The notes beneath the pieces are model-generated. The model did no database searches, was not told the origin of the DNA, and was given only the letters and a program-made list of their open reading frames with translations. From the NCBI RefSeq assembly GCF_030450055.1, contig NZ_CP118480.1, positions 2,383,415-2,447,414 on the forward strand: a DNA stretch of 64,000 nt. Reading direction: 5' to 3'. The position numbers and the translations under genes were made by a program. The DNA is from Gallaecimonas kandeliae. Lineage in GTDB: Bacteria; Pseudomonadota; Gammaproteobacteria; Enterobacterales; Gallaecimonadaceae. Each line of letters opens with the position of its first letter. Position 1 is the first letter of the stretch. Below, in pieces: positions 1-64,000 of this stretch.

Positions 1-2
1 AG

Positions 3-1169
3 GACAAGCTGGACGAATACAAGCTCTCCGCCTGCATAGAATGCGGCGCCTGCGCCTTCGTCTGCCCCTCCCAGATCCCCCTGGTGCAGTACTACCGGGT
101 GGCCAAGGCCGAAGGCCGCGCCGCCGCCGAGGAAAAGCGCAAGTCCGACAAGGCCAGGGAGCGTTTCGAAGCCCGCAAGGACCGCCTGGAGCGGGACAAG
201 CAGGAACGCGAAGCCCGCCACCAGGAAGCGGTAGCCCGGCGCGAAGCGGCCCTGGCCGCCCGCGGCGAAGGGGACAAGGCCCAGGATGCCGTGGCCGCCG
301 CCCTGGCCAGGGTCAAGGCCCAACAGGACACCAAGGTAGCGGAGATCCAGAAGGACGCCGAGGCCAATGCCCGCCTCGACAAAGGCGAGCTGGTGCCGGA
401 CAACAGCGAGATGGCGAGGCTGCGCGAAGAGCGCAAGCGCCAGGCCCGGGAGCGCAAGGCCGAGCTGGAAGCCCAGCAGGCCGCCGCCCAGCCCGCGCCT
501 GAGGAAGCCGAAGGCGGTGACGCCAAGAAAGCGGCCGTGGCCGCTGCCATAGCCCGCGCCAAGGCCAAGAAGGCGGGGGGGACCATTGTCGAGGCCGCCC
601 AAGCCGAAGGCACTGCCGACCAGCCAGGAGAGGCCCAACCGGCAGCCGACGCCAAGAAAGCGGCCGTGGCCGCTGCCATAGCCCGCGCCAAGGCCAAGAA
701 GGCGGGGGGGACCATTGCCGAAGCCGCCCAAGCCGAAGGCACTGCCGACCAGCCAGGAGAGGCCCAACCGGTAGCCGATGCCAAGAAAGCGGCCGTGGCC
801 GCCGCCATAGCCCGCACCAAGGCCAAGAAGGCGGGGAGCACCATAGCGGAAGCAGCCCAGGCCGAAGGTGCCCAGGCTGACGCCGGCGCGACCGAGCAGC
901 CCATCGAGGCCCAGCCGGCAGCAGAGCCCCCAGCCCCGGCCGCCGATGCCAAGAAGGCGGCCGTGGCCGCCGCCATAGCCCGCGCCAAGGCCAAGAAGGC
1001 CGAGGCGGCCCAAGCCCAGGCCGCCGAGCAGCAAGCCGACGCGCCAGAGGCCCCCCAGGCCGATGCCGGTGCAGAGCAAGCCGATAACGCCGCCGCCCGT
1101 AAAAGAGCCGCCATAGCGGCGGCCGTGGCCAAAGCCAAGGCCAAGAAAGCCCAAGAAGGTCAGGACTGA
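3..1169 (+). CDS. rsxC: RsxC/RnfC, electron transport complex subunit C (C-terminal part, gene cut by window edge)
   Basis: Only the end of the gene is present; frame 3 is open from the left edge. RsxC is the peripheral Fe-S and NADH/FMN-binding subunit of the Rsx/Rnf complex, which moves electrons across the inner membrane and in enterics keeps SoxR reduced. The first visible residues hold a 4Fe-4S ferredoxin motif (CIECGACAFVCP, bases 33-68). A long charged Lys/Glu/Ala segment follows, then an Ala/Lys-rich tail of five repeat units containing AIARAKAKKA or a close variant. Such tails are typical of gammaproteobacterial RsxC and vary in length. The stop codon overlaps the start of rsxD by one base, so the genes are probably translationally coupled. 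Confidence 0.95.
   Translation, partial: DKLDEYKLSACIECGACAFVCPSQIPLVQYYRVAKAEGRAAAEEKRKSDKARERFEARKDRLERDKQEREARHQEAVARREAALAARGEGDKAQDAVAAALARVKAQQDTKVAEIQKDAEANARLDKGELVPDNSEMARLREERKRQARERKAELEAQQAAAQPAPEEAEGGDAKKAAVAAAIARAKAKKAGGTIVEAAQAEGTADQPGEAQPAADAKKAAVAAAIARAKAKKAGGTIAEAAQAEGTADQPGEAQPVADAKKAAVAAAIARTKAKKAGSTIAEAAQAEGAQADAGATEQPIEAQPAAEPPAPAADAKKAAVAAAIARAKAKKAEAAQAQAAEQQADAPEAPQADAGAEQADNAAARKRAAIAAAVAKAKAKKAQEGQD
519..1148 (+). repeat. Tandem repeats encoding the Ala/Lys-rich tail of RsxC
   Basis: Units begin at 519, 648, 777, 945 and about 1089. The first three are exactly 129 bp (43 codons) apart and nearly identical, for example DAKKAAVAAAIARAKAKKAG in units 1 and 2. The fourth follows a 56-codon unit and the fifth is diverged. 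Spacing is always a multiple of three, so unit number can change by slippage or recombination without breaking the frame. Confidence 0.9.
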
Positions 1170-2218
1170 TGTTGATTGCCAGCTCCCCCCATACCCACAA
1201 GCACCGCAGCACAGGCCAGGTGATGCGGCTGGTGGCCTATGCCACCCTGCCCGGCATCGCCGCCCTCTTCCATTTCTTCGGCTACGGCGTCTTCATCAAC
1301 CTGGTGCTGTGCAGCCTCTCGGCCCTGGCCACCGAGGCCCTGGTGCTGCTGCTGCGCAGGAAGAGCCTCTGGCAGCTCGGCGACAGCTCTGCCCTGCTCA
1401 CCGCCGTGCTGCTGGCCATAGCCCTGCCCCCCACCTCCCCCTGGTGGCTGCTGGTCATAGGCTCGGTGTTCGCCATTCTGGTGGCCAAGCAGCTCTACGG
1501 CGGCCTCGGCCAGAACCTCTTCAACCCGGCCATGGCCGCCTATGTGCTGCTGCTTATCTCCTTCCCGGTACAGATGACCAACTGGCTGCCGGCACGGGAG
1601 CTTGCCCAGCACGCTCCGACCCTCGCCGACAGCATCAGCCTGACCTTCACCGGCTACAGCACCGACGGCTTTGCCGCCCACCAACTCAGCCAGGGCGCCG
1701 ACGGCGTCACCCAGGCCACCCCCCTGGATACGTTGAAGACGGACCTCAAGCGCGGCATGACCGCCTCCGAGTCCATGGCCAAGCCGCTCTTCGCCGGCAT
1801 CGGCGGCCTGGGCTGGAACTGGGCCAACCTCGGCTTCCTGCTGGGGGGCCTCTTCCTGCTGTGGCGGGGCGTCATCGACTGGCAGATCCCCGGCGGCGTG
1901 CTGGGGGGCCTCTTCGTCGCCTCCCTGCTCGGCTTCATGCTGCACCCTGACGGTAACGGCTCGCCGCTCTTTCACCTGTTCAGTGGCGCCGCCATGTTCG
2001 GGGCCTTCTTCATCGCCACCGATCCGGTGACGGCCGCCACCTCCCCCAAGGGCAGGCTCATCTTCGGCCTGATGATAGGGGTGCTCACCTACCTTATCCG
2101 GGTGCTGGGGGGCTATCCCGACGCCATCGCCTTCGCCGTGCTGCTGGGCAACATGGCGGCGCCGCTGCTGGACAACTACACCAGGCCCCAGAGTTTCGGG
2201 GAGGGCAAGAACCCATGA
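1169..2218 (+). CDS. rsxD: RsxD/RnfD, electron transport complex membrane subunit D
   Basis: A 349-residue polytopic inner-membrane protein of the Rsx/Rnf complex. Hydrophobic segments begin near residue 20 (LVAYATLPGIAALFHFFGYG) and fill most of the chain. A periplasmic-type loop at about residues 130-190 contains DGVTQATPL. Thr184 in that motif matches the position where FMN is covalently bound in this family (about residue 187 in characterised members); that assignment is from family knowledge. The ATG overlaps the rsxC stop and the end overlaps rsxG by 4 bases. Length is normal for the family. Confidence 0.95.
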   Translation: MLIASSPHTHKHRSTGQVMRLVAYATLPGIAALFHFFGYGVFINLVLCSLSALATEALVLLLRRKSLWQLGDSSALLTAVLLAIALPPTSPWWLLVIGSVFAILVAKQLYGGLGQNLFNPAMAAYVLLLISFPVQMTNWLPARELAQHAPTLADSISLTFTGYSTDGFAAHQLSQGADGVTQATPLDTLKTDLKRGMTASESMAKPLFAGIGGLGWNWANLGFLLGGLFLLWRGVIDWQIPGGVLGGLFVASLLGFMLHPDGNGSPLFHLFSGAAMFGAFFIATDPVTAATSPKGRLIFGLMIGVLTYLIRVLGGYPDAIAFAVLLGNMAAPLLDNYTRPQSFGEGKNP

Positions 2219-2856
2219 TGATTTCCGCCGCCCGCAAGAACGGTCTGGTGCTTGGCCTCTTCGCCCTGGCCGCCACGGCGCTGCTCGCCGGTACCCATGA
2301 GCTGACCAAGGACCGCATCGAGCAGCAGAAGGAAGCCCAGCGCCTGGGGGTGCTCAACACCATGATCCCCAAGGCCAGCCATGACAACGACCTCTACCGG
2401 GACTGCACCCTGGTGCGCTCCCACCAGTACCTGGGCACCGAAGCGCCCCTGCCGGCCTTCCGCGCCCGCAAGAACGGCAAGCCGGTGGCCGTGGGCATGG
2501 AGACAGTAGCCCCGGACGGCTACAACGGCGCCATCAACCTGCTGGTGGGCCTTTCCTACCCCGACGGCACAGTGCTGGGGGTGGAGGTGCTGGAGCACAA
2601 GGAAACCCCCGGCCTCGGCGACAAGATAGAGCGCCGCAAGACCAGCTGGCTGGATGAATTCACCGGCAAGAGCCCGGCCGGGGAGAAAGATCCGGCCTGG
2701 GCCGTGAAGAAAGACGGCGGCCAGTTCGACCAGTTCACCGGCGCCACCATCACGCCGCGGGCCGTGGTCAGGGCCGTGGGCAATACGGTGCAGTATTTCC
2801 GCCGCAACAAGGACGCCCTCTTCGCGGCGCCCAGCCAATGTGGAGGCAGCCAATGA
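2215..2856 (+). CDS. rsxG: RsxG/RnfG, FMN-binding electron transport subunit G
   Basis: A 213-residue protein with one N-terminal membrane anchor (about residues 9-25) and a periplasmic FMN-binding domain. The flavinylation motif TGATIT is present at residues 175-180, with Thr178 the expected FMN-phosphoester residue. The [13 protein letters not shown] segment typical of RnfG precedes it. Two ATGs stand in tandem at the start; I take the first because it gives the ATGA overlap with rsxD. The 3' end overlaps the next start in the same way. Confidence 0.95.
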
Positions 2857-3545
2857 GCCAGATGAAAGACATCGCCCGCCTGGGCCTTTGGGGTAACAAC
2901 CCCGGCCTGGTGCAGCTGCTGGGCCTGTGCCCGCTGCTGGCCGTCACCAACACCCTGACCAACGCCCTGGGGCTGGGGGTGGCCACCATGCTGGTGCTGA
3001 TCGCCTCCAACGCCACCATCTCCCTGGTGCGCCGCCTGGTGCCCAAGGAAGTGCGGATGGCCGTGTTCGTGATGATCATCGCCGCCTTCGTCACCGCCGT
3101 TGAGCTGGTGATGACGGCCTTCGCCTACGGCCTCTACCAGTCCCTGGGCATCTTCATCCCCCTCATCGTCACCAACTGCGTGATCATGGGCCGCGCCGAG
3201 GCCTTCGCCTCCAAGAACAGCGTGGGCCTCGCCGCCTTCGACGGCCTGATGATGGGCCTCGGCTTCACCGCCGTGCTGGCCGTGCTGGGGGCCCTGCGGG
3301 AAGTCATAGGCCAGGGCACCCTCTTCGACGGCGCCGACCTGCTGCTGGGCCCCTGGGCCAAGGGGCTGCGCATCGAGGTCTTCCATTTCGACGCCAAGTT
3401 CCTGGTGGCCCTGCTGCCGCCCGGGGCCTTTATCGGCATGGGCTTCCTCATCGCCCTCAAGAAGGTCATAGACCAGCAAAAAGACAAGAAGAAGGTGGCC
3501 GAGCCCGTGGCCAAGGCGCAGCGGGTAAGGGTCACGGCAGACTGA
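2853..3545 (+). CDS. rsxE: RsxE/RnfE, electron transport complex membrane subunit E
   Basis: A 230-residue polytopic membrane subunit of the Rsx complex. The sequence follows E. coli RsxE closely ([54 protein letters not shown]). The frame is open five codons further upstream to an ATG at 2838. I chose the ATG at 2853 because it begins [16 protein letters not shown] like the family, overlaps the rsxG stop by 4 bases, and has a TGGAGG ribosome site at 2841. The cytoplasmic C-terminus is Lys-rich. Confidence 0.95.
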
Positions 3546-4180
3546 TGAACCAGCAAAAACGCCTCGAGATACTGACGCGCCTGCGGGACGCCAATCCCCA
3601 CCCCACCACTGAGCTGCATTTCAGCACGCCCTTCGAGCTGCTGGTGGCGGTGACCCTCTCGGCCCAGGCCACGGACGTGGGGGTCAACAAGGCCACAGCC
3701 CGGCTGTTCCCCGTGGCCAATTCCCCCAAGGCCATCTGGGAGCTGGGCGTCGAGGGCCTCAAGGACTACATCAAGACCATAGGCCTCTTCAATTCCAAGG
3801 CCGAGAACGTCCACAAAATGTGCGGCATACTGCTGGAACAGCACGGCGGCGAGGTGCCACAAAGCCGTGAGGCCCTCGAGGCCCTGCCTGGCGTCGGCCG
3901 CAAGACCGCCAACGTGGTGCTCAACACCGCCTTCGGCTGGCCCACCATAGCGGTGGACACCCATATCTTCCGGGTCTCCAACCGCACCAAATTCGCCCCC
4001 GGCAAGGACGTCAAGGCCGTGGAGGAGAAGCTGGAGAAGGTGGTGCCCAAGGAATTCAAGGTGGACGTGCACCACTGGCTTATCCTGCACGGCCGCTACA
4101 CCTGCATAGCCCGCAAGCCCCGCTGCGGCTCCTGCATCATCGAAGACTTGTGCGAGTACAAGGACAAGACGGAAATCTGA
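3545..4180 (+). CDS. nth: Endonuclease III, DNA glycosylase/AP lyase
   Basis: A 211-residue base-excision repair enzyme that removes oxidised pyrimidines and nicks AP sites. The helix-hairpin-helix LPGVGRKTANVV contains catalytic Lys120, and VDTHIFRVSNR contains Asp138. Both fall at the same numbers as in the E. coli enzyme. The C-terminal 4Fe-4S cysteines appear as C-X6-C-X2-C-X5-C (CIARKPRCGSCIIEDLC). The start overlaps the rsxE stop by one base. The rsx-nth linkage is common in gammaproteobacteria and puts an Fe-S repair enzyme next to a redox complex. Confidence 0.97.
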   Translation: MNQQKRLEILTRLRDANPHPTTELHFSTPFELLVAVTLSAQATDVGVNKATARLFPVANSPKAIWELGVEGLKDYIKTIGLFNSKAENVHKMCGILLEQHGGEVPQSREALEALPGVGRKTANVVLNTAFGWPTIAVDTHIFRVSNRTKFAPGKDVKAVEEKLEKVVPKEFKVDVHHWLILHGRYTCIARKPRCGSCIIEDLCEYKDKTEI

Positions 4181-4192
4181 ACGAGGTACAAG

Positions 4193-4600
4193 ATGCGAAT
4201 TCTCCACACCATGCTCCGCGTCGGCGATCTGGACAGGTCCATCGCCTTCTATACCGAAGTGCTCGGCATGAAGCTGCTGCGCCGCTCCGAGAACAGTGAA
4301 TACAAATACACCCTGGCCTTCGTCGGCTACGGCGAGGAAAAGGACGAGGCCGTCCTCGAACTCACCTACAACTGGGGGGTGGACAGCTATGATCTGGGCA
4401 GCGCCTACGGCCATATCGCCATCGAAGCCGAAGACATCCATGGCATCTGCGAGGCCGTCAAGGCCAAGGGCGGCAAGGTGACCCGCGAGCCGGGCCCGGT
4501 GCTCGGCGGCAGCACCGTCATCGCCTTCGTCGAAGATCCCGACGGCTACAAGATAGAGTTCATCGCCAAGAAGGACGCCGGCCAGGGCCTCGGCGGCTGA
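4193..4600 (+). CDS. gloA: Lactoylglutathione lyase (glyoxalase I)
   Basis: A 135-residue glyoxalase I that converts the hemithioacetal of methylglyoxal and glutathione to S-lactoylglutathione. It has the two-half vicinal-oxygen-chelate fold, and the expected metal ligands are visible: His5 (RILHTM), Glu56 (VLELTYNWG), His74 (YGHIAIE) and a C-terminal Glu (YKIEFI). It starts 12 bases after nth, so probably shares its transcript, and ends at a strong hairpin terminator. Length equals that of E. coli GloA. Confidence 0.96.
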
Positions 4601-4611
4601 AAACCGGCATG

Positions 4612-4639
4612 AAAAAAGGCGCCTCAGGGCGCCTTTTTT
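4612..4639 (+). terminator. Intrinsic terminator after gloA
   Basis: Stem GGCGCC (4618-4623) and GGCGCC (4628-4633) around loop TCAG, with six A's before and six T's after. It can serve either direction. Confidence 0.9.
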
Positions 4640-4650
4640 GTTGGTGATTG

Positions 4651-4730
4651 TCAGCGCTGCACGTGCAGCACCACGCGGCCGGCTGAGGTGCGCCTGTTCA
4701 GGGCGCGGCCTTCTTCGGTTTCGTTGGAGG
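4651..4730 (-). pseudogene. Degenerate duplicate of the motY 3' end
   Basis: On the minus strand this encodes the last residues of a MotY/OmpA-like protein (NETEEGRALNRR, then VVLHVQR and a stop). Bases 4651-4674 are identical to 4764-4787 and bases 4691-4730 to 4789-4828, both at the 3' end of the intact motY next door. Between the two blocks the copy has 16 bases where motY has one. The net gain of 15 keeps the frame and adds five codons (TSAGR). No start codon or upstream domain remains. It is a tail fragment of a duplicated or paralogous gene. Confidence 0.85.
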
Positions 4731-4740
4731 GGATATGGAA

Positions 4741-4760
4741 GAGGCGCTTCTAAGCGCCTC
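4741..4760 (-). terminator. Hairpin downstream of motY
   Basis: A perfect 9-bp inverted repeat (GAGGCGCTT / AAGCGCCTC) lies 3 bases past the motY stop on the minus strand. The T-run behind it is poor, so termination is plausible but not strong. Confidence 0.5.
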
Positions 4761-4763
4761 TAC

Positions 4764-5636
4764 TCAGCGCTGCACGTGCAGCACCACCCGCCTGTTCAGG
4801 GCGCGGCCTTCTTCGGTTTCGTTGGAGGCCACGTGGCGCTTCTCGCCGTAGCCTTCGGTGCTGATGCGATCCGCCGGCAGCCCCTTGGCCACCAGGTAGT
4901 CCTTGATGGCCTTGGCCCGCTTCTTGGACAGCTCCTCGTTCAGCCAGCGGCCGCCGTAGGAGTCGGAATAGGCGTCGATGTCGATGCGGCTGTACTGGTT
5001 GTCGTTGGCCAGATACTGGCCCACCAGATCCAGGCGATGCTGGGAGTCTTCGGTGAGATCGGCCGAGTTCTTCTTGTAGGTCAGCACCGAGAAGGAGATG
5101 TCCTCGAAGTCCACCGGCAGCAGGCCGCCCAGGCAGGAGACGAAATCCTCGTAGCCCTTCTTGAAGTTGCCGGTGGACAGCGCCACCGACACCTTGTTGC
5201 GGCCGAGGCGGTCCGGGTAGGTCAGGGTCGGCAACCGGCCCGATTCCAGCTCGGAGAGCAGATCCCAGGCCCTGTCGTTGTTGAGCTCGGCCGGGTAATG
5301 GGGATAGAGGGGCAGTTTGCCGAGGGGCTGGGCCGCCAGGCCCGGCTGCCAGGCCGGGGGCACACTGGCGAGGCTCGCCACCGTCTGCTTGGATGGGGCG
5401 TCCTTGACGTCGAGGGCGAAACGCAGGTTTTCCTTGCGGTTGGCATGGGCGCTGAATACCGCCACCCCGTAGTTGGGGATCCTGTGCTCCAGGCGGCACT
5501 GCAGGGGGTTGGCCGCCGTCACCTGCCATTGGGACTGGCCCAGGCTGGCCGCGTAATAGCGCACCCCGGCGTCCGCCGGTGTGCCGGCCAGAACGACCAG
5601 GGTTGCTATCAGGCTGATGTTGAACGACTTGGACAT
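4764..5636 (-). CDS. motY: MotY-like sodium-type flagellar motor protein, OmpA domain
   Basis: 290 residues from the chosen start. It has a signal peptide (MSKSFNISLIATLVVLAGTP), a unique N-terminal domain of about 150 residues, and a C-terminal OmpA-type peptidoglycan-binding domain (about 185-290, IDAYSDSYGGRWLNEELSKK ... GYGEKRHVASNETEEGRALN). This is the plan of Vibrio MotY, the T-ring protein that holds PomA/PomB stators around the Na+-driven motor. An ATG 15 codons upstream is rejected because GGGGAGGGG sits just before the ATG at 5636. No other flagellar gene is in the window, so the role rests on domain order. Confidence 0.85.
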   Translation of the reverse strand: MSKSFNISLIATLVVLAGTPADAGVRYYAASLGQSQWQVTAANPLQCRLEHRIPNYGVAVFSAHANRKENLRFALDVKDAPSKQTVASLASVPPAWQPGLAAQPLGKLPLYPHYPAELNNDRAWDLLSELESGRLPTLTYPDRLGRNKVSVALSTGNFKKGYEDFVSCLGGLLPVDFEDISFSVLTYKKNSADLTEDSQHRLDLVGQYLANDNQYSRIDIDAYSDSYGGRWLNEELSKKRAKAIKDYLVAKGLPADRISTEGYGEKRHVASNETEEGRALNRRVVLHVQR

Positions 5637-5741
5637 GGCCCCTCCCCTACCTCGAAAACTGTGTCGGCCGCGCGCTTTCAAACTTTAGGCTTCTGTCAGC
5701 TTTTGCCATAATAGGCGGCCGTCACCCAGCCAAAGTACCCC

Positions 5742-6401
5742 ATGTCAGCTCTGTTCAGCCAACGCTTTCGCGGTTTTTACCCCGTTATCATCGACGTAGA
5801 AACCGCCGGCTTCAACGCCCAGACCGACGCGCTGTTGCAGATCGCCGCCACCCTGGTGGACATGGACGCCGAGGGCCGGCTGGTGGTCAAGGAGACCCAC
5901 TTCCACAATGTGCTGCCCTTCGAGGGGGCCAACCTGGAAGAGGCGGCCCTGAAGTTCACCGGCATCACCGATCCCTGGCATCCGCTGCGCTTCGCCGTGG
6001 ACGAGGACGAAGCCCTCAAGGCGATCTTCAAGGCGGTGCGCAAGGGCATGAAGGCCGCCGGCTGCCAGCGCGCCATACTGGTGGGCCACAACGCCGCCTT
6101 CGACCTCGGCTTCTTGAACGCCGTCATAGCCCGCACCAACCAGAAGCGCTCCCCTTTCCATCCCTTCGTAAGCTTCGACACCACCACCATGGCGGCCCTG
6201 GCCCTGGGCCAGACGGTGCTGGCCAAGGCCTGTCCGGCGGCGGGCCTGGCTTTTGACAACGCCGAGGCCCATGCCGCCGACTACGACGCCGAGCGCACCG
6301 CCCAGCTGTTCTGCCATATCGTCAACCGCTGGAAGGATCTCGGCGGCTGGCCCTTGCCTGCCGCCGGCGCCGCCAGCGAAGGGAACAACGAAGAGGCCTA
6401 A
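5742..6401 (+). CDS. rnt: Ribonuclease T
   Basis: A 219-residue DEDDh 3'-5' exoribonuclease that trims tRNA CCA ends and the 3' ends of stable RNAs. Catalytic residues are visible: Asp18 and Glu20 in [10 protein letters not shown], Asp121 in [11 protein letters not shown], and His177 with Asp182 in [10 protein letters not shown]. All lie four or five positions before their E. coli counterparts, matching a slightly shorter N-terminus. It is divergent from motY and overlaps the convergent downstream gene by 4 bases at the 3' ends. Confidence 0.95.
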
Positions 6402-7120
6402 CCGGCCCCTTGCCCAGGCCAGTTGGTCAGCCGGCTGAGCTTGGCCAGTACAGCCCTGGCCGTACTGGCCGACGACTGGGGGTTCTGGCCTGTGATCAGC
6501 AGGCCGTCGGTGACCACAAAATCCTCCCAGTCGCCGCCGCAGAGGAAATCCCCGCCTTTTGCCTTGAGGGCGTCCTCCAGCAGGAAGGGCACCACGGCCG
6601 TCAGGCCCACCGCCTCCTCCTCGGCATTGGTGAAAGCCGTCACCTCTTTGCCTTCCAGCACGCTCCGGCCCTCGGCGTCCACGGCATTGACCAGCACGCA
6701 GGGGCCGTGGCAGACCGCCGCCACCGGCTTGCCGGCGGCCAGGAAGTCGCGGATGAGGCGCAGCGAGTCGGGGTCGTCAACCAGATCCCAGAGCGGGCCG
6801 TGGCCACCGGGATAGAAGAGGGCGTCAAAGCCTGCCGCCTGCACCGTGCTGAGCTTCAGGGTCTCGGCGAAACTGGCCTGGGCCTTGGCGTCGGCCTTGA
6901 AGCGCTCTGTGTCTTCGGACTGGCTGTCCGGGGCGTCGCTCTTGGGATCCAAGGGCGGCTGGCCGCCCTTGGGGGAGGCCATAGTCACCCTGCAGCCGTC
7001 GTCGATGAAGACATAGTAGGGGGCCGCCAGCTCTTCCAGCCAAAGCCCCGTCTTGTGCCCGCTGTCCCCCAATTGGTCATGGGAGGTGGTTACCATCAGG
7101 ATGTGCATGCCATTCTCCAT
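6398..7120 (-). CDS. DJ-1/PfpI family protein, Hsp31-type putative glyoxalase III/chaperone
   Basis: A 240-residue class I glutamine-amidotransferase-like protein. The nucleophile elbow [11 protein letters not shown] supplies the Cys-His pair, and the Glu of the N-terminal [18 protein letters not shown] segment is the likely third residue. Length and motifs resemble fungal Hsp31 (about 237 residues) more than E. coli HchA (283). Hsp31 members convert methylglyoxal to lactate without glutathione and act as holdases or deglycases; which activity applies here is unknown. Gene gloA lies a few kilobases away, but no operon link is visible. Confidence 0.85.
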
Positions 7121-7221
7121 TTGAAAATCCTTCCAAGCATAGCGGGCCCTGCCGGCCCTGCTGCGGGGCTTGATTTGCGCCCCGCATTCTGGAACACTGC
7201 GGCCGTCCTGAATTTTTAGGA

Positions 7222-7382
7222 CCAGAAGAGGTGCGTTAACCAGGTAACCAGCCAGAGGGGCCCTTTCCCTTTGACGGCTGGCCAGGGGGCTGACGCCGAG
7301 ATGATCCGCGCGGGGGCGCGCGGATCATCGGTCAGACAGGTTGAATCCTGTTGACTGTCACCTGTTGGTGGAGCGCTTCTGG
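7222..7382 (+). promoter_or_regulatory. Lysine riboswitch (L-box) in the lysC leader
   Basis: The leader matches the E. coli lysC riboswitch block by block. The opening strand is CCAGAAGAGGTGCGTTAACC, followed by GGTAACC, GCTGACGCCGAGATGATC, ATCATCGG, CAGGTTGAATCCTG, GTCACC, and the closing strand GGTGGAGCGCTTCTGG. The first and last blocks pair to form the P1 stem. A perfect 13-bp stem with GGGG loop (7300-7329) forms one of the peripheral arms. Binding of lysine should repress lysC. Confidence 0.93.
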
Positions 7383-7422
7383 TACAAGCAGTCCCGCACA
7401 TCTGTGCCTGCCGGTCCCAGGC

Positions 7423-7450
7423 GCTCTCTTTGCTTGATTTCAAGGAGAGC
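7423..7450 (+). promoter_or_regulatory. Shine-Dalgarno-sequestering hairpin of the lysC riboswitch
   Basis: GCTCTCTTTG (7423-7432) pairs with CAAGGAGAGC (7441-7450) over ten positions with one G-U wobble and an 8-base loop. The right arm contains the AAGGAGA ribosome site of lysC, so the hairpin would block initiation. No U-rich terminator lies between the aptamer and the gene. Translational control is therefore the likely output. Confidence 0.8.
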
Positions 7451-7451
7451 T

Positions 7452-8795
7452 ATGAACATCCCCCCCAGCCGCGTACTCAAGTTCGGCGGCACCTCAGTAG
7501 CCGATTTCGACGCCCAGGGCCGCAGCGCCCAGCTGGTCGCCAACCAGGCCGAATCCCGTATCGTCGTCGTCAGCGCCGCCGCCGGCGTCACCAATGCCCT
7601 CGTTGGCCTGAGCCAGGCCGTCGACGCCGGCGCCGCCGAGAACTTCCGTACCCTCATCCACGACCGCCAACAGCATTTCTTCGAGGCCCTCGGCAGCCCC
7701 GACGCCCTCAAGGCCAACTACTGGTCCCTGCTCGAAGAACTGGACGGCAGCGGCCCCTGTGAAGGCCAGGCCCGCGACCGCCTGCTCTCCCTCGGCGAGC
7801 GCTTCTCCAGCCTCTTTTTCGCCGAACGGCTGCGCCAACTGGGGCTGCCGGCCGTGCAGCTGCCGGCCCGCTTCTTGATCGCCACCGACAGCCAGTTTGG
7901 CCACGGCGAGCCGGACGTGGCCCGCACCCGCCAGCAGGTGCAGGTCGCCCTCGCCGACCACCAGGGCGAGATCCTGGTCACCGAAGGCTTCGTCGGCGCC
8001 GACCCTCAGGGCAACCTCACCACCCTGGGCCGGGGCGGCTCCGACTATTCGGCGGCGCTGCTGGCCGAGGCGGCCGACGCCGACTGGGTGGAGATCTGGA
8101 CAGACGTCAAAGGCCTCTACACCACGGATCCGCGGCTGGTACCGAGCGCCAGGCCCCTGGCGGAGCTGTCCTTTGCCCAGGCGGCGGAGCTGGCCACCTT
8201 CGGCGCCAAGGTGCTGCACCCCAAGACCCTCTGGCCGGCCATGCGCCACGACATCCCCGTCTTCATCGGCTCCACCCTGGACGCCAGCGGCGGCACCGTC
8301 ATTCGCCGTGAGGTCCAGGGCGAGCGCCGGTACGCGGCCCTGGCCCTTCGCAAGAACCAGACATTGGTGAAGATCACCAGCCCCGAGATGCTCTACAGCT
8401 ACGGCTTCCTGGCCCGCGCCTTCAGCCTGCTGGCCAAGCACCATATCTCGGTAGATCTGGTGACCACCTCGGAGATCTCCATCGCCCTGACATTGGACGA
8501 GCGCGGCTCTGAGCAGGTGCTGTCCCAGGCGGTGCTGGAGGAACTACGCGAACTGGGCACCATAGAGGTGCAGGAAGGCCTGGCCCTGGTGGCCTTGGTG
8601 GGAGACGACCTCAACAGCACCCCCAAAGTGGCGGCCGATGTCTTCGACGCCCTGGACGGCATCAATGTGCCCCTCATCTGCCACGGCGCCAGCCCCCACA
8701 ACCTCTGCTTCCTGGTGGCGGGGGAAGACGGCCCCCTGGCCATACAGCGCCTGCACGCCAGGCTCTTCGACAAGCGCCAAGTGGCCGCCGCCTGA
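7452..8795 (+). CDS. lysC: Lysine-sensitive aspartate kinase III
   Basis: Phosphorylates aspartate in the first step of lysine, methionine and threonine synthesis. It has 447 residues against 449 in E. coli LysC. The amino-acid-kinase domain begins VLKFGGTSVADFDAQGRS and includes FVGADPQGNLTTLGRGGSDY. Two ACT domains fill about residues 300-447 and should bind lysine for feedback inhibition. The start is the ATG at 7452 after AAGGAGA. An in-frame ATG at 7341 lies inside the riboswitch and is not used. The gene is monocistronic between the riboswitch and a terminator. Confidence 0.96.
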   Translation: MNIPPSRVLKFGGTSVADFDAQGRSAQLVANQAESRIVVVSAAAGVTNALVGLSQAVDAGAAENFRTLIHDRQQHFFEALGSPDALKANYWSLLEELDGSGPCEGQARDRLLSLGERFSSLFFAERLRQLGLPAVQLPARFLIATDSQFGHGEPDVARTRQQVQVALADHQGEILVTEGFVGADPQGNLTTLGRGGSDYSAALLAEAADADWVEIWTDVKGLYTTDPRLVPSARPLAELSFAQAAELATFGAKVLHPKTLWPAMRHDIPVFIGSTLDASGGTVIRREVQGERRYAALALRKNQTLVKITSPEMLYSYGFLARAFSLLAKHHISVDLVTTSEISIALTLDERGSEQVLSQAVLEELRELGTIEVQEGLALVALVGDDLNSTPKVAADVFDALDGINVPLICHGASPHNLCFLVAGEDGPLAIQRLHARLFDKRQVAAA

Positions 8796-8796
8796 C

Positions 8797-8827
8797 AAAA
8801 AAGCCGCCCTTCCTTGGGCGGCTTTTC
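8797..8827 (+). terminator. Intrinsic terminator after lysC
   Basis: AAAAAAGCCGCCC and GGGCGGCTTTT flank a TTCCTT loop directly after the lysC stop. It also lies between the convergent lysC and LOG-family genes. Confidence 0.88.
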
Positions 8828-8838
8828 TTAAGGGGTGT

Positions 8839-9402
8839 TCAGGCCCACTTCGGCGCCGGCGGGCGGTAAGCCGCCAGGGCGTCCAGCAGGGCCCCGGGCT
8901 CTGCCTCGACTTGGAGCATCTCGAGGTAACGGGGCTCCAGGAAGCCCTGGTCGACAAAGTGCCGGCCCTGGGCCAGCAGGGCGTCGTAGAAGCCGGCCAG
9001 GTTGAGCAGCCCCAGGGGCTTGTGGTGGTAGCCGAGCATGGCCCAGGTCCAAGCCTCGGCCAGCTCCTCCAGGGTGCCGGCGCCGCCAGGCAGGGCCACG
9101 AAGCCCTGGGCCAATTGCGCCATCAGCGCCTTGCGCTCGTGCATGTCCCGCACCACGTGCAGTTCGGTGAGGCCCTTGTGGCCCACCTCCCTGTCCATCA
9201 GCGCCTGGGGTATGACCCCTATCACCCTGCCGCCGGCACTCAGTGCCGCATCCGCCACTGCCCCCATCAGCCCCACATGGCCGCCGCCGTAAACAAGGGT
9301 GATGCCCCGCTCGGCCAGCAGGGTGCCTAGGGCCTTTGCCGCATCGCTAAAGCGCGGGTCCTTGCCCGCCTTGGAACCACAAAAAACGGCCAGGCTTTCC
9401 AT
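8839..9402 (-). CDS. LOG-family protein (putative nucleoside 5'-monophosphate phosphoribohydrolase)
   Basis: A 187-residue Rossmann-type protein of the TIGR00730/LOG family ([26 protein letters not shown]). The PGGAGTLEE active-site motif and the preceding RK of MHERKALM are intact. Characterised members release the base from nucleoside monophosphates; the bacterial substrate is usually unproven. The ATG has a GGAG site nearby. It is transcribed away from rimK and convergent with lysC. Confidence 0.88.
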
Positions 9403-9540
9403 CGCAACTCCGGTTTAAAAAGTCATCTCGATCCACTAGGTTAGAAGCAAGCTCTGCTATATGATGCAGCACCTTTTTTCCGCCGGCAGGAAAAGGAGTT
9501 CTCCGCCCGTCGGCCCCCCTACTTTAACAGGGAACCTCCC

Positions 9541-10446
9541 ATGAAAATTGGCATCCTGTCCCGCAAGGCGGACCTTTACTCGACCCGCCGCCTGGTCGAA
9601 GCCGCCGAATCCCGGGGCCATGAGGTGCAGGTGTTGAACCACCTGCTGTGCTACATGAACATCACCTCCTTGCGTCCCAGCATCCACTACGGTGGCGTTG
9701 AGCTGGAGAACCCGGATGCCATCATTCCCCGCATCGGTGCCTCTGTCACCTTCTACGGCACCGCCGTGGTGCGCCAGTTCGAGATGATGGGGGTCTACTG
9801 CGTCAACGAATCGGTGGCCATCTCCCGCTCCCGCGACAAGCTGCGCAGCCTGCAACTGTTGGCCCGCAAGGGCATAGGCCTGCCCATCACCGGCTTCGCC
9901 CACTCCACCAAGGCCACGGACGATCTCATCGAGATGGTGGGCGGCGCGCCCCTGGTGGTCAAACTGCTGGAGAGCACCCAGGGCAAGGGCGTGGTGCTGG
10001 CCGAGACCCGCAAGGCGGCCGAGAGTACCATCGAGGCCTTCCGTAGCCTCGGCGGCCGCTTCCTGGTCCAGGAATACATCCGCGAGGCGGGCGGCGCCGA
10101 CATCCGCTGCATCGTCGTCGGCGACAAGGTGGTGGCCTCCATGCAGCGCCAGGCCAAAGACGGGGAGTTCCGCTCCAACCTGCACCGTGGCGGCAGCGCC
10201 ATACCGGTGCGCATCACCCCTGAGGAGCGCTCCACGGCCGTGCGCAGCGCCAAGATCATGGGCCTGGGGGTGGCGGGTGTGGATCTGCTGCGCTCCAACC
10301 ACGGTCCCCTGGTGATGGAAGTGAACAGCTCCCCCGGCCTCGAAGGCATAGAGAACTCCACCGGCGTGGACGTGGCCGGCGCCATCATCGAGCACATCGA
10401 GAAGAAGGCCAAGCCCCACAGCAACAGAACCAAGGGCAAGGGCTGA
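9541..10446 (+). CDS. rimK: RimK, ATP-grasp glutamate ligase acting on ribosomal protein S6
   Basis: A 301-residue ATP-grasp ligase. The N-terminal [18 protein letters not shown], the ATP-binding segment [20 protein letters not shown] and the metal-binding [13 protein letters not shown] are those of RimK. It adds glutamates to the C-terminus of ribosomal protein S6 in E. coli. Relatives make other amide-linked products, so the substrate is by homology. The next gene starts 2 bases after the stop and must be co-expressed. Confidence 0.93.
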
Positions 10447-10448
10447 GC

Positions 10449-11471
10449 ATGAAACTGGGCGGCCTCAACATCCTTCCCGGCACCCGTGTCGAGCTGAAGC
10501 TGCCTGTGCCGCCCCTCTACACCAACGCCGCCATGGACATGCCGGTGACGGTGATCCGCGGCAAGAAGGACGGCCCCCGCCTCTTCGTCAGCGCCGCCAT
10601 CCACGGCGACGAGATCAACGGCGTCGAGATAGTGCGCCGCCTCCTGGCCAGCTCCTTCGTCAAGCGCATCACCGGCACCCTGATCCTGGTGCCCGTGGTC
10701 AACGTCTACGGTTACGTCTCCAAGAGCCGCTACCTGCCGGACAGGCGCGATCTCAACCGCGCCTTCCCCGGCTCCGCCAAGGGCTCCATGACGGCCCGCC
10801 TGGCCCACAGCTTCATGACCGAGATAGTGGCCAACGCCAGCCACGGCATCGATCTCCATACAGGTGCCAAGCACCGCACCAACCTGCCGCAGATCCGCAC
10901 CTCCCTCAACGACCACCAGGCCCTGGCCATGGCCAAGGCCTTCCGGGTGCCGGTGATCCTGAACGCCGAGCTGCGCGACGGCTCCCTGCGGGCCACGGCC
11001 GCCGAGAGCGGCTGCCCTGTGCTGCTCTACGAGGCAGGCGAGGCGCTGCGCTTCGACGAGTTCGCCATCCGCGCCGGCCTGCGCGGCATCGTCAACGTCA
11101 TGCGCCACCTCGGCATGCTGCCCGAGAAGAAGGTCCAGGGCCGCTCCATAGCCCCGCAGATAGCCCAGGAGAGCCGCTGGGTGCGCGCCAACGGCTCCGG
11201 CATACTGCTCAGCACCAAGAACATCGGTGACGCCGTCCAGAAGAACGAAGTGATGGCCCACATCACCGATCCCCTCGGCAGCCGCCCCCTGGTGATCAGA
11301 AGCCCTGTCGACGGCATCGTCATAGGCCAGGCGACCCTGCCCCTGGTCCACGAGGGGGAGGCGCTGTTCAACGTCGCCCACACCGAGAAGGCCGATCAGG
11401 TCGAGGCGTCTTTGCCTCATTTCTATGACAATCTTGAACGGTTGGATGAGAGTGATTTTGCGCCTTTGTGA
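10449..11471 (+). CDS. Succinylglutamate desuccinylase/aspartoacylase family zinc hydrolase
   Basis: 340 residues of the M14-like AstE/aspartoacylase fold. Zinc-site motifs are present: AAIHGDEINGVEI (His, Glu), and the second His in GIDLHTGAKHRTNLPQIR. DRRDLNRAFPG and VLLYEAGEALRF are also typical. About 100 C-terminal residues form a likely beta-barrel extension. Adjacency to rimK (2-base gap) is a recurring pairing and suggests a role in removing or processing the amide-linked residues that RimK adds. That function is inference from context. Confidence 0.85.
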   Translation: MKLGGLNILPGTRVELKLPVPPLYTNAAMDMPVTVIRGKKDGPRLFVSAAIHGDEINGVEIVRRLLASSFVKRITGTLILVPVVNVYGYVSKSRYLPDRRDLNRAFPGSAKGSMTARLAHSFMTEIVANASHGIDLHTGAKHRTNLPQIRTSLNDHQALAMAKAFRVPVILNAELRDGSLRATAAESGCPVLLYEAGEALRFDEFAIRAGLRGIVNVMRHLGMLPEKKVQGRSIAPQIAQESRWVRANGSGILLSTKNIGDAVQKNEVMAHITDPLGSRPLVIRSPVDGIVIGQATLPLVHEGEALFNVAHTEKADQVEASLPHFYDNLERLDESDFAPL

Positions 11472-11510
11472 TGGCTTCACTGCCTGATGGCGCGATTTGG
11501 GATGGTGAGG

Positions 11511-11535
11511 AAGCCGGGTTTATCCCGGTTTTATT
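11511..11535 (+). terminator. Terminator after the rimK operon
   Basis: CCGGG (11514-11518) pairs with CCCGG (11524-11528), extended by A-T pairs, around loop TTTAT. A T-rich tail follows. It marks the end of ordinary chromosome before the AT-rich block. Confidence 0.75.
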
Positions 11536-11605
11536 TTGCTTGATCGGCTGGCGCCGGAACTGACTGGCATCGTTTCCTTTTAGCGTCCTGATTGACCTTT
11601 AAGCT

Positions 11606-11634
11606 CCTTTGTTCGCCGGGTCCCGCCCCGGCAG
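11606..11634 (+). repeat. GC-rich 29-bp repeat, copy 1
   Basis: Matches copy 3 (15120-15148, opposite orientation) at 27 of 29 positions. The core is TTCGCCGGGTCCCG followed by a CCCGGCAG-type end, itself partly palindromic. It sits at the left edge of the AT-rich block, about 70 bases after the rimK-operon terminator. Confidence 0.8.
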
Positions 11635-11639
11635 CCTGG

Positions 11640-11880
11640 GCCTAGCATTTAGGTACGTGAAAGCAGCTTAGAGGCTTCGAATCATCCGCTGCTTTAGCTT
11701 ACTACTCATACATAGCCGATTACCAAGAGCTACAGCTGAAGCTGCCGTGGACATTGGCAGTTTACAAGTTTGTATTTTTTGGTCAGAGTAGTTGCTGAGA
11801 TTGCACAAGTTTCAGCAGCAGAACGGCAGCAGTTTTAATGGGAAGTGTGGCAAAAAACACAGATGAAATAGGAGCTAGCT
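11640..11880 (+). other. AT-rich non-coding stretch before the CoiA-like gene
   Basis: I see no credible gene here. Composition shifts from the GC-rich host to AT-rich. The end holds the ribosome site AGGAG (11870-11874) of the next gene. A promoter is likely but I could not choose one. Confidence 0.5.
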
Positions 11881-12834
11881 TTGTCACTAGATATCGCATA
11901 CAGCATCGAAGCGGAAGACTATTTAGATCCGGATAGAGCATACGATCTTTACTGGGCAGGAATCATAAGTGACAAGAAAATGTTTCTATGCCCGGGAACT
12001 GATTGCAGTGCGCAAGTCACTTGTGCGAACTTGGATGAAGACCTCCAAGACATGAAGGTAGTCCCCCATTATAGGGTGTATGGAAAGCATAATGAATGCT
12101 GTGAAGTCTTTAATCAAATCCCACTCAACTTACATTATGAGAATGGACTTTCCGAGAAAGAAGAAAGACGATCCATTGACGAGTCAGTCGTAGATGTTTT
12201 TTTACTAGAAAGGCCAGACTCTTACTATGACGAGCCCAAGCAAACCAACGAAGGCGCTCAAAAAGCAATCATTAAATCAGATTCAACAAAATCCATAAAG
12301 AAAAAGACTCTCAGAGAGAATGGAAGCATCGGTAACATATACTCTGTGAGAACCGTCGTCAGTCGATATATTCGGTATAGAAAAGAAGGCTCTCTGGACC
12401 TAAGACGAGTTAACATCCAAGGAAAGGATGTGCAGTACAAGAGCATTTTCAAATGCATATGGGAGCAAGATCTATCTTACCTTCCAGACCATCCTGTAAT
12501 TTATTACGGATGGGCATTTGTTAATAGACTTCCTTCAGGTCAGGGATATCAAATTAAGTTCAAAAAGAAATTTAAAAAAGAAAGTGATGACTTCACTTCA
12601 ACCATTATGATTAGTGATCGATTAATAGAGAGTTATAAAATAAAGAAACTTGTATCAACAAGGCTTCAGAAAATATTCACTAGTGAGAAGCCGACAGCCT
12701 TTGTATTTATTTATGGAAAACCCGAGCAAAAAGAATCAAAATCTGGAAACAGATACGCTAATTTCTCTATATCCAACTTGGATATGATTGATATCAACTA
12801 TGACTGCCCCTTACCAAAAGAATATAACAAATGA
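11881..12834 (+). CDS. Unknown protein with an N-terminal CoiA-like zinc-finger pattern
   Basis: 317 residues from a TTG start preceded by AGGAG at six bases; the first in-frame ATG is internal and would cut the finger. The N-terminus has C37-X4-C42, His63 in PHYRVY, and H70-X2-CC (73-74). This cysteine/histidine layout resembles the small finger before the nuclease domain of CoiA-like proteins. A Lys-rich, probably flexible middle (about 115-150) follows, then a C-terminal part rich in alternating hydrophobics with KSGNRYANFSISNLD, possibly an OB-like fold. I see no nuclease motif. Codon use is AT-rich, unlike neighbours, indicating transfer. Function unknown. Confidence 0.75.
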   Translation: MSLDIAYSIEAEDYLDPDRAYDLYWAGIISDKKMFLCPGTDCSAQVTCANLDEDLQDMKVVPHYRVYGKHNECCEVFNQIPLNLHYENGLSEKEERRSIDESVVDVFLLERPDSYYDEPKQTNEGAQKAIIKSDSTKSIKKKTLRENGSIGNIYSVRTVVSRYIRYRKEGSLDLRRVNIQGKDVQYKSIFKCIWEQDLSYLPDHPVIYYGWAFVNRLPSGQGYQIKFKKKFKKESDDFTSTIMISDRLIESYKIKKLVSTRLQKIFTSEKPTAFVFIYGKPEQKESKSGNRYANFSISNLDMIDINYDCPLPKEYNK

Positions 12835-12910
12835 AGTTTTCTATATCATCTACACCCCATTAAGTAGAATCGGACAGGCTCGTTATCAGATTTAGAACTA
12901 TTGTCATGCT

Positions 12911-12939
12911 CTTTTATTCGCCGGGTCCCGGCCCGGCAG
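12911..12939 (+). repeat. GC-rich 29-bp repeat, copy 2
   Basis: Agrees with copy 3 at 28 of 29 positions in inverted orientation; 27 bases (12913-12939 and 15120-15146) are exact reverse complements. It abuts the left end of the large palindrome. Confidence 0.85.
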
Positions 12940-12943
12940 CCGG

Positions 12944-13382
12944 GGTACTTTTGTTTCGGCAAAAGTACCCAAAACCACCGCCCCGACGTTCCGCGATGTC
13001 CTTACCTCTGGTCGCTTGCCGCTGACCGCTGCGTACGGTTCCCGACGCGTCCTCCGCTCGCTCGACATCCCTGTCTCGCGCCAGCTCACGCTCCCGACGG
13101 TAAGGCGCTCCACTAAAAAGGGGCTCCAACAGCGGGCAGCTTCGATAGATTTGTTTTCATATCGCAACGCACCATGCCTTCAACGAAGCTACCCGCTCTT
13201 ATGCCCGTTAAGTGCAGCGCTGAGCCGGCGGGAGTGAAGGGACAGCTGAGACAGGGATGTCGAGGCAGGTGAGTACGCGTCGGGACACGCGTATGAACCG
13301 GTGCACCGGGAACGACCAGAGGCGAGGATCAAGCGAAACGCAGGGCGATGGTTTTGCCTACTTTTTCCGAAAAAAAAGTAGG
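12944..13382. repeat. 439-bp imperfect palindrome (possible MITE-like or structured mobile element)
   Basis: Matching blocks share one centre near 13163. The tips are 12944-12980 and 13346-13382 (about 30 of 37 matched). CCTCTGGTCG at 13005-13014 matches 13313-13322, CCCGACGCGT at 13041-13050 matches 13275-13284, and CTCGACATCCCTGTCTC at 13061-13077 matches 13248-13264 exactly. AGCGGGCAGCTTCG at 13131-13144 matches 13184-13197 with one mismatch. The central loop is 39 bases. Each tip also carries its own small hairpin, such as GTACTTTTG...CAAAAGTAC. No open frame in it looks coding. It could be a non-autonomous element or a long structured RNA. Confidence 0.9.
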
Positions 13383-13633
13383 GCGCGTGCAGGGGCGCCC
13401 CCCTGCATATAAATGAGTTATGAGTTCATAACCAAAGGTTAAGAAGAATGCTCAACAAGCGATAGGAATAAGTAAACACGCCAACTAATTTATATTTCTT
13501 GGATATAAAATATAACTCTAGGTCAAAAAGTTAAGTTTCACAAAGATATCTTTAAAAAATAGTTAGGACACTCCCCTAAAATTAGAGCATGGGAATAATG
13601 TGTTGGTGAAAAAAAACATTCACCCGCTAAAAT
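13383..13633. other. AT-rich non-coding spacer downstream of the HEPN gene
   Basis: A small GC hairpin (GCAGGGG/CCCCCTGC, near 13388-13406) caps the palindrome's right side. The remainder is AT-rich with no credible frame. On the minus strand GGTGAA...TTCACC near 13600-13621 with a T-run could end the HEPN gene transcript. Confidence 0.45.
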
Positions 13634-14947
13634 CTATGGTAATGAACGCTCTTGATATCGGTGAATGACTTCCATTTCTATCCCCAGCTCTCCAAAAAGA
13701 TAGGAAACTATTACTAACTTCATACCAAAACCAATGTTCACGTAGTCTCTAATATTCAATTTACTCATTATTTTCTTAGGCTTGCCCACGTGAGCTATTT
13801 CATTTCTCAGACTACCGATAGCTTCTCCTATTGAAGCACATTCAGCTTTCGAAAGAGACCGTTTTATAAAATCCAGTAGGCTTGGTGAGGAGTATTTACA
13901 CACAGGGTATTCATACTTTAGCTTTTCTTTATCCCTATAAGATATAGCCTCCAAGTTTGTTGCGTAGAGAACTATGTCACAGTGAGCCTCGTGTAGGGTT
14001 CTATAGTTTTTCTCATAGCTGAAGACAGTAGCGATAACTTGATATTCATCATGAAGAGAAATCCATTTCTTCACAACCTTATCCAAGTCAATGCCTTTGC
14101 AATTTATTGGCATTTGGTGATGGTTAATTTTCCTCTTTGCCAATGCTATTGTGCCTGACTCTAGATCGACATTAGAAATAACACTTATCTTTCCATCACC
14201 ATCTTGACGGCCTAATAGAATTTTTTCAGGAAAATTTGGAGCGCCAACAAGCATAGAGAACATCGATGAAATTATCCTCATTATATTAAAAAGCGATTCT
14301 ATTGATTGATTTTCTTTTTCATATACAAAGACAACCTCCAACTCTTTCCTTAGGTACATCCGTTCACTAAGGTCAAGCCCATCTATTTTTTCCAACGCGT
14401 CAGATAAAATCATTCTTGCATTATCATCTTCTATTCTAACTAAATTTTTAAGGCGATTCGTCACATCAGAAAAAGATGCTCTATTTTCTAAACTAAGATT
14501 CCATTTATCGCCACAGATTCTCATCAAAGATTCGTCCTGATAGGGGACGACCTCTAAATTATCCACATCATTGAAAAATGCCTGCATGTGGTTTGTCGCA
14601 AAAGAGCAGTAATTATATTTTGTATCTCCATCTAAAAATTCACCGACAACCAAATAACGAATCTTGTGCTTCCCATATCTGGTTGTTAGCTGCCCAAATC
14701 TTAATCCACTGTTCCTGAAATCAAATGGACCTATGAGAGTGCATCTCTTCCCATTATCTAAAACCCCGATTAGATATTTGTACTCAAACTTAATATCGTT
14801 ATCTGCAATGTTATAGTGAAGGATTAGCCCATCTTCTGGTGAGTAGGTTACCCTACCTGGGAACCTTGTTGCATAAGAATCTTCACTTTGAAAAAACTCT
14901 CCAAAGAATTCGAAATCATCAAGGACGCAAAATAATTTATCTTCCAT
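13634..14947 (-). CDS. ApeA-like HEPN protein, putative anti-phage defence RNase
   Basis: 437 residues. The C-terminus has the HEPN catalytic motif R-X4-H as RNEIAH (residues 381-386), the signature of HEPN RNases in abortive-infection systems. The N-terminal half (FFGEFFQSEDSYATRFPGRV, a GLILHY strand, then CTLIGPFDFRNSGLRFGQ) has the feel of the ApeA N-terminal domain, and the overall length fits ApeA, reported as a single-gene phage defence. I chose the ATG at 14947 because TTGGAG lies 9 bases before it; an ATG at 14980 would add 11 residues. The gene is AT-rich, single and flanked by repeats. Family assignment is from memory. Confidence 0.72.
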   Translation of the reverse strand: MEDKLFCVLDDFEFFGEFFQSEDSYATRFPGRVTYSPEDGLILHYNIADNDIKFEYKYLIGVLDNGKRCTLIGPFDFRNSGLRFGQLTTRYGKHKIRYLVVGEFLDGDTKYNYCSFATNHMQAFFNDVDNLEVVPYQDESLMRICGDKWNLSLENRASFSDVTNRLKNLVRIEDDNARMILSDALEKIDGLDLSERMYLRKELEVVFVYEKENQSIESLFNIMRIISSMFSMLVGAPNFPEKILLGRQDGDGKISVISNVDLESGTIALAKRKINHHQMPINCKGIDLDKVVKKWISLHDEYQVIATVFSYEKNYRTLHEAHCDIVLYATNLEAISYRDKEKLKYEYPVCKYSSPSLLDFIKRSLSKAECASIGEAIGSLRNEIAHVGKPKKIMSKLNIRDYVNIGFGMKLVIVSYLFGELGIEMEVIHRYQERSLP

Positions 14948-15119
14948 TTCATGAGACTCCAAAAAATTCCAAGTTAGCATGTTCCATAATTGTTCAACAG
15001 GTCAAGTAAATGAGGTTTGATATATTTTCAACGAGGCATTGGGATGGATGATGAATCCTTTAGGTATAGCAACCTTAGGCAATGACTGAGTTTCATTAGC
15101 AAGGGGCTGGTTAAACCGC

Positions 15120-15148
15120 CTGCCGGGCCGGGACCCGGCGAATAAAGG
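15120..15148 (-). repeat. GC-rich 29-bp repeat, copy 3 (inverted)
   Basis: Inverted relative to copies 1 and 2. With copy 1 it brackets the whole AT-rich block; with copy 2 it brackets the palindrome and the HEPN gene. Confidence 0.85.
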
Positions 15149-15176
15149 CGTTATCAGGGTAAATGCAATAGAGACT

Positions 15177-15200
15177 AAAAAGCCCCGCCATGGCGAGGCT
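15177..15200 (-). terminator. Terminator of the small cysteine-containing protein gene
   Basis: On the minus strand AGCCTCGCC and GGCGGGGCT form a 9-bp stem (one G-U) followed by TTTTT, 17 bases past the stop codon. Confidence 0.8.
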
Positions 15201-15217
15201 ACAAGCCAAAGAACGGC

Positions 15218-15367
15218 TTAGTTCTTACAGCCATTCTTATCGCAGGTTACCTTTTCACTGGATGATACCCAGTGATCGGCGTGCTTCTTGGTATCGGTGC
15301 CACATCCGGTCGTCCCGCCTTTGGCTCCCTTATGTACAACACCAGTGGGGGTATGTTTAACGGCCAT
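15218..15367 (-). CDS. Small conserved-looking protein of 49 residues with three cysteines
   Basis: Too short for ordinary ORF calling but well supported. It has an ATG with AAAGGAG seven bases upstream, a clean 49-codon frame to TAA, and its own terminator. The product begins MAVKHTPTGVVHKGAKGG and has Cys22, Cys42 and Cys47, the last two as CDKNGC near the end. It is hydrophilic with no signal peptide. The cysteines could bind a metal. I recall similar short hypothetical proteins in marine gammaproteobacteria but know no function. It lies just outside repeat copy 3. Confidence 0.8.
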   Translation of the reverse strand: MAVKHTPTGVVHKGAKGGTTGCGTDTKKHADHWVSSSEKVTCDKNGCKN

Positions 15368-15635
15368 GCAAATCTCCTTTTAATGTGGATCGCATCTTCC
15401 TTAGCTGCATGGGGAGAGCACTTACCACCTCACTGCCCTACTCCAACAGCAGCAACCAAAGATAGCAGAGCACTCAGGGCAAGCGCCCAGCTTACGGCTA
15501 CCAAGCCCCCCAAACGGCAACAAAACCTACATATTTGCAACAAATGTACACCCCGTGCTAAGGGTATAGCGCGCTGCCGCCCAAGGGCGGCGATCAACGC
15601 AACGCCACGGAAAAACACATAAAAAAGGAATATCC
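15368..15635. other. Intergenic region between the small protein gene and the secreted protein gene
   Basis: Should hold divergent promoters, but none is clear enough to call. CCGCCCAAGGGCGG (about 15579-15592) is a short palindrome. A weak minus-strand frame of 62 codons is not supported by a ribosome site. Confidence 0.4.
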
Positions 15636-16484
15636 ATGCGACAGATAGCGAAAATACTGGCCCTGGGTCTGACCCTGATCTCCTGCCTCTCCTATGGCTA
15701 CGACAGGGAAGACTTCGACGCCCTCGGCTACCACTTCGAGTTCTGCAACGACTGCTCCAGCGACTACAGCTTCGAGCGGGCGGCCATCTCAGAAGCCTTC
15801 AAGAACGAGGAAGTGGTGCTGGCCAACATCAACACCGGCGAACTGCGGGCCTACCTGGTGATGTGGGAAACCGAGCCCGGCTCCCAGATGAAATTCGCCG
15901 ACCAGATGACGGTGCCGGCCGAGGCCAGGAATTTCATGAGCGCCCTGATGGCGTACAAGGCCCAGGGTCAAAACGCCACCGTGGACAGCTGCAAGAACAG
16001 CTACGCCAACCAGCCCTTTGCCAAGACCCTGCAGATCCCGGCCTCCCTCAACGGCGTCGACACCAGCAGCGTCCAGGCGGTGCTGAACCACCCAACCATG
16101 GGCGGGAGCCAGGTCTCCAAGCTGCTCAGCCTCAACTTCGCCTCCGGCATCTGGGATAACATCAGCAACAAGTTCATGCCCGTGCTGCGCAAGATCCCCA
16201 TCTTCGTGGTGGCCAAGTACGCCGACGGCTCACAGAGCGACTGGATAATGGGCGACTGGGCCTACCCCGAGCATCCGTTCAGGGACGTCGACGACACTGC
16301 CTGCGACGGCAACGGCAACGCCCTCAACCTCAAGTCGCCGAGGAACCCTGACGGCGTCGAGGGGCATATCGCCGACAACTATTCCGTTTCGGTCAGTGCC
16401 CCCAAGTGGTGCTTCGACACCGCCATCTTCTTTATGAACGGCTCCACCACGGGCGGTGACTGCCTGACTCTCGTCGCCCCCTGA
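15636..16484 (+). CDS. Secreted protein of unknown function
   Basis: 282 residues with a clear signal peptide (MRQIAKILALGLTLISCLSY, likely cleaved after YG). The mature chain has six cysteines (CNDC near the new N-terminus, then SCKNSY, TACDGN, KWCFD and GDCL), an even number suiting periplasmic or extracellular disulfides. The rest is soluble, with aromatic and acidic patches. I recognise no family. AAGGAA precedes the start, and composition has returned to the GC-rich host style. It is monocistronic, ending at its own terminator. Confidence 0.85.
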   Translation: MRQIAKILALGLTLISCLSYGYDREDFDALGYHFEFCNDCSSDYSFERAAISEAFKNEEVVLANINTGELRAYLVMWETEPGSQMKFADQMTVPAEARNFMSALMAYKAQGQNATVDSCKNSYANQPFAKTLQIPASLNGVDTSSVQAVLNHPTMGGSQVSKLLSLNFASGIWDNISNKFMPVLRKIPIFVVAKYADGSQSDWIMGDWAYPEHPFRDVDDTACDGNGNALNLKSPRNPDGVEGHIADNYSVSVSAPKWCFDTAIFFMNGSTTGGDCLTLVAP

Positions 16485-16492
16485 AGACCCCA

Positions 16493-16516
16493 AAGAGGTG
16501 CCAAGCACCTCTTTTT
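16493..16516 (+). terminator. Terminator after the secreted protein gene
   Basis: AAGAGGTGC and GCACCTCTT pair around a CAA loop, followed by more T's. It touches the stop codon of the convergent AbrB-family gene. Confidence 0.88.
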
Positions 16517-17566
16517 TCAAGGCGGCCCCAAGCGGGCCTGCCTTCGCTCGAAACGCCTCGCCAAGAAGGCCGCCAAACTGGGTCCAAACAGCAAAATCAA
16601 GACAAAGCGCAGCGTCTGGATAGCCATCACGAAGGGCAGGTTGACGCCGCTGCCGGCGGCGATGATGGCGATGGCGTCCATGCCGCCGGGGCTGGTGGCA
16701 AGATAGGCGGTAAGGGGCGAGACCCCCAGCAGCCACACCAGCACCAGGCCGATAAGGGCGCAAAGCCCCATCAGGAGGCCTATGGCCAGCAGCATGGGCA
16801 GCAGCGCCTTCCTCGCCAAGGCCAGGGTCTCGCGGGTAAAGCCAAGGCCCACCTGCCAGCCCAGCACCACATAGGCGGCCCCCAGCAGCCAGGGCGGCAG
16901 CACCAGCTCAAATCCCAGCCCCAGGTGCAGCGCCGCCCCCAGGCCCATGGCCAGGAGGAAAGGGGCCGCCGCCAGCTTGAAGCGCCGCCCGGCCAGCATC
17001 AGGGCGAGGGCCAGCAGCGCCGTCAGGGCAAAGCCCAGGCCGTCCCAGGGCGGGACTTGGAGTTCATGGGGAGCCGTGCCCACAACATGGGCCACCAGGG
17101 AGGCGCTCAGGGCCACCAGCAGCACCCTCAGGTACTGCATCAAGGCCACCAGGCCCATGTCGGCGCCGCCGCTCTGGGCCATCATCACCATGGCCGAGGC
17201 GGCGCCGGGGAATATGCCCCAAAGGGCCGTGGTGCCGGGCAACCAGGGCCCCTTGCACAGCCACCAGCCGATCAGGCCGCTCAGCACCAGTATCGCCAGC
17301 ACCACCAGCAGGTAGAGGGGCAACTGGCTCTTGAGGCTGTGCAGCAGCCCCAGGGAGATGCTGGCCGCCACCATCAGGCCGATCAACACCTGGGCCAGCG
17401 AGTAGCCGGCCTTGGGCAGGGCCAGGGGCGCGTCCCTCACCCCCAGCACCATGGCGGCCAGCATGGGCCCCAGCAGCAGGGCGGCGGGCAGCTTGAGGGC
17501 CTCGAGGGGCAGGGTGAACAGCAGCGACAGCAGCAACAGGGCTGCCCAGGCGTTAAGGCGCGACAA
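16517..17566 (-). CDS. AbrB-family membrane protein (COG3180/PF05145 type)
   Basis: 349 residues, almost wholly hydrophobic, with two related halves. Each carries the small-residue motif of the AbrB duplication family: ALWGIFPGAASAMVMMAQ in the first half and AYLATSPGGMDAIAIIAAGS in the second. Relatives are annotated as putative ammonia-monooxygenase-like or AbrB regulators; no transport substrate is established. Despite the name it is unrelated to the Bacillus DNA-binding AbrB. About 10 membrane helices are expected. It ends against the previous gene's terminator and starts 59 bases downstream of yhhJ's end. Confidence 0.85.
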   Translation of the reverse strand: MSRLNAWAALLLLSLLFTLPLEALKLPAALLLGPMLAAMVLGVRDAPLALPKAGYSLAQVLIGLMVAASISLGLLHSLKSQLPLYLLVVLAILVLSGLIGWWLCKGPWLPGTTALWGIFPGAASAMVMMAQSGGADMGLVALMQYLRVLLVALSASLVAHVVGTAPHELQVPPWDGLGFALTALLALALMLAGRRFKLAAAPFLLAMGLGAALHLGLGFELVLPPWLLGAAYVVLGWQVGLGFTRETLALARKALLPMLLAIGLLMGLCALIGLVLVWLLGVSPLTAYLATSPGGMDAIAIIAAGSGVNLPFVMAIQTLRFVLILLFGPSLAAFLARRFERRQARLGPP

Positions 17567-17625
17567 GCTGGACCTCCAGGGAAGGGAGCCCCACCTTGCC
17601 GCGCCACCGGGGGGAAGTCAAAGCC

Positions 17626-18735
17626 TCAGCCGCTGACCATCTTGCGAAAGCGGCCCAGCGCCAGGGCGAAGAAGACCAGGGCGCTCAAGGCCACGGCCAA
17701 GAGCTGGGGCCAGATGATGGCAAGGCCGGCGCCCCGGTAGAGCACCGCCTGGGCCAGGGCCACGTAGTGGGTGGAGGGCAGCAGCTGCATCAGGTACTGG
17801 AGCACGACCGGCATGGAGTCCAGGGGGGTAATGCCGCCGGAGAGCAGCTGCATCACCACGAACACGGGAATGGCCAGCAGGCCGAACTGGGGCATGGTGC
17901 GGGCCAGGGTCGCCAGCCAGATCCCAAGGGAGGTGACGGCCCCCAGGTAGACCAAAGAGCCCAGCACGAACAGCGGCACAGAGCCGTTGATGGGCACCCC
18001 CAGCACCCCTTCGACCATGGCGTAGAGGGAGACGACCGCCGCCAGCAGTATAACCAGGCCGTTGGCCCAGACTTTGGCCAGCATGATCTCCATGGCCGAG
18101 AGCGGCATCACCAAGAGGTGCTCCAAGGTGCCGTGCTCCCGCTCGCGGATAACGGCGGCGCCGGTGAGGATGATGGCCAGCAGGGTGACGTTGTTGATGA
18201 GCTGCATCACCGCCATGAACCAGCCGGTGTTGAGGTTGGGGTTGAAATAGGCGCGGGTCACCAGCGCCACCGCCGGCACCTGGTCCTGGCCGAAGGCCTC
18301 GGCCAGGGTCTGGGCCAGTATCGCCTTGATGTAGCCGGCGCCGGTGCCGGCCTGGCTGATGGCGCTGGCATCCACCTGCAGCCCCAGTTCGGGATGGCGG
18401 CCGGCGTGGAGATCGGCGGAGAAGCGGGGCGGGATCTGCAGGGCGAAGGTGACCTTGCCCTGCTCCAGCAGCCGGTCCAGCTCGCCGTCCCCCTGCACCT
18501 GGACGGCGGGGCGGAAATAGGGGGGCAGGAAGGCCTCGGTGAGCCTGGCCGAGAGCGGGCTCTGGTCAAGGTCCTGCACCGCTATGGCGGCATTGCGCAC
18601 ATCGGTGTTGGCGCCCTTGCTGATGGCGTAGAGGGCCAGGGTGAAGGTGTAAAGGATCAGCACCATCATCACCGGATCCTTCAAGAGGCTCCACAGCTCC
18701 TTGACCCCCAGGGCATAGACGTTGCGCCATTTCAT
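17626..18735 (-). CDS. yhhJ: YhhJ, ABC-2 type transporter permease
   Basis: 369 residues matching E. coli YhhJ along its length (NVYALGVKELWSLLKDP, REREHGTLEHLLVMPLS, GVLGVPINGSVPLF, SGGITPLDSMP, LAQAVLYRGAG). One N-terminal helix, a large periplasmic domain (about 40-170) and five C-terminal helices give the DrrB/ABC-2 plan. The ATG at 18735 follows a GAGGAGGG site; an ATG eight codons upstream lacks one. It is the last gene of yhiI-rbbA-yhhJ, an exporter of unknown substrate. Confidence 0.92.
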   Translation of the reverse strand: MKWRNVYALGVKELWSLLKDPVMMVLILYTFTLALYAISKGANTDVRNAAIAVQDLDQSPLSARLTEAFLPPYFRPAVQVQGDGELDRLLEQGKVTFALQIPPRFSADLHAGRHPELGLQVDASAISQAGTGAGYIKAILAQTLAEAFGQDQVPAVALVTRAYFNPNLNTGWFMAVMQLINNVTLLAIILTGAAVIREREHGTLEHLLVMPLSAMEIMLAKVWANGLVILLAAVVSLYAMVEGVLGVPINGSVPLFVLGSLVYLGAVTSLGIWLATLARTMPQFGLLAIPVFVVMQLLSGGITPLDSMPVVLQYLMQLLPSTHYVALAQAVLYRGAGLAIIWPQLLAVALSALVFFALALGRFRKMVSG

Positions 18736-18769
18736 AAGGAGCCCTCCTCGAGGGGCCATGGGCTTGGGC

Positions 18770-21439
18770 TCATGACTCCTGCTCCTTCATCACCGACACC
18801 GCCAGGGCCACGAAGAGTACGGCAAAGGCCGCCAGGGCCAGCAGGCTGGGGACCAGCTCGGCCAGCCCCAGGCCCTTGGCGAAGACCCCTTCGCTGAGGG
18901 TATGGAAATAGGCGGGCGGGAACAGGACCCCCATCCACTTGGCCACCCCCGTCATGGAGGCCAGGGGCACGATGAAGCCGGAGAAGTTCACGGCCGGCAG
19001 TATGGAGAGGATGGCGGCGGCGAAGAGCGCCGCCACCTGGGTGCGCACGAAGGCGGAGATGAGCAGCCCAAAGCCGGTGGTGGCGGTGACATAGAGCAGC
19101 ACCCCCAGCCCCAAGGCCAGGAAGCTGCCCTTGACCGGTACCTGGAAGAGCCAGAGGGCCAGCAGCAGCATGGTCAGGCCGTTGACGCAGGCGATGAGCA
19201 CATAGGGCAGCTGCTTGCCGAGCAGGAACTCCAGGCGCGTCACAGGGGTGGCGTAGAGGTTGAGGATGGAGCCCAGCTCCTTTTCCCGCACCACGCCGAC
19301 GGCAGTGAGGATGGCCGGGATCACGGCCAGCAGCAGCATCAGCACCCCGGGCACCATGGCGTTGACGCTCTTGAAGGCCTGGTTGTAGCGAAAGCGCAGC
19401 TCGAGATCGACAGGATTGGGGCCGGCCAGCTGCCGGTCTGCCAGGAACTGCTGGTGCACCCCCAGCACATAGCCTCTCGCCGTCTCGCCGCGAAAGGGCA
19501 TGGCGCCGTCCAACCAGGCCGCTACCTGGGGGTGGCGCCCGGCCTTGAGATCGCGGCCAAAGCCCGGCGGTATGGCCAGCACCAGCCGCAGCTTGCCGCT
19601 ACGCAGCCGCGCCATGGCCTCCTGCTCGCTGGCCACCGGGGCCTGTTCCTGGAAGTAACGGGAGCCGCGGAACTCCTCCAGGTAGGCCCGGCTCGAGGGG
19701 CTCTGATCCTGGTCGAAGGCGGCGAAGGGTAGGTGCTCCACGTCGAAGGAGATGCCGTAGCCGAACACCACCATCAGCAGCAAGGTGCCCAGCAGGGCAA
19801 AGGCCAGGCGGATGGGGTCGCGCTTGATCTCCATGGACTCGCGGCGGGCATAGGCCCAGAGCCGCTTCAAGGAGAAGGGGGCCACCGCCCTGCCCTCGGT
19901 TTCAACCTCGCCCCCCAGGTCGCCACTCTCCTGGGGCGGCTGGGCAGCCTCCAGGTAATGGATGAAGGCCCCTTCCAGATCGCCGGCGCCGCTTTCGGCC
20001 ACCAGCGCTTCCGGCTTGCCTTGGGCCAGCACCTGGCCGGCGTGCATCAGGGAGATGCGGTCGCAGCGCCCCGCCTCGTTCATGAAGTGGGTCGAGATGA
20101 AGATGGTCACCCCTTCCTGGCGGGACAGCTCGTGGAGCAAGGTCCAGAACTGGTCGCGGGCCTGGGGATCCACCCCAGAGGTGGGTTCGTCGAGGATCAG
20201 CAGCCTGGGGCCGTGCAGCACGGCCACGGCCAGCTGCAGGCGCTGCTTGAGGCCGAGCGGCAGGGCCTCGGCGCCCTGCTCTGCAGCGCCGTCCAGGCCG
20301 AAGCGGGCCAGCAACCCTGCTATCCGCGCCTGGGGCTCGGCGATGGCGTAGAGCCTGGCGTGCAGCTCCAGGTTGGCCCTGACCGTCAGCTCACCGTAGA
20401 GGGAGAAGGCCTGGGTCATGTAGCCGACCTTGGCGCGCATGGCCAGGCTGTGCTCCGTGACCGGTTCGCCGAAGATGGTGGCGCTGCCCTCGGTGGGGGG
20501 CAAGAGACCTGTGAGCATCTTCATGGTGGTGGTCTTGCCGCAGCCGTTGGAGCCGAGGAAGCCGAAGATCTCCCCCTTCTCTATGCTAAGGCTCACCTGG
20601 TCCACGGCCGTGAAATCGCCGAAGCGGCAGGTCAGGGCCTCGGCCACTATGGCCGGCTCGCCGCCACCGTCTTTAAGGGGCAGCGGTTGGAAGGGCTGGC
20701 CGTCGCCGCCCTTGAGGGCCACGAAGGCGGCCTCGAGGTCGGCCTTGCCGGTGCGCGCCAGCAGCCCCTGGGGGCTGTCCAGGGCCAGCACCTTGCCGGC
20801 GTCCAGGGCCATCACCTGGTCCAGCATCATGGCCTCTTCCATGTAGGCGGTGGCCACCACCAGGCTCATCTGGGGCCGGGCCTCACGGATCTTGGCCACC
20901 AGGGTCCAGAACTGGCGGCGGCTCAAAGGGTCGACGCCTGTGGTGGGTTCGTCCAGCAGCAGCAGCTTGGGATCGTGGATAAGGGCGCAGCAGAGGCCCA
21001 GCTTCTGCTTCATGCCGCCGGAGAGCTTGCCGGCCGGCCTGTCGCGAAAGGCCCAGAGGTGGGTGGCCTCCAGCAGCTGGCGGGCGCGGCGCTCCCGCTC
21101 CGCCCGGCCCTGGCCGAAGAGGCGGCCGAAAAAATCGATGTTCTCCCAGACCGAGAGGGTGGGGTAGAGGTTCTTGCCAAGGCCCTGTGGCATATAGGCG
21201 ATGTCGGCGCAGACCTTGCGCCGCTGGCTGCGCCTGGCCATGTCCGCCCCCAGCACCTGTACCTTGCCCTGTTGCAAGGCTTTGGTGCCGGCGATGAGGT
21301 CCAGCAGGGTCGACTTGCCGACCCCGTCCGGCCCTATGATGCCGAGGCTCTGGCCGGGCGCCAGGCGCAGGCTGGCCTCATCCAGGGCCAGGTTGTCGCC
21401 GTAGCGGTGGCTGACCCCTTCGAGGCGGATGGCGCTCAT
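18770..21439 (-). CDS. rbbA: RbbA, tandem ABC ATPase fused to an ABC-2 permease
   Basis: 889 residues. The first ATPase domain has Walker [10 protein letters not shown] and [10 protein letters not shown] ... [12 protein letters not shown]. The second has GSNGCGKTT and LDEPTSGVD, with a signature reading LPLGLKQRL instead of LSGG. From about residue 520 an ABC-2 permease follows, with one helix, a periplasmic domain and five helices. E. coli RbbA (about 911 residues) was described as a ribosome-associated ATPase that helps release deacylated tRNA; operon context with an HlyD-like protein and YhhJ argues for export. Overlaps yhiI by 4 bases. Confidence 0.93.
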
Positions 21440-22407
21440 GACTTGAAGGGGGTTTCAAGGTTGGCCGGCCAGGGCTTGGTGGCGTCCAGGCGCACCCAGG
21501 CCACGCCGGGCAGGCCCGTCTTCACCTGTTGGATATGGGCCTCGAGCAGGGCCTTGGGAATGCGCACCTTGACCCTGAACATCAGCTTCTCCCGCTCGTC
21601 TTGGGTCTCCACCTGCTTGGGGGTGAACTGGGCGTCGCTGGCCACGAAGCTGACGGTGGCGGGGATGGGCTTGTCGGGGATGACGTCCAGCACTATGCGG
21701 GCTTCACTGCCCAGGGCCAGCTTGCCGGCCAACGTCTGGGGCAGGAAGATGGACATGGTGACGTCGGTGAGATCCAGCAAGGTCAGCACCCGGCCGCCGG
21801 CCCCCAGCACTTCACCGACGTTGGCCAGGCGGTACTGGATACGGCCGTCGCGGGGGGCCCGCAATACCGTCTCGTCCAACTGGGACTGGAGGCTGTCGAC
21901 CCCGGCCTCGGCCTCGTCTATGGCGCCCTTGGCCGCTACCGCCCTGGCCTTGGCGGCCGTGACATTGGCCTTGGCGACCTGGAAGCCGGACTCGGCCTCG
22001 TCATACTGGGCGCGGGCGACCAGCTTCTTGGCCAACAGCTCCTTGGCCCTCTTGTACTGCAACTCGGCCAGGTTGAGCTGGCTCTGGGCCTGCTCCACCT
22101 GGGCCTGGGCGGACAGGAGGTTGTCGCCGGCCTGGCGGGCCTTGGCCTGGGCCTGGCGCAGCTGGGCTTCCAAAGTGGCGCTGTCCATCCTGGCCAGGAT
22201 CTGGCCCTTGGTGACGAAGTCCCCTTCGTTGACCAGCAGCTGGTCCAGGCGGCCGCCGTACTTGCTGGCCACGTCCAGTTCCACCGCTTCTATCCTGCCG
22301 TTACCCGAGGCAAAGCCTTCGGGGCTGCCCTTGAGCAGCCAATGTTGCCCCAGCCAGACGGCCAGGGCCGCGACGACGAGGGCGGCCAGCACTAGCCCTT
22401 TACGCAT
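21436..22407 (-). CDS. yhiI: YhiI, HlyD-family periplasmic adaptor
   Basis: 323 residues from the ATG preceded by AAGGAG; the frame is open 28 codons further but lacks a site there. An N-terminal signal anchor ([20 protein letters not shown]) is followed by a lipoyl half-motif ([20 protein letters not shown]), a long coiled coil (about 70-175) and the second lipoyl half (LRAPRDGRI). It would bridge the RbbA/YhhJ inner-membrane pump to an outer-membrane channel. First gene of the three-gene operon. Confidence 0.92.
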
Positions 22408-22489
22408 GATGAACTCCTTTTTCGGCGATGGTAGCGGCAGACAAAGATGAAGCCGTTGTTTTATATCAAAGTTGTCGGACCACTGACAC

Positions 22490-22518
22490 AAAAAAACCCG
22501 GGCTGGGCCCGGGCTTTT
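22490..22518 (-). terminator. Terminator of the peroxiredoxin gene
   Basis: CCCGGGC (22497-22503) and GCCCGGG (22507-22513) around TGG. The A-run on the left is the U-tract for leftward transcripts. It insulates yhiI from the peroxiredoxin gene. Confidence 0.87.
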
Positions 22519-22535
22519 CTCGAGGCAGGCAAGCC

Positions 22536-23141
22536 TTACAGCTTGTCGGCGTTCTCGGCCAGGTAGGTGGCAACGCCGTCGGCGTCGGCCTTCATACCCT
22601 TGTCGCCTTTGTTCCAGCCGGCAGGGCAGACTTCGCCGTGCTCTTCGGTGAACTGGAGGGCATCGATCATGCGCAACATCTCGTCGATGTTACGGCCCAG
22701 CGGCAGGTCGTTGACGACCTGGTGACGGACGTTGCCGGCCTTGTCGATCAGGAAGGAGCCGCGGAAGGCAACACCGGCTTCGGGGTGCTCTACGTCGTAG
22801 GCCTGGCAGATGGCATGCTTGACGTCGGCAACCAGGGGGTAGCCAACCTGGCCGATACCGCCCTTGTCGACCGGGGTGTTACGCCAGGCGTGGTGAGTGA
22901 ACTGGGAGTCGATGGAAACACCTATGACTTCCACGCCACGCTTGGTGAACTCTTCCAGGCGGTGATCGAAGGCGATCAGCTCCGAGGGGCACACGAAGGT
23001 GAAGTCCAGGGGGTAGAAGAACAGCACAGCGTATTTGCCGCTGATGTGGGACTTGAGGTTGAAGTTGTCGACGATCTCACCGTTGCCGAGTACGGCGGCA
23101 GCGGTAAAGTCGGGGGCAGCGCGGCCTACGAGTACGCTCAT
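22536..23141 (-). CDS. Typical 2-Cys peroxiredoxin (AhpC/TsaA family)
   Basis: 201 residues. Peroxidatic Cys51 lies in DFTFVCPSE and resolving Cys172 in GEVCPAGW, so it reduces peroxides through an intersubunit disulfide. The GGIG motif linked to sensitivity to overoxidation is present, but the C-terminal helix reads [11 protein letters not shown], lacking the exact YF pair. The ATG at 23141 has GGAGAAG before it; a start 14 codons upstream is unlikely. No ahpF-like reductase gene is adjacent. Monocistronic. Confidence 0.93.
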
Positions 23142-23346
23142 TGCACTTCTCCAGTTGGGGGTTTGGCATGCCGGGGCATGCAATTTATCAGGGGCTGATT
23201 ATAAGGACTGGCCGCCGTGGCACAAGGGGCGTCGCTTCGCGCAGGGGGACCAAGCGGCGCCGCCGCGGGTCGAACGGCCGAGGGCTGCGTCGACAAGGCG
23301 GCCGCTCCCCTGCTAGGCTGGCCTTTTCCACAATAAAAATAAGACG

Positions 23347-24672
23347 ATGTTACTCAATCCCGTCATCCTTTCCGTCACCCTGCTGCTGGTGCTGAGCCTG
23401 CTGCGCATCAACGTGGTGGTGGCCCTGGCCCTGTCGGCCCTGGCCGCAGGCCTTTGTGGCGGCCTCGACATCAACGAGAGCCTCAAGGCCTTCTCCGGCG
23501 GCCTCGGCAACGGCGCCGAGATCGCCCTAGGCTACGCCATGCTGGGGGCCTTCGCCGTGGCCATAGCCCACTCCGGCATCACCGAATGGGGAGCGGCCGA
23601 GATCATTGGCCGCCTGGGGGCCACGCCCAGCCCGCGCCGCCGCCTGGTGGTCAAGAACATACTGCTGCTGGCGATCCTCAGCATGGCCATCATGTCCCAG
23701 AACCTGGTGCCCATCCATATCGCCTTCATCCCCATACTGATACCGCCGCTGCTGGGGGTGCTCAGCGACCTCAAGGTGGACCGCCGCCTGGTGGCCTGCA
23801 TCATGACCTTCGGCCTGGTGACCCCCTACATGGTGCTGCCGGTGGGCTTCGGCGGCATCTTCCTCAACAAGCTGCTGCTGCCCAACCTCACCAACAACGG
23901 CCTCCATATCGATGCGGCCCTGCTGCCCAAGGCCATGTTGATCCCGGGCCTCGGCATGGTGGTGGGCCTGCTGATCGCCGTCTTCTTCAGCTACCGCAAG
24001 CCGCGCCACTATGACACCAGCCATGTGCCGGGCGAGCCGCCTGACCACCGCAAACCGGACTGGAAGACCCTGACCGTCTCTGTGCTGGCGCTGGGCATCG
24101 CCTTTGCCCTGCAGCGCTACACCGATTCGGTGATCCTCGGCGCCCTGGTGGGCTTCTGCGTCTTCATCCTTGGCGGCGTGGTGCCCTGGAAGGAGAGCCA
24201 GGACGCCTTCACCGACGGGGTCCGGATGATGTCCCTCATCGGCTTCATCATGATCACCGCCTCCGGCTACGCCGAGGTGGTCAAGGCCACGGGCGCCGTC
24301 GACACATTGGTGCAGAGCCTGTCCGGGGATCTGCAGTCCAAGCCCATGGCGGCGGCCCTGATGCTGCTGGTGGGGCTCTTCGTGACCATGGGCATCGGCT
24401 CCAGCTTCTCCACAGTGCCCATCATCGCCACCCTCTATGTGCCGCTCTGCATGAGCCTCGGCTTCTCGCCGCTCGCCACCGCCGCCATCGTCGGCACGGC
24501 CGCGGCCCTGGGGGACGCCGGCTCGCCGGCCTCGGACAGCACAGTAGGCCCCACGGCCGGCCTCAACGCCGACGGCCAGCACGACCATATCCGCGATTCG
24601 GTGCTGCCCACCTTCATCCACTACAACCTGCCGCTGCTGGTGGCGGGCTGGGTGGCGGCCATGGTGCTCTAG
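23347..24672 (+). CDS. Na+/H+ antiporter-family membrane protein
   Basis: 441 residues with about 11 hydrophobic helices. The start ([20 protein letters not shown]) and [36 protein letters not shown] and [20 protein letters not shown] fit the NhaC-like/YuiF group, which exchange Na+ and H+ or take up amino acids such as histidine. The substrate cannot be decided from sequence. It is monocistronic, with a 205-base upstream gap to the divergent peroxiredoxin gene. A cytoplasmic loop rich in His/Asp/Pro (about 218-236) separates the halves. Confidence 0.85.
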
Positions 24673-24690
24673 GGCCAACATCCAGCGACA

Positions 24691-24719
24691 AAAAAGCCCG
24701 GGACCTGCCCGGGCTTTTT
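24691..24719. terminator. Bidirectional terminator between the antiporter and grxD genes
   Basis: A perfect 12-bp stem AAAAAGCCCGGG / CCCGGGCTTTTT with a 5-base loop ends both convergent genes. Confidence 0.92.
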
Positions 24720-24733
24720 CTCAAGGCAGGGCC

Positions 24734-25087
24734 TTACTCGGCCGCCTCTTCCTTCTTGTGCTTGGCCGCGGTTTCCTTGATCAGGGGCTGCAGCTCACCA
24801 CGCTGGTACATTTCCAGGATGATGTCGCAGCCGCCGATCAGCTCCCCTTCCACCCACAGCTGGGGGAAGGTGGGCCAGTTGGCGTACTTGGGCAGCTCGG
24901 CACGGATGTCGGGGTTCTGCAGTATGTCCACGTAGGCGAAAGCCTCGCCGCAGGCCATCAGGGCCTGGGAAGCCTGGGCGGAGAAGCCGCAGCTGGGCAG
25001 CTTGGGGGAGCCCTTCATGTACAGCAGTATGTGGTGTTCGGCGATTTGGCCTTTGATGCGTGCAATGGTGTCTTCGATGGTGTCCAT
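24734..25087 (-). CDS. grxD: Monothiol glutaredoxin 4
   Basis: 117 residues with the CGFS active site (Cys33, PKLPSCGFSAQA) and the glutathione-binding TFPQLWVEGELIGGCDI. Grx4-type proteins bind a 2Fe-2S cluster between two monomers and glutathione and hand clusters to other proteins, often with BolA partners. A Lys/Glu-rich tail (AAKHKKEEAAE) is also typical. It is divergent from sodB across 177 bases. Confidence 0.95.
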   Translation of the reverse strand: MDTIEDTIARIKGQIAEHHILLYMKGSPKLPSCGFSAQASQALMACGEAFAYVDILQNPDIRAELPKYANWPTFPQLWVEGELIGGCDIILEMYQRGELQPLIKETAAKHKKEEAAE

Positions 25088-25194
25088 GACAACCTCTAGA
25101 ATGAGTGCGTGGCGCTATTGTACTGTGACTGACCGCCACACCCAAGAGGCCAGCCGCGCAAAGCGCCAGCTAAACAAAATAATCACTTTATATA

Positions 25195-25222
25195 TTCACA
25201 GCCGCCGGACTCTGAGTACAAT
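25195..25222 (+). promoter_or_regulatory. Candidate sigma-70 promoter of sodB
   Basis: TTCACA (25195-25200), a 16-base spacer and TACAAT (25217-25222) lie upstream of sodB. An AT-rich stretch just upstream (25171-25196) could be an UP element or a regulator site. Transcript start not known. Confidence 0.45.
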
Positions 25223-25264
25223 GTCCGACGAGCCAATGTCGAACGCAACCAAAGGAGAGGAAAC

Positions 25265-25846
25265 ATGGCTTTCGAATTGCCTGCACTTCCCTACGAGAAA
25301 AACGCCCTGGAACCCCATATCTCTGCCGAGACCCTGGAGTACCACTACGGTAAGCACCACAACACCTACGTGGTGAACCTCAACAACCTGACTGCCGGCA
25401 CCGAAAACGAAGGCAAGTCCCTGGAAGACATCATCAAGTCCTCCACAGGTGGCCTCTTCAACAACGCCGCCCAGGTCTGGAACCACACCTTCTACTGGCA
25501 CTGCCTGAGCCCCAACGGCGGCGGCGCTGCCACCGGTGCCGTGGCTGACGCCATCAACGCCGCCTTCGGCTCCTTCGACGCCTTCAAGGAAGAGTTCACC
25601 AAGAACGCCGTGGGCAACTTCGGTTCCGGCTGGACCTGGCTGGTGAAGAAAGCCGACGGCTCCGTGGCCATCCACAACACCTCCAACGCCGGCTGCCCCA
25701 TCACCGAGGGTGTCACCCCGCTGCTGACCGTCGACGTCTGGGAACACGCCTACTACATCGACTACCGCAACCTGCGTCCCAAGTACATGGAAGCCTTCTG
25801 GGCCCTGGTCAACTGGGACTTCGTGAACCAGAACCTCGCCGGCTGA
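25265..25846 (+). CDS. sodB: Superoxide dismutase [Fe]
   Basis: 193 residues, the size of E. coli SodB. The start (MAFELPALPYEKNALEPHIS) and metal ligands are present: His in TLEYHYGKHH, His in QVWNHTFYW, and Asp and His in LTVDVWEHAYYIDYRN. Iron rather than manganese is suggested by the SodB-like NNAAQVWNHTFYWHCLSP and GNFGSGWTWLV segments. It converts superoxide to peroxide in the cytosol. AAAGGAGAGG precedes the ATG. Confidence 0.97.
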   Translation: MAFELPALPYEKNALEPHISAETLEYHYGKHHNTYVVNLNNLTAGTENEGKSLEDIIKSSTGGLFNNAAQVWNHTFYWHCLSPNGGGAATGAVADAINAAFGSFDAFKEEFTKNAVGNFGSGWTWLVKKADGSVAIHNTSNAGCPITEGVTPLLTVDVWEHAYYIDYRNLRPKYMEAFWALVNWDFVNQNLAG

Positions 25847-25871
25847 TCTGCCCGTCGATAGACCCCTTGTC

Positions 25872-25897
25872 AAAAAGCCCTCTTCGGAGGGCTTTTT
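25872..25897 (+). terminator. Terminator after sodB
   Basis: AAAAAGCCCTC, loop TTCG and GAGGGCTTTTT form a textbook tetraloop terminator. Confidence 0.93.
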
Positions 25898-26045
25898 ATT
25901 TGGGCCGCCAAGAGCCTGATCCACCGCTTGTATTTTCCCACCAGGCCGGCACCACCCTCCCCTTTAGCTGCAGCCAGTTTAAGGGAATGTGAAATTTTAA
26001 CTTAGATTTCCGAGCCTTAAATTAACGGCAAATCCATAAGGCCCG

Positions 26046-26055
26046 TCTACGCTTA
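26046..26055 (+). promoter_or_regulatory. Candidate sigma-S-type -10 element of yeaG-yeaH-ycgB
   Basis: TCTACGCTTA fits the extended sigma-S -10 consensus (KCTAYRCTTA) with no strong -35 box, 53 bases before the yeaG start. In E. coli yeaG is induced in stationary phase and nitrogen starvation, so a sigma-S promoter makes sense. Confidence 0.4.
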
Positions 26056-26107
26056 TAGGGAAACTGGACCATTGACCGGTCATCTCATTACTGAGTCAGG
26101 GGGAGTC

Positions 26108-28030
26108 ATGAGCATTATCGAGCATTACCGGCAGCGCTATGAGGAGGCGCGCGAGGAAGAATATTCACTGGAAGAATTCCTCGAACTTTGTAAGCACGAC
26201 AAGATGGCCTTCGCCACCGCCAGCGAGCGGCTGCTGGCCGCCATAGGCGAGCCGGAAATGGTGGACACGGCCAAACATCCTCGCCTGTCCCGCATCTTCT
26301 CCAACCGTGTCGTGGCCCGTTACCCGGCCTTCTCCGAATTTTACGGCATGGAAGAATCCATAGAGCAGATAGTGGCCTACCTCAAGCACGCTGGCCAGGG
26401 CCTGGAAGAGCGCAAACAAATTCTCTACCTTCTTGGCCCTGTGGGAGGTGGTAAGTCTTCCCTGGCCGAGAAGCTCAAGTACCTGATGCAGAAAGAGCCC
26501 ATCTACATGCTCAAGGGCTCGCCGGTGCAGGACCATCCCCTCTGCCTCTTCGATCCCAACGAGGACGCCGAGCTGTTCCTCAGCGAGTACGGTATTCCCC
26601 GCCGCGCCCTGGAGGTGATCATGTCCCCCTGGGCCGCCAAGCGCCTCAAGGAATACGGCGGCGACATCTCCAAGTTCCGGGTGGTCAAGGTCAACCCTTC
26701 CATCCTCAACCAGGTGGCGGTGGCCAAGACCGAGCCCGGTGACGAGAACAACCAGGACATCTCCAGCCTGGTGGGCAAGGTGGATATCCGCAAATTAGAA
26801 GAATTCAGCCAGAACGACGCCGACGCCTATTCCTACTCCGGCGCCCTGTGCCGCGCCAACCAGGGCATCATGGAGTTCGTGGAGATGTTCAAGGCCCCCA
26901 TCAAGGTGTTGCACCCCTTGCTGACCGCCACCCAGGAAGGTAACTACAACGGCACCGAGAGCCTCTCGGCCCTGCCCTTCCAAGGCATTATCCTGGCCCA
27001 CTCCAACGAGTCCGAATGGCAGGCGTTTCGCAACAACCGCAACAACGAGGCCTTCCTCGACCGCGTCTTCATCGTCAAGGTGCCTTACTGCCTGAGGGTC
27101 ACCGAAGAGATCCGCATCTACAACAAGCTCATCGAGAACTCCGAACTGGCCGAGGCCCCTTGCGCCCCCGGCACCCTGGAGACCATGGCCCAGTTCTCGG
27201 TGCTTTCCCGCCTCAAGGAGCCGGAAAACTCCAGCCTCTTTTCCAAGATGCGGGTCTATGACGGCGAGAGCCTCAAGGACACGGACCCCAAGGCCAAGAG
27301 CTACCAGGAATACCGGGATTACGCCGGGGTCGACGAGGGCATGACAGGGCTTTCCACCCGCTTTGCCTTCAAGATCCTGTCCAGGGTGTTCAACTTCGAC
27401 CACTCGGAGGTGGCGGCCAACCCGGTGCACCTCTTCTTCGTGCTGGAACAGCAGATAGACCGCGAGCAGTTCCCCCAGGAAACGTCCGAGCGCTACAAGG
27501 AATTCCTGAAGGGCTACCTGGTCCCCAAATACGTGGACTTCATCGGCAAGGAGATCCAGACCGCCTACCTCGAATCCTATTCCGAGTACGGCCAGAACAT
27601 CTTCGACCGCTATGTCATCTACGCCGACTTCTGGATCCAGGACCAGGAATACCGGGATCCGGAAACCGGCCAGTTGTTCGACCGCGCCGCCCTCAACGCC
27701 GAGCTGGAGAAGATAGAGAAGCCGGCCGGGATCTCCAATCCCAAGGATTTCCGCAACGAAATCGTCAACTTCGTGCTCAGGGCCAGGGCCAACAACAACG
27801 GCAAGAACCCCACCTGGACCAGCTACGAAAAGCTCAAGTCGGTCATCGAGAAGAAGATGTTCTCCAACACCGAAGAGCTGCTGCCGGTCATCTCCTTCAA
27901 CGCCAAGACCTCGGCCGAAGAGCGCAAGAAACACGATGACTTTGTCGAACGGATGATGGACAAAGGCTACACCCGCAAGCAGGTCCGGTTGCTGTCCGAC
28001 TGGTATCTGCGGGTGCGTAAATCCTCTTGA
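26108..28030 (+). CDS. yeaG: YeaG, PrkA-family serine protein kinase
   Basis: 640 residues, nearly colinear with E. coli YeaG (644). The AAA-like N-terminal domain has Walker A GPVGGGKSSL, with KTEPGDENNQDIS and ALCRANQGIMEFVEMFKAPI downstream. The C-terminal PrkA domain ends KQVRLLSDWYLRVRKSS. I chose the ATG at 26108 (MSIIEHYRQRYEEAREE, GGGGGAG before it) over one 12 codons upstream. PrkA/YeaG acts in starvation and stress adaptation. Start of a three-gene operon with yeaH (9-base gap) and the SpoVR gene. Confidence 0.96.
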   Translation: MSIIEHYRQRYEEAREEEYSLEEFLELCKHDKMAFATASERLLAAIGEPEMVDTAKHPRLSRIFSNRVVARYPAFSEFYGMEESIEQIVAYLKHAGQGLEERKQILYLLGPVGGGKSSLAEKLKYLMQKEPIYMLKGSPVQDHPLCLFDPNEDAELFLSEYGIPRRALEVIMSPWAAKRLKEYGGDISKFRVVKVNPSILNQVAVAKTEPGDENNQDISSLVGKVDIRKLEEFSQNDADAYSYSGALCRANQGIMEFVEMFKAPIKVLHPLLTATQEGNYNGTESLSALPFQGIILAHSNESEWQAFRNNRNNEAFLDRVFIVKVPYCLRVTEEIRIYNKLIENSELAEAPCAPGTLETMAQFSVLSRLKEPENSSLFSKMRVYDGESLKDTDPKAKSYQEYRDYAGVDEGMTGLSTRFAFKILSRVFNFDHSEVAANPVHLFFVLEQQIDREQFPQETSERYKEFLKGYLVPKYVDFIGKEIQTAYLESYSEYGQNIFDRYVIYADFWIQDQEYRDPETGQLFDRAALNAELEKIEKPAGISNPKDFRNEIVNFVLRARANNNGKNPTWTSYEKLKSVIEKKMFSNTEELLPVISFNAKTSAEERKKHDDFVERMMDKGYTRKQVRLLSDWYLRVRKSS

Positions 28031-28039
28031 GGAGGGCCC

Positions 28040-29311
28040 ATGTCCCATTTCATCGACAGGCGGCAAAACGCCAAGGGCAAGAGCACGGTCAACCGCAATC
28101 GCTTCCTGCGCCGCTACAAGACGCAGATCAAGAAGGCGATGTCGGACGCCATCACCAAGCGTTCGGTGGAGGACATCAACTCGGGGGAGTCGGTGTCCAT
28201 ACCGGCCCGTGACATCTCCGAACCCATCTTCCACCAAGGTAAGGGGGGCCTGCGGGAGCGGGTCCACCCCGGCAACGACCAGTTCCTGCCCGGCGACAAG
28301 ATAGCCAGGCCCCAGGGCGGAGGCGGCGGTGGTGGCGCCGGCCAGGGGGAGGCATCGGACAGTGGCGAAGGCCAGGACGACTTCGTGTTCGAGATCTCCA
28401 AGGACGAGTACCTGGATCTCTTGTTTGAAGATCTGGAGTTGCCCAACCTGGAGAAGAGCCAGCTGGCGCAACTGGTGGAATGGGAAAACCGCCGCGCCGG
28501 CTTCGTCAACCAGGGGGTGCCCAGCCGTATCAACGTGGTGCGCTCCCTCAAGCAGAGCCTGGCCAGGCGCATGGCCATCACCGCCGGGCGAAAACGCCAT
28601 CTCAAGGAACTGCTGGCCCAGCTTGCAGAACTGGAAGCTGACCCCACCGCCACCCAGGAGGCCATCAGCGCCATCAAGGAAGAGATAGCCACCCTCAAGG
28701 CCGCCATCGACAAGGTGCCCTTCATCGACACCTTCGACCTGCGCTACAACAACTTCGAGCGGATCCCCATTCCCTCCAGCCGGGCCGTGATGTTCTGCCT
28801 GATGGACGTGTCGGGCTCCATGGACCAGGCCACCAAGGACATGGCCAAGCGCTTCTACATACTGCTCTACCTCTTCCTGACCCGTACCTACAAGCACATA
28901 GAGGTGGTCTATATCCGCCACCACACCCAGGCCAAGGAGGTGGACGAACACGAGTTCTTCTACAGCCAGGAGACGGGGGGCACCATCGTCAGCTCGGCCC
29001 TGACCATGATGGTGGAGATCATGCGCAAGCGCTACCCGCCGGACCAGTGGAACGTCTACGCCGCCCAGGCATCGGACGGTGACAACTGGGCCGACGACAG
29101 TCCCACCTGCGCCAAGCTGCTGGCCGAGCAGATACTGCCCTTCGTCCGTTACTACAGCTACATCGAGATCACCCACAGATCCCATCAGACCCTGTGGCGG
29201 GAATACGAAGGGCTGGCGGCCCAGTTCCATAACTTCGCCATCCAGCATATCCAGGACGTGGGGGATATCTATCCCGTATTCAGAGAACTCTTTCGCAAGC
29301 AGGCCGCCTAG
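28040..29311 (+). CDS. yeaH: YeaH/YhbH family protein (DUF444, von Willebrand A-like)
   Basis: 423 residues. The N-terminus is basic ([20 protein letters not shown]), followed by a Gly-rich linker (about residues 93-110, [12 protein letters not shown]). The C-terminal half contains [19 protein letters not shown], a MIDAS-like DxSGS metal site of the VWA fold. The family always travels with prkA/yeaG and is thought to work with the kinase; the mechanism is unknown. It starts 9 bases after yeaG and ends 8 before ycgB. Confidence 0.95.
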
Positions 29312-29319
29312 GAGGGAAT

Positions 29320-30825
29320 ATGGCGAAAGTGCGCACGCCGCTGCCAGACGGGCCCGACTGGACCTTTGACGACCTGGTGCTCTACGACAAGGAGATAGCC
29401 AGGGTCGCCGAGCATTATGGCCTTGAGACTTACCCCAACCAGATGGAGGTCATCACCGCCGAGCAGATGCTGGACGCATACAGCTCGGTGGGCATGCCCA
29501 TCGGCTACAGCCATTGGTCTTTCGGCAAGAAATTCATCCAGTCAGAGCAGTCCTACCGCCGCGGCCATATGGGCCTGGCCTACGAAATCGTCATCAACTC
29601 CGATCCCTGCATCGCCTACCTGATGGAGGAAAACAGCCTGCCGATGCAGGCCCTGGTCATAGCCCATGCCTGCTATGGCCACAATTCCTTCTTCAAGAAC
29701 AACTACCTGTTCAAGACCTGGACCGACGCTGAGAGCATCATCGACTACCTGGTGTTCGCCAAGAACTACATCCGCGCCTGCGAGGAACGCCACGGCGCCC
29801 GCGAAGTGGAGTTGTTGCTGGACGCCTGCCATGCGTTGATGAATTTCGGGGTGGACCGTTACAAACGGCCTTCGGAGATCTCCCTGGCCGAGGAAAAACG
29901 CCGCCAGGAAGAACGGGAAGCCTACCTGCAAAGCCAGGTCAACGAGCTGTGGCGCACCCTGCCCCAGCCCAAGGAGCAGACGATGCAGGAGCGGCGCTTC
30001 CCCGAGGAGCCCCAGGAGAACATCCTCTATTTCATCGAGAAGAACGCCCCCCTGCTGGAGCCCTGGCAAAGGGAGGTGGTGCGCATAGTCCGCAAGATAG
30101 CCCAGTACTTCTACCCCCAGCGCCAGACCCAGGTGATGAACGAGGGCTGGGCCAGCTTCTGGCACTACACCCTGCTCAACCACCTCTACGACGAGGGCAA
30201 GGTCACGGAACGCTTCATGCTGGAAGTGCTGCATTCCCACACCAGCGTGGTGTTCCAGCCCGACTACAACAGCCCCTACTACAGCGGCATCAACCCCTAT
30301 GCCCTGGGTTTCGCCATGTTCAGGGACATCCGCCGCATCTGCGAGGCCCCCACGGAAGAAGACAAGGCCTTCTTCCCGGAGCTGGCCGGCAGCAACTGGC
30401 TGGAGGCGGTGCATTTCGCGATGCAGAATTTCAAGGACGAGTCCTTCGTGGGCCAGTACCTGTCGCCCAAGGTGATGCGGGACCTGCGGCTCTTCGCCAT
30501 CCGCGACGACGACGCCAAGAACTACCTGGACGTGACCGCCATCCACAACGACGACGGTTACCGCCAGGTGCGCCAGACCTTGTCGGCCCAGTACAACCTG
30601 GCCAACAACGAACCCAACATCCAGGTCTACCAGGTGGATGTGCGAGGCGACAGGTCCATGACCCTGCGCTACGTGCCCCACAACCGCATCCCCCTGCACG
30701 AGAGCACGGCCCAGGAGGTACTCAAGCACCTCTACTACCTGTGGAAGTTCGACGTGCACCTGGAAGTGGAACACGCCAACGGCGAGGTGGAGCCTCGACT
30801 CTCCTGCCCACCCAGCCTCAAATGA
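29320..30825 (+). CDS. ycgB: SpoVR family protein (YcgB)
   Basis: 501 residues, typical for SpoVR. Family blocks include HYGLETYPNQMEVITAEQML, SYRRGHMGLAYEIVINSDPC, IAHACYGHNSFFKNNYLFKT, NEGWASFWHYTLLNHLYD and GINPYALGFAMF. Conserved His and Glu residues (ACYGHNSF, NEGWASFWH) suggest a metal site, which is inference. In Bacillus SpoVR affects spore cortex formation; in this non-spore-former it belongs to the yeaG-yeaH stress operon. In E. coli ycgB sits apart, while here all three are contiguous. GGAGGG precedes the ATG. Confidence 0.95.
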   Translation: MAKVRTPLPDGPDWTFDDLVLYDKEIARVAEHYGLETYPNQMEVITAEQMLDAYSSVGMPIGYSHWSFGKKFIQSEQSYRRGHMGLAYEIVINSDPCIAYLMEENSLPMQALVIAHACYGHNSFFKNNYLFKTWTDAESIIDYLVFAKNYIRACEERHGAREVELLLDACHALMNFGVDRYKRPSEISLAEEKRRQEEREAYLQSQVNELWRTLPQPKEQTMQERRFPEEPQENILYFIEKNAPLLEPWQREVVRIVRKIAQYFYPQRQTQVMNEGWASFWHYTLLNHLYDEGKVTERFMLEVLHSHTSVVFQPDYNSPYYSGINPYALGFAMFRDIRRICEAPTEEDKAFFPELAGSNWLEAVHFAMQNFKDESFVGQYLSPKVMRDLRLFAIRDDDAKNYLDVTAIHNDDGYRQVRQTLSAQYNLANNEPNIQVYQVDVRGDRSMTLRYVPHNRIPLHESTAQEVLKHLYYLWKFDVHLEVEHANGEVEPRLSCPPSLK

Positions 30826-30849
30826 AAAAGGCGCCTGACGGCGCCTTTT
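30826..30849. terminator. Bidirectional terminator between ycgB and fadR
   Basis: AAAAGGCGCC, loop TGAC, GGCGCCTTTT, adjoining the ycgB stop codon. It can also end fadR from the other side. Confidence 0.88.
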
Positions 30850-30863
30850 CTCTTAGGGTCTGC

Positions 30864-31574
30864 TCAGTCGACGATATCGGAAGGGATATCGGAGCGCATG
30901 CTGACCCAGACCCGGCCGGAGTCCAGGCCGTACTTGCGCACCACCGGCAGGGCTTCTTCGAACTTGTGGGCGGCAGCCAGCTCCTTGAGGGTGGCGTAGT
31001 ACTTCAGCGCCAGCTCCCGGGCCTTGGGATTGGAGAAGTAGAACTTGCCGACGCGGCTATAGAGGTTCTTGAAACCGTTCAGGATCAGCACGTAGATGGG
31101 GTTGCCGCTGGCGGCGGACAGGGCGTGGTGCAGGTGGTAGTCATAGAGGGCGAAGGCCACAGGATCTTCACCCAGGGCCTCGGCCTCGGCCAGTACCTTC
31201 ACCGCCTTCTCGGGGGCGTGCTTGAGGGCGCTGCGGATGAAGATGGCGCTGATGTTGGTGCGGGCGGACAGCAGGTGATCCACCAGCTCGGGGAAACGGT
31301 CCTGGTCAAGGCGGGCCAGGGTCTCGAGGATATTGAGGCCGCTGGTTTCCCAAAAGTTGTTCACCCGGGTCGGCTTGCCATGCTGGATGGTCAGCCAGCC
31401 GTCGCGGGCCAGGCGCTGCAACACTTCACGCAGCGTGGTACGGGTCACGCCGATCAGCTCTGACAGCTCACGCTCCGCCGGCAGTATTGAGCCTTGGGGA
31501 AACCTGTTGTTCCAGATCGACTCAATGATGTATTCCTCAGCGAATCCTGCTGGGCTTTGCGCTTTGATAATCAT
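30864..31574 (-). CDS. fadR: FadR, fatty-acid-responsive transcription regulator
   Basis: 236 residues. The GntR-type winged helix ([40 protein letters not shown]) is almost identical to E. coli FadR, and the acyl-CoA-binding C-terminal domain keeps [20 protein letters not shown]. It represses fad genes and activates fabA/fabB; long-chain acyl-CoA releases it from DNA. I take the ATG giving [16 protein letters not shown] as in E. coli; in-frame ATGs at 31598 and 31637 would add residues and none has a good ribosome site. Divergent from nhaB, the arrangement in enterics. fadD is 9 kb away. Confidence 0.95.
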
Positions 31575-31763
31575 GCGAGTAGTGCTGCCTGTTGTCATTA
31601 TTCGATAACGAAAGCCGATTCTAGCGGCGGCGCCCACAAAAATAAACTTTTGCCCGCTTTTGCGACCAAGGGCCTATCCTAGGTAACAGGTAGGAGTGCA
31701 ATCAGCTTTGACTGTCCTTAAGATAGCTGAAAAACAAACACAATCCGCTTCTGGGGAACTTGC

Positions 31764-33353
31764 ATGTCGTCCACCCTTTCAATGCCTCGGGCACTGATGG
31801 CCAACTTTCTTGGCCATGCCCCCGATTGGTACAAGCTGACCATAGTCGGCTGCCTTATCGTCAACCCCATCCTCTTCCATCTGAGCCCCTTTCTCGCGGG
31901 TTGGGTCCTGATCGTCGAATTCATCTTCACCCTGGCCATGGCCCTCAAATGCTACCCGCTGCAGCCCGGCGGCCTGCTGGCCATAGAAGCGGTCATCATC
32001 GGCATGACCAGCCCGGCCCATGTCAAGGCCGAGATGCTGGCCAACCTGGAAGTGCTGCTGCTGCTGATCTTCATGGTGGCGGGCATCTATTTCATGAAGG
32101 ATCTGCTGCTGACCATCTTCACCAAGATGCTGCTCAGGGTCCGTTCCAAGAGCCTGCTGTCCCTGGCCTTCTGCCTGGCGGCCGCCTTCCTGTCCGCCTT
32201 CCTCGACGCCCTGACGGTGGTGGCGGTGATCATCGCCGTGGCCACCGGCTTCTACGCCATCTACCACAAGGTGGCCTCGGGCACAGACCCCCACAATGAC
32301 GACCACGACCACACCTCAGACGACGCCGTCCACGAGCTGACCCGTAAAGATCTCAACATCTTCCGCGCCTTCCTGCGCAGCCTGATGATGCACGCCTCCG
32401 TCGGCACCGCCCTGGGTGGCGTCTGCACCATGGTGGGCGAGCCCCAGAACCTCATCATCGCCGAGAACGCCGGTTGGCAGTTCGTCGAGTTCCTGCTGCG
32501 CATGGGCCCCGTCACCTTGCCGGTGCTGATCTGCGGCCTGGCCACCTGCCTGGTGGTGGAGAAATTCAAGCTGTTCGGTTACGGCGCTAAGCTGCCCGGC
32601 GCCGTGCGCCAGGTGCTGCTGGACTACGCCCAGGCCCAGGACGCCAAGCGCAGCAACCGCGACAAGGCCAAGCTCTATGTCCAGGCCGTGGTGGCCGTCT
32701 GGCTGATCCTCGGCCTGGCCCTGCACCTGGCCGCCGTCGGCCTCATCGGCCTGTCCGTCATCATCTTCACCACCTCCGCCTGCGGCGTCACCGAAGAGCA
32801 TCAGCTCGGCAAGGCCTTCGAAGAGTCCCTGCCCTTCACGGCGCTGCTGGCCGTGTTCTTCACCGTAGTGGCCGTCATCATCGACCAGCAGCTGTTCAGG
32901 CCTGTCATCGACTGGGTGTTGACCTTCGAAGGCACCCATCAGCTGGCCATGTTCTATGTGGCCAACGGCCTGCTGTCCATGGTCTCCGACAACGTCTTCG
33001 TCGGCACCGTCTACATCAACGAGGTCCACGCCGCCCTGAACGCCGGCACCATCACCCGTGACCAGTTCGACATGCTGGCCGTGGCCATCAATACCGGCAC
33101 CAACCTGCCGTCCGTAGCCACCCCCAACGGCCAGGCCGCCTTCCTGTTCCTGCTGACCTCGGCCCTGGCGCCGCTGCTGCGCCTGTCCTACGGCCGCATG
33201 GTGTGGATGGCCCTGCCCTACACCCTGGTGCTGACCCTGGTGGGCCTGGCCAGCGTCTACCTGCTGCTGCCCGACATGACCCAGAGCCTCTACGACCACG
33301 GCCTCATCAACCACCACCAGCCCGGTGCGTCCATGATCCCAAGCGGCCATTAA
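31764..33353 (+). CDS. nhaB: NhaB, Na+/H+ antiporter
   Basis: 529 residues with about 12 membrane helices, slightly longer than E. coli NhaB (513). Recognisable parts are [76 protein letters not shown] and [14 protein letters not shown]. It exports Na+ in exchange for protons at the inner membrane. A His/Asp-rich cytoplasmic loop lies near residue 175-190. Divergent from fadR; a separate unit closed by a terminator. Confidence 0.95.
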
Positions 33354-33359
33354 GTCGGC

Positions 33360-33387
33360 AAAAAGCCGTGCGCAAGCACGGCTTTTT
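33360..33387 (+). terminator. Terminator after nhaB
   Basis: AAAAAGCCGTGC, loop GCAA, GCACGGCTTTTT: a perfect 12-bp stem. Confidence 0.92.
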
Positions 33388-33430
33388 CTGTTTAATAGCT
33401 TCCCATTATCACATTGAAATTGAGTGCCTT

Positions 33431-33949
33431 ATGCTCAGACACCTCGCCACAATGAGAACCCCCTGGCTGCTGCTGGCTGCCAGCGCCCTGATCCTGGAGA
33501 TGGTTGCCCTCTTCTTCCAGTACGGCATGCGCCTGGAGCCCTGCGTCATGTGCGTCTATCAGCGGGTGGCGGTGCTGGGGATCTTCGCGGCCGGTATCCT
33601 GGGTGCCCTGGCCCCGGCCCAGCCCCTGGTCCGCTTTTCCGGCCTGGGCGCCTGGCTGGTGGCTTCCGGTTGGGGCCTGAAGATCGCCTATGAGCATGTG
33701 GATCTGCAGCTCGACCCCTCCCCCTTCAAGCAATGTGCCTTCATCCCCGACTTCCCGTCCTGGTTCAAGGTGGACCAGTGGCTGCCGGCCGTGTTCGAAG
33801 CCCGTGGCGACTGCACCCAGACCGTCTGGCAGTTCCTTGGCCTGTCCATGCCCCAGTGGATGATGGTGATCTTCGGCCTCTACCTGCTGGTGGCCTTGGC
33901 GGTGCTGGCCGGCCAGCTGCTGCCCCAAAGGCAAGCAGCCAAGGCCTGA
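33431..33949 (+). CDS. dsbB: DsbB, disulfide bond formation protein
   Basis: 172 residues with four membrane helices. It reoxidises periplasmic DsbA and passes electrons to quinone. Both redox pairs are visible: Cys38-Val-Met-Cys41 and Cys102/Cys128 (KQCAF, GDCTQ). The YEHVDLQLDPSPF and MPQWMMVIFGLYLLVA segments follow E. coli DsbB. The frame is open far upstream into nhaB, but MLRHLATMRTPW matches the family start and falls after the nhaB terminator. Confidence 0.95.
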   Translation: MLRHLATMRTPWLLLAASALILEMVALFFQYGMRLEPCVMCVYQRVAVLGIFAAGILGALAPAQPLVRFSGLGAWLVASGWGLKIAYEHVDLQLDPSPFKQCAFIPDFPSWFKVDQWLPAVFEARGDCTQTVWQFLGLSMPQWMMVIFGLYLLVALAVLAGQLLPQRQAAKA

Positions 33950-33961
33950 TTAAAAAGCCAT

Positions 33962-33990
33962 AAAAAAACCGCCCGAGTGGCGGTTTTTTT
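33962..33990. terminator. Bidirectional terminator between dsbB and ycgN
   Basis: AAAAAAACCGCC and GGCGGTTTTTTT form a stem around CGAGT, between convergent genes. Confidence 0.92.
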
Positions 33991-33996
33991 ATGTCC

Positions 33997-34446
33997 TTAA
34001 TCCACGTCTTCCAGTGGCCAGAGGACGATGAAATCCGCCGGATCCAGATCAGGGCCTTCCTTGACCGTCTTGTGGCGGATGGACATGTCGGCGGCGTGCA
34101 TCTTGTGCTTCTTACCGCCGTTCAACAGCGGGTGCCAGCTGGGCAGGCCCCTGCCTTCGGAGAGGCGGCGGTAGGCACAGCTCGGCGGCAGCCAGTTGAA
34201 GCTGTCCAGGTTGTCGGGCTTGAGTTGCAGGCAGTCAGGGACCTTCTTGAACCTGTTGGGGTAGTCGGAGCAGTCGCCGCTGCGCAGATCCAGCAGCTCG
34301 CAACAGACGGCCGTGTGGTAGATCTCGTCGGTATCCTCGTCCTGGAGCTTGTGCAGGCAGCATTTGCCGCAACCGTCGCAGAGGGACTCCCACTCTGCCT
34401 GGCTCATTTCCTTGAGCGACTTGGTTTCCCAGAAGCGCTCGATCAT
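33997..34446 (-). CDS. ycgN: YcgN family cysteine-cluster protein (UPF0260)
   Basis: 149 residues, rich in cysteine: LCDGCGKCCLHKL, VCCELLD, GDCSDYPNR, PDCLQL and PSCAYR. This resembles the CxxCxxCC-type metal or Fe-S cluster proteins of the YkgJ/YcgN group. Function is not established. The start overlaps the transglycosylase gene by 4 bases. It is the last gene of ycgL-transglycosylase-ycgN. Confidence 0.93.
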   Translation of the reverse strand: MIERFWETKSLKEMSQAEWESLCDGCGKCCLHKLQDEDTDEIYHTAVCCELLDLRSGDCSDYPNRFKKVPDCLQLKPDNLDSFNWLPPSCAYRRLSEGRGLPSWHPLLNGGKKHKMHAADMSIRHKTVKEGPDLDPADFIVLWPLEDVD

Positions 34447-35414
34447 TTTGCCTCCACGGGTGGCCAGATGATGCGATCGGCCAGGAGGCCGACGCCGGTG
34501 GCGAAGTAGTCGGAGCGGTTCCAGCGCTTGAGCACCTGGTAGTTGTTGTAGACCAGGTAGATACGGCCGTCAGGGCCGTCAGAGGCCTTGAGCTGGGCCT
34601 TCATGTCCACCTTGGGCAGCGGGCCGCCATCGTAGCGGCGCAGGCCCAGCTTGGCCCAATCGTCCAGGGACTTGATCTCTTCCTTCAAGGCCCAGTCGAA
34701 ATGGGCAGGTACCTTGACCTGGCGACCCCAGGTCTGGTCGTCCTTCCAGCCGGCCTTGGCCAGGTAGTTGGCGATGGATGCGAAGACGTCTGCGGTATCG
34801 TTCCAGATGTCCTTCTTGCCGTCGCCGTCACCGTCCACGGCCAGGGCCAGGAAGGAGCTGGGCATGAACTGGGTCTGACCCATGGCGCCGGCCCAGGAGC
34901 CGGTGAAGTGGGCCAGGTCGATATGGCCCTGCTCGAGGATCTTCAGGGCTGCGAACAGCTCGTCCTTGAAGAAGGACTCGCGGCGGCCTTCGAACGCCAG
35001 GGAGGTCAGGGCCGAGATCACCGAGAAATGGCCCTGCACCTTGCCGAAGCTGGACTCCTTGGCCCAAAGCGCGACTATGTACTGGGGCTGGACCCCGTAG
35101 GCCTTGGCCACTTTATCCAGCTCGGCCCTGTGGGTATTGAACAGCTGGCGGGCCTTCTTGACCTTCCATTCAGGCAGGGTGCTGTGCAGGTAACCTTCCA
35201 GGGTCAGCCGCACCTCGGGCTGGCTGCGGTCGGCCTGGATGGCGCGATGAAGCAGCTTGACGTCGGTAAAGGCCATGTCCACCGTCTGCTGCTTGATACC
35301 CTGGGTTAGGGCTTCGGCCTTGAGCTTGGCCACATAGGTGCCAAAATCCCGCTGCTCCTCGGCGCCGGCCAGGGACGGCAGCAACAGCAGCAGGGCCGCC
35401 AGTGAACGCTTCAT
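34443..35414 (-). CDS. Lytic murein transglycosylase (MltB-like family)
   Basis: 323 residues with a signal peptide (MKRSLAALLLLLPSLAGAEE) and no lipobox. The catalytic Glu is in ALWAKESSFGKVQGHF, and GAMGQTQFMPSSFLALAVDGDGDG is the second family signature. It cleaves the MurNAc-GlcNAc bond of peptidoglycan, leaving 1,6-anhydro ends. It belongs to the shorter MltB_2 group rather than true MltB and lacks a C-terminal binding domain. Overlaps by 4 bases at both ends. Confidence 0.92.
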   Translation of the reverse strand: MKRSLAALLLLLPSLAGAEEQRDFGTYVAKLKAEALTQGIKQQTVDMAFTDVKLLHRAIQADRSQPEVRLTLEGYLHSTLPEWKVKKARQLFNTHRAELDKVAKAYGVQPQYIVALWAKESSFGKVQGHFSVISALTSLAFEGRRESFFKDELFAALKILEQGHIDLAHFTGSWAGAMGQTQFMPSSFLALAVDGDGDGKKDIWNDTADVFASIANYLAKAGWKDDQTWGRQVKVPAHFDWALKEEIKSLDDWAKLGLRRYDGGPLPKVDMKAQLKASDGPDGRIYLVYNNYQVLKRWNRSDYFATGVGLLADRIIWPPVEAK

Positions 35415-35686
35415 GCAGCCCCCTGCCCGGCCTTGTGGGCCTTGAGGAGATCTTCGGGGGGCGGCGGCAATTGCAGGTAATAGCCCTTGTCATCGAAGGC
35501 GGCGGTCAGCTCCTCGATGGAGAGCCTGGCCAGCTTGCGCTCGGGCTTGAGTAACAGGGGCATAACAAAGACAGGCCGGCCGAAGATCGCCATCAAATCC
35601 TCCGGCACCTGGGAAAAGTCGTCTTTCCTGGGGATGTAAAGATAGGTGTCGGCTTTTTTCGCACTTTTATAAACAGCGCACAACAT
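35411..35686 (-). CDS. ycgL: YcgL domain protein
   Basis: 91 residues starting MLCAVYKSAKKADTYLYIPR, with the family core PEDLMAIFGRPVFVMPLLL and GYYLQLPPPPEDLL. YcgL is a small alpha/beta protein of unknown role, regularly found next to minC in gammaproteobacteria, as here (divergent, 82 bases apart). First gene of the three-gene leftward unit. Confidence 0.93.
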   Translation of the reverse strand: MLCAVYKSAKKADTYLYIPRKDDFSQVPEDLMAIFGRPVFVMPLLLKPERKLARLSIEELTAAFDDKGYYLQLPPPPEDLLKAHKAGQGAA

Positions 35687-35768
35687 AAGGGGTCATCGTC
35701 TTGCCTGGCGTGGACCCTCACTATACCATGGCCGCTATGGACCAAGCACCCGCGAGCCCGGACGCTTC

Positions 35769-36437
35769 ATGTCATTGCTGTTCAAAGGCACCGCTTTTAC
35801 CCTGTCGGTACTGGCCTTGACCGACGCCGATCTGCCTACCTTTAGCGAAAAACTGGCTGCCAAGGTGCAGCAGGCCCCCGGTTTCTTCCAGGGCGCCCCC
35901 CTGGTGGTGGATCTGGCCCAATTGGCCGAGACGCCGGATCTGAGCGCCCTGCGCCAAGCCATCCTCGACCAGGGCATGGTGCCTGTGGGGCTGGTGAACT
36001 GCCCCGACGCCCTCAAGGGCCAGGCCCGTGAAGCCGGTTGGGCGCTGATGCAGCCCGGCCGCGCCCAGGCCAGGGAAGCCAAGGCCGAAGCAGACGAGCC
36101 CAAGGTACGCCCTGCCGCCCAGCTTTACCAAGGCCAGGTGCGTTCCGGCCAGCAGCTGTATGCCAAGGACAGGGATCTCATCATACTGGGCTCGGTCGGG
36201 GCCGGTGCCGAGGTCATCGCCGACGGTTGCATCCACATCTACGGCAACCTGCGCGGCAGGGCCATCGCCGGCGCCGCCGGCGACACCCAGGCCCGCATCT
36301 TCTGCCGCAAGCTGGAGGCGGAGCTGGTGTCCATCGCCGGCACCTATTGGTTGAGTGACGATCTGCAAGGTGGCCAGTGGCAGCAGCCGACGCAGTTCTG
36401 GTTACAAGAAGAACAACTGGCCCTGGGGCCGATTTAA
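35769..36437 (+). CDS. minC: MinC, septum site-determining protein
   Basis: 222 residues. The N-terminal domain (1-105) blocks FtsZ polymerisation. A Lys/Glu/Ala linker follows, then the C-terminal beta-helix domain (VRSGQQLYAKDRDLIILGSV, IHIYGNLRGRAIAGAAGD, RIFCRKLEAELVSIAGTYWL), which dimerises and binds MinD. With MinD and MinE it keeps division away from the poles. Start of minCDE. Confidence 0.96.
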   Translation: MSLLFKGTAFTLSVLALTDADLPTFSEKLAAKVQQAPGFFQGAPLVVDLAQLAETPDLSALRQAILDQGMVPVGLVNCPDALKGQAREAGWALMQPGRAQAREAKAEADEPKVRPAAQLYQGQVRSGQQLYAKDRDLIILGSVGAGAEVIADGCIHIYGNLRGRAIAGAAGDTQARIFCRKLEAELVSIAGTYWLSDDLQGGQWQQPTQFWLQEEQLALGPI

Positions 36438-36455
36438 GGAATCGAAGAGGAAACT

Positions 36456-37265
36456 ATGGCGCGCATTATAGTGGTGACATCCGGCAAGGGAGGGGTGGGC
36501 AAGACCACTTCCAGCGCCGCTATCGGGACAGGCCTGGCACTGGCCGGCAAGAAGACGGTGATCGTCGACTTCGACGTGGGCCTTCGCAACCTCGACCTCA
36601 TCATGGGCTGCGAGCGTCGGGTGGTCTACGACTTCGTCAACGTCATCAACGGTGAAGCCAACCTCAACCAGGCCCTGATCAAGGACAAGCGGGTGGACAA
36701 GCTGTTCATCCTGCCCGCCTCCCAGACCCGCGACAAGGACTCCCTGACCAAGGAAGGGGTAGAAAAGGTCCTGAACGACCTGGCCAAGGATTTCGACTAC
36801 ATCCTCTGCGACTCCCCCGCCGGCATCGAAACCGGTGCCCTGATGGCTCTCTACTTCGCCGACGAAGCCGTGGTCACCACCAACCCCGAGGTCTCCTCGG
36901 TGCGTGACTCCGACCGCATCCTCGGCATCCTCGCCTCCAAGTCCCGCCGCGCCGAGCAGGGCCAGGAGCCCATCAAGGAGCACCTGCTGCTGACCCGTTA
37001 CAACCCTTCCCGGGTCAACAACGGCGACATGCTGAGCGTCGAGGACGTGCAGGAGATCCTGGCCATTCCCCTGCTGGGGGTCATTCCCGAGTCTCAGGCG
37101 GTGCTGCGCGCCTCCAACGCCGGCGAACCGGTGAGCCTGGACAGGGAAAGCGATGCCGGCCAGGCCTATCTGGACACGGTAGCCAGGCTGCTCGGCGAAG
37201 AACGCCCCATGCGTTTTGTCACCGAGGAGAAGAAGGGCCTGCTGAAACGGATCTTCGGAGGTTAA
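36456..37265 (+). CDS. minD: MinD, septum site-determining ATPase
   Basis: 269 residues. The deviant Walker A motif TSGKGGVGKTTSSAAIG opens the chain, and VDFDVGLRNLDLIMGCERR and SPAGIETGAL follow. The C-terminal amphipathic membrane-targeting helix KKGLLKRIFGG is intact. ATP-bound MinD dimers recruit MinC to the membrane and MinE triggers hydrolysis. GAGGAAA precedes the ATG; 18 bases from minC and 3 from minE. Confidence 0.97.
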   Translation: MARIIVVTSGKGGVGKTTSSAAIGTGLALAGKKTVIVDFDVGLRNLDLIMGCERRVVYDFVNVINGEANLNQALIKDKRVDKLFILPASQTRDKDSLTKEGVEKVLNDLAKDFDYILCDSPAGIETGALMALYFADEAVVTTNPEVSSVRDSDRILGILASKSRRAEQGQEPIKEHLLLTRYNPSRVNNGDMLSVEDVQEILAIPLLGVIPESQAVLRASNAGEPVSLDRESDAGQAYLDTVARLLGEERPMRFVTEEKKGLLKRIFGG

Positions 37266-37268
37266 GGC

Positions 37269-37523
37269 ATGTCTTTCCTGGATTATTTCCGCGACAGCAA
37301 GAAAAAGTCCGCCAGCCTCGCCAAGGAGCGGCTGCAGATCATCGTCGCCCATGAGCGCAACCGCCGCTCAGGCCCCGATTACCTGCCGGACCTCGAAAGG
37401 GACATCCTCGAGGTCATCAAGAAGTACGTGCAGATAAGCCCAGAGCAGATCTCGGTGGCCCTGGAACACAGGGGCGACGAGCTATCTGTACTGGAGCTCA
37501 ACATCACGTTGCCGGAAAGGTAG
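37269..37523 (+). CDS. minE: MinE, cell division topological specificity factor
   Basis: 84 residues. It has the membrane-binding N-terminus ([15 protein letters not shown]), the MinD-activating helix ([18 protein letters not shown]) and the C-terminal dimer domain ending [13 protein letters not shown]. It stimulates MinD ATPase and drives pole-to-pole oscillation. Its final codons are echoed in a degenerate copy about 160 bases downstream. Confidence 0.97.
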
Positions 37524-37527
37524 TGAG

Positions 37528-37553
37528 AAAAGGGGCCGCAAGGCCCCTTTTTT
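37528..37553 (+). terminator. Terminator after minE
   Basis: AAAAGGGGCC, loop GCAA, GGCCCCTTTT plus extra T's. Confidence 0.92.
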
Positions 37554-37585
37554 ATGCCTCAAGCAGCTAAAGCGGCATCCCGATG

Positions 37586-37683
37586 GTCATCAAGCAGGCA
37601 GCGCTGAGCAGCGTCAAATGCCCAGGGACATAGGCAAGGCACTGTCGGTGCTGGCGCTCAACATCAGGTTGCCGAAAGGGTAA
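37586..37683 (+). pseudogene. Degenerate duplicate of the minE 3' end
   Basis: The end reads in frame as LSVLALNIRLPKG and a stop, against [13 protein letters not shown] in minE. CTCAACATCA and GTTGCCG are shared exactly. Upstream, GTCATCAAG (37586-37594) matches minE 37413-37421, but the spacing to the stop is 13 bases shorter, so the middle has decayed. It is followed by its own terminator resembling minE's. No start codon; a remnant. Confidence 0.75.
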
Positions 37684-37690
37684 TAACAAG

Positions 37691-37713
37691 AAGGGGCCAG
37701 AGGGCCCCTTTTT
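37691..37713 (+). terminator. Second, duplicated terminator
   Basis: AAGGGGCC, loop AGAG, GGCCCCTT and T's: the same stem as the minE terminator with a different loop, consistent with duplication of gene tail plus terminator. It also faces the end of rnd. Confidence 0.8.
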
Positions 37714-37742
37714 CATGCGCTGGCGCAATGCCAATCCGCCTG

Positions 37743-38834
37743 TTACAGCTCGCCAACCAGTTCGGCGCGCCAGCCGGACATCAGCACCGGCAGCCCCGCC
37801 TCGGCCCGCTCGGCCTCACTCAGGCGGTAATGGTAGCTGTACCAGTCGTTGATCAGCTTCTTGGAGCCGATAAAGGCCTCAGGCAGACCAGAGGCCTCGG
37901 CAGCCTTGGCCACCTTGTCCTTGGCAGCGGCGAACCGGCTCTTGTAATCAGGCAGGTCGATAAGCCGCACTACGGGCTCCGGCCACTGCGACTCTGGGCA
38001 GGCGAGCCCCGCTTCCACCAGCTTGGGCAGCAACTGGCCGTGGTGGCGCCATTCCTGGGGCGCGACCAGGGCCTTTATCTCGCTGGCCCGCTCAGGCAGG
38101 TTCTTGGCGATGGCCCAGAGGTTTTCCTCCCGTACCACGAAGTTCAGTGCCAGATCCCGGCGCCTGGCCTCTTTGAGCCGCCAGGCCGCCAATTCGCGCA
38201 GCACGGCCAGGGAGCGGGGTTTGAGCATCCAGGCGTTCTTGATGTCCAGGTAGGCCTTGTCCAGGGGCGTCAGCTGGGCCCGCTGGGCCACCTGGCGCTC
38301 GCACTCCTCGGTCAGCCAGTCACGGCGGCCAAGGCGCTGGAGCTCGGCCTCCAAACGCTGGTGAAGCTCCGGCAGGTAGAGCACGTCGTTGACGCAGTAC
38401 TGGCACTGGGCCGCCGTCAGGGGGCGCTGCAGCCAGTCGGTGCGGGACTGGCCCTTGTCCAGGGTCACGCCGAACTCCTTTTCCACCAGGGCGGCATAGC
38501 CCAGGGACATGCCCATGTTGCAAAGGGCGGCGGCGACCTGGGTGTCGAAGAGCGGCAGCAAGGGCTTGGGCAGCACGTCCAGATCTTCACCGCAGGCGTG
38601 CAGCACCTTGGTCTGGTGGCCGGTCAGGCGATGCCAAAGGGGGGAGAGATCCTCGACGGCCAGGGGGTCGACGAGGAAGATGCCCTTGCCCGTGGTCAGC
38701 TGCACCAGGGCCAGCTGCGGGTAGAAGGTGCGGGTGCGGATGAATTCGGTGTCGAGGCAAAGGGGCGCCTGGCTGTCCAGGGCGTCCAGGCACAGGGCCA
38801 GGCCCTCCTGGGTGGTGATCATCTCAAATTGCAA
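37743..38834 (-). CDS. rnd: Ribonuclease D
   Basis: 363 residues from a TTG start. The DEDDy exonuclease domain shows LDTEFIRTRTFYPQLALVQL (Asp, Glu), HACGEDLDVL and the final YCVNDVLYLPEL (Tyr, Asp). HRDC-type helical domains fill about residues 210-363. It trims tRNA 3' ends. The TTG at 38834 has AAGGAG six bases upstream and yields MQFEMITTQEG, parallel to E. coli MNYQMITT; the ATG at 38822 is 18 bases from that site. The frame is open further upstream only by chance. Confidence 0.93.
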   Translation of the reverse strand: MQFEMITTQEGLALCLDALDSQAPLCLDTEFIRTRTFYPQLALVQLTTGKGIFLVDPLAVEDLSPLWHRLTGHQTKVLHACGEDLDVLPKPLLPLFDTQVAAALCNMGMSLGYAALVEKEFGVTLDKGQSRTDWLQRPLTAAQCQYCVNDVLYLPELHQRLEAELQRLGRRDWLTEECERQVAQRAQLTPLDKAYLDIKNAWMLKPRSLAVLRELAAWRLKEARRRDLALNFVVREENLWAIAKNLPERASEIKALVAPQEWRHHGQLLPKLVEAGLACPESQWPEPVVRLIDLPDYKSRFAAAKDKVAKAAEASGLPEAFIGSKKLINDWYSYHYRLSEAERAEAGLPVLMSGWRAELVGEL

Positions 38835-38850
38835 CGGCTGCTCCTTAAGC

Positions 38851-38880
38851 AAGACGCCGGCTTGTGCCGGCGTCTTTTTC
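38851..38880. terminator. Hairpin between fadD and rnd
   Basis: AAGACGCCGG and CCGGCGTCTT pair around CTTGTG. The T-run lies on the plus strand, whereas fadD and rnd run leftward and meet only CTTGCTT beyond the stem. It may attenuate rather than stop fadD transcripts. Confidence 0.5.
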
Positions 38881-38884
38881 ATTA

Positions 38885-40567
38885 TCAACTGGCCTTCTTG
38901 GCCATCTCGTCCCGCAGGGCCCTGCGCAATATCTTGCCGACGTTGCTCTTGGGCAGCTCGTCCCTGAATTCCACCTGCTTGGGGATCTTGTAACCGGTCA
39001 GGTGCTTGCGGCAGTGCTGGATCAGCTCCTCGGCGGTGAGGCTGCTGTCTTTGCTGACCACGAAGATCTTCACCACCTCGCCGGAATGCTCGTCCGGCAC
39101 CCCTACGGCGGCCACTTCCACCACCTTGGGATGCATGGCCACCACTTCTTCGATCTCGTTGGGGAAGACGTTGAAGCCGGACACCAGGATCATGTCCTTC
39201 TTGCGGTCGACGATACGGAAGAAGCCCTTGTCGTCCATGGTAGCAATATCGCCGGTGGCGAACCAGCCGTCCTTGAGGCTGTCGGCCGTGGCCTCCGGCC
39301 TGTTCCAGTAGCCGGCCATCACCTGCGGGCCCTTGACCCACATCTCGCCGGCCTGCCCCTGTTCGGTCACGTCCTCGCCGGTTTCGGTATCCACCAGGCG
39401 GATGTCGGTGCTGGGAGCCGGCAGGCCTATGGTGCCGTTGAAGCCGGTGGTGGTGTAAGGGCTGACGGTCACCAGAGGCGCACACTCGGTCAGGCCGTAG
39501 CCTTCCAGCATGGCGTGGCCGGTGGCCTTCTGCCAACGTTCCGCCACAGGGCGCTGTACCGCCATGCCACCGCCCAGGGCCAGCTTGAGGTCGGTGAAGT
39601 CCAGCTTGGCGAAATCGTCGTTGTTGAGCAGGGCATTGAAGAGGGTGTTCACGGCCGTAATGGCGGTGAAGGGGTACTTGGCCAGCTCCTTGACGAAGCC
39701 GGGGATGTCCCTGGGGTTGGTGATCAGCAGGTTCTGGCCGCCGTACTTCATGAACAGCAGGCAGTTCGCGGTCAGGGCGAAGATGTGATAGAGCGGCAAA
39801 GCCGTGACGATCATCTCAGCCCCCGGGTTGAGCATGGGGCCTATGATGGCCGTGGCCTGCTCCAGGTTGGCCACCATGTTGCGGTGGGTCAGCATGGCGC
39901 CCTTGGATACGCCAGTAGTGCCGCCTGTGTATTGCAGGAAGGCGAGATCCTCGCCTTTGACCTCTGGCCTGTCGTAGGCCAGGTGCGCGCCATGGGCCAA
40001 GGCCTTGCGGAAGCTGATGGCATCCGGCAGCTGGTAGTGCGGCACCATCTTCTTGATGTATTTCACCACCAGGTTGACGATGGTGCCCTTGGGGCGGCCC
40101 AGCATGTCACCCAGCTTGGTGAGGATCACGTGCTTGACCGGGGTCTTGGCCACCACCTTTTGCAGGGTGCTGGCGAAGTTGGAGACGATGACGATGGCCT
40201 CGGCGCCGGCGTCGGTGAGCTGGTGCTCCAGCTCACGGGGGGTATAGAGGGGGTTGACGTTGACCACCACCATGCCGGCGCGCAGCACGCCGAAAAGGGC
40301 CACGGGGTATTGCAACAGGTTCGGCATCATCAGCGCTACCCTGGTCCCCTTGGCCAATTTCAGATCCTTTTGCAGGTAGGCGGCAAAGTCGCGGCTTAGC
40401 TTGTCCAGCTCCCGGTACTTGATGCCCTTGCCCATGTTGATGAAGGCGGTGTGATCGCCATACTTCTGGCAGGCATCTTCCAAGACATTGAGCAAAGAGG
40501 GGTAGTGGTCAGGATCGATAGTGGCGGGCACGTCTTCCGGATAGCTGTTCAGCCAGATTTTTTCCAC
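38885..40567 (-). CDS. fadD: Long-chain-fatty-acid--CoA ligase
   Basis: 560 residues against 561 in E. coli. It activates fatty acids to acyl-CoA by adenylation: AMP-binding motif [43 protein letters not shown] and the acyl-substrate motif [20 protein letters not shown]. The GTG start is chosen because AAGGAGA lies just before it and [14 protein letters not shown] matches E. coli MKKVWLNRYPADVP. An ATG eight codons upstream has no site. Expected target of FadR, encoded 9 kb away. Confidence 0.96.
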
Positions 40568-40720
40568 GCAAAGTCTCCTTCCGGTTGCCATCCCGGTATT
40601 ATCGCTTTTGTTTTTATCGGGTTTGGCCTGGGCGCCAGGCCAACTGAGTTTTTACTCGAATTCCCGGATCTTCCCACAGAGGCCGCCTCTATCTCAAGAT
40701 GCGCCGCTGAAATTGACCGT

Positions 40721-41551
40721 TCACGTCAACGTTAACATCTCTTCAACCAGTCTGACCAGATCCGCCGGCGCCTCCAGCTGCAGGTGATGACCACCGTCGA
40801 GCCACACCGGCTCCCTCAGCCCAAGCAGCGCCAGTTCCCTGTCCAGGCGCCCCGGATCACCGCTGTAAAGGCCGGTGCGGCCGAGGTAGGCCCTGACCGG
40901 GCAACACAGGCCCGCCAGCAGGGACTCCACCTGTTCGGCGGTCAGGCGAATGGGCGAGGTGGTACGCAGCTTGGGATCGGTGCGCCAGTGGAAACCATCC
41001 TCCTTTTCGATGCTGGCCCTCAGCACCAACGGCAAGGCTTGTTCAGGGCTGAAGTCCCCTGCCTCGCTGCGGGCCTGGGCCATGGCCTCGATACTGGGGT
41101 AGACCCTACTGGGCCGGCCCGTTTGCTTGAGGCGGGAGAGGATGGCGGCCTTCAGGGTCTGGGCCGCTTTGTGGGGGGCATCAGACAAGGGCAGCAGGCC
41201 GTCGATGAGCTGCAGGCTTTTTACCTTTTCGGGAAAAAGGCCGGCAAAGCTGGTGGCCAGCATGGCGCCCATGGAGTGGCCAAGGAGATGCACCTGCCCC
41301 CCCAGCTGCTCCACCACCTGGTAAATCTCGTAGAGGTAATCGACGAAGTAATAGGCTCCCTGGCGGTGGTCAGAATGGCCATGGCCGGGCAGGTCCAGGG
41401 CGATGAGCCGGCCCCGGCGCCAAAATGGCGCCAGGGGAGCGAAACTGGCGGCGTTGTCCATCCAGCCATGCAGGGCCAACACCGGTTCGCCCTCACCACA
41501 GGCCAGCGCCGCCAGGCTCATGCCCGGCAGCGCAAAACGCAGCGCTTCCAT
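40721..41551 (-). CDS. Alpha/beta hydrolase
   Basis: 276 residues. The oxyanion motif ALHGWMDNA (residues 27-35), nucleophile elbow GHSMGA with Ser93, and a late His in DGGHHLQLEAP make a complete Ser-His catalytic set. LALDLPGHGHSD is also typical. The substrate is unknown. The start overlaps the stop of the methyltransferase gene by one base. Upstream neighbours suggest envelope or lipid work, and fadD follows after 153 bases. Confidence 0.88.
   Translation of the reverse strand: MEALRFALPGMSLAALACGEGEPVLALHGWMDNAASFAPLAPFWRRGRLIALDLPGHGHSDHRQGAYYFVDYLYEIYQVVEQLGGQVHLLGHSMGAMLATSFAGLFPEKVKSLQLIDGLLPLSDAPHKAAQTLKAAILSRLKQTGRPSRVYPSIEAMAQARSEAGDFSPEQALPLVLRASIEKEDGFHWRTDPKLRTTSPIRLTAEQVESLLAGLCCPVRAYLGRTGLYSGDPGRLDRELALLGLREPVWLDGGHHLQLEAPADLVRLVEEMLTLT
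40744..40760. promoter_or_regulatory. Possible FadR operator upstream of fadD
   Basis: AACCAGTCTGACCAGAT matches the FadR palindrome AACTGGTCNGACCAGTT at 13 of 16 defined positions. It lies about 180 bases before the fadD start but inside the 3' end of the hydrolase gene, where it also encodes LVRLVEE. Chance is possible. Confidence 0.3.
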
Positions 41552-42375
41552 CAGGGTTTGACGAACTTGAGGGTCATGCGGTCGCTCTCCCCTATGGCCA
41601 GGTACTTGGCCTTGTCCTGATCACCCATGGCCAGGGTCGGCGGCAGGGTCCAGACCCCTCTGGGGTGGTCCTTGTCGTCCTTGGGGTTGGCGTTCACTTC
41701 GCTCTTGGCATCCAGTTTGAAACCCACCTGCTTGGCCAGATCGATGACGAAGTCTTCACCCATGTAGCCGGACTCGGCCATGGCCTCTTCGGTAATGCCG
41801 GCCTTGCCCCTGTGCTCCACCACACCGAAGACGCCGCCGGGTTTGAGGGCCGCATAGGCCGCCTCGAAGACACCCTTGAGCTGGCCGGCCTTGTGCCAGT
41901 TGTGCAGGTTGCGGAAGGTCAGCACGGCGTCGACCGAGCCGGGCGGCGCCAGCTGCATCTGCTCGGGCGGTGCCAAGACAGCCAGGCTGACGTTGCCCCA
42001 CTTGCCCTTGTTGCTCTCCAGCAGGGCCTCATAGCCCTTGCCGGCCTTGGCGTAATACTTCTGGGTGGGCGTCGGCTCGGCCCCCAGCTGGGTATTGAAG
42101 TTGGCGGCGATGAAATGGCCCTGATCCTTGAGGTAAGGCGCCAGGATGGCGCTGTACCAGCCCTGGGGACCCGGCCAGAGCTCCACCACCGTCATGCCCG
42201 GTTTGATGCCGAAGAACTGCAATGTTTCCAGGGGATGGCGGTACTGGTCGCGGGTCTTCTGGGCGGCCGGCCTGTCCGGGTTGTCCACCGCCTGTTGCAG
42301 GGTCATGGTGCTGGCACCGGCGGTAAAACTCAGGGCCATAGCGGCCCCGAGCAACATCATCAGTGGTTTTTTCAT
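41551..42375 (-). CDS. Class I SAM-dependent methyltransferase-like protein with signal peptide
   Basis: 274 residues. The N-terminus is a good Sec signal (MKKPLMMLLGAAMALSFTAG, cleaved near ASTMT). The rest is a Rossmann methyltransferase fold of the COG4798 type: motif I MTVVELWPGPQGWYSAILAP, then VDAVLTFRNLHNW and GGVFGVVEHRGK. Export is odd because S-adenosylmethionine is cytosolic, so the enzyme may bind another ligand or have lost activity. Overlaps slp by 4 bases and the hydrolase by 1. Confidence 0.85.
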   Translation of the reverse strand: MKKPLMMLLGAAMALSFTAGASTMTLQQAVDNPDRPAAQKTRDQYRHPLETLQFFGIKPGMTVVELWPGPQGWYSAILAPYLKDQGHFIAANFNTQLGAEPTPTQKYYAKAGKGYEALLESNKGKWGNVSLAVLAPPEQMQLAPPGSVDAVLTFRNLHNWHKAGQLKGVFEAAYAALKPGGVFGVVEHRGKAGITEEAMAESGYMGEDFVIDLAKQVGFKLDAKSEVNANPKDDKDHPRGVWTLPPTLAMGDQDKAKYLAIGESDRMTLKFVKP

Positions 42376-42992
42376 TGTTGCTTCCTTGTCGGTTGGTCCT
42401 GCTTGGGATTGGGATAGTCAGGCTTCGGCACCTTGGGCCCAGTGGTGTGGACGCGGCGCGGGAAGTAACGGGGGGGGCCGTAGAAGAAGGGATCGCCCCA
42501 GTAACCGTAGCCGTAGGGGGCGCCCCAGTAAGGCCACCAGGGGTCGTAGTAGACGTCTGTCTCCTGCTGCGGGGCCCAGAGCTTGAAGTTGGACACCGCC
42601 AACACAGGGTAGCTGTACTCGTAGTCCCCTACCTTGCCCTTCTCGCTGGGCATCACCTTGCCCACCAACGCGATGCGGTAGCCCTGGGGAATGGAAACAG
42701 GGTCGACGAAGCCCTGCAGGTAGGCGTAGAAGCGGCCCGGGCTGGGGTTGTCCAGGCTCGGCTTGCCGCTGCTGCCAAGGGCCGTATACATCACTTCGAC
42801 ACGGGTCTTGTCCTTAAGGTTGGTCACCCCCGTCACCAGGCCGCCCCAGCGGGCCGTCTTGCCCAGCTCCTGTCCTTGGCGGGCCAGGTTATAGGCGGCC
42901 AGGTTGGTGCCCTCCGGCACCATGAGTTCATCCGGCATGCTGGCACAGCCAGTGACCAGCACCACCAGCATCAAACTGAGTTTTCGCCACAT
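42372..42992 (-). CDS. slp: Slp family outer-membrane lipoprotein
   Basis: 206 residues. The lipobox LVTGC sits at residues 11-15 after MWRKLSLMLVV, so the mature protein is lipidated. The Slp core includes LGKTARWGGLVTGVTNLKDK and GYRIALVGKVMPSEKGKVGDYEYSYPVL. The C-terminus is Tyr/Trp/Pro-rich (YYDPWWPYWGAPYGYGYWGD) and longer than in E. coli Slp. The ATG follows AAAAGGAGG. Slp proteins are induced in starvation or acid stress; the exact function is unknown. Confidence 0.88.
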   Translation of the reverse strand: MWRKLSLMLVVLVTGCASMPDELMVPEGTNLAAYNLARQGQELGKTARWGGLVTGVTNLKDKTRVEVMYTALGSSGKPSLDNPSPGRFYAYLQGFVDPVSIPQGYRIALVGKVMPSEKGKVGDYEYSYPVLAVSNFKLWAPQQETDVYYDPWWPYWGAPYGYGYWGDPFFYGPPRYFPRRVHTTGPKVPKPDYPNPKQDQPTRKQQ

Positions 42993-42994
42993 GG

Positions 42995-43609
42995 TTAACC
43001 TCCTTTTCGTACTAACCACAGCATTGTAGATAGACCGATGAAAACCCAAAAAATCACAAAGATAGTGGCAGGGATCCCCGTCAAATCATAGAGGATGGCA
43101 CCATCGCCGCCGGTCGTTAAGAAGAGGTTCAGGGGCGACAGCAGGGCGTTGACCAGGAGGGTGGCCGCCAGCAGGGCCCAGAGCCATTGGCCTCTGGGCC
43201 CCAGCCGGCCAAGGCCCCAGAGCCCCAGCATCAGCAGCGCCAGCAACAAGGCGGTGAGGCCATCCCTGACCCAGAGCAGGGTCACAGTCAGCACCAGAGC
43301 GATAAGGCCGGGCCAGAGCCGGCGCAGATTGGCCGGCTTCTGGACCCCCTGCCAAAGGAGGAAACCGGCCAGGGTGGCGGCCGGATAGCCGGACAGGGCG
43401 ATGAGCACGGGCCAGCCGCCACCGCTCAGGCAATGGCCTGAACCGTCGGGGGCCAGGGTCAGGGCTTGGACATGACCACCGGTGGCCAAGGTCGCCAAGG
43501 CGTGGCCCAGTTCATGGAAGAAAGCGCTGAACCAGAGGAAGGGACGGTCGAGATAGGGGATGAATTGCAGCAGGGCCGCGGCCATCAGGGCCAGCAGCAG
43601 GCGGATCAC
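42995..43609 (-). CDS. M50-like membrane metalloprotease family protein
   Basis: 204 residues, five or six hydrophobic helices. HELGH at residues 32-36 is the zinc motif of the S2P/M50 family, placed just after the first helix. A conserved GYPAATLAG segment follows near residue 73. A second zinc ligand is not obvious, so proteolysis is unproven. Ends 2 bases before slp, overlaps the small gene upstream by 4 bases. Confidence 0.8.
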   Translation of the reverse strand: MIRLLLALMAAALLQFIPYLDRPFLWFSAFFHELGHALATLATGGHVQALTLAPDGSGHCLSGGGWPVLIALSGYPAATLAGFLLWQGVQKPANLRRLWPGLIALVLTVTLLWVRDGLTALLLALLMLGLWGLGRLGPRGQWLWALLAATLLVNALLSPLNLFLTTGGDGAILYDLTGIPATIFVIFWVFIGLSTMLWLVRKGG

Positions 43610-43872
43610 ACGTAGAGATCCACGCCCAGCAGTTCCGAAGCCTGGGCCTTGCGCTGCTGCCGGTCCAGGGCCTGGTATTGGCTGATGGCCCTTTGGTTGC
43701 GGCCGGAGGGGGCGTCGTACTGGACCTGGTAGTCCTCGGCCGCCGCGACACCCTTGACGCTGTAGCGGACCAACTCGGTGCTCGGCTGCGACGCCTCGGC
43801 GCTGGCAGCCGGCAGCACCGCCTGAGGCGGTTGCTGTTCACTGGGTTGATAGGGCGTCGACTGAATACGCAT
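43606..43872 (-). CDS. Small conserved hypothetical protein (88 residues)
   Basis: 88 residues, Gln/Pro/Ala-rich and probably disordered in its first half. The C-terminus ASELLGVDLYV resembles the LG(I/V)DLYV ending of small gammaproteobacterial proteins encoded beside tsaB. No signal peptide or membrane segment. Function unknown. It lies 3 bases after tsaB and overlaps the M50-like gene, so it is certainly translated from the same message. Confidence 0.75.
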   Translation of the reverse strand: MRIQSTPYQPSEQQPPQAVLPAASAEASQPSTELVRYSVKGVAAAEDYQVQYDAPSGRNQRAISQYQALDRQQRKAQASELLGVDLYV

Positions 43873-43875
43873 GGG

Positions 43876-44550
43876 TTATTCCCGGCCGGGGAGCTTCTTC
43901 CAGGTCACTTTATCACGAAGATAGACGGGCTCAACATGGAGCGCGTCCGTATAGCTTCCCTCAGTATAGGCCCGGGCCGCCAACGGCAGCATGAAGCGGG
44001 CGTCCGGCAGCGTTACCTTGCCCATCTGAAGTGCCAGGCGATGGGCCAGCTCGGGGTAGGCCTCGAAGCCGGTCCCTACCGCCAGGCCTGGCCAGGGGCT
44101 GGTCACCGCCTCGGGGGGCAGCACGGCTTCTTCACCCACCAGCTGCATCAGGCCGCCGGCTTCCTCGAAGGCCCCGACATAGACTTCACCCATGCGGGCG
44201 TCGATGGCCGCCAGGACCCGCTTGGCCCCTTCCTGGGTCAGGGCCTGCTGGGCCATGGCCGCCAGGTTGGACACGCCGACGAGGGGCTTGTCGGCCGAAA
44301 AGGCCAGCCCCTGGGCTATGCCGATACCGATACGCACCCCGGTGAAGCTGCCGGGGCCACGGCCGAACACCAGGGCGTCTACAGCCTTGAGGGTCAGGCC
44401 GGCTTCTGCCAGCAGGCTGTCCACCATGGGCAAAATCTTCTGGGTGTGCTGTTGGGGGCAGATCTCAAAACGCCCCAGCACCTCGCCGCCCACCGCCAAG
44501 GCGGCGCTGCAGGCTTCGGTAGCCGTATCCAGGGCAAGCAATACGGTCAT
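43876..44550 (-). CDS. tsaB: TsaB, tRNA threonylcarbamoyladenosine synthesis protein
   Basis: 224 residues of the ASKHA fold: LLALDTATEACSAALAVGG, QQHTQKILPMVDSLL and GRGPGSFTGVRIGIGIAQGLA. It partners TsaD and TsaE in making t6A37 on ANN-decoding tRNAs; TsaB is the non-catalytic scaffold. Overlaps yoaA by 4 bases, the arrangement of enterics. Confidence 0.96.
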   Translation of the reverse strand: MTVLLALDTATEACSAALAVGGEVLGRFEICPQQHTQKILPMVDSLLAEAGLTLKAVDALVFGRGPGSFTGVRIGIGIAQGLAFSADKPLVGVSNLAAMAQQALTQEGAKRVLAAIDARMGEVYVGAFEEAGGLMQLVGEEAVLPPEAVTSPWPGLAVGTGFEAYPELAHRLALQMGKVTLPDARFMLPLAARAYTEGSYTDALHVEPVYLRDKVTWKKLPGRE

Positions 44551-46448
44551 TTTTTCTCCGAGAAAAAGGCCAGGGCCTGGTCAAGATCGCGGGTGCGCCT
44601 GAAAGGCGGCAGGCTCTTGACGAAGGTCTGGCCGTAGGGCCTGTTCACCAGGCGGTTGTCACAAATCACCAGCACCCCGCGGTCGCTGCCATCGCGGATC
44701 AGGCGCCCTGCCCCCTGCTTGAGGGCGATCACCGCCTGGGGCAGTTGCAGGGTGGCGAAGGGGTCTTCCCCCTTGAGGCGGCAGTCCTCGCTGCGAGCCT
44801 GCAGCAAGGGGTCGTCCGGGTGGCCGAAGGGCAATTTGTCGATGATAACACAGGACAGGGCTTCGCCCCGCACGTCCACCCCTTCCCAGAAGCTGCCGGT
44901 GCCCAGCAGCACACCGTTGCCGGCCTCGACGAACTGTTCCAGCAGGGCCCGCTTGGGAGCCGTGCCTTGCACGAAGAGCGGGAAGTCCAGCTTGTCTTCC
45001 AGCCAGCGGGCGGCCTGGCCCAGCATGCGGTGGGAGGTAAAGAGCACGAAGGTGCGGCCGCCTGCGGCCCGGATCAGCGGCAGCAATGGCGCCAGCAGCT
45101 GTTCTGCCGAGCGCTGCATGTTGGGCTCTGGCAACTGGCGCGGCACCACCCAGAGTCCCTGGTGGGGATAGTCGAAGGGGCTGTCGAGGATCAGGGTTCG
45201 GGCCGGCTTGAGCCCCAGCAGACTGCTGAAATGGCCAAAACCCTCGTCCACCGCCAGGGTGGCGGAGGTAAATACCCAGGCCGCCGCATGATCGGCCACC
45301 AGGGCCGCAAACTTGTCGGCCACCGACAAGGGCGTCAGGTTCAGCGACAGGTGGCGACGGGTGGTCTCGAACCAGTAGCTGAAACCCAGTTTGCCCGTGT
45401 CCAGTACCCTGGCCAGGCGGCCCTTGATGGTCGCCAACCGCTCGTAGAGGTTGTCGGCGCTCTCGGAGCGGCCCAGGTTGGCCTTGAGCACCTCCACCAC
45501 GAAATCGAGATCCTGGTTGAGCTTGGCCAGGGCCGGCGCCAGGCCTCTTTCAATCTGGCGCAGGTTGCCCTTCTGGGGCTCGTCGGGCAGGCCGAGGCGC
45601 ATGTCCATGCTGGTGGTGGCCAGGCGTTCGCCGGCCAGGGCCAGCTGGCGCTGATCTTTGAGTTCGGTGCGCACGCAGACTTCGAGATCCTTGCACAGAT
45701 CCTGGATCTGCCGTGTGGACACCGATTCGCCGAAATACTGGCAGGCGATGTCCGGCAACTGGTGGGCTTCGTCGAAGATCACCGCATCGGCCTTGGGAAT
45801 AAGCTCGCCGAAACCGGTGTCGCGGATGGCCATGTCGGCGAAGAAGAGGTGGTGATTGATCACCACCAGGTCGGCGTCCATGGCCTTCTTGCGGGCCTTG
45901 ACCAGGTGGCAGTCCTCGAAATGGGGACATTCCCGGCCCAGGCAGTTCTCCGCCGTGGAGGTGACATGGGGGAAGATGCCGGCATCTTCCGGCAGCGGCA
46001 GCTCGGCAATGTCGCCGCTCTCGGTGCGAGGCGCCCAGCGGGCCACCTGGCTGAATTCGGAGAGCAGCACGGGGTCCAGCAGGTTGGTGTCGGCTTCTCG
46101 GGCCTTGAGGCGGGCCAGGCAGAGGTAGTTGGACCTGCCCTTCAAGAGCGCGAGCGCCGGCGCCTGGCCAAGGGCGTCACGGACCCGCGGCAAGTCTTTG
46201 AGGAACAGCTGCTCCTGCAGCGCCTTGGTGCCGGTGGAGATCACCACCTTCTTGCCGGCCAGCAGGGCCGGCACCAGATAGGCGAAGGTCTTGCCGGTGC
46301 CGGTGCCCGCCTCCACCACTACGGTTTCCTGCTTGTCGACGGCCTCTTCCACCAGGCGGGCCATCTCCAATTGGGGGGCGCGGGGCCTAAAGCCGTCTAT
46401 GGCTTTGGCCAGGGGGCCGTCTAGGGCAAAGGCGTCGTCGAGGGTCAT
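44547..46448 (-). CDS. yoaA: YoaA, DinG-family ATP-dependent DNA helicase
   Basis: 633 residues, XPD/DinG superfamily. Walker A is VVEAGTGTGKTFAYLVP. Four Fe-S cysteines are visible (YLCLARL, then CLGRECPHFEDC). The DEAH box is VIFDEAHQLPD, and motif VI is KQGAGRLIRDGSDRG. YoaA assists DNA repair and, in E. coli, binds the polymerase chi subunit. Length equals E. coli YoaA (636) rather than DinG (716). Confidence 0.95.
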   Translation of the reverse strand: MTLDDAFALDGPLAKAIDGFRPRAPQLEMARLVEEAVDKQETVVVEAGTGTGKTFAYLVPALLAGKKVVISTGTKALQEQLFLKDLPRVRDALGQAPALALLKGRSNYLCLARLKAREADTNLLDPVLLSEFSQVARWAPRTESGDIAELPLPEDAGIFPHVTSTAENCLGRECPHFEDCHLVKARKKAMDADLVVINHHLFFADMAIRDTGFGELIPKADAVIFDEAHQLPDIACQYFGESVSTRQIQDLCKDLEVCVRTELKDQRQLALAGERLATTSMDMRLGLPDEPQKGNLRQIERGLAPALAKLNQDLDFVVEVLKANLGRSESADNLYERLATIKGRLARVLDTGKLGFSYWFETTRRHLSLNLTPLSVADKFAALVADHAAAWVFTSATLAVDEGFGHFSSLLGLKPARTLILDSPFDYPHQGLWVVPRQLPEPNMQRSAEQLLAPLLPLIRAAGGRTFVLFTSHRMLGQAARWLEDKLDFPLFVQGTAPKRALLEQFVEAGNGVLLGTGSFWEGVDVRGEALSCVIIDKLPFGHPDDPLLQARSEDCRLKGEDPFATLQLPQAVIALKQGAGRLIRDGSDRGVLVICDNRLVNRPYGQTFVKSLPPFRRTRDLDQALAFFSEKK

Positions 46449-46497
46449 AGAAGGGCATGGGCTGCGGTCTGAAGGGCGAGCTTAGCACGGCCCGCCT

Positions 46498-46782
46498 TCA
46501 GGCAAAAAGGTCCACATCCGGGGCGCTGTTGTCCTCTTCTTCCCTGTCCAGGCCGCGCCTGTCGTAATAGTGCAAGGCCTTGCCGCGGCGCTTTTTCTTG
46601 CGCCTGTCTGGCACCTCCTGGCGTTTCTGCCGGCGCTCCTCTGTCTCGGCCACCGTATCGGGGTGGGCCTCCAGCCGCGTCGTGGGCTGGGTCTTCTGCA
46701 CTTCCTGTACCTTGCGCTCCGGCTGCGTGGGCTCCGGGTTGGGCTTGGGCAGAAAGGGCAAAAAGGGATCAAGATTGATCAT
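46498..46782 (-). CDS. Small hypothetical charged protein (94 residues)
   Basis: 94 residues, highly charged: Pro/Glu-rich first half, then RRKKKRRGKALHYYDRRGLD and an acidic end DVDLFA. I chose the ATG at 46782 with GAGGTG six bases before it; a GTG three codons upstream is possible. Similar short basic proteins sit next to yoaA in related genomes, I believe, but no function is known. It leads the long leftward gene run. Confidence 0.65.
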   Translation of the reverse strand: MINLDPFLPFLPKPNPEPTQPERKVQEVQKTQPTTRLEAHPDTVAETEERRQKRQEVPDRRKKKRRGKALHYYDRRGLDREEEDNSAPDVDLFA

Positions 46783-46832
46783 GCCTTTCACCTCTGCTCA
46801 TTTATCGACCAAAATTTCATGAGCTTTAGGAC

Positions 46833-46862
46833 TTGTCAACAGATGAAGACGTCGGTTATGGT
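46833..46862 (+). promoter_or_regulatory. Candidate his operon promoter
   Basis: TTGTCA (46833-46838), 18 bases, TATGGT (46857-46862), 34 bases before the leader peptide ATG. A weak but well-placed sigma-70 match. Confidence 0.4.
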
Positions 46863-46895
46863 GAATGCAGCTCCATATGAGATGAATTTTTACCC

Positions 46896-46952
46896 ATGAA
46901 CACTGTCCTCCTGAACATCGCGCTGCACCATCATCATCACGCCACCGAGTAG
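46896..46952 (+). CDS. hisL: his operon leader peptide
   Basis: 18 codons encoding MNTVLLNIALHHHHHATE, with five consecutive His codons (CAC CAT CAT CAT CAC). When histidyl-tRNA is scarce, ribosomes stall on this run and alter folding of the following RNA. E. coli HisL has seven His in 16 residues. It lies 126 bases before hisG and directly upstream of the attenuator. The ribosome site is weak (GAGATG at 14-19 bases). Confidence 0.92.
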   Translation: MNTVLLNIALHHHHHATE

Positions 46953-47060
46953 CCTTCAGGAGGATATTCGTCTGGAAGGCTATGGTCCTTCCGGCGGATG
47001 TCAAAACGGTCAGGCCGTTTCCAGACAAAAAACCCCGGCAGGACAAGCCGGGGTTTTTTC
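46953..47060 (+). promoter_or_regulatory. his attenuator
   Basis: After the leader peptide, several competing stems are visible: CCTTC/GAAGG (46953-46979), GGAAGG/CCTTCC (about 46974-46992) and AAACGG/CCGTTT (47004-47020). The terminator follows with AAAAAACCCCGGC (47027-47039), a 7-base loop and GCCGGGGTTTTTT (47047-47059). This is the his-type transcription attenuator. The exact anti-terminator partner is not resolved by eye. Confidence 0.88.
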
Positions 47061-47078
47061 GTTAACGGGACCAGGAAA

Positions 47079-47978
47079 ATGACCGACACCAACCGCTTAC
47101 GCATCGCCATACAGAAATCCGGCCGCCTCAGCCGGGACAGTGAAAAACTGCTGACCCAGCTCGGCATCCGCTTCGTGCTGCGGGACAACCGCCTCATCGC
47201 CCACGCCGAGAACCTGCCCATCGACATACTGCGGGTGCGGGACGACGACATCCCGGCCCTGGTGATGGACGGCATCATCGACTTGGGGATAGTCGGCCAG
47301 AACGTGCTGGAAGAGTGCGAGCTGGAACGCCAGGCCGACGCCCTGCCCGCCGGTTACCGCGAGTTGCAGGCCCTTGGCTTCGGCAAATGCCGGCTGTCAC
47401 TGGCGGTGCCGGAGGACGAAAGCTTCGAGAGCGCCCGCCAGCTCGACGGCAAGGTCATCGCCACCTCCTACCCGCGCCTGCTGGGCCGCTACCTCGCCGG
47501 GGTCGGCGCCGGCTTCAAGAACTGCCAGCTGAACGGCTCTGTGGAAGTGGCGCCTCGGGCGGGCCTTGCCGACGCCATCTGCGACCTGGTGTCCACCGGC
47601 GCCACCCTGGAGGCCAACGGCCTCAAGGAAGTGGAGGTGATCTACCGCTCCCAGGCCACCCTCATCGCCCGGGACGGCACCTTCGACAGCCGCAAGCAAA
47701 AGCTTATCGACACCCTGATGACCCGCCTCAAGGGGGTGCTCAGCGCCCGCGAGAGCAAGTACATCATGCTGCACGCCCCCAAGAACAAGCTCGAAGAGAT
47801 AGTCCGGCTGCTGCCCGGCGCCGAGAACCCCACCCTGCTGCCGCTGGCCGGCCAGGAAGGCAAGGTGGCCCTGCATGCCGTGGCCAGCGAAACCTTGTTC
47901 TGGGAAACCATGGAAGCCCTCAAGGCCCTGGGCGCCTCCAGCATACTGGTGCTGCCCATCGAGAAGATGCTGGAGTAA
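47079..47978 (+). CDS. hisG: ATP phosphoribosyltransferase
   Basis: 299 residues, the length of E. coli HisG (long form with a regulatory C-terminal domain, so no HisZ needed). It joins ATP and PRPP in the first step of histidine synthesis and is feedback-inhibited by histidine. [16 protein letters not shown] opens the catalytic domain, and [20 protein letters not shown] is the PRPP-binding signature. The ATG at 47079 follows AGGAAA after the attenuator; the upstream in-frame ATG lies in the attenuator and is not used. Confidence 0.97.
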
Positions 47979-47981
47979 GCC

Positions 47982-49244
47982 ATGCTCAAAATCATCGATT
48001 GGGCACAGCAGTCGCCCGCCGAGCAGCAAGCCCTGCTGACCCGCCCGGCCCAGCAACAGAACGAGGCGGTGCGCCAGACCGTCAGCGCCATAGTGACAGC
48101 GGTGCAGAGCCAAGGCGATGCGGCCCTTGAGCGCTATGCCCGGGAACTGGACAACTACGCCGGCCCCCGCTGGGTGGCCACCAAGGACGCCCTGACCCGC
48201 ATAGCCCCCGGGCTGAAGGCGGCCCTGGAACAGGCGGCGGCCAACATCCGCCGCTTCCACGAGGCCCAGCGGCCCCAGGCCGTCAGCGTCGAGACCCAGC
48301 CTGGGGTGCGCTGCGAGCAGCGCTGGCAGCCCCTCGAACGCATCGGCATCTATGTGCCGGGCGGCTCGACCCCCCTGCCCTCCTCCGTGCTGATGCAGGC
48401 CGTACCGGCCCGCCTGGCCGGGGTCGAGGAGATCGTCCTCGCCACCCCAGGCCCGGTACCGGACGTTATCCTCGCCGCCGCCGAACTGGCCGGCATCACC
48501 CAGGTGCTGGCATTAGGCGGGGCCCAGGCCATCGCCGCCATGGCCTATGGCGAGCGGCCCGTGGTGAAGATCTTCGGCCCCGGCAACGCCTATGTCACAG
48601 AGGCCAAGCGGCAGGTGGCACTGGACGGCATCGCCATCGACATGCCGGCCGGCCCCTCGGAGGTGATGGTGCTGGCCGACGCCACGGCCAATCCCCGTTT
48701 CGTGGCCGCCGACCTGCTAAGCCAGGCAGAACACGGCCCCGACTCCCAGGTGCTGCTGGTGACCACCAGCCTTGAGCTGGCCCAGGCCGTCAACCAGGCC
48801 TTGGCTGATCTCGGCGCCCAGCTCAGCCGCCAGGCCGTCACGATGCAGGCCCTCGGCAACAGCCGCACCCTGGTGGCGGCCAGCGAGGCCGAGCTGGTGG
48901 CCATCGCCAACAGCTACGCCCCCGAGCACCTGATCTTGCAACTCAAGGACGGCGAGCGGCTGCTGGGCCGGCTCCGCAATGCCGGCTCCATCTTCGTCGG
49001 TCCCTACAGCCCCGAGTCCGCCGGCGACTACGCCTCGGGCACCAACCATGTGTTGCCCACCTACGGCCTGGCCCGCAGCTACTCCAGCCTGGGGCTGCTG
49101 GACTTCATGCGCCGCTTCACGGTGCAGACCCTTTCCCGCCAGGGCCTCGAAGCCCTGGCCCCGACCCTTATCGCCCTGGCCGACGCCGAGGGCCTGGACG
49201 CCCACAGACTGGCGGTGACAGTACGCCTGGAGGAGACGGCATGA
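47982..49244 (+). CDS. hisD: Histidinol dehydrogenase
   Basis: 420 residues. It oxidises histidinol to histidine in two NAD-dependent steps, with zinc. Family blocks: ERIGIYVPGGSTPLPSSVLM, VKIFGPGNAYVTEAKRQV, IDMPAGPSEVMVLADATANP, LSQAEHGPDSQVLLVT and SYAPEHLIL, which holds the Glu-His pair. Slightly shorter than the E. coli protein (434). It starts 3 bases after hisG and overlaps hisC by 4 bases. Confidence 0.97.
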   Translation: MLKIIDWAQQSPAEQQALLTRPAQQQNEAVRQTVSAIVTAVQSQGDAALERYARELDNYAGPRWVATKDALTRIAPGLKAALEQAAANIRRFHEAQRPQAVSVETQPGVRCEQRWQPLERIGIYVPGGSTPLPSSVLMQAVPARLAGVEEIVLATPGPVPDVILAAAELAGITQVLALGGAQAIAAMAYGERPVVKIFGPGNAYVTEAKRQVALDGIAIDMPAGPSEVMVLADATANPRFVAADLLSQAEHGPDSQVLLVTTSLELAQAVNQALADLGAQLSRQAVTMQALGNSRTLVAASEAELVAIANSYAPEHLILQLKDGERLLGRLRNAGSIFVGPYSPESAGDYASGTNHVLPTYGLARSYSSLGLLDFMRRFTVQTLSRQGLEALAPTLIALADAEGLDAHRLAVTVRLEETA

Positions 49245-50230
49245 ACATCTTTGACTTGGCCCGCCCCAATATCCGCGAGCTGGTGCCTTACCAGTCGGCC
49301 CGGCGCATCGGCGGCGAAGCGGCCGTCTTCGTCAACGCCAACGAGGCCGGCGGCGCAGTCTTGGCCGGTTTCGAGGGCGCCATCAACCGCTACCCCGGCG
49401 CCCAGCCCCTGGAGCTGGTCCAGGACTACGCCGCCTATATCGGCGTCAAACCCGGCCAGCTGCTGGCCACCCGCGGCGCCGACGAGGGCATAGAGGTGCT
49501 GATCCGCGCCTTCTGCGAGCCGGAGCTGGACAGCATCCTCATCCAGCCCCCCACCTACGGCATGTACGCCATCAGCGGCGAGACCTGCGGCGTCCAGGTC
49601 AAGACCACCGTCTCCTTGCAGGAAGCGGATCTGAGCGATGCCAAGCTGGTGTTCGTCTGCCGCCCCAACAACCCCACGGGGGAGATGATGGACGCCCAGC
49701 AACTGAAGGAGCTGCTGATCCGCGCCAATGGCCGGGCCTTGGTGGTGGTGGACGAAGCCTACATCGAGTTTTCCGAGGCCGACTCAGTGGTGAGCTGGAT
49801 TGAAGATTTCCCCAACCTGGTGGTGCTGCGCACCTTCTCCAAGGCCTTCGGCATGGCCGGGCTGCGCCTGGGCATGGTGGTGGCGAACGAAGACTGCATC
49901 AGCCTGCTGGCCAAGGTGCTGGCCCCCTACCCCATAGCGACGCCGGTTTCCGCCATCGCCCGCCAGGCTTTGACCAATGAAGGCCTGGCCGCCATGCGCG
50001 CCCGGGTGCGGGAGGTGAACGCCCTGCGCGGCGCCCTGGCCGGCCAGCTGGAGGACAAGGGCTACAAGGTGCTGCCCTCCAGCGCCAACTTCCTCTTGGC
50101 CGAAGGAGGCGAACTTTTCGACAAGCTGCTGGCCGGCGGCGTGCTGGCCCGCAAGCTCGGCAACCAGACCCGCATCTCCATCGGCTCCAGCGACGAGATG
50201 GCCAAGGTCCAGGAGGCGCTCAATGGCTAA
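49241..50230 (+). CDS. hisC: Histidinol-phosphate aminotransferase
   Basis: 329 residues, a class II PLP aminotransferase. The Schiff-base Lys201 is in [27 protein letters not shown] and VDEAYIEF hold other cofactor contacts. It transfers an amino group from glutamate to imidazole acetol phosphate. Somewhat short for HisC (E. coli 356), with a compact N-terminus ([20 protein letters not shown]). Overlaps hisB by 8 bases. Confidence 0.96.
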
Positions 50231-51287
50231 GCCCATCCTCTTTATCGACCGCGACGGCACTTTGATCACCGAACCGGACGACTTCCAGATAGACAGCTTC
50301 GAGAAGCTCCGCCTCGAACCCGGTGTCATACCGGCGCTGCTCAAGCTCCAGGCCGCCGGTTTCGAGCTGGTGATGGTCTCCAACCAGGATGGCCTGGGCA
50401 CAGATAGCTACCCCCAGGACACCTTCGACGGGCCCCACCGGCTGCTGATGCAGATCCTGGAAAGCCAGGGGGTGCACTTTTCCGATGTGCTGATCTGCCC
50501 CCACTTCGATGCCGACAACTGCAGCTGCCGAAAACCCAAGCTGGGCCTGGTGCGGGACTACCTGACGGCAGGTCGCGTCGACTTCACCCGCTCCGCCGTT
50601 ATCGGTGACCGGGCAACGGATGTGGCCCTGGCCGAGGCCATGGGGGTCAAGGCCTTCCGCTATGACCCAGAGCGCCTGCCTTGGGCCCAGATAGCCCGCG
50701 AACTCACCGAACAGCCCCGCCAGGCCAGGGTCAAGCGGGTGACCCGCGAGACGGCCATAGAGGTGTTTGTCGACCTGGACGGCGGCCCCAAGGCCCAGAT
50801 ACAAACCGGCCTCGGCTTCTTCGACCACATGCTCGAGCAGATAGCGGTGCATGGCGGCTTCACCCTGACCCTGGGCTGCGAGGGGGACCTGCACATCGAC
50901 GATCACCACAGCGTCGAAGACTGCGCCCTGGCCCTGGGTGAGGCCCTGAAGAAGGCCTTGGGCGACAAGAAAGGCATAGGCCGCTACGGCTTCGTGCTGC
51001 CCATGGACGAATGCCGGGCCGAGGCTCTGCTGGATCTGTCCGGCCGCCCCTACTGCAAGGTGGAGGCGGACTTTTCCCGCGATCAAGTAGGAGGGCTCGC
51101 CACCGAGATGGTGCCGCACTTCTTCCGGAGCCTTTCTGACGCCGCCGGCATCACGGTGCAGCTCAGCGTCTCGGCCGGCAACGCCCACCACCAGGTGGAG
51201 GGCCTCTTCAAGGCCTTCGCCCGGGCATTGCGCCAGGCCATCAGCAAGACCGGCAATGCGCTGCCGAGCTCCAAGGGGGCCCTGTGA
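50223..51287 (+). CDS. hisB: HisB, bifunctional histidinol phosphatase/imidazoleglycerol-phosphate dehydratase
   Basis: 354 residues. The N-terminal HAD phosphatase has Asp9 and Asp11 in LFIDRDGTL and a zinc loop [15 protein letters not shown]. The C-terminal dehydratase (from about residue 170) has two His-rich metal motifs ([28 protein letters not shown] in outline, and [16 protein letters not shown]). The fusion is the enterobacterial type and carries steps 6 and 8 of the pathway. Confidence 0.97.
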
Positions 51288-51871
51288 TCGTCATCCTCGA
51301 TACCGGCTGCGCCAACCTGCGCTCCCTCTACAACGCCGTCAAGCGCCTCGGCAAGGAGCCCCTGGTGACCAAGGACTTGGCCAGTATCAAGCAGGCCCGC
51401 CGGGTCTTCCTGCCCGGGGTGGGCACGGCCGGGGCCGCCATGGGCGCCATAGAGGCGCGGGACTTGGCCGGCACCCTCAAGGGCCTGACCCAGCCGGTGA
51501 TGGGCATTTGCCTTGGCATGCAGCTGCTCACCGACTACAGCGAAGAGTCACAAGTGCCCTGCCTGGGCCTGATCCAGGCCAGGGTGCGGGAGCTTCAGGC
51601 GCCGCGGCTACCGCACATGGGCTGGAACCAGCTCACCGACATCAAACCCAGCCCGCTCTTTGCGGGCCTCAATGAGGACGACTGGTTCTACTTCGTGCAC
51701 AGCTTCATGGCGCCCGTCGGCCCCTACACCCTGGCCCAGAGCCGGCACGGCGAGGCCTTTTCCGCCGTCATCCAAGAGCGCAACTTCATCGGCGCCCAGT
51801 TCCACCCGGAGCGCTCGGGCAAGAGCGGCGCCCTGCTGCTCAAGAACTTCCTGGAGAAAGACCCATGTTGA
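51284..51871 (+). CDS. hisH: HisH, glutaminase subunit of imidazole glycerol phosphate synthase
   Basis: 195 residues, class I glutamine amidotransferase. Nucleophile Cys76 lies in [16 protein letters not shown]; the His-Glu pair is in [13 protein letters not shown]. It supplies ammonia through HisF. Overlaps hisB by 4 bases and hisA by 7. Confidence 0.96.
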
Positions 51872-52599
51872 TCCCGGCCCTCGATATCCTGGACGGCCAG
51901 GTCGTCAGGCTCTTCAAAGGCGACTACGGCCAGGTGACCCGCTACGGGGACGACCCTGGGGCCCGCTTCGCCGCCTACGCCCAGGCCGGCGCCCGTTACC
52001 TGCATCTGGTGGACCTGTCCGGTGCCCGCAACGCCGCCGAGCGCCAATGGGCGGCCCTTCGCGAGGTGATAGGCCAGTCGCCGCTGCCGCTGCAGGTCGG
52101 TGGCGGCGTGCGCTGCTTCGAAGACGTGCAGCAACTGCTGGCCCTGGGGGCCGAGCGGGTGGTGGTAGGCAGCCTCGCCATCAAACACCCCGCCCTGGTG
52201 GCCGGCTGGCTGGACGCCCTGGGCCCCGAAAAGCTGGTACTGGCCCTGGACGTGCGCTTTGACGGCCATGACTGGTACCCCGCCAGCCACGGCTGGCAGG
52301 AAAAAGCCGAGCAGAACCTGGACAGCCTGCTGGCCTATTTCATGGACGCCGGTGCCCGCCATTTCCTCATCACCGACATTGACCGCGACGGTACCCTGGG
52401 CGGCGCCAACGCCGAGCTCTACGCCAACCTCACCCGGCGCTATCCCGGCATGGCACTGCAAGCCTCGGGCGGCGTAGCCAGCCTGGCGGAACTGCCGGCC
52501 CTCAAGGCCGCCGGCGTTAAAGGCGTCATCCTCGGCAAGAGCCTGCTGGACGGCAAATTCACCCTGGAGGAGGCCCTCTCATGCTGGCAAAACGCATAA
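51865..52599 (+). CDS. hisA: HisA, ProFAR isomerase
   Basis: 244-residue TIM barrel that opens the ribose ring of ProFAR (Amadori rearrangement). It begins [20 protein letters not shown], with base catalyst Asp in PALDI and acid Asp in [21 protein letters not shown] and [15 protein letters not shown] are phosphate-binding and C-terminal signatures. Overlaps hisF by 19 bases. Confidence 0.97.
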
Positions 52600-53351
52600 T
52601 CCCCTGCCTGGACGTCAAGGACGGCCAGGTGGTCAAAGGGGTGCAGTTTCGCAACCACGAAGTGGTGGGCGACATAGTGGAGCTGGCCAGGCGCTACAGC
52701 GAGACCGGCGCCGACGAACTGGTGTTCTACGACATCACCGCCAGCTCTGACGCCCGGGTCGTGGACAAGTCCTGGGTGGCGGCCGTGGCCGAGGTGCTGG
52801 ACATCCCCTTCTGCGTGGCCGGCGGTATCCGCTCTGTCGAGGACGCCCGCACCTTGCTGGCCTATGGCGCCGACAAGATCTCCGTTAACAGCCCGGCCCT
52901 GGAGAATCCGGACTTCATCAACGCCCTGAGCGCGGAATTCGGCCGCCAGTGCGTGGTGGTGGGCATCGACTCCTATGTCACGGACCAGGGCGAGTTGCAG
53001 GTCTGGCAATACACGGGTCGGGAAGAGCAGGCCCGCAGCTCGGGCCGCCAGACTCTGGACTGGGTGCGGGAAGTGGAGCGCCGCGGCGCCGGCGAGATAG
53101 TGCTCAACATGATGAACCAGGACGGCATGCGCCAGGGCTATGATTTAAAACAACTGGCGGCGGTGCGCGGCGCGACCCGGCTGCCCCTCATCGCCTCGGG
53201 CGGTGCCGGCGAGATGCGCCACTTCCTCGAGGCCTTCGAGGCGGGGGCCGACGGCGCCCTGGCGGCCTCTGTGTTCCACAAGGGCATCATCGCCATACCA
53301 GAGCTCAAGGCCTGGCTCATCCAACAAGGCCAGGAGGTAAGGCCATGCTGA
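52581..53351 (+). CDS. hisF: HisF, cyclase subunit of imidazole glycerol phosphate synthase
   Basis: 256-residue TIM barrel homologous to His[21 protein letters not shown] carries the catalytic Asp11, and [16 protein letters not shown] is typical. It uses ammonia from HisH to form imidazole glycerol phosphate and AICAR, which feeds purine synthesis. Overlaps hisI by 7 bases. Confidence 0.97.
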
Positions 53352-53965
53352 TCACCAAAGACAACCTGCAGGAGCTGGATTTCGCCAAGTGTGGCGGCAT
53401 GCTGCCGGCCATGGTCCAGGACGCCGCCACCGGCCAGCTGCGGATGCAGGGCTTCATGAACAGCGAGGCCCTGGAGCAAACCCTGGAAACGGGCAAAGTG
53501 ACCTTCTTCAGCCGCCGCAAAGGCCGGCTCTGGATCAAGGGGGAAAGCTCCGGGCATTTCCTCAATGTGCTGTCCGTCCACGGCGACTGCGACAAGGACA
53601 GCCTGCTGATCCTGGCCGAGCCCGTAGGCCCCACCTGCCACCTGGGCACCGACAGCTGCTTCGGCGACGCCAAGCCCCAGCTTGCCTTCCTGGGCAAGCT
53701 CGAGGCCATCCAGGGCGAGCGGCTGGCCGAGCCGGTGGAGGCGTCCTACACGGCGCGTCTGGCCGCCCGCGGCATCACCAAGGTGGCCCAGAAGGTGGGG
53801 GAAGAAGGGGTGGAGGTGGCCCTGGCGGCCGTGGCAGAGGGCGACGAGGCGCTGCTGAACGAGAGCGCCGATCTGCTCTACCACCTGCTGCTGGCCCTGC
53901 GCCTGCGAGGCCTCGCCCTCAAGGACGTGGTGCAGGTGCTGGAAAACCGGCACCTGGAGCATTGA
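53345..53965 (+). CDS. hisI: HisI (HisIE), bifunctional PR-AMP cyclohydrolase/PR-ATP pyrophosphatase
   Basis: 206 residues, fused as in E. coli (203). The cyclohydrolase half (1-115) has [40 protein letters not shown] and the zinc residues DCDKDSL and CHLGTDSCF. The pyrophosphatase half has [20 protein letters not shown] and [14 protein letters not shown]. It carries steps 2 and 3. Last gene of the operon, ending at a strong terminator. Confidence 0.97.
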
Positions 53966-53970
53966 GCAAC

Positions 53971-53998
53971 AAAAAGCCCCGCAACAGCGGGGCTTTTT
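53971..53998. terminator. Bidirectional terminator after the his operon
   Basis: AAAAAGCCCCGC, loop AACA, GCGGGGCTTTTT: perfect 12-bp stem between convergent genes. Confidence 0.93.
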
Positions 53999-54014
53999 TT
54001 CATCTGGCGCTGGC

Positions 54015-55553
54015 TTACTTGGAGAGATCCAAGGCGCCGGTCAGGTCGCCAAGGGCAGGGCCCTTGTTGGCCTTCAGGGCCTGGTCGCGTACCACCAGGC
54101 CTTCCAGCACCGGCAGATCCCAACGCTTGGTGATGAAGCGCAGTATGGAGGTGGTGTCGTAGAAGCTGTGGTCCACATAGCCGCGCTTTGCGTAGGGCGA
54201 GACGATGATGGCCGGGATGCGGCTGCCCGGGCCCCAGCGGTCGGCCTTGGGCGGAGCCACGTGGTCCCAGTAGCCGCCGTTCTCGTCGTAGGTCACCACC
54301 ACCAGCATGTGCTTCCACTGAGGGCTCTTCTTGAGCTGCTCTATGATGTCGGCGATGTGCTGGTCACCGTCCAGCACGTTGGCGTAGCCGGAGTGCTGGT
54401 TGAGGTTGCCCTGGGGCTTGTAGAAGCTGACGGCGGGCAGCTTGCCGGCCTGGATGGCGGCCATGAAGTCCTTCTCGTCCTTCAGGTGTTCCTTGCGGGC
54501 CTCGGTGCCGGGGGCCAGATCCTTGAAGTAGTTGAAGGGCTGGTGGTGGGCCTGGAAGTTGGGCACAGGGTAGTCGTAGACCTTGCTGCGATCCTCGCTT
54601 GCCTCATCCCAGGCACCTGAGTACCAGGCCCAGCTGACGTGCTTAGTGTCCAACATGTCGCCGATGTGCTTCTGGGTCTGGGGCGGCAGCACATGGGGAT
54701 CGGCGGGGTTGGCGTAGGCCGGGTCACCGCCGTCCGCCGGAGCCACGCCGCTCGGCTGGTAGGGGGGCTGCATGGTGTTGACGGCGAAGAAGTCCGGGGT
54801 CAAGGCGCCGTCGTTTTCGAACTTGGGCGGCCCCTGCAAGGCGCTTTCAGGGCTGTTGTCCGCCAGCTTGAGGGTGACGCCGTCGGCGTCCACCACCGCT
54901 ATCTTGTTCCTGGCCGGGCTTTGGTCGGCGTCGGGATAGTAAGGGGAGCAGGCGCAGATCAGCCGGATATGGTTGAAGAAGGAGCCGCCGAAACCACCCA
55001 TGAAGAAGTTGTCGGCCAGGGTGTATTCCTTGGCTATCTTCCACAGCGGCATGTCCTTGCCGTCGTAGTACCCCATCACCAGGGCGCCGGCGTCGGAGAA
55101 GGCCACAAACCTGTCGTTGCGGCCATGGTCAATCTGCATCTGGTTCTGGTAGAAGCGGTGCACCAGGTCGCGGGTACGCACGTTCAGACCCAGGTTGAAA
55201 CCATGGGGATCGTTGATCTGGAAGGGGGCGTTGGGCAGGCCGGCGGACATCTCTTCGGTCACGGCCGGGGTGACGCCGTCACCGCTCATGCCGCCCCAGG
55301 CGGGAGGCAGGGTCTTGAGGGAATGCTGGCCGCTGCGGTCGAGCTGCTTGTAGCCTTCCTGCTTGAGGGCGTCGGCGATGCCGTTGGCGCCAGGGAAAAG
55401 CCCATAGAGGTTATCGAAGCTGCGGTTTTCCCCGAAGATCACCACAACGTTATCAATCTTGCTGAGATCCTTGGCCGTGATCTCCTGCTTGGGCGCCTCG
55501 CCGCACCCCGCCAAAACCAGGGCGCCCAGCGCCAAGCCGTATTTGAGCTTCAT
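54015..55553 (-). CDS. Phosphoesterase family lipoprotein (acid phosphatase/phospholipase C-like)
   Basis: 512 residues. A lipoprotein signal (LKYGLALGALVLAGC, Cys17) precedes a domain of the AcpA/phospholipase C superfamily (PF04185). Family marks are IDNVVVIFGENRSFDNLYGLFPG with the metal-binding Glu-Asn, VVVTYDENGGYWDHVAPP and GPGSRIPAIIVSPYAKRGYVDHSFYDT. Such enzymes hydrolyse phosphomonoesters or phospholipids at the cell surface; the substrate here is unknown. AGGA eight bases before the ATG at 55553 decides the start; ATGs up to six codons upstream are possible. Confidence 0.88.
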   Translation of the reverse strand: MKLKYGLALGALVLAGCGEAPKQEITAKDLSKIDNVVVIFGENRSFDNLYGLFPGANGIADALKQEGYKQLDRSGQHSLKTLPPAWGGMSGDGVTPAVTEEMSAGLPNAPFQINDPHGFNLGLNVRTRDLVHRFYQNQMQIDHGRNDRFVAFSDAGALVMGYYDGKDMPLWKIAKEYTLADNFFMGGFGGSFFNHIRLICACSPYYPDADQSPARNKIAVVDADGVTLKLADNSPESALQGPPKFENDGALTPDFFAVNTMQPPYQPSGVAPADGGDPAYANPADPHVLPPQTQKHIGDMLDTKHVSWAWYSGAWDEASEDRSKVYDYPVPNFQAHHQPFNYFKDLAPGTEARKEHLKDEKDFMAAIQAGKLPAVSFYKPQGNLNQHSGYANVLDGDQHIADIIEQLKKSPQWKHMLVVVTYDENGGYWDHVAPPKADRWGPGSRIPAIIVSPYAKRGYVDHSFYDTTSILRFITKRWDLPVLEGLVVRDQALKANKGPALGDLTGALDLSK

Positions 55554-55676
55554 TGTCATTATCCTGTCCATGCCAAAGTGCTATTGTGCCGCCAGGCGGG
55601 CAGCCGGTGCCGCCTGAGCGAGCCGCGCTGTTGATGTTACGCGGCAAGCTGCCAACAATAACAGCCTATTTTTACA

Positions 55677-56885
55677 ATGATTATTTCAATGCGCCTTTTG
55701 TTTCTGTTCGCCTTGCTGCCCTTTTTCCTGCAGGCTGCCGAGGACGTCCAGGCCCTGCAGCGCAGCCACATCCAGGCCCAGAGGGCCAAGGTGCTGGCCA
55801 TGCAGGCCCTGGGGGAAAAGCTCTTTCATGATCCCGCCCTGTCCGGCTCCGGCGCCTTGGCCTGTGCCAGCTGCCACCAGCAGAGCCTGGGTTTTTCCTC
55901 CCCCCTGGCCTTGATGCCGGGAGGCAAGAAGCTGCTGCAAAAAGGCAACCGCGCCGTGCCGGGCCTGACCTACCTGCAGAGCGTGCCCGCCTTCACCGAG
56001 CATTTTTTTGAAAACGACGGCGACGACAGCATCGACAACGGCGCCACCGGCGGCCTCACCTGGGACGGCCGGGTGGACAGGGTCCAGCAGCAGGTGCAGA
56101 TCCCGCTCTTTGCAGGCAACGAGATGGCCAGCTCCCCCGCCATCATCGCCGCCGCCATCGACAAGGCCCCCTACCGAGCCCAGTTCGAAGCCCTGTTCGG
56201 CAAGGCCCTGCAACAGAGCCCTGACAAGATACTGGCCGGAGTGGCGAACAGCCTGGCCGCCTACCTGCACAGCCCCGTCTTCTACCCTTATTCCAGCAAG
56301 TTCGACGCCGTCATGGCCGGCAAGGCCAGCTTCACGGCCCAGGAGGCCAGGGGCTTGGCCGCCTTCAACGACCCTGCCAAGGGCAATTGCGCCAGCTGCC
56401 ATTTCTCGAGCCCCGACGCCTCGGGGGCGCCGGCCAGGTTTACCGATTTCGGCATGATAGCCCTGGGCCTGCCGCGCAACATGGCCATCTCGGAAAACGT
56501 CGACAAAACGCATTTCGACCTCGGCCTCTGCGGGCCGCTGCGCACCGACCTCAAGGACCAGGCCCGCTATTGCGGCCTCTTCAGGGCGCCGAGCCTGCGC
56601 AACGTGGCGTTGAGGACCCACTTCTTCCACAACGGCGTCATCACCAGCCTGCACGACGCCATCGCCTTCTACGCCACCCGGGACACGGATCCCGGCCGCT
56701 GGTATCCCAAGGGGCCGGACGGCAAAGTGCAGAAATTCAACGACCTGCCCCAAGAATACTGGGGCAACATCAACAGGGACCCGCCCTTTGGCGGCAAGCC
56801 GGGGGATGCGCCTGCCTTTTCCGAGCAGGACATCGAGGACATCGAGGCCTTCCTCGGGACCCTGTCCGACGGCTATCAGCCGTAG
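55677..56885 (+). CDS. Di-haem cytochrome c peroxidase (MauG/CcpA family)
   Basis: 402 residues with a Sec signal (MRLLFLFALLPFFLQAAE). Two haem-c motifs are seen: CASCH at residues 63-67 and CASCH at 238-242. NRAVPGLTYLQSVPAF and LFRAPSLRNVALRTHFFHNG are family segments. Family members reduce hydrogen peroxide in the periplasm or carry out MauG-like oxidation. The second ATG (55689) may be the true start, as no ribosome site favours either. The last 10 bases overlap the convergent hydrolase gene. Confidence 0.88.
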   Translation: MIISMRLLFLFALLPFFLQAAEDVQALQRSHIQAQRAKVLAMQALGEKLFHDPALSGSGALACASCHQQSLGFSSPLALMPGGKKLLQKGNRAVPGLTYLQSVPAFTEHFFENDGDDSIDNGATGGLTWDGRVDRVQQQVQIPLFAGNEMASSPAIIAAAIDKAPYRAQFEALFGKALQQSPDKILAGVANSLAAYLHSPVFYPYSSKFDAVMAGKASFTAQEARGLAAFNDPAKGNCASCHFSSPDASGAPARFTDFGMIALGLPRNMAISENVDKTHFDLGLCGPLRTDLKDQARYCGLFRAPSLRNVALRTHFFHNGVITSLHDAIAFYATRDTDPGRWYPKGPDGKVQKFNDLPQEYWGNINRDPPFGGKPGDAPAFSEQDIEDIEAFLGTLSDGYQP

Positions 56886-57571
56886 CGCTTGAGGAAGTCG
56901 GCCATCAGCGGCAGCACCAATTCGGGGTGCTGGATGGGGCCCATATGGCCGGCGTCCACTTCCACCAACTGGGCCTGGGGTAGCCGGCGGGCCAGTTCAA
57001 AGGCCACGGCCCGGCTGGAGGCGGGGCTTTGGCTCCCGACCATCAGCAGCAGAGGCACTGTGATGGCGGCCGGATCCGTACTTTCCCCGATCAGGGCCTC
57101 GAAGTCCTTGAGCACCTTGGGGGCCTGGGCCGCCAACCGCTGCTGGAGCCTGGCCGGCATGGCCGCGAAGCTGCCCTCGCCGCTCCAATAGTCCACGAAG
57201 GCCTGGGCCCCTTGGCTGGCGTCGAGCCTGGCCATGCGCGCCCCCAGGTCCTCGGCCGCCTGGCGCCCTGCGTTCTCCTTGGGCAGCAGCCAGAAGGCCA
57301 CGGGTTCATAGAGGCAAAGGGCCTTGACCTTGTCCGGCTGGGTCACCGCCAGGTGCAGGGCCGTAGCCGCACCGTAAGAATGTCCCACAAGCGTCATTGG
57401 CTCGTTCAGTGCGATACGGGCCGCCTCCAAGGCGAGGGAGAAGGGGCCGGCTGGCGCCATCGGTGCCTCGCCGTAACCGTAGAAATCATGGAGAAGCCCA
57501 GGAAAATCCTGGGCCAGGGGCCGCCACTGGCGGCTGTCGCTCATGGAACTGTGCAGGTACACCAGGCCCAT
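56876..57571 (-). CDS. Alpha/beta hydrolase
   Basis: 231 residues. The nucleophile elbow LVGHSYGAATAL gives Ser65, and the late His is in VDAGHMGPIQHPE. LYLHSSMSDSRQW-like N-terminal strand and a short cap (about 85-160) complete the fold. No signal peptide. Substrate unknown. Convergent with the peroxidase gene and divergent from phoP across 143 bases. Confidence 0.87.
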   Translation of the reverse strand: MGLVYLHSSMSDSRQWRPLAQDFPGLLHDFYGYGEAPMAPAGPFSLALEAARIALNEPMTLVGHSYGAATALHLAVTQPDKVKALCLYEPVAFWLLPKENAGRQAAEDLGARMARLDASQGAQAFVDYWSGEGSFAAMPARLQQRLAAQAPKVLKDFEALIGESTDPAAITVPLLLMVGSQSPASSRAVAFELARRLPQAQLVEVDAGHMGPIQHPELVLPLMADFLKRYG

Positions 57572-57633
57572 TTACTACTCCTTTACTGCTGAAATCCGGG
57601 CCTGCGGCCCCAGGGATAAAACTGAATGCGGGC

Positions 57634-57672
57634 TGTCTTCGTTCAGCTTTGTTGATTGTCTTCGTTCAGCTT
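57634..57672. repeat. 16-bp direct repeat upstream of phoP
   Basis: TGTCTTCGTTCAGCTT occurs at 57634-57649 and again at 57657-57672, exact, with a 7-base spacer. The 23-base period is about two helical turns, so a dimeric regulator could bind on one face. It lies 42-81 bases before the phoP start. It resembles no PhoP box I know exactly. Confidence 0.7.
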
Positions 57673-57714
57673 GGCGCCTAACCTTGGCCCCAACACCAAT
57701 AGGGAGACAAGCAC

Positions 57715-58392
57715 ATGAAAGTTCTGGTCGTTGAGGATGATAACCTGCTGCGCCATCACCTTAAGGTGCAACTGTCCGAACGGGGTTTCGGCGTCCACGC
57801 CGCCCCCAACGCCGAGGAAGCCCGCTTCTTCGCCGAAGAATACGAGCTGGACGTGGCCATTGTCGACCTGGGCCTGCCGGGCATGGACGGCATCACCCTG
57901 ATCAAGACCTTCCGCGAGGAGGGCAAGACTTTCCCCATCATCATCCTGACCGCCCGTGGCAACTGGCAGGACAAGGTGGAAGGCCTCGAGGCCGGCGCCG
58001 ACGACTACCTGGTCAAGCCCTTCCAGATGGAAGAGCTGATCGCCCGCCTGCAGGCCTTGTCACGGCGCGCCGCCGGCTTCGCCAGCCCCACCATAGAGGC
58101 CGAGCCCTTCAAGCTGGACTTGGCCAAGAAGCAGGCCTTCCGCGCCGAAGAGCCCCTGACCCTGACCGCCTACGAATACAAGCTGCTGGAATTTTTGATG
58201 CGCCACCACCAGGAAGTGGTCAGCAAGCAGCGGCTGGTGGAGCAGCTCTATGACGACCATATAGAGCGCGACTCCAACGTGGTGGAAGTGCTGATCGGCC
58301 GGCTGCGCAAGAAGCTGGACCCGGACAATGCCCTCACCCCCATCGAAACCATCCGTGGTCAGGGCTACATGTTCAGGTTAACCTGTCAGTAA
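57715..58392 (+). CDS. phoP: PhoP-like response regulator (OmpR/PhoB family)
   Basis: 225 residues. The receiver domain has the acidic pocket VVEDDN, phospho-acceptor Asp51 in IVDLGLPGMDG, and Lys in YLVKPFQMEEL. The C-terminal winged helix (LTLTAYEYKLLEFLMRHHQE, NVVEVLIGRLRKKLDP) binds DNA. Sequence and pairing with a PhoQ-like kinase indicate PhoP, which in enterics answers Mg2+ limitation, low pH and cationic peptides. Starts after AGGGAGA. Confidence 0.92.
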   Translation: MKVLVVEDDNLLRHHLKVQLSERGFGVHAAPNAEEARFFAEEYELDVAIVDLGLPGMDGITLIKTFREEGKTFPIIILTARGNWQDKVEGLEAGADDYLVKPFQMEELIARLQALSRRAAGFASPTIEAEPFKLDLAKKQAFRAEEPLTLTAYEYKLLEFLMRHHQEVVSKQRLVEQLYDDHIERDSNVVEVLIGRLRKKLDPDNALTPIETIRGQGYMFRLTCQ

Positions 58393-58426
58393 ATAAAAGA
58401 TCGCTAAGGCGAGGACAAGCCGCTCA

Positions 58427-59800
58427 GTGCGCCCCTTATCCCTCAAAGGCCGGGTAATGCTGGCCACCACCGTCTCGGTGGTGGCCTTTTTGGCGTTTGT
58501 CAGCTTCGCCATCATCAAGTCTTACCAAAGCGCCACCGAAGGCACCATAGAGCGCAACCTGGGCCAGGACGTCAACGAGCTGATCGCCCTCTTGGAAGAC
58601 ACCCAGGGCACCGGCTGGCTGCCCAACGAACTGGTCAACCCCAACTACAACCAGCCCTTGTCCAACAACATAGGCCTCATCTTCGATCAGGAAGGCAAGC
58701 TGATCTGGCGCTCCCTGTCGAGCTACCGCTACGAGTTCGACTTCCACCCCGTCTTCTACAACCTCAACCGCCAGTTCTACCACAAGGAGATCGAGGGAGA
58801 CGGCTTCTTCATCTACGAGTTCTCGGTGCGGCTGCCCCTGGGGGACAGCGTCAAGGACTACACCCTGATGACCATGTACCAGGACAAGGACTACCAGCGG
58901 GACGCCTCCCAGTTCGCCACCATAGTGCTGCTGTGGATGACGGGCGGCCTCTTCCTGATGCTGCTGGTGATCACCTGGACATTGCGCTGGGGCTTCAGCC
59001 CGCTGCGGATCCTGGCCGGGGAACTGTCGGAGATGAAGAGCGGTGAGCGGGGCCAGCTGTCCCACCATTACCCCACCGAGATAGCCCGCATCACCAGGCC
59101 GCTCAACGCCCTGCTGCACCGGGAGCAGGAATCGCGGGAGCGCCTCAAGCACACCATGGGAGACTTGGCCCACAGCCTCAAGACGCCCCTGGCCGCCATC
59201 CAGGCCTCGGCCCAGAGCCTGGAAATATTGCCTGACGTGCCCAAGGATCCCCTGGCCGACATCATCGAGCAGGCCCAGCGCATGAACAGCACCATCACCT
59301 ACCAGCTGAAAAGGGCCGTGGTGGGCCGCCAGGGCCTGGCCCAGAGCCGCATCGATCCGAGGCCCGTCACCGAGAAACTGGTGCGGGCCCTGACCAAGGT
59401 CTACGGCGACAAGGACGTGGAGTGCGAACTGGAAGTCGAGCCCGGCTGCTACTTCGACGGCGACGAAGGGGACCTGATGGAGATCCTCGGCAACTTGCTG
59501 GAGAACGCCTTCAGGCTCTGCGTCTGCCAGGTGAAGGTGAAACTGGCCTTCCTGGGGGAAAAGCAGCGCCAGCAGCTCTTGATCCAGGTGGACGACGACG
59601 GCCCTGGCGTGCCTGAGGAGAAGCGGGAAAGCATACTGCAGCGCGGGGTGCGGGCCGACTCACGCAACCCCGGCCAAGGCATAGGCCTGGCGGTGGTGGT
59701 GGATATCGTCGCCTCCTACCACGGCATCCTCACCGTCGGCCGGGCCGAGGAGCTGGGCGGGGCCAGCTTCATGATCAGCCTGCCGCTCGGCAACTACTGA
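58427..59800 (+). CDS. phoQ: PhoQ-like sensor histidine kinase
   Basis: 457 residues from a GTG start. TM1 is at about 10-31, a periplasmic sensor at 32-162 and TM2 at 163-187, then HAMP. The H-box MGDLAHSLKTPLAAIQAS has His249, and the ATP-binding domain has NLLENAFRL (N-box), DDDGPGVP and GQGIGLAVVVDIV. The sensor contains YQSATEGTIERNL and FYNLNRQFYHKEIEGDGFF, as in PhoQ. The strongly acidic Mg2+-patch of enteric PhoQ is not obvious, so the signal may differ. An ATG ten codons on would cut into TM1. Confidence 0.9.
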   Translation: MRPLSLKGRVMLATTVSVVAFLAFVSFAIIKSYQSATEGTIERNLGQDVNELIALLEDTQGTGWLPNELVNPNYNQPLSNNIGLIFDQEGKLIWRSLSSYRYEFDFHPVFYNLNRQFYHKEIEGDGFFIYEFSVRLPLGDSVKDYTLMTMYQDKDYQRDASQFATIVLLWMTGGLFLMLLVITWTLRWGFSPLRILAGELSEMKSGERGQLSHHYPTEIARITRPLNALLHREQESRERLKHTMGDLAHSLKTPLAAIQASAQSLEILPDVPKDPLADIIEQAQRMNSTITYQLKRAVVGRQGLAQSRIDPRPVTEKLVRALTKVYGDKDVECELEVEPGCYFDGDEGDLMEILGNLLENAFRLCVCQVKVKLAFLGEKQRQQLLIQVDDDGPGVPEEKRESILQRGVRADSRNPGQGIGLAVVVDIVASYHGILTVGRAEELGGASFMISLPLGNY

Positions 59801-59823
59801 GAGGGCTGCCAAGCGCAGCCCTC
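59801..59823. terminator. Hairpin between phoQ and the acyltransferase gene
   Basis: GAGGGCTGC and GCAGCCCTC form a perfect 9-bp stem right after the phoQ stop. No T-run follows, so Rho-independent termination is doubtful. Confidence 0.4.
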
Positions 59824-59827
59824 CGCC

Positions 59828-60946
59828 TCAAGCCCGCTCGGCGGGCTCTGCTTTCAACTTCTCGGCACTGAGTACAGGGTTGGCATAGGCCGCCTTGAGC
59901 AGCGCCGCCTCTTTTGCCGGGAGATCCCTGACCCTTTCTGCCAGCCAAGGGGCCGCCTCGTCGCTTACCCCTGCCGCCGCCAGGTTGCTGGGGAAGAGGT
60001 GGTAGTTGCCCTGGATCTGGCGGTCCAGCTCGGCCGCCAGTTGGTCGGGGTCGGTGATGCCCTCGCCCTGGATGGGCTCGCCAAAGGCCACATGAATGCG
60101 CCCCTTCTGGCCGGTCAGGCCCAGGCCTATGGCCTTGAGATCCTCCAACTCCCCCTTCTCGTAGCAGCCGGTGCTGGCCAGGGTGGCCAGCTCGCGGGCC
60201 TTGAGCTTGTCGCAGGGGTCGATTTCGTAGCTGACGGTGACCGGCACTATGGCCAGGCGGTCCACCATCTCGCTGAAGCTCCTCTGCTTGCGGTGGGCCA
60301 GGAACAACATCTTCAGCAGAGCCGGCTCTGTGAGGTCCAGTCCGTCCTTGGCGCGGCCTTCGCGCTGGGCTATCCAGACGCTCTGCCCTTCCTGGAGGCT
60401 GTGGTCTATGTAGGCCGATAGTTGGCCAAGGGCCGCCGCCAGCTCCCGCACCCCTTTGGCGGAACGCTTGACGATGAAGCTCTTGTTGAGCCGCATCAGG
60501 TCGGTGGCATAGGGCCGCTTCAGCAGGTTGTCGCCGATGCCGATACGCACCGTATCCATGCCGGCCTGGTAGCGCACCCAGTTGACCAGGGCCGGATCCA
60601 GGGCGATGTCCCTGTGGTTGGAGACAAAGAGATAGGCCTTGTTCGGGTCCAGCTTGTCAAGGCCGGAGCTGGTCACACCGGCGCTGGAGCCGTCGAGGAT
60701 GCGGGCCATGATGTCCGCCACCTGCAGCTGGAAGTCCCGCACGCTGCGGATGGGGTCGAAGCGGCGGTGCAGCTGGCGCTTGACCAGGGCCCGCATCAGG
60801 GGGCCAAGGTATCGGGCCAGGCGGGGAAACTCGAAGCCGGCGATCAGGGCGGCGAATTCGTCACAGCGGGTCAGGCGCGCCAGCACCTCGGCCACCTCTT
60901 CGTCCTGGTAAGGCCTGATGTCGTGAAAGGGATCTAGGGACTGCAT
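59828..60946 (-). CDS. Glycerol-3-phosphate acyltransferase-like protein (PlsC superfamily)
   Basis: 372 residues, no signal peptide or strong membrane helix. The acyltransferase block I is YLFVSNHRDIALDPALVNW, in which the usual NHX4D spacing is altered to HRDIALD as in a known subfamily. Blocks II-IV may be KSFIVKRSAKG, WIAQREGRAKDG and VPVTVSYEIDP. It likely transfers acyl chains to a phospholipid precursor; the acceptor is unproven. Divergent from the membrane protein gene. Confidence 0.85.
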   Translation of the reverse strand: MQSLDPFHDIRPYQDEEVAEVLARLTRCDEFAALIAGFEFPRLARYLGPLMRALVKRQLHRRFDPIRSVRDFQLQVADIMARILDGSSAGVTSSGLDKLDPNKAYLFVSNHRDIALDPALVNWVRYQAGMDTVRIGIGDNLLKRPYATDLMRLNKSFIVKRSAKGVRELAAALGQLSAYIDHSLQEGQSVWIAQREGRAKDGLDLTEPALLKMLFLAHRKQRSFSEMVDRLAIVPVTVSYEIDPCDKLKARELATLASTGCYEKGELEDLKAIGLGLTGQKGRIHVAFGEPIQGEGITDPDQLAAELDRQIQGNYHLFPSNLAAAGVSDEAAPWLAERVRDLPAKEAALLKAAYANPVLSAEKLKAEPAERA

Positions 60947-61083
60947 TCTTGTTGTTCTAATGGCGAAAGATTTGGGCCCCTATGATAACGCCTTGGCAGC
61001 GTACCGCCAGGGCGGGGGGCTTCTCGAAAATGAAAACTCTGATAAGGTATTGACGTCGCTAATTTATTTCATAAGGAAATGCC

Positions 61084-61674
61084 ATGACCGACCAAGCAGG
61101 CCTGCGTCCTAGGATCTGGGGCCCCCTGGTTTTGGTGCTGCTGGCCGCCCTGGCCTTCGCCCTCGACCCCGTCGCCCTCGCCTACAAGCAGGACGCCGCC
61201 ACCACCATCCCCTCCCTGTTCGGTTACCTGGTGCTGGTGTCCATGGTGGTGGAACGGGCCACCGAGATCTTCCTCTCCGCCTGGCGCAGCACCGAAGCGG
61301 ACCACATGGACCAGAAGCTCGCCAGCCTCAAGACCAGCCTGGCGGACGCCAAGGCCGCCGGCACCGACCCAACGTCCCTTAACAGCCAGTTGGAGCAGGC
61401 CCAGACGGAGCGCACCAGTTATCGCGCCCGCTCCAGGCGTATCGCCCAGTGGATAGGCCTCATCATCGGCTCCTTGGTATCCCTGGCCGGGGTGCGGATC
61501 CTCGGCAACCTGGTCAGCGCCGCCGCCCTGCCCCACTGGCAGCAGCAGCTGTTCGTGATGGTGGATGTGCTGCTGACCGGTACCGTGCTGGCCGGCGGTT
61601 CCGATGCCGTCAACAAGCTGATGAAGGTCTACAGCAACGCCATGAGCAGCACCGCCGACAAGCTCAAAAGCTGA
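61084..61674 (+). CDS. Membrane protein with central coiled coil, function unknown
   Basis: 196 residues. Hydrophobic segments lie at about 11-30, 43-60, 119-140 and 148-175, with a charged helical stretch between (about 70-118, EADHMDQKLASLKTSLADAK) that should form a coiled coil. No signal peptide or enzyme motif. I do not recognise the family. AAGGAAA precedes the ATG. The phosphoribosyltransferase gene follows after 45 bases without a visible terminator. Confidence 0.78.
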   Translation: MTDQAGLRPRIWGPLVLVLLAALAFALDPVALAYKQDAATTIPSLFGYLVLVSMVVERATEIFLSAWRSTEADHMDQKLASLKTSLADAKAAGTDPTSLNSQLEQAQTERTSYRARSRRIAQWIGLIIGSLVSLAGVRILGNLVSAAALPHWQQQLFVMVDVLLTGTVLAGGSDAVNKLMKVYSNAMSSTADKLKS

Positions 61675-61719
61675 GCCCCAGGGGCTAACCTTGAAGTAGG
61701 CCCCTTGGAGAACGCAGCG

Positions 61720-62367
61720 GTGAAACTACCCCTAGATGACAGGCAGGCCGCCGGCCTGCTGTTGGCCGAGGCCCTGCTGGAGCGCAAACCGCCGGGAGAG
61801 CTGCTGGTGTTGGCCCTGCCGCGCGGTGGAGTGCCGGTGGCGGCCGTCATAGCCAAACGCCTGGGCGCCGGCCTGGACCTGATGCTGGTGCGCAAACTCG
61901 GCTTTCCCGGCCACAAGGAGTTGGCCATGGGCGCCATCGCCAGCGGCGGCATAGAGGTGTTGAACGAAGACCTGGTCGCCAGTGGCTACGTCAATCCTGA
62001 CGCCCTGGCCAGGGTTCGCCAGGATGAACGACAGGAACTGGCCAGGCGCGACAAGGCCTACCGCGGCAGCCGCCCCTGGCCCAGCCTCAAGGGTAAGACA
62101 GTGATACTGGTGGACGACGGCGTCGCCACAGGCGCCACCATGCTGGCCGCCGTCAAGGCCGCCCGGGGCCAGGAGCCGGCCGCCATCTGGGTAGCGGTGC
62201 CGGTGGCGCCCATGGATACCCTCCACAAACTCAAGGCGGCCGCCGACCAGGTGGTCTGCCTCGCCGCCCCGGAGCCCTTCATGGCCATAGGCCAGTGGTA
62301 CCGGGATTTCTCCCAGACCGAGGACGAAGAGGTGCTGGCCTTGCTGGACGAAGCCTGGAACCGCTAA
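61720..62367 (+). CDS. Phosphoribosyltransferase family protein
   Basis: 215 residues from a GTG start with TTGGAG nine bases upstream. The PRPP-binding loop is VILVDDGVATGATMLAAVKA, and the N-terminal PRGGVPVAAVIAKRLGAGLD and MLVRKLGFPGHKELAMGAIA are typical of the predicted phosphoribosyltransferases of COG1926. Substrate unknown; it could salvage a base or, given weak conservation elsewhere, hydrolyse. Ends at a shared terminator opposite gsk. Confidence 0.87.
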   Translation: MKLPLDDRQAAGLLLAEALLERKPPGELLVLALPRGGVPVAAVIAKRLGAGLDLMLVRKLGFPGHKELAMGAIASGGIEVLNEDLVASGYVNPDALARVRQDERQELARRDKAYRGSRPWPSLKGKTVILVDDGVATGATMLAAVKAARGQEPAAIWVAVPVAPMDTLHKLKAAADQVVCLAAPEPFMAIGQWYRDFSQTEDEEVLALLDEAWNR

Positions 62368-62380
62368 GCCCTGCCCCAAT

Positions 62381-62406
62381 AAAAAAGCGCCGTAAGGCGC
62401 TTTTTT
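62381..62406. terminator. Bidirectional terminator between the phosphoribosyltransferase gene and gsk
   Basis: AAAAAAGCGCC, loop GTAA, GGCGCTTTTTT. Confidence 0.92.
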
Positions 62407-63709
62407 ATTGGTCCCAGTAGACCTCTTCGAGGCTGTCTTCCCGCTCCGGCAGGCCCCGCGAGAGCCGAGGGGAGTGCTGCACCAGCACCTCGTAGCTGAC
62501 GCGGTTGGCGTACTTGCTCACTTGGGACAGGGAGGAATAGGCCAGGAACTGGGCCACATGCTTGGAGCTGTTCGGCACGTTGAGGCGGTGGTAGTCGTTG
62601 GCCGCCATGTCATGCAGTACCGCCGCCAGGGCGCCGTCGCCGGCGCCGTTGGTGTTCTTGATGCGGTCAGGCCCGCCCATGTAGGGGGAGATATGGGTGT
62701 AGACCTTGACCGGCTGCTGGCAGTCTGCCTTGCGCATGGGCCTGGAGAATTCGAAGCGGTTAAACTCGGGGATGGCCCCCGGCAGCAGCTGGCGGCTGGT
62801 GTCGCGCTTCTGATCGTCTTCCACGTGGGCGGCCAGGTAGAGGCCGACGGGGCCGGCCGTGCAGAGCACCATGTCGGTCCAGTCCAGCACCTGCTCGCAG
62901 GCCAGCAGGGGATCGCTGTGACCGGTCAGGGCCAGGGCCTCGTCCTCGTTCATGGCGACGACGGTGACGTTGTCACGGATGAACTGCTGCCACCAGTCCT
63001 TGCGGTCTTCGACGATGAACTTAGTGCCCATGGTCAGCACCACGGGCACACCGGCCTCCTTGGCCCAGGCCACGGCCTGCATGGTGGTGTCCTTCATGGG
63101 CTCGTGCGCGTCGCAGCGCACCAGGTAGGCGGAGATCACCAGGGCCGAGCCGGTCTGGATCAGGGTCTTGTCCAGGTGGCTGACGTCCAGCAGGTTCATC
63201 ACCCCTTTGTTGATGGCGAAACTGCGCTCGCCGTCCGGGGCTATCAGGGTGATGCACTGGCCGATGGAGCCCGCCGCCGGCTGCAGGTAGTTGAGGTCCA
63301 CCTTGGAGGAGGTGTTGCACAGGTAGCGGTAGGAGGAACTGCCGACACGGATGCTCTCGTTCATCACCCCGAACAGCACCGATCTGTCGTCGGACAGCAC
63401 CGAGTAGTTGTGCAGGGTATTGCCTATGGTGCCGCCGGCGTACTCGGAGACGATGAGGTCGTTCTCGGTCAGCTCCTTGTAGATGGCCTCGGCCTTGGCC
63501 GGCTCGATCAGCATGGAGTGGCCCTTGGACAGGCCGTACTTGGCCAGGAAGCTCTCAGGCACATGGGCTTCGATGTCCACCAGCACCTGGTCGATACCGC
63601 AGATATGGCTGGCGATGGGCTTGTTGAGCGGTGACAGTTCGCTCAGCAGGGGATCGCGGGACTCAACCGGGAAAAAGTGCTTACTCTTGCGCTGGCCAGG
63701 GAATTTCAT
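62405..63709 (-). CDS. gsk: Inosine-guanosine kinase
   Basis: 434 residues, the length of E. coli Gsk, PfkB/ribokinase fold. It starts MKFPGQRKSKHFFPVESRD; EYAGGTIGNTLHNYSVL contacts the nucleoside, and the catalytic motif is IKNTNGAGDGALAAVLHDMA. It phosphorylates inosine and guanosine to IMP and GMP in purine salvage. Start codon at the extreme right of the frame; stop overlaps the terminator by two bases. Confidence 0.96.
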   Translation of the reverse strand: MKFPGQRKSKHFFPVESRDPLLSELSPLNKPIASHICGIDQVLVDIEAHVPESFLAKYGLSKGHSMLIEPAKAEAIYKELTENDLIVSEYAGGTIGNTLHNYSVLSDDRSVLFGVMNESIRVGSSSYRYLCNTSSKVDLNYLQPAAGSIGQCITLIAPDGERSFAINKGVMNLLDVSHLDKTLIQTGSALVISAYLVRCDAHEPMKDTTMQAVAWAKEAGVPVVLTMGTKFIVEDRKDWWQQFIRDNVTVVAMNEDEALALTGHSDPLLACEQVLDWTDMVLCTAGPVGLYLAAHVEDDQKRDTSRQLLPGAIPEFNRFEFSRPMRKADCQQPVKVYTHISPYMGGPDRIKNTNGAGDGALAAVLHDMAANDYHRLNVPNSSKHVAQFLAYSSLSQVSKYANRVSYEVLVQHSPRLSRGLPEREDSLEEVYWDQ

Positions 63710-63875
63710 GTGCTTTTCTCAAGGACCCTTTTTGAGGCGGGCGATAGTAGCAGAAGCCAAAGGCTAACTCACCGTCTTCATTTTAGGAAAACGATTGCCT
63801 TCAAAAAGGCATGGCACACCGGCCAAATTTGGCCCTGCCCTCCTCCAAAAAATCAGGGAAAACAGGGCCTTGAGA

Positions 63876-64000
63876 TCAGGCCTTGGCGCCCAGCGCCACG
63901 GCCCTGGCGGCGCTGGCGCTAAAGTCCTCTTCGCCGCTGCCCAGCCAGCCCCCCAGGTTCTGCACGATCAGCTGATCCAGGGCGTCCAGGTGGGCCGGGT
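63876..64000 (-). CDS. C-terminus of a gene cut by the window edge, possibly ferrochelatase
   Basis: Forty codons before the stop remain, reading PAHLDALDQLIVQNLGGWL and then SGEEDFSASAARAV and a short tail. PAHLDALDQLI recalls the end of ferrochelatase after its CLN motif, and hemH lies near gsk in enterics, so HemH is my guess. Too little is present to be sure. Host-like codon use. Confidence 0.4.
   Translation of the reverse strand, partial: PAHLDALDQLIVQNLGGWLGSGEEDFSASAARAVALGAKA

Follow-up and report, generated by a model that had tools for sequence, protein, structure and literature searches.

A palindrome in Gallaecimonas kandeliae is an inverted pair of a dispersed structured repeat found around low-GC accessory genes

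The palindrome and its neighboring genes

The DNA analyzed here, a stretch of 64,000 bp referred to as the window, contains at 12944–13382 a 439-bp imperfect palindrome located between two genes. To the left is a forward-strand gene (11881–12834) for a protein of 317 amino acids, which gave one sub-cut-off Pfam match and no PADLOC or NCBIfam match. To the right, on the reverse strand at 13634–14980, is a gene for a 448-amino-acid protein of the ApeA family (anti-phage type); this protein matched PF18862 with 77.8 bits (cut-off 25.5) and HEPN_Apea with 23.7 bits, just below the cut-off of 24.4, and its only match in PADLOC was a weak one, to PDC-S58.

Comparison of the palindrome with its own reverse complement gave a value of 172, whereas 60 dinucleotide shuffles gave a mean of 17.1 (SD 3.5) and a maximum of 28. 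The 17-bp blocks at 13061–13077 and 13248–13264 were exactly identical, as predicted. Folded as single-stranded DNA, positions 12913–13413 reached −154.8 kcal/mol, compared with −94.0 kcal/mol (SD 5.0) for 100 shuffles (z −12.2). The original prediction placed the ends of the arms at 12944 and 13382 and a small hairpin at each tip. The hairpins were present (12943–12970 and 13357–13382), but the arms did not stop there: a second hairpin was found beyond each reported tip, at 12920–12937 and 13388–13407, and the pair therefore extends from 12913 to 13413, or 501 bp.

A DNA search of the window's own genome returned 105 matching stretches, counting both strands and the self-match. The palindrome is thus not a unique sequence, and the expectation that it defines a dispersed element family was borne out; plasmid records gave no match to it. 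Because many of the 105 stretches were about half as long as the query, we took the unit to be a monomer of approximately 211 bp, designated MON, which can be found alone or as inverted pairs flanking accessory genes. The palindrome is secondary: it is an inverted pair of MONs, tips outward, around a slot of about 75 bp, and is the form that a pair takes when its slot is without cargo. Nothing was found in favor of the earlier suggestion of a replication or transfer structure.

The left monomer (12913–13125, forward strand) matched the MON profile with 191.8 bits over model positions 1–214, and the right monomer (13204–13413, reverse strand) matched with 181.3 bits over positions 1–210. In each, the outermost hairpin is designated H1 (z −3.14 for the fold of 12918–12985 on the left and −2.95 for 13342–13410 on the right) and the next one H2, identified by fold analysis; both are on the forward strand at the left tip and on the reverse strand at the right tip. 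An alternative hairpin, H1′, overlaps H1 at the left tip, and its end immediately precedes the T-rich arm of H2. The inner part of each monomer is a multibranch domain whose covarying fold is on the outward-reading strand, at 12985–13125 (reverse) and 13200–13342 (forward). These domains scored 153.7 bits (E 2.4e-31) and 137.4 bits (E 7.3e-28), respectively, with R1, a covariance model built from 61 MON multibranch domains, the two from the window included. By the R1 boundaries the central slot is 74 bp (13126–13199), and an inner inverted repeat (13131–13144 with 13184–13197) could be read in it by eye.

Two solo copies of the H1 tip were found by blastn farther out: one at 11603–11640 (forward strand; left-arm positions 9–46, 89%), to the left of the 317-amino-acid gene, and one at 15116–15146 (reverse strand; left-arm positions 14–44, 97%), to the right of the ApeA-like gene. 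The window copy is therefore an empty pair between these two genes, with a solo H1 tip beyond each.

The MON family, its structure and its relation to TwoAYGGAY

Iterated profile searches of the window and 40 fetched loci from three genomes gave 107 MON matches, 61 of them full length. At the DNA level, matches were present in 5 of 40 genomes, all of one genus and including the window's own. The monomers are 60–95% identical and their flanks are mosaic. From tip to inner end, the order is H1, H2 (TACTTTg...cAAAGTA), and the multibranch domain, with the end near GGCGCTxCACTTAA.

Among the 61 aligned multibranch domains, 21 of 26 predicted pairs showed compensatory double changes. In the 59 distinct rows, 97.3% of the paired cells could pair, compared with 78.6% in shuffles, and none of 500 shuffles equaled that value; the signal was lost when the pairing partners were slid. 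On the strand reading from inner end to tip there were 70 G·U cells and 7 A·C cells (our own tally, with one mostly U-G pair excluded), a count that is favored because the consensus was predicted on that same strand. H1 and H1′, which overlap at the tip, both showed correlated changes in the 61 copies (columns 55–70: CG 25, GC 15, TA 14), and in 53 of the 61 the T-rich arm of H2 was immediately preceded by a stem of no fewer than 5 pairs. Taken singly, the two window multibranch domains gave no better folds than shuffled sequence on either strand (z 0.64 and −1.04 for the outward strand). We conclude that MON is a dispersed family with a covarying multibranch structure, and on this point the suggestion of a structured nucleic acid stands.

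Between 12500 and 13900 there were seven terminator-like sites where 1.7 (SD 1.3) were expected, three directed inward, three outward, and one elsewhere; the T run after the tip hairpin is broken by a C or G. Neither monomer of the window pair showed a promoter-like site at its inner end. REP/RAYT elements were considered as a separate candidate and rejected: PF01797 was present in genomes G002 and G003 and gave no match in G000, G001, and G004, and no RAYT was found in the window's genome.

When R1 was applied to 394 genomes of the order, 14 had matches, five belonging to the window's genus and nine to five other genera; the latter matches were weak (E 2e-6 to 9e-4, with the best eight or fewer candidates scored per genome). 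The Rfam model for TwoAYGGAY (RF01731) matched 6 of 12 of the other-genus R1 loci at the same place and on the same strand with 30.8–39.1 bits, under its 43-bit gathering cut-off, and matched none of eight same-genus loci at MON. The window copy scored 18.1 bits (E 5.9), and the window contained no TwoAYGGAY match at the gathering cut-off. In the reverse comparison, 11 TwoAYGGAY loci were searched with R1; one place, in L294, matched with E 3.4e-4 and five more places weakly (E 0.04–0.73), each match lying inside a TwoAYGGAY copy and on its strand. Judged by eye, the AYGGAY-like loops and the order of parts agree between MON and TwoAYGGAY. TwoAYGGAY (clan CL00106) likewise has a tip hairpin, an ACTTT/AAAGT hairpin, and a two-hairpin domain in that order, and likewise occurs in inverted pairs around low-GC cargo; MON differs in scoring below the cut-off (39.1 bits for its best relative) and in adjoining integron attI sites and ops elements in its genus. 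Together, the covariance-model comparisons weakly link MON, at scores below the Rfam cut-off, to TwoAYGGAY, an RNA motif without known function. TwoAYGGAY itself was found above the cut-off in 41 of 197 genomes, several with at least 13 copies, and the cited portion of Weinberg 2010 (PMC2864571) lists it as a probable RNA that is not cis-regulatory.

At curated cut-offs, the only Rfam match in the window was a lysine riboswitch (7218–7386, forward strand, 97.4 bits). In one fetched locus, L218:2783–3031 resembled the Yersinia sRNA Ysr141 (65.3 bits, below the cut-off of 196).

Orientation, cargo and integron association

MON orientation in the genus was examined for neighbors scoring above 60 bits and lying within 10 kb of each other. 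Nineteen opposite pairs had their tips outward and two had them inward; same-way neighbors numbered 12 and 7. In 20 TwoAYGGAY regions, picked by hand and by eye mostly because they held neighbors, there were 12 tips-out pairs, no tips-in pair, and 21 same-way pairs, and a hand count gave at least 14 tips-out and no tips-in pairs among the matches listed. Border orientation is thus nearly fixed, with only the two exceptions in the genus. In 36 of the 42 monomers with both flanks free, the inner flank had a lower GC content than the outer (48.0% vs. 57.5%, p 3e-6), and the same was true of 12 of 16 TwoAYGGAY copies (36.3% vs. 43.5%, p 0.003). The contrast was sharpest at L294, where GC content dropped from 65% outside the borders to 36% within them. 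MON and TwoAYGGAY thus flank accessory genes of low GC content and keep to one orientation in doing so.

Two of the 12 tips-out TwoAYGGAY pairs were empty, with slots of 77 and 74 bp, compared with 74 bp in the window; the other ten had gaps of more than 500 bp. At a threshold of E 1e-5, the cargo of seven of these ten matched PADLOC (L276, L277, L282, L285, L286, L290, and L294), and that of L278, L287, and L288 did not. Two of eight control genes outside the borders also matched, by broad models. In the window's genus, 8 of 10 proteins from the inner sides in a hand-picked set matched PADLOC, two of them weakly; the matches included PDC-S46, PDC-S06, PDC-S20, RexA, NsnA, and PDC-M09A. Ppl-like proteins of 887–888 amino acids (PADLOC) lie inside TwoAYGGAY pairs of two genera (L285:2232–4895 and L294:2149–4815), and one of their genes has 34% GC in surroundings of about 65% outside the borders. 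The L286 pair encloses a Septu-like PtuA/PDC-M01 pair, and outside it is a gene for a 339-amino-acid protein (L286:756–1775) with a sub-cut-off Y1_Tnp score of 21.0 of 23 bits.

Many monomers in the genus are followed by a module of about 300 bp, module B. In L048 it begins 14 bp from the gene for an integron integrase (L048:2299–3255, reverse strand; TIGR02249 397.3 bits, cut-off 265), and for this reason we read module B as attI (L048:3269–3560). The attC of the first cassette started with the exact junction complement in 16 of 24 attI copies, compared with 65 of 4800 random words; the other eight showed no such attC in the 4 kb or the fetched sequence examined. In the genus, loci flanked by MON thus contain intI, attI, and cassettes with attC, as chromosomal integrons do. 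They differ in that the window's genome, searched with one module B query (15 rows, our own grouping), has 12 distinct attI places and one intI; each of the 12 adjoins a MON, L319 being counted, and at least 11 attI-like places have no neighboring intI. Its five tyrosine-recombinase matches were the one IntI, XerC, XerD, and two others. G002 and G003 likewise have an intact IntI; in G004, a sister species in which six of nine recombinase matches were checked, the IntI has an internal stop (L108, G004:C9:141931–142467); and none of the six tyrosine-recombinase matches in G001 was an IntI. Window positions 11480–15400 gave no attI profile match and no convincing attC, with one strict attC scan that also missed known attC sites. 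We considered MON itself as an attC site and rejected this, because the scans found none there; as the strict scan missed known sites, the junction test was used in its place.

Five similar composites of a MON pair and attI were found (L040, L042, L044, L049, and L054). A 304-amino-acid DDE transposase recurs in L052 (L052:3920–5149), L041, L047, and L051; in L052 it lies between two monomer parts, as if inserted. In Acinetobacter, a 439-bp MITE reportedly flanks class 1 integrons, and integron mobilization units are also described. The likeness to MON, drawn from description only, is that repeats flank integron material, and the equal length seems to be a coincidence; unlike those systems, there are here many attI platforms without intI and a single intI in the window's genome.

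The window and the 40 loci (398,940 bases) were scanned with the ops consensus. Nineteen of the 20 occurrences lay beyond the tip of a MON at a distance of 27–234 bp, sharing its strand and facing inward, in loci chosen for MON, where 234 bp beside each of the 107 matches amounts to a few percent of both strands. Eighteen of these 19 were in loci holding attI, the intI locus among them. Rfam JUMPstart scored above its cut-off in L046, L057, L220, and L222, the last at the same place as L057. No ops was found in the window or in the 24 TwoAYGGAY loci checked. A further shared module of about 165 bp lies between ops and tip at L043:2778–2945, L048:1830–1996, and L049:2752–2918.

Comparison of related genomes showed that borders can persist while cargo differs. 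G109 and G206 have identical RpsB proteins. At their map-rpsB sites, the rpsB side is 96% identical over 2847 bp, and the other side and the border segments also align; the cargo between them, 2.1 kb in G109 and 4.2 kb in G206, is unalignable. It comprises a GmrSD-like gene and a SIR2-like match below its cut-off in G109, and YefM/YoeB, a C5 methyltransferase, and an AAA ATPase in G206. The rplI site holds a KAP-type NTPase in G109 and a SocA/Panacea-domain gene plus a small gene in G206. In G206, both map-rpsB borders were below the Rfam cut-off and only one rplI border was above it. Thus, two close relatives have kept their borders at two sites around different cargo. MON also occurs in three species with differing neighbors at the guaA site, the site of L051, L061, and L071, and the window site.

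The presence of a border also differs between species: MON is absent from the window site in G003, and the motif was present in 2 (G109 itself and G216) of the 20 rplI loci scanned, out of 23 in all. Together with the dispersed, multicopy distribution, the inverted pairs around passenger genes, and the five similar attI composites, this is what would be seen if MON were the terminal repeat of a non-autonomous transposon of the MITE or TIME-COMP type, with a putative transposase acting in trans and inverted pairs bracketing passengers. The original prediction named a MITE-like element as one possibility; the following points weigh against it. Inspection by eye revealed no target-site duplication at the window pair, and no precise empty site was obtained: the rplI locus gave no clean junction because G206 carries a decayed copy, and the L049 flank was uninformative, as relatives had matches to the first of its two genes but none to the second. 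The Y1 transposase family was not found in G000, G001, or G004; the monomers are mosaic at their flanks and too variable for a uniform element; and borders persist while cargo changes. The composites described in the cited portion of PMC13367494 are similar to MON pairs in that short non-coding repeats flank passengers and the transposase is not inside. MON differs from them in being chromosomal and covarying, nearly fixed in orientation, and located at conserved sites with changing cargo, and the Tn3-type ends and target duplications of those elements are not established for MON. On balance we consider transposition an unlikely explanation.

Proposed role of the border

We propose that MON is a structured border of exchangeable islands of foreign genes, which shields the cargo from outside transcription and, in the integron subset, is gated by RfaH; we regard the chances that this is correct as even. 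Two MONs would face each other, tips outward, with cargo between their inner ends consisting of genes for defence or toxin-antitoxin systems or, within the window's genus, attI and cassettes; a pair lacking cargo would meet as the window palindrome. Read inward from core genes, the tip presents a hairpin followed directly by a T-rich run, an anatomy at which outside transcription should stop. RfaH is described in the cited portion of PMC2871177 as an antiterminator that acts after recruitment at ops. At attI loci, an ops 27–234 bp outside the tip would load RfaH and allow polymerase to pass the barrier into the AT-rich cassettes. This resembles RfaH/ops (JUMPstart) operons, in which ops also lies ahead of foreign low-GC genes; at the MON loci, in contrast, ops precedes a large covarying element and attI. 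Because the window pair and the 24 TwoAYGGAY loci have no ops, an RfaH step would be confined to a subset.

In the outward direction, the element would form the last part of cargo transcripts as a conserved multibranch RNA, whose fold is supported by covariation. The same covariation on the outward strand, the excess of G·U over A·C cells, and the listing of TwoAYGGAY as a probable RNA in the cited portion of PMC2864571 would also fit MON and TwoAYGGAY being functional RNAs in their own right, such as regulators or partners of defence genes, found at borders because they are inherited with the cargo. We consider this improbable, because the G·U count is biased toward the strand of the prediction, neither window monomer showed a promoter-like site at its inner end, and a border role better explains the strict orientation and pairing.

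Under the border proposal, cargo would be exchanged between borders that themselves stay in place, probably through recombination of border copies with one another. It is very improbable that the repeats are mere homologous anchors, with ordinary homologous recombination swapping the cargo and structure and orientation having no function of their own, since that reading fits the conserved borders with different cargo and the mosaic copies but leaves unexplained a structure kept despite sequence change, a nearly fixed orientation, and a consistent placement of ops.

A broader proposal, put forward tentatively and with rather less confidence than the border role itself, is that the TwoAYGGAY superfamily serves in gammaproteobacteria as an exchange border for anti-phage genes and as a transcription gate, and that in one genus fusion with an integron produced a network of RfaH-gated attI platforms, scattered along the chromosome, on all of which one integrase would act in trans. 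Within the limited search terms used, the literature gave no account of attI platforms dispersed in a genome and none of defence genes bordered by TwoAYGGAY. TwoAYGGAY, a probable RNA without a known role, gains a place, at the border of islands of defence genes. How such genes come to be placed and swapped at fixed sites in the chromosome, with no obvious transposase, becomes testable, and inverted R1/TwoAYGGAY pairs offer a search handle for unrecognized defence genes, such as that for the 317-amino-acid protein in the window. Dispersed attI sites served by one integrase would alter the view of the chromosomal integron as a single locus.
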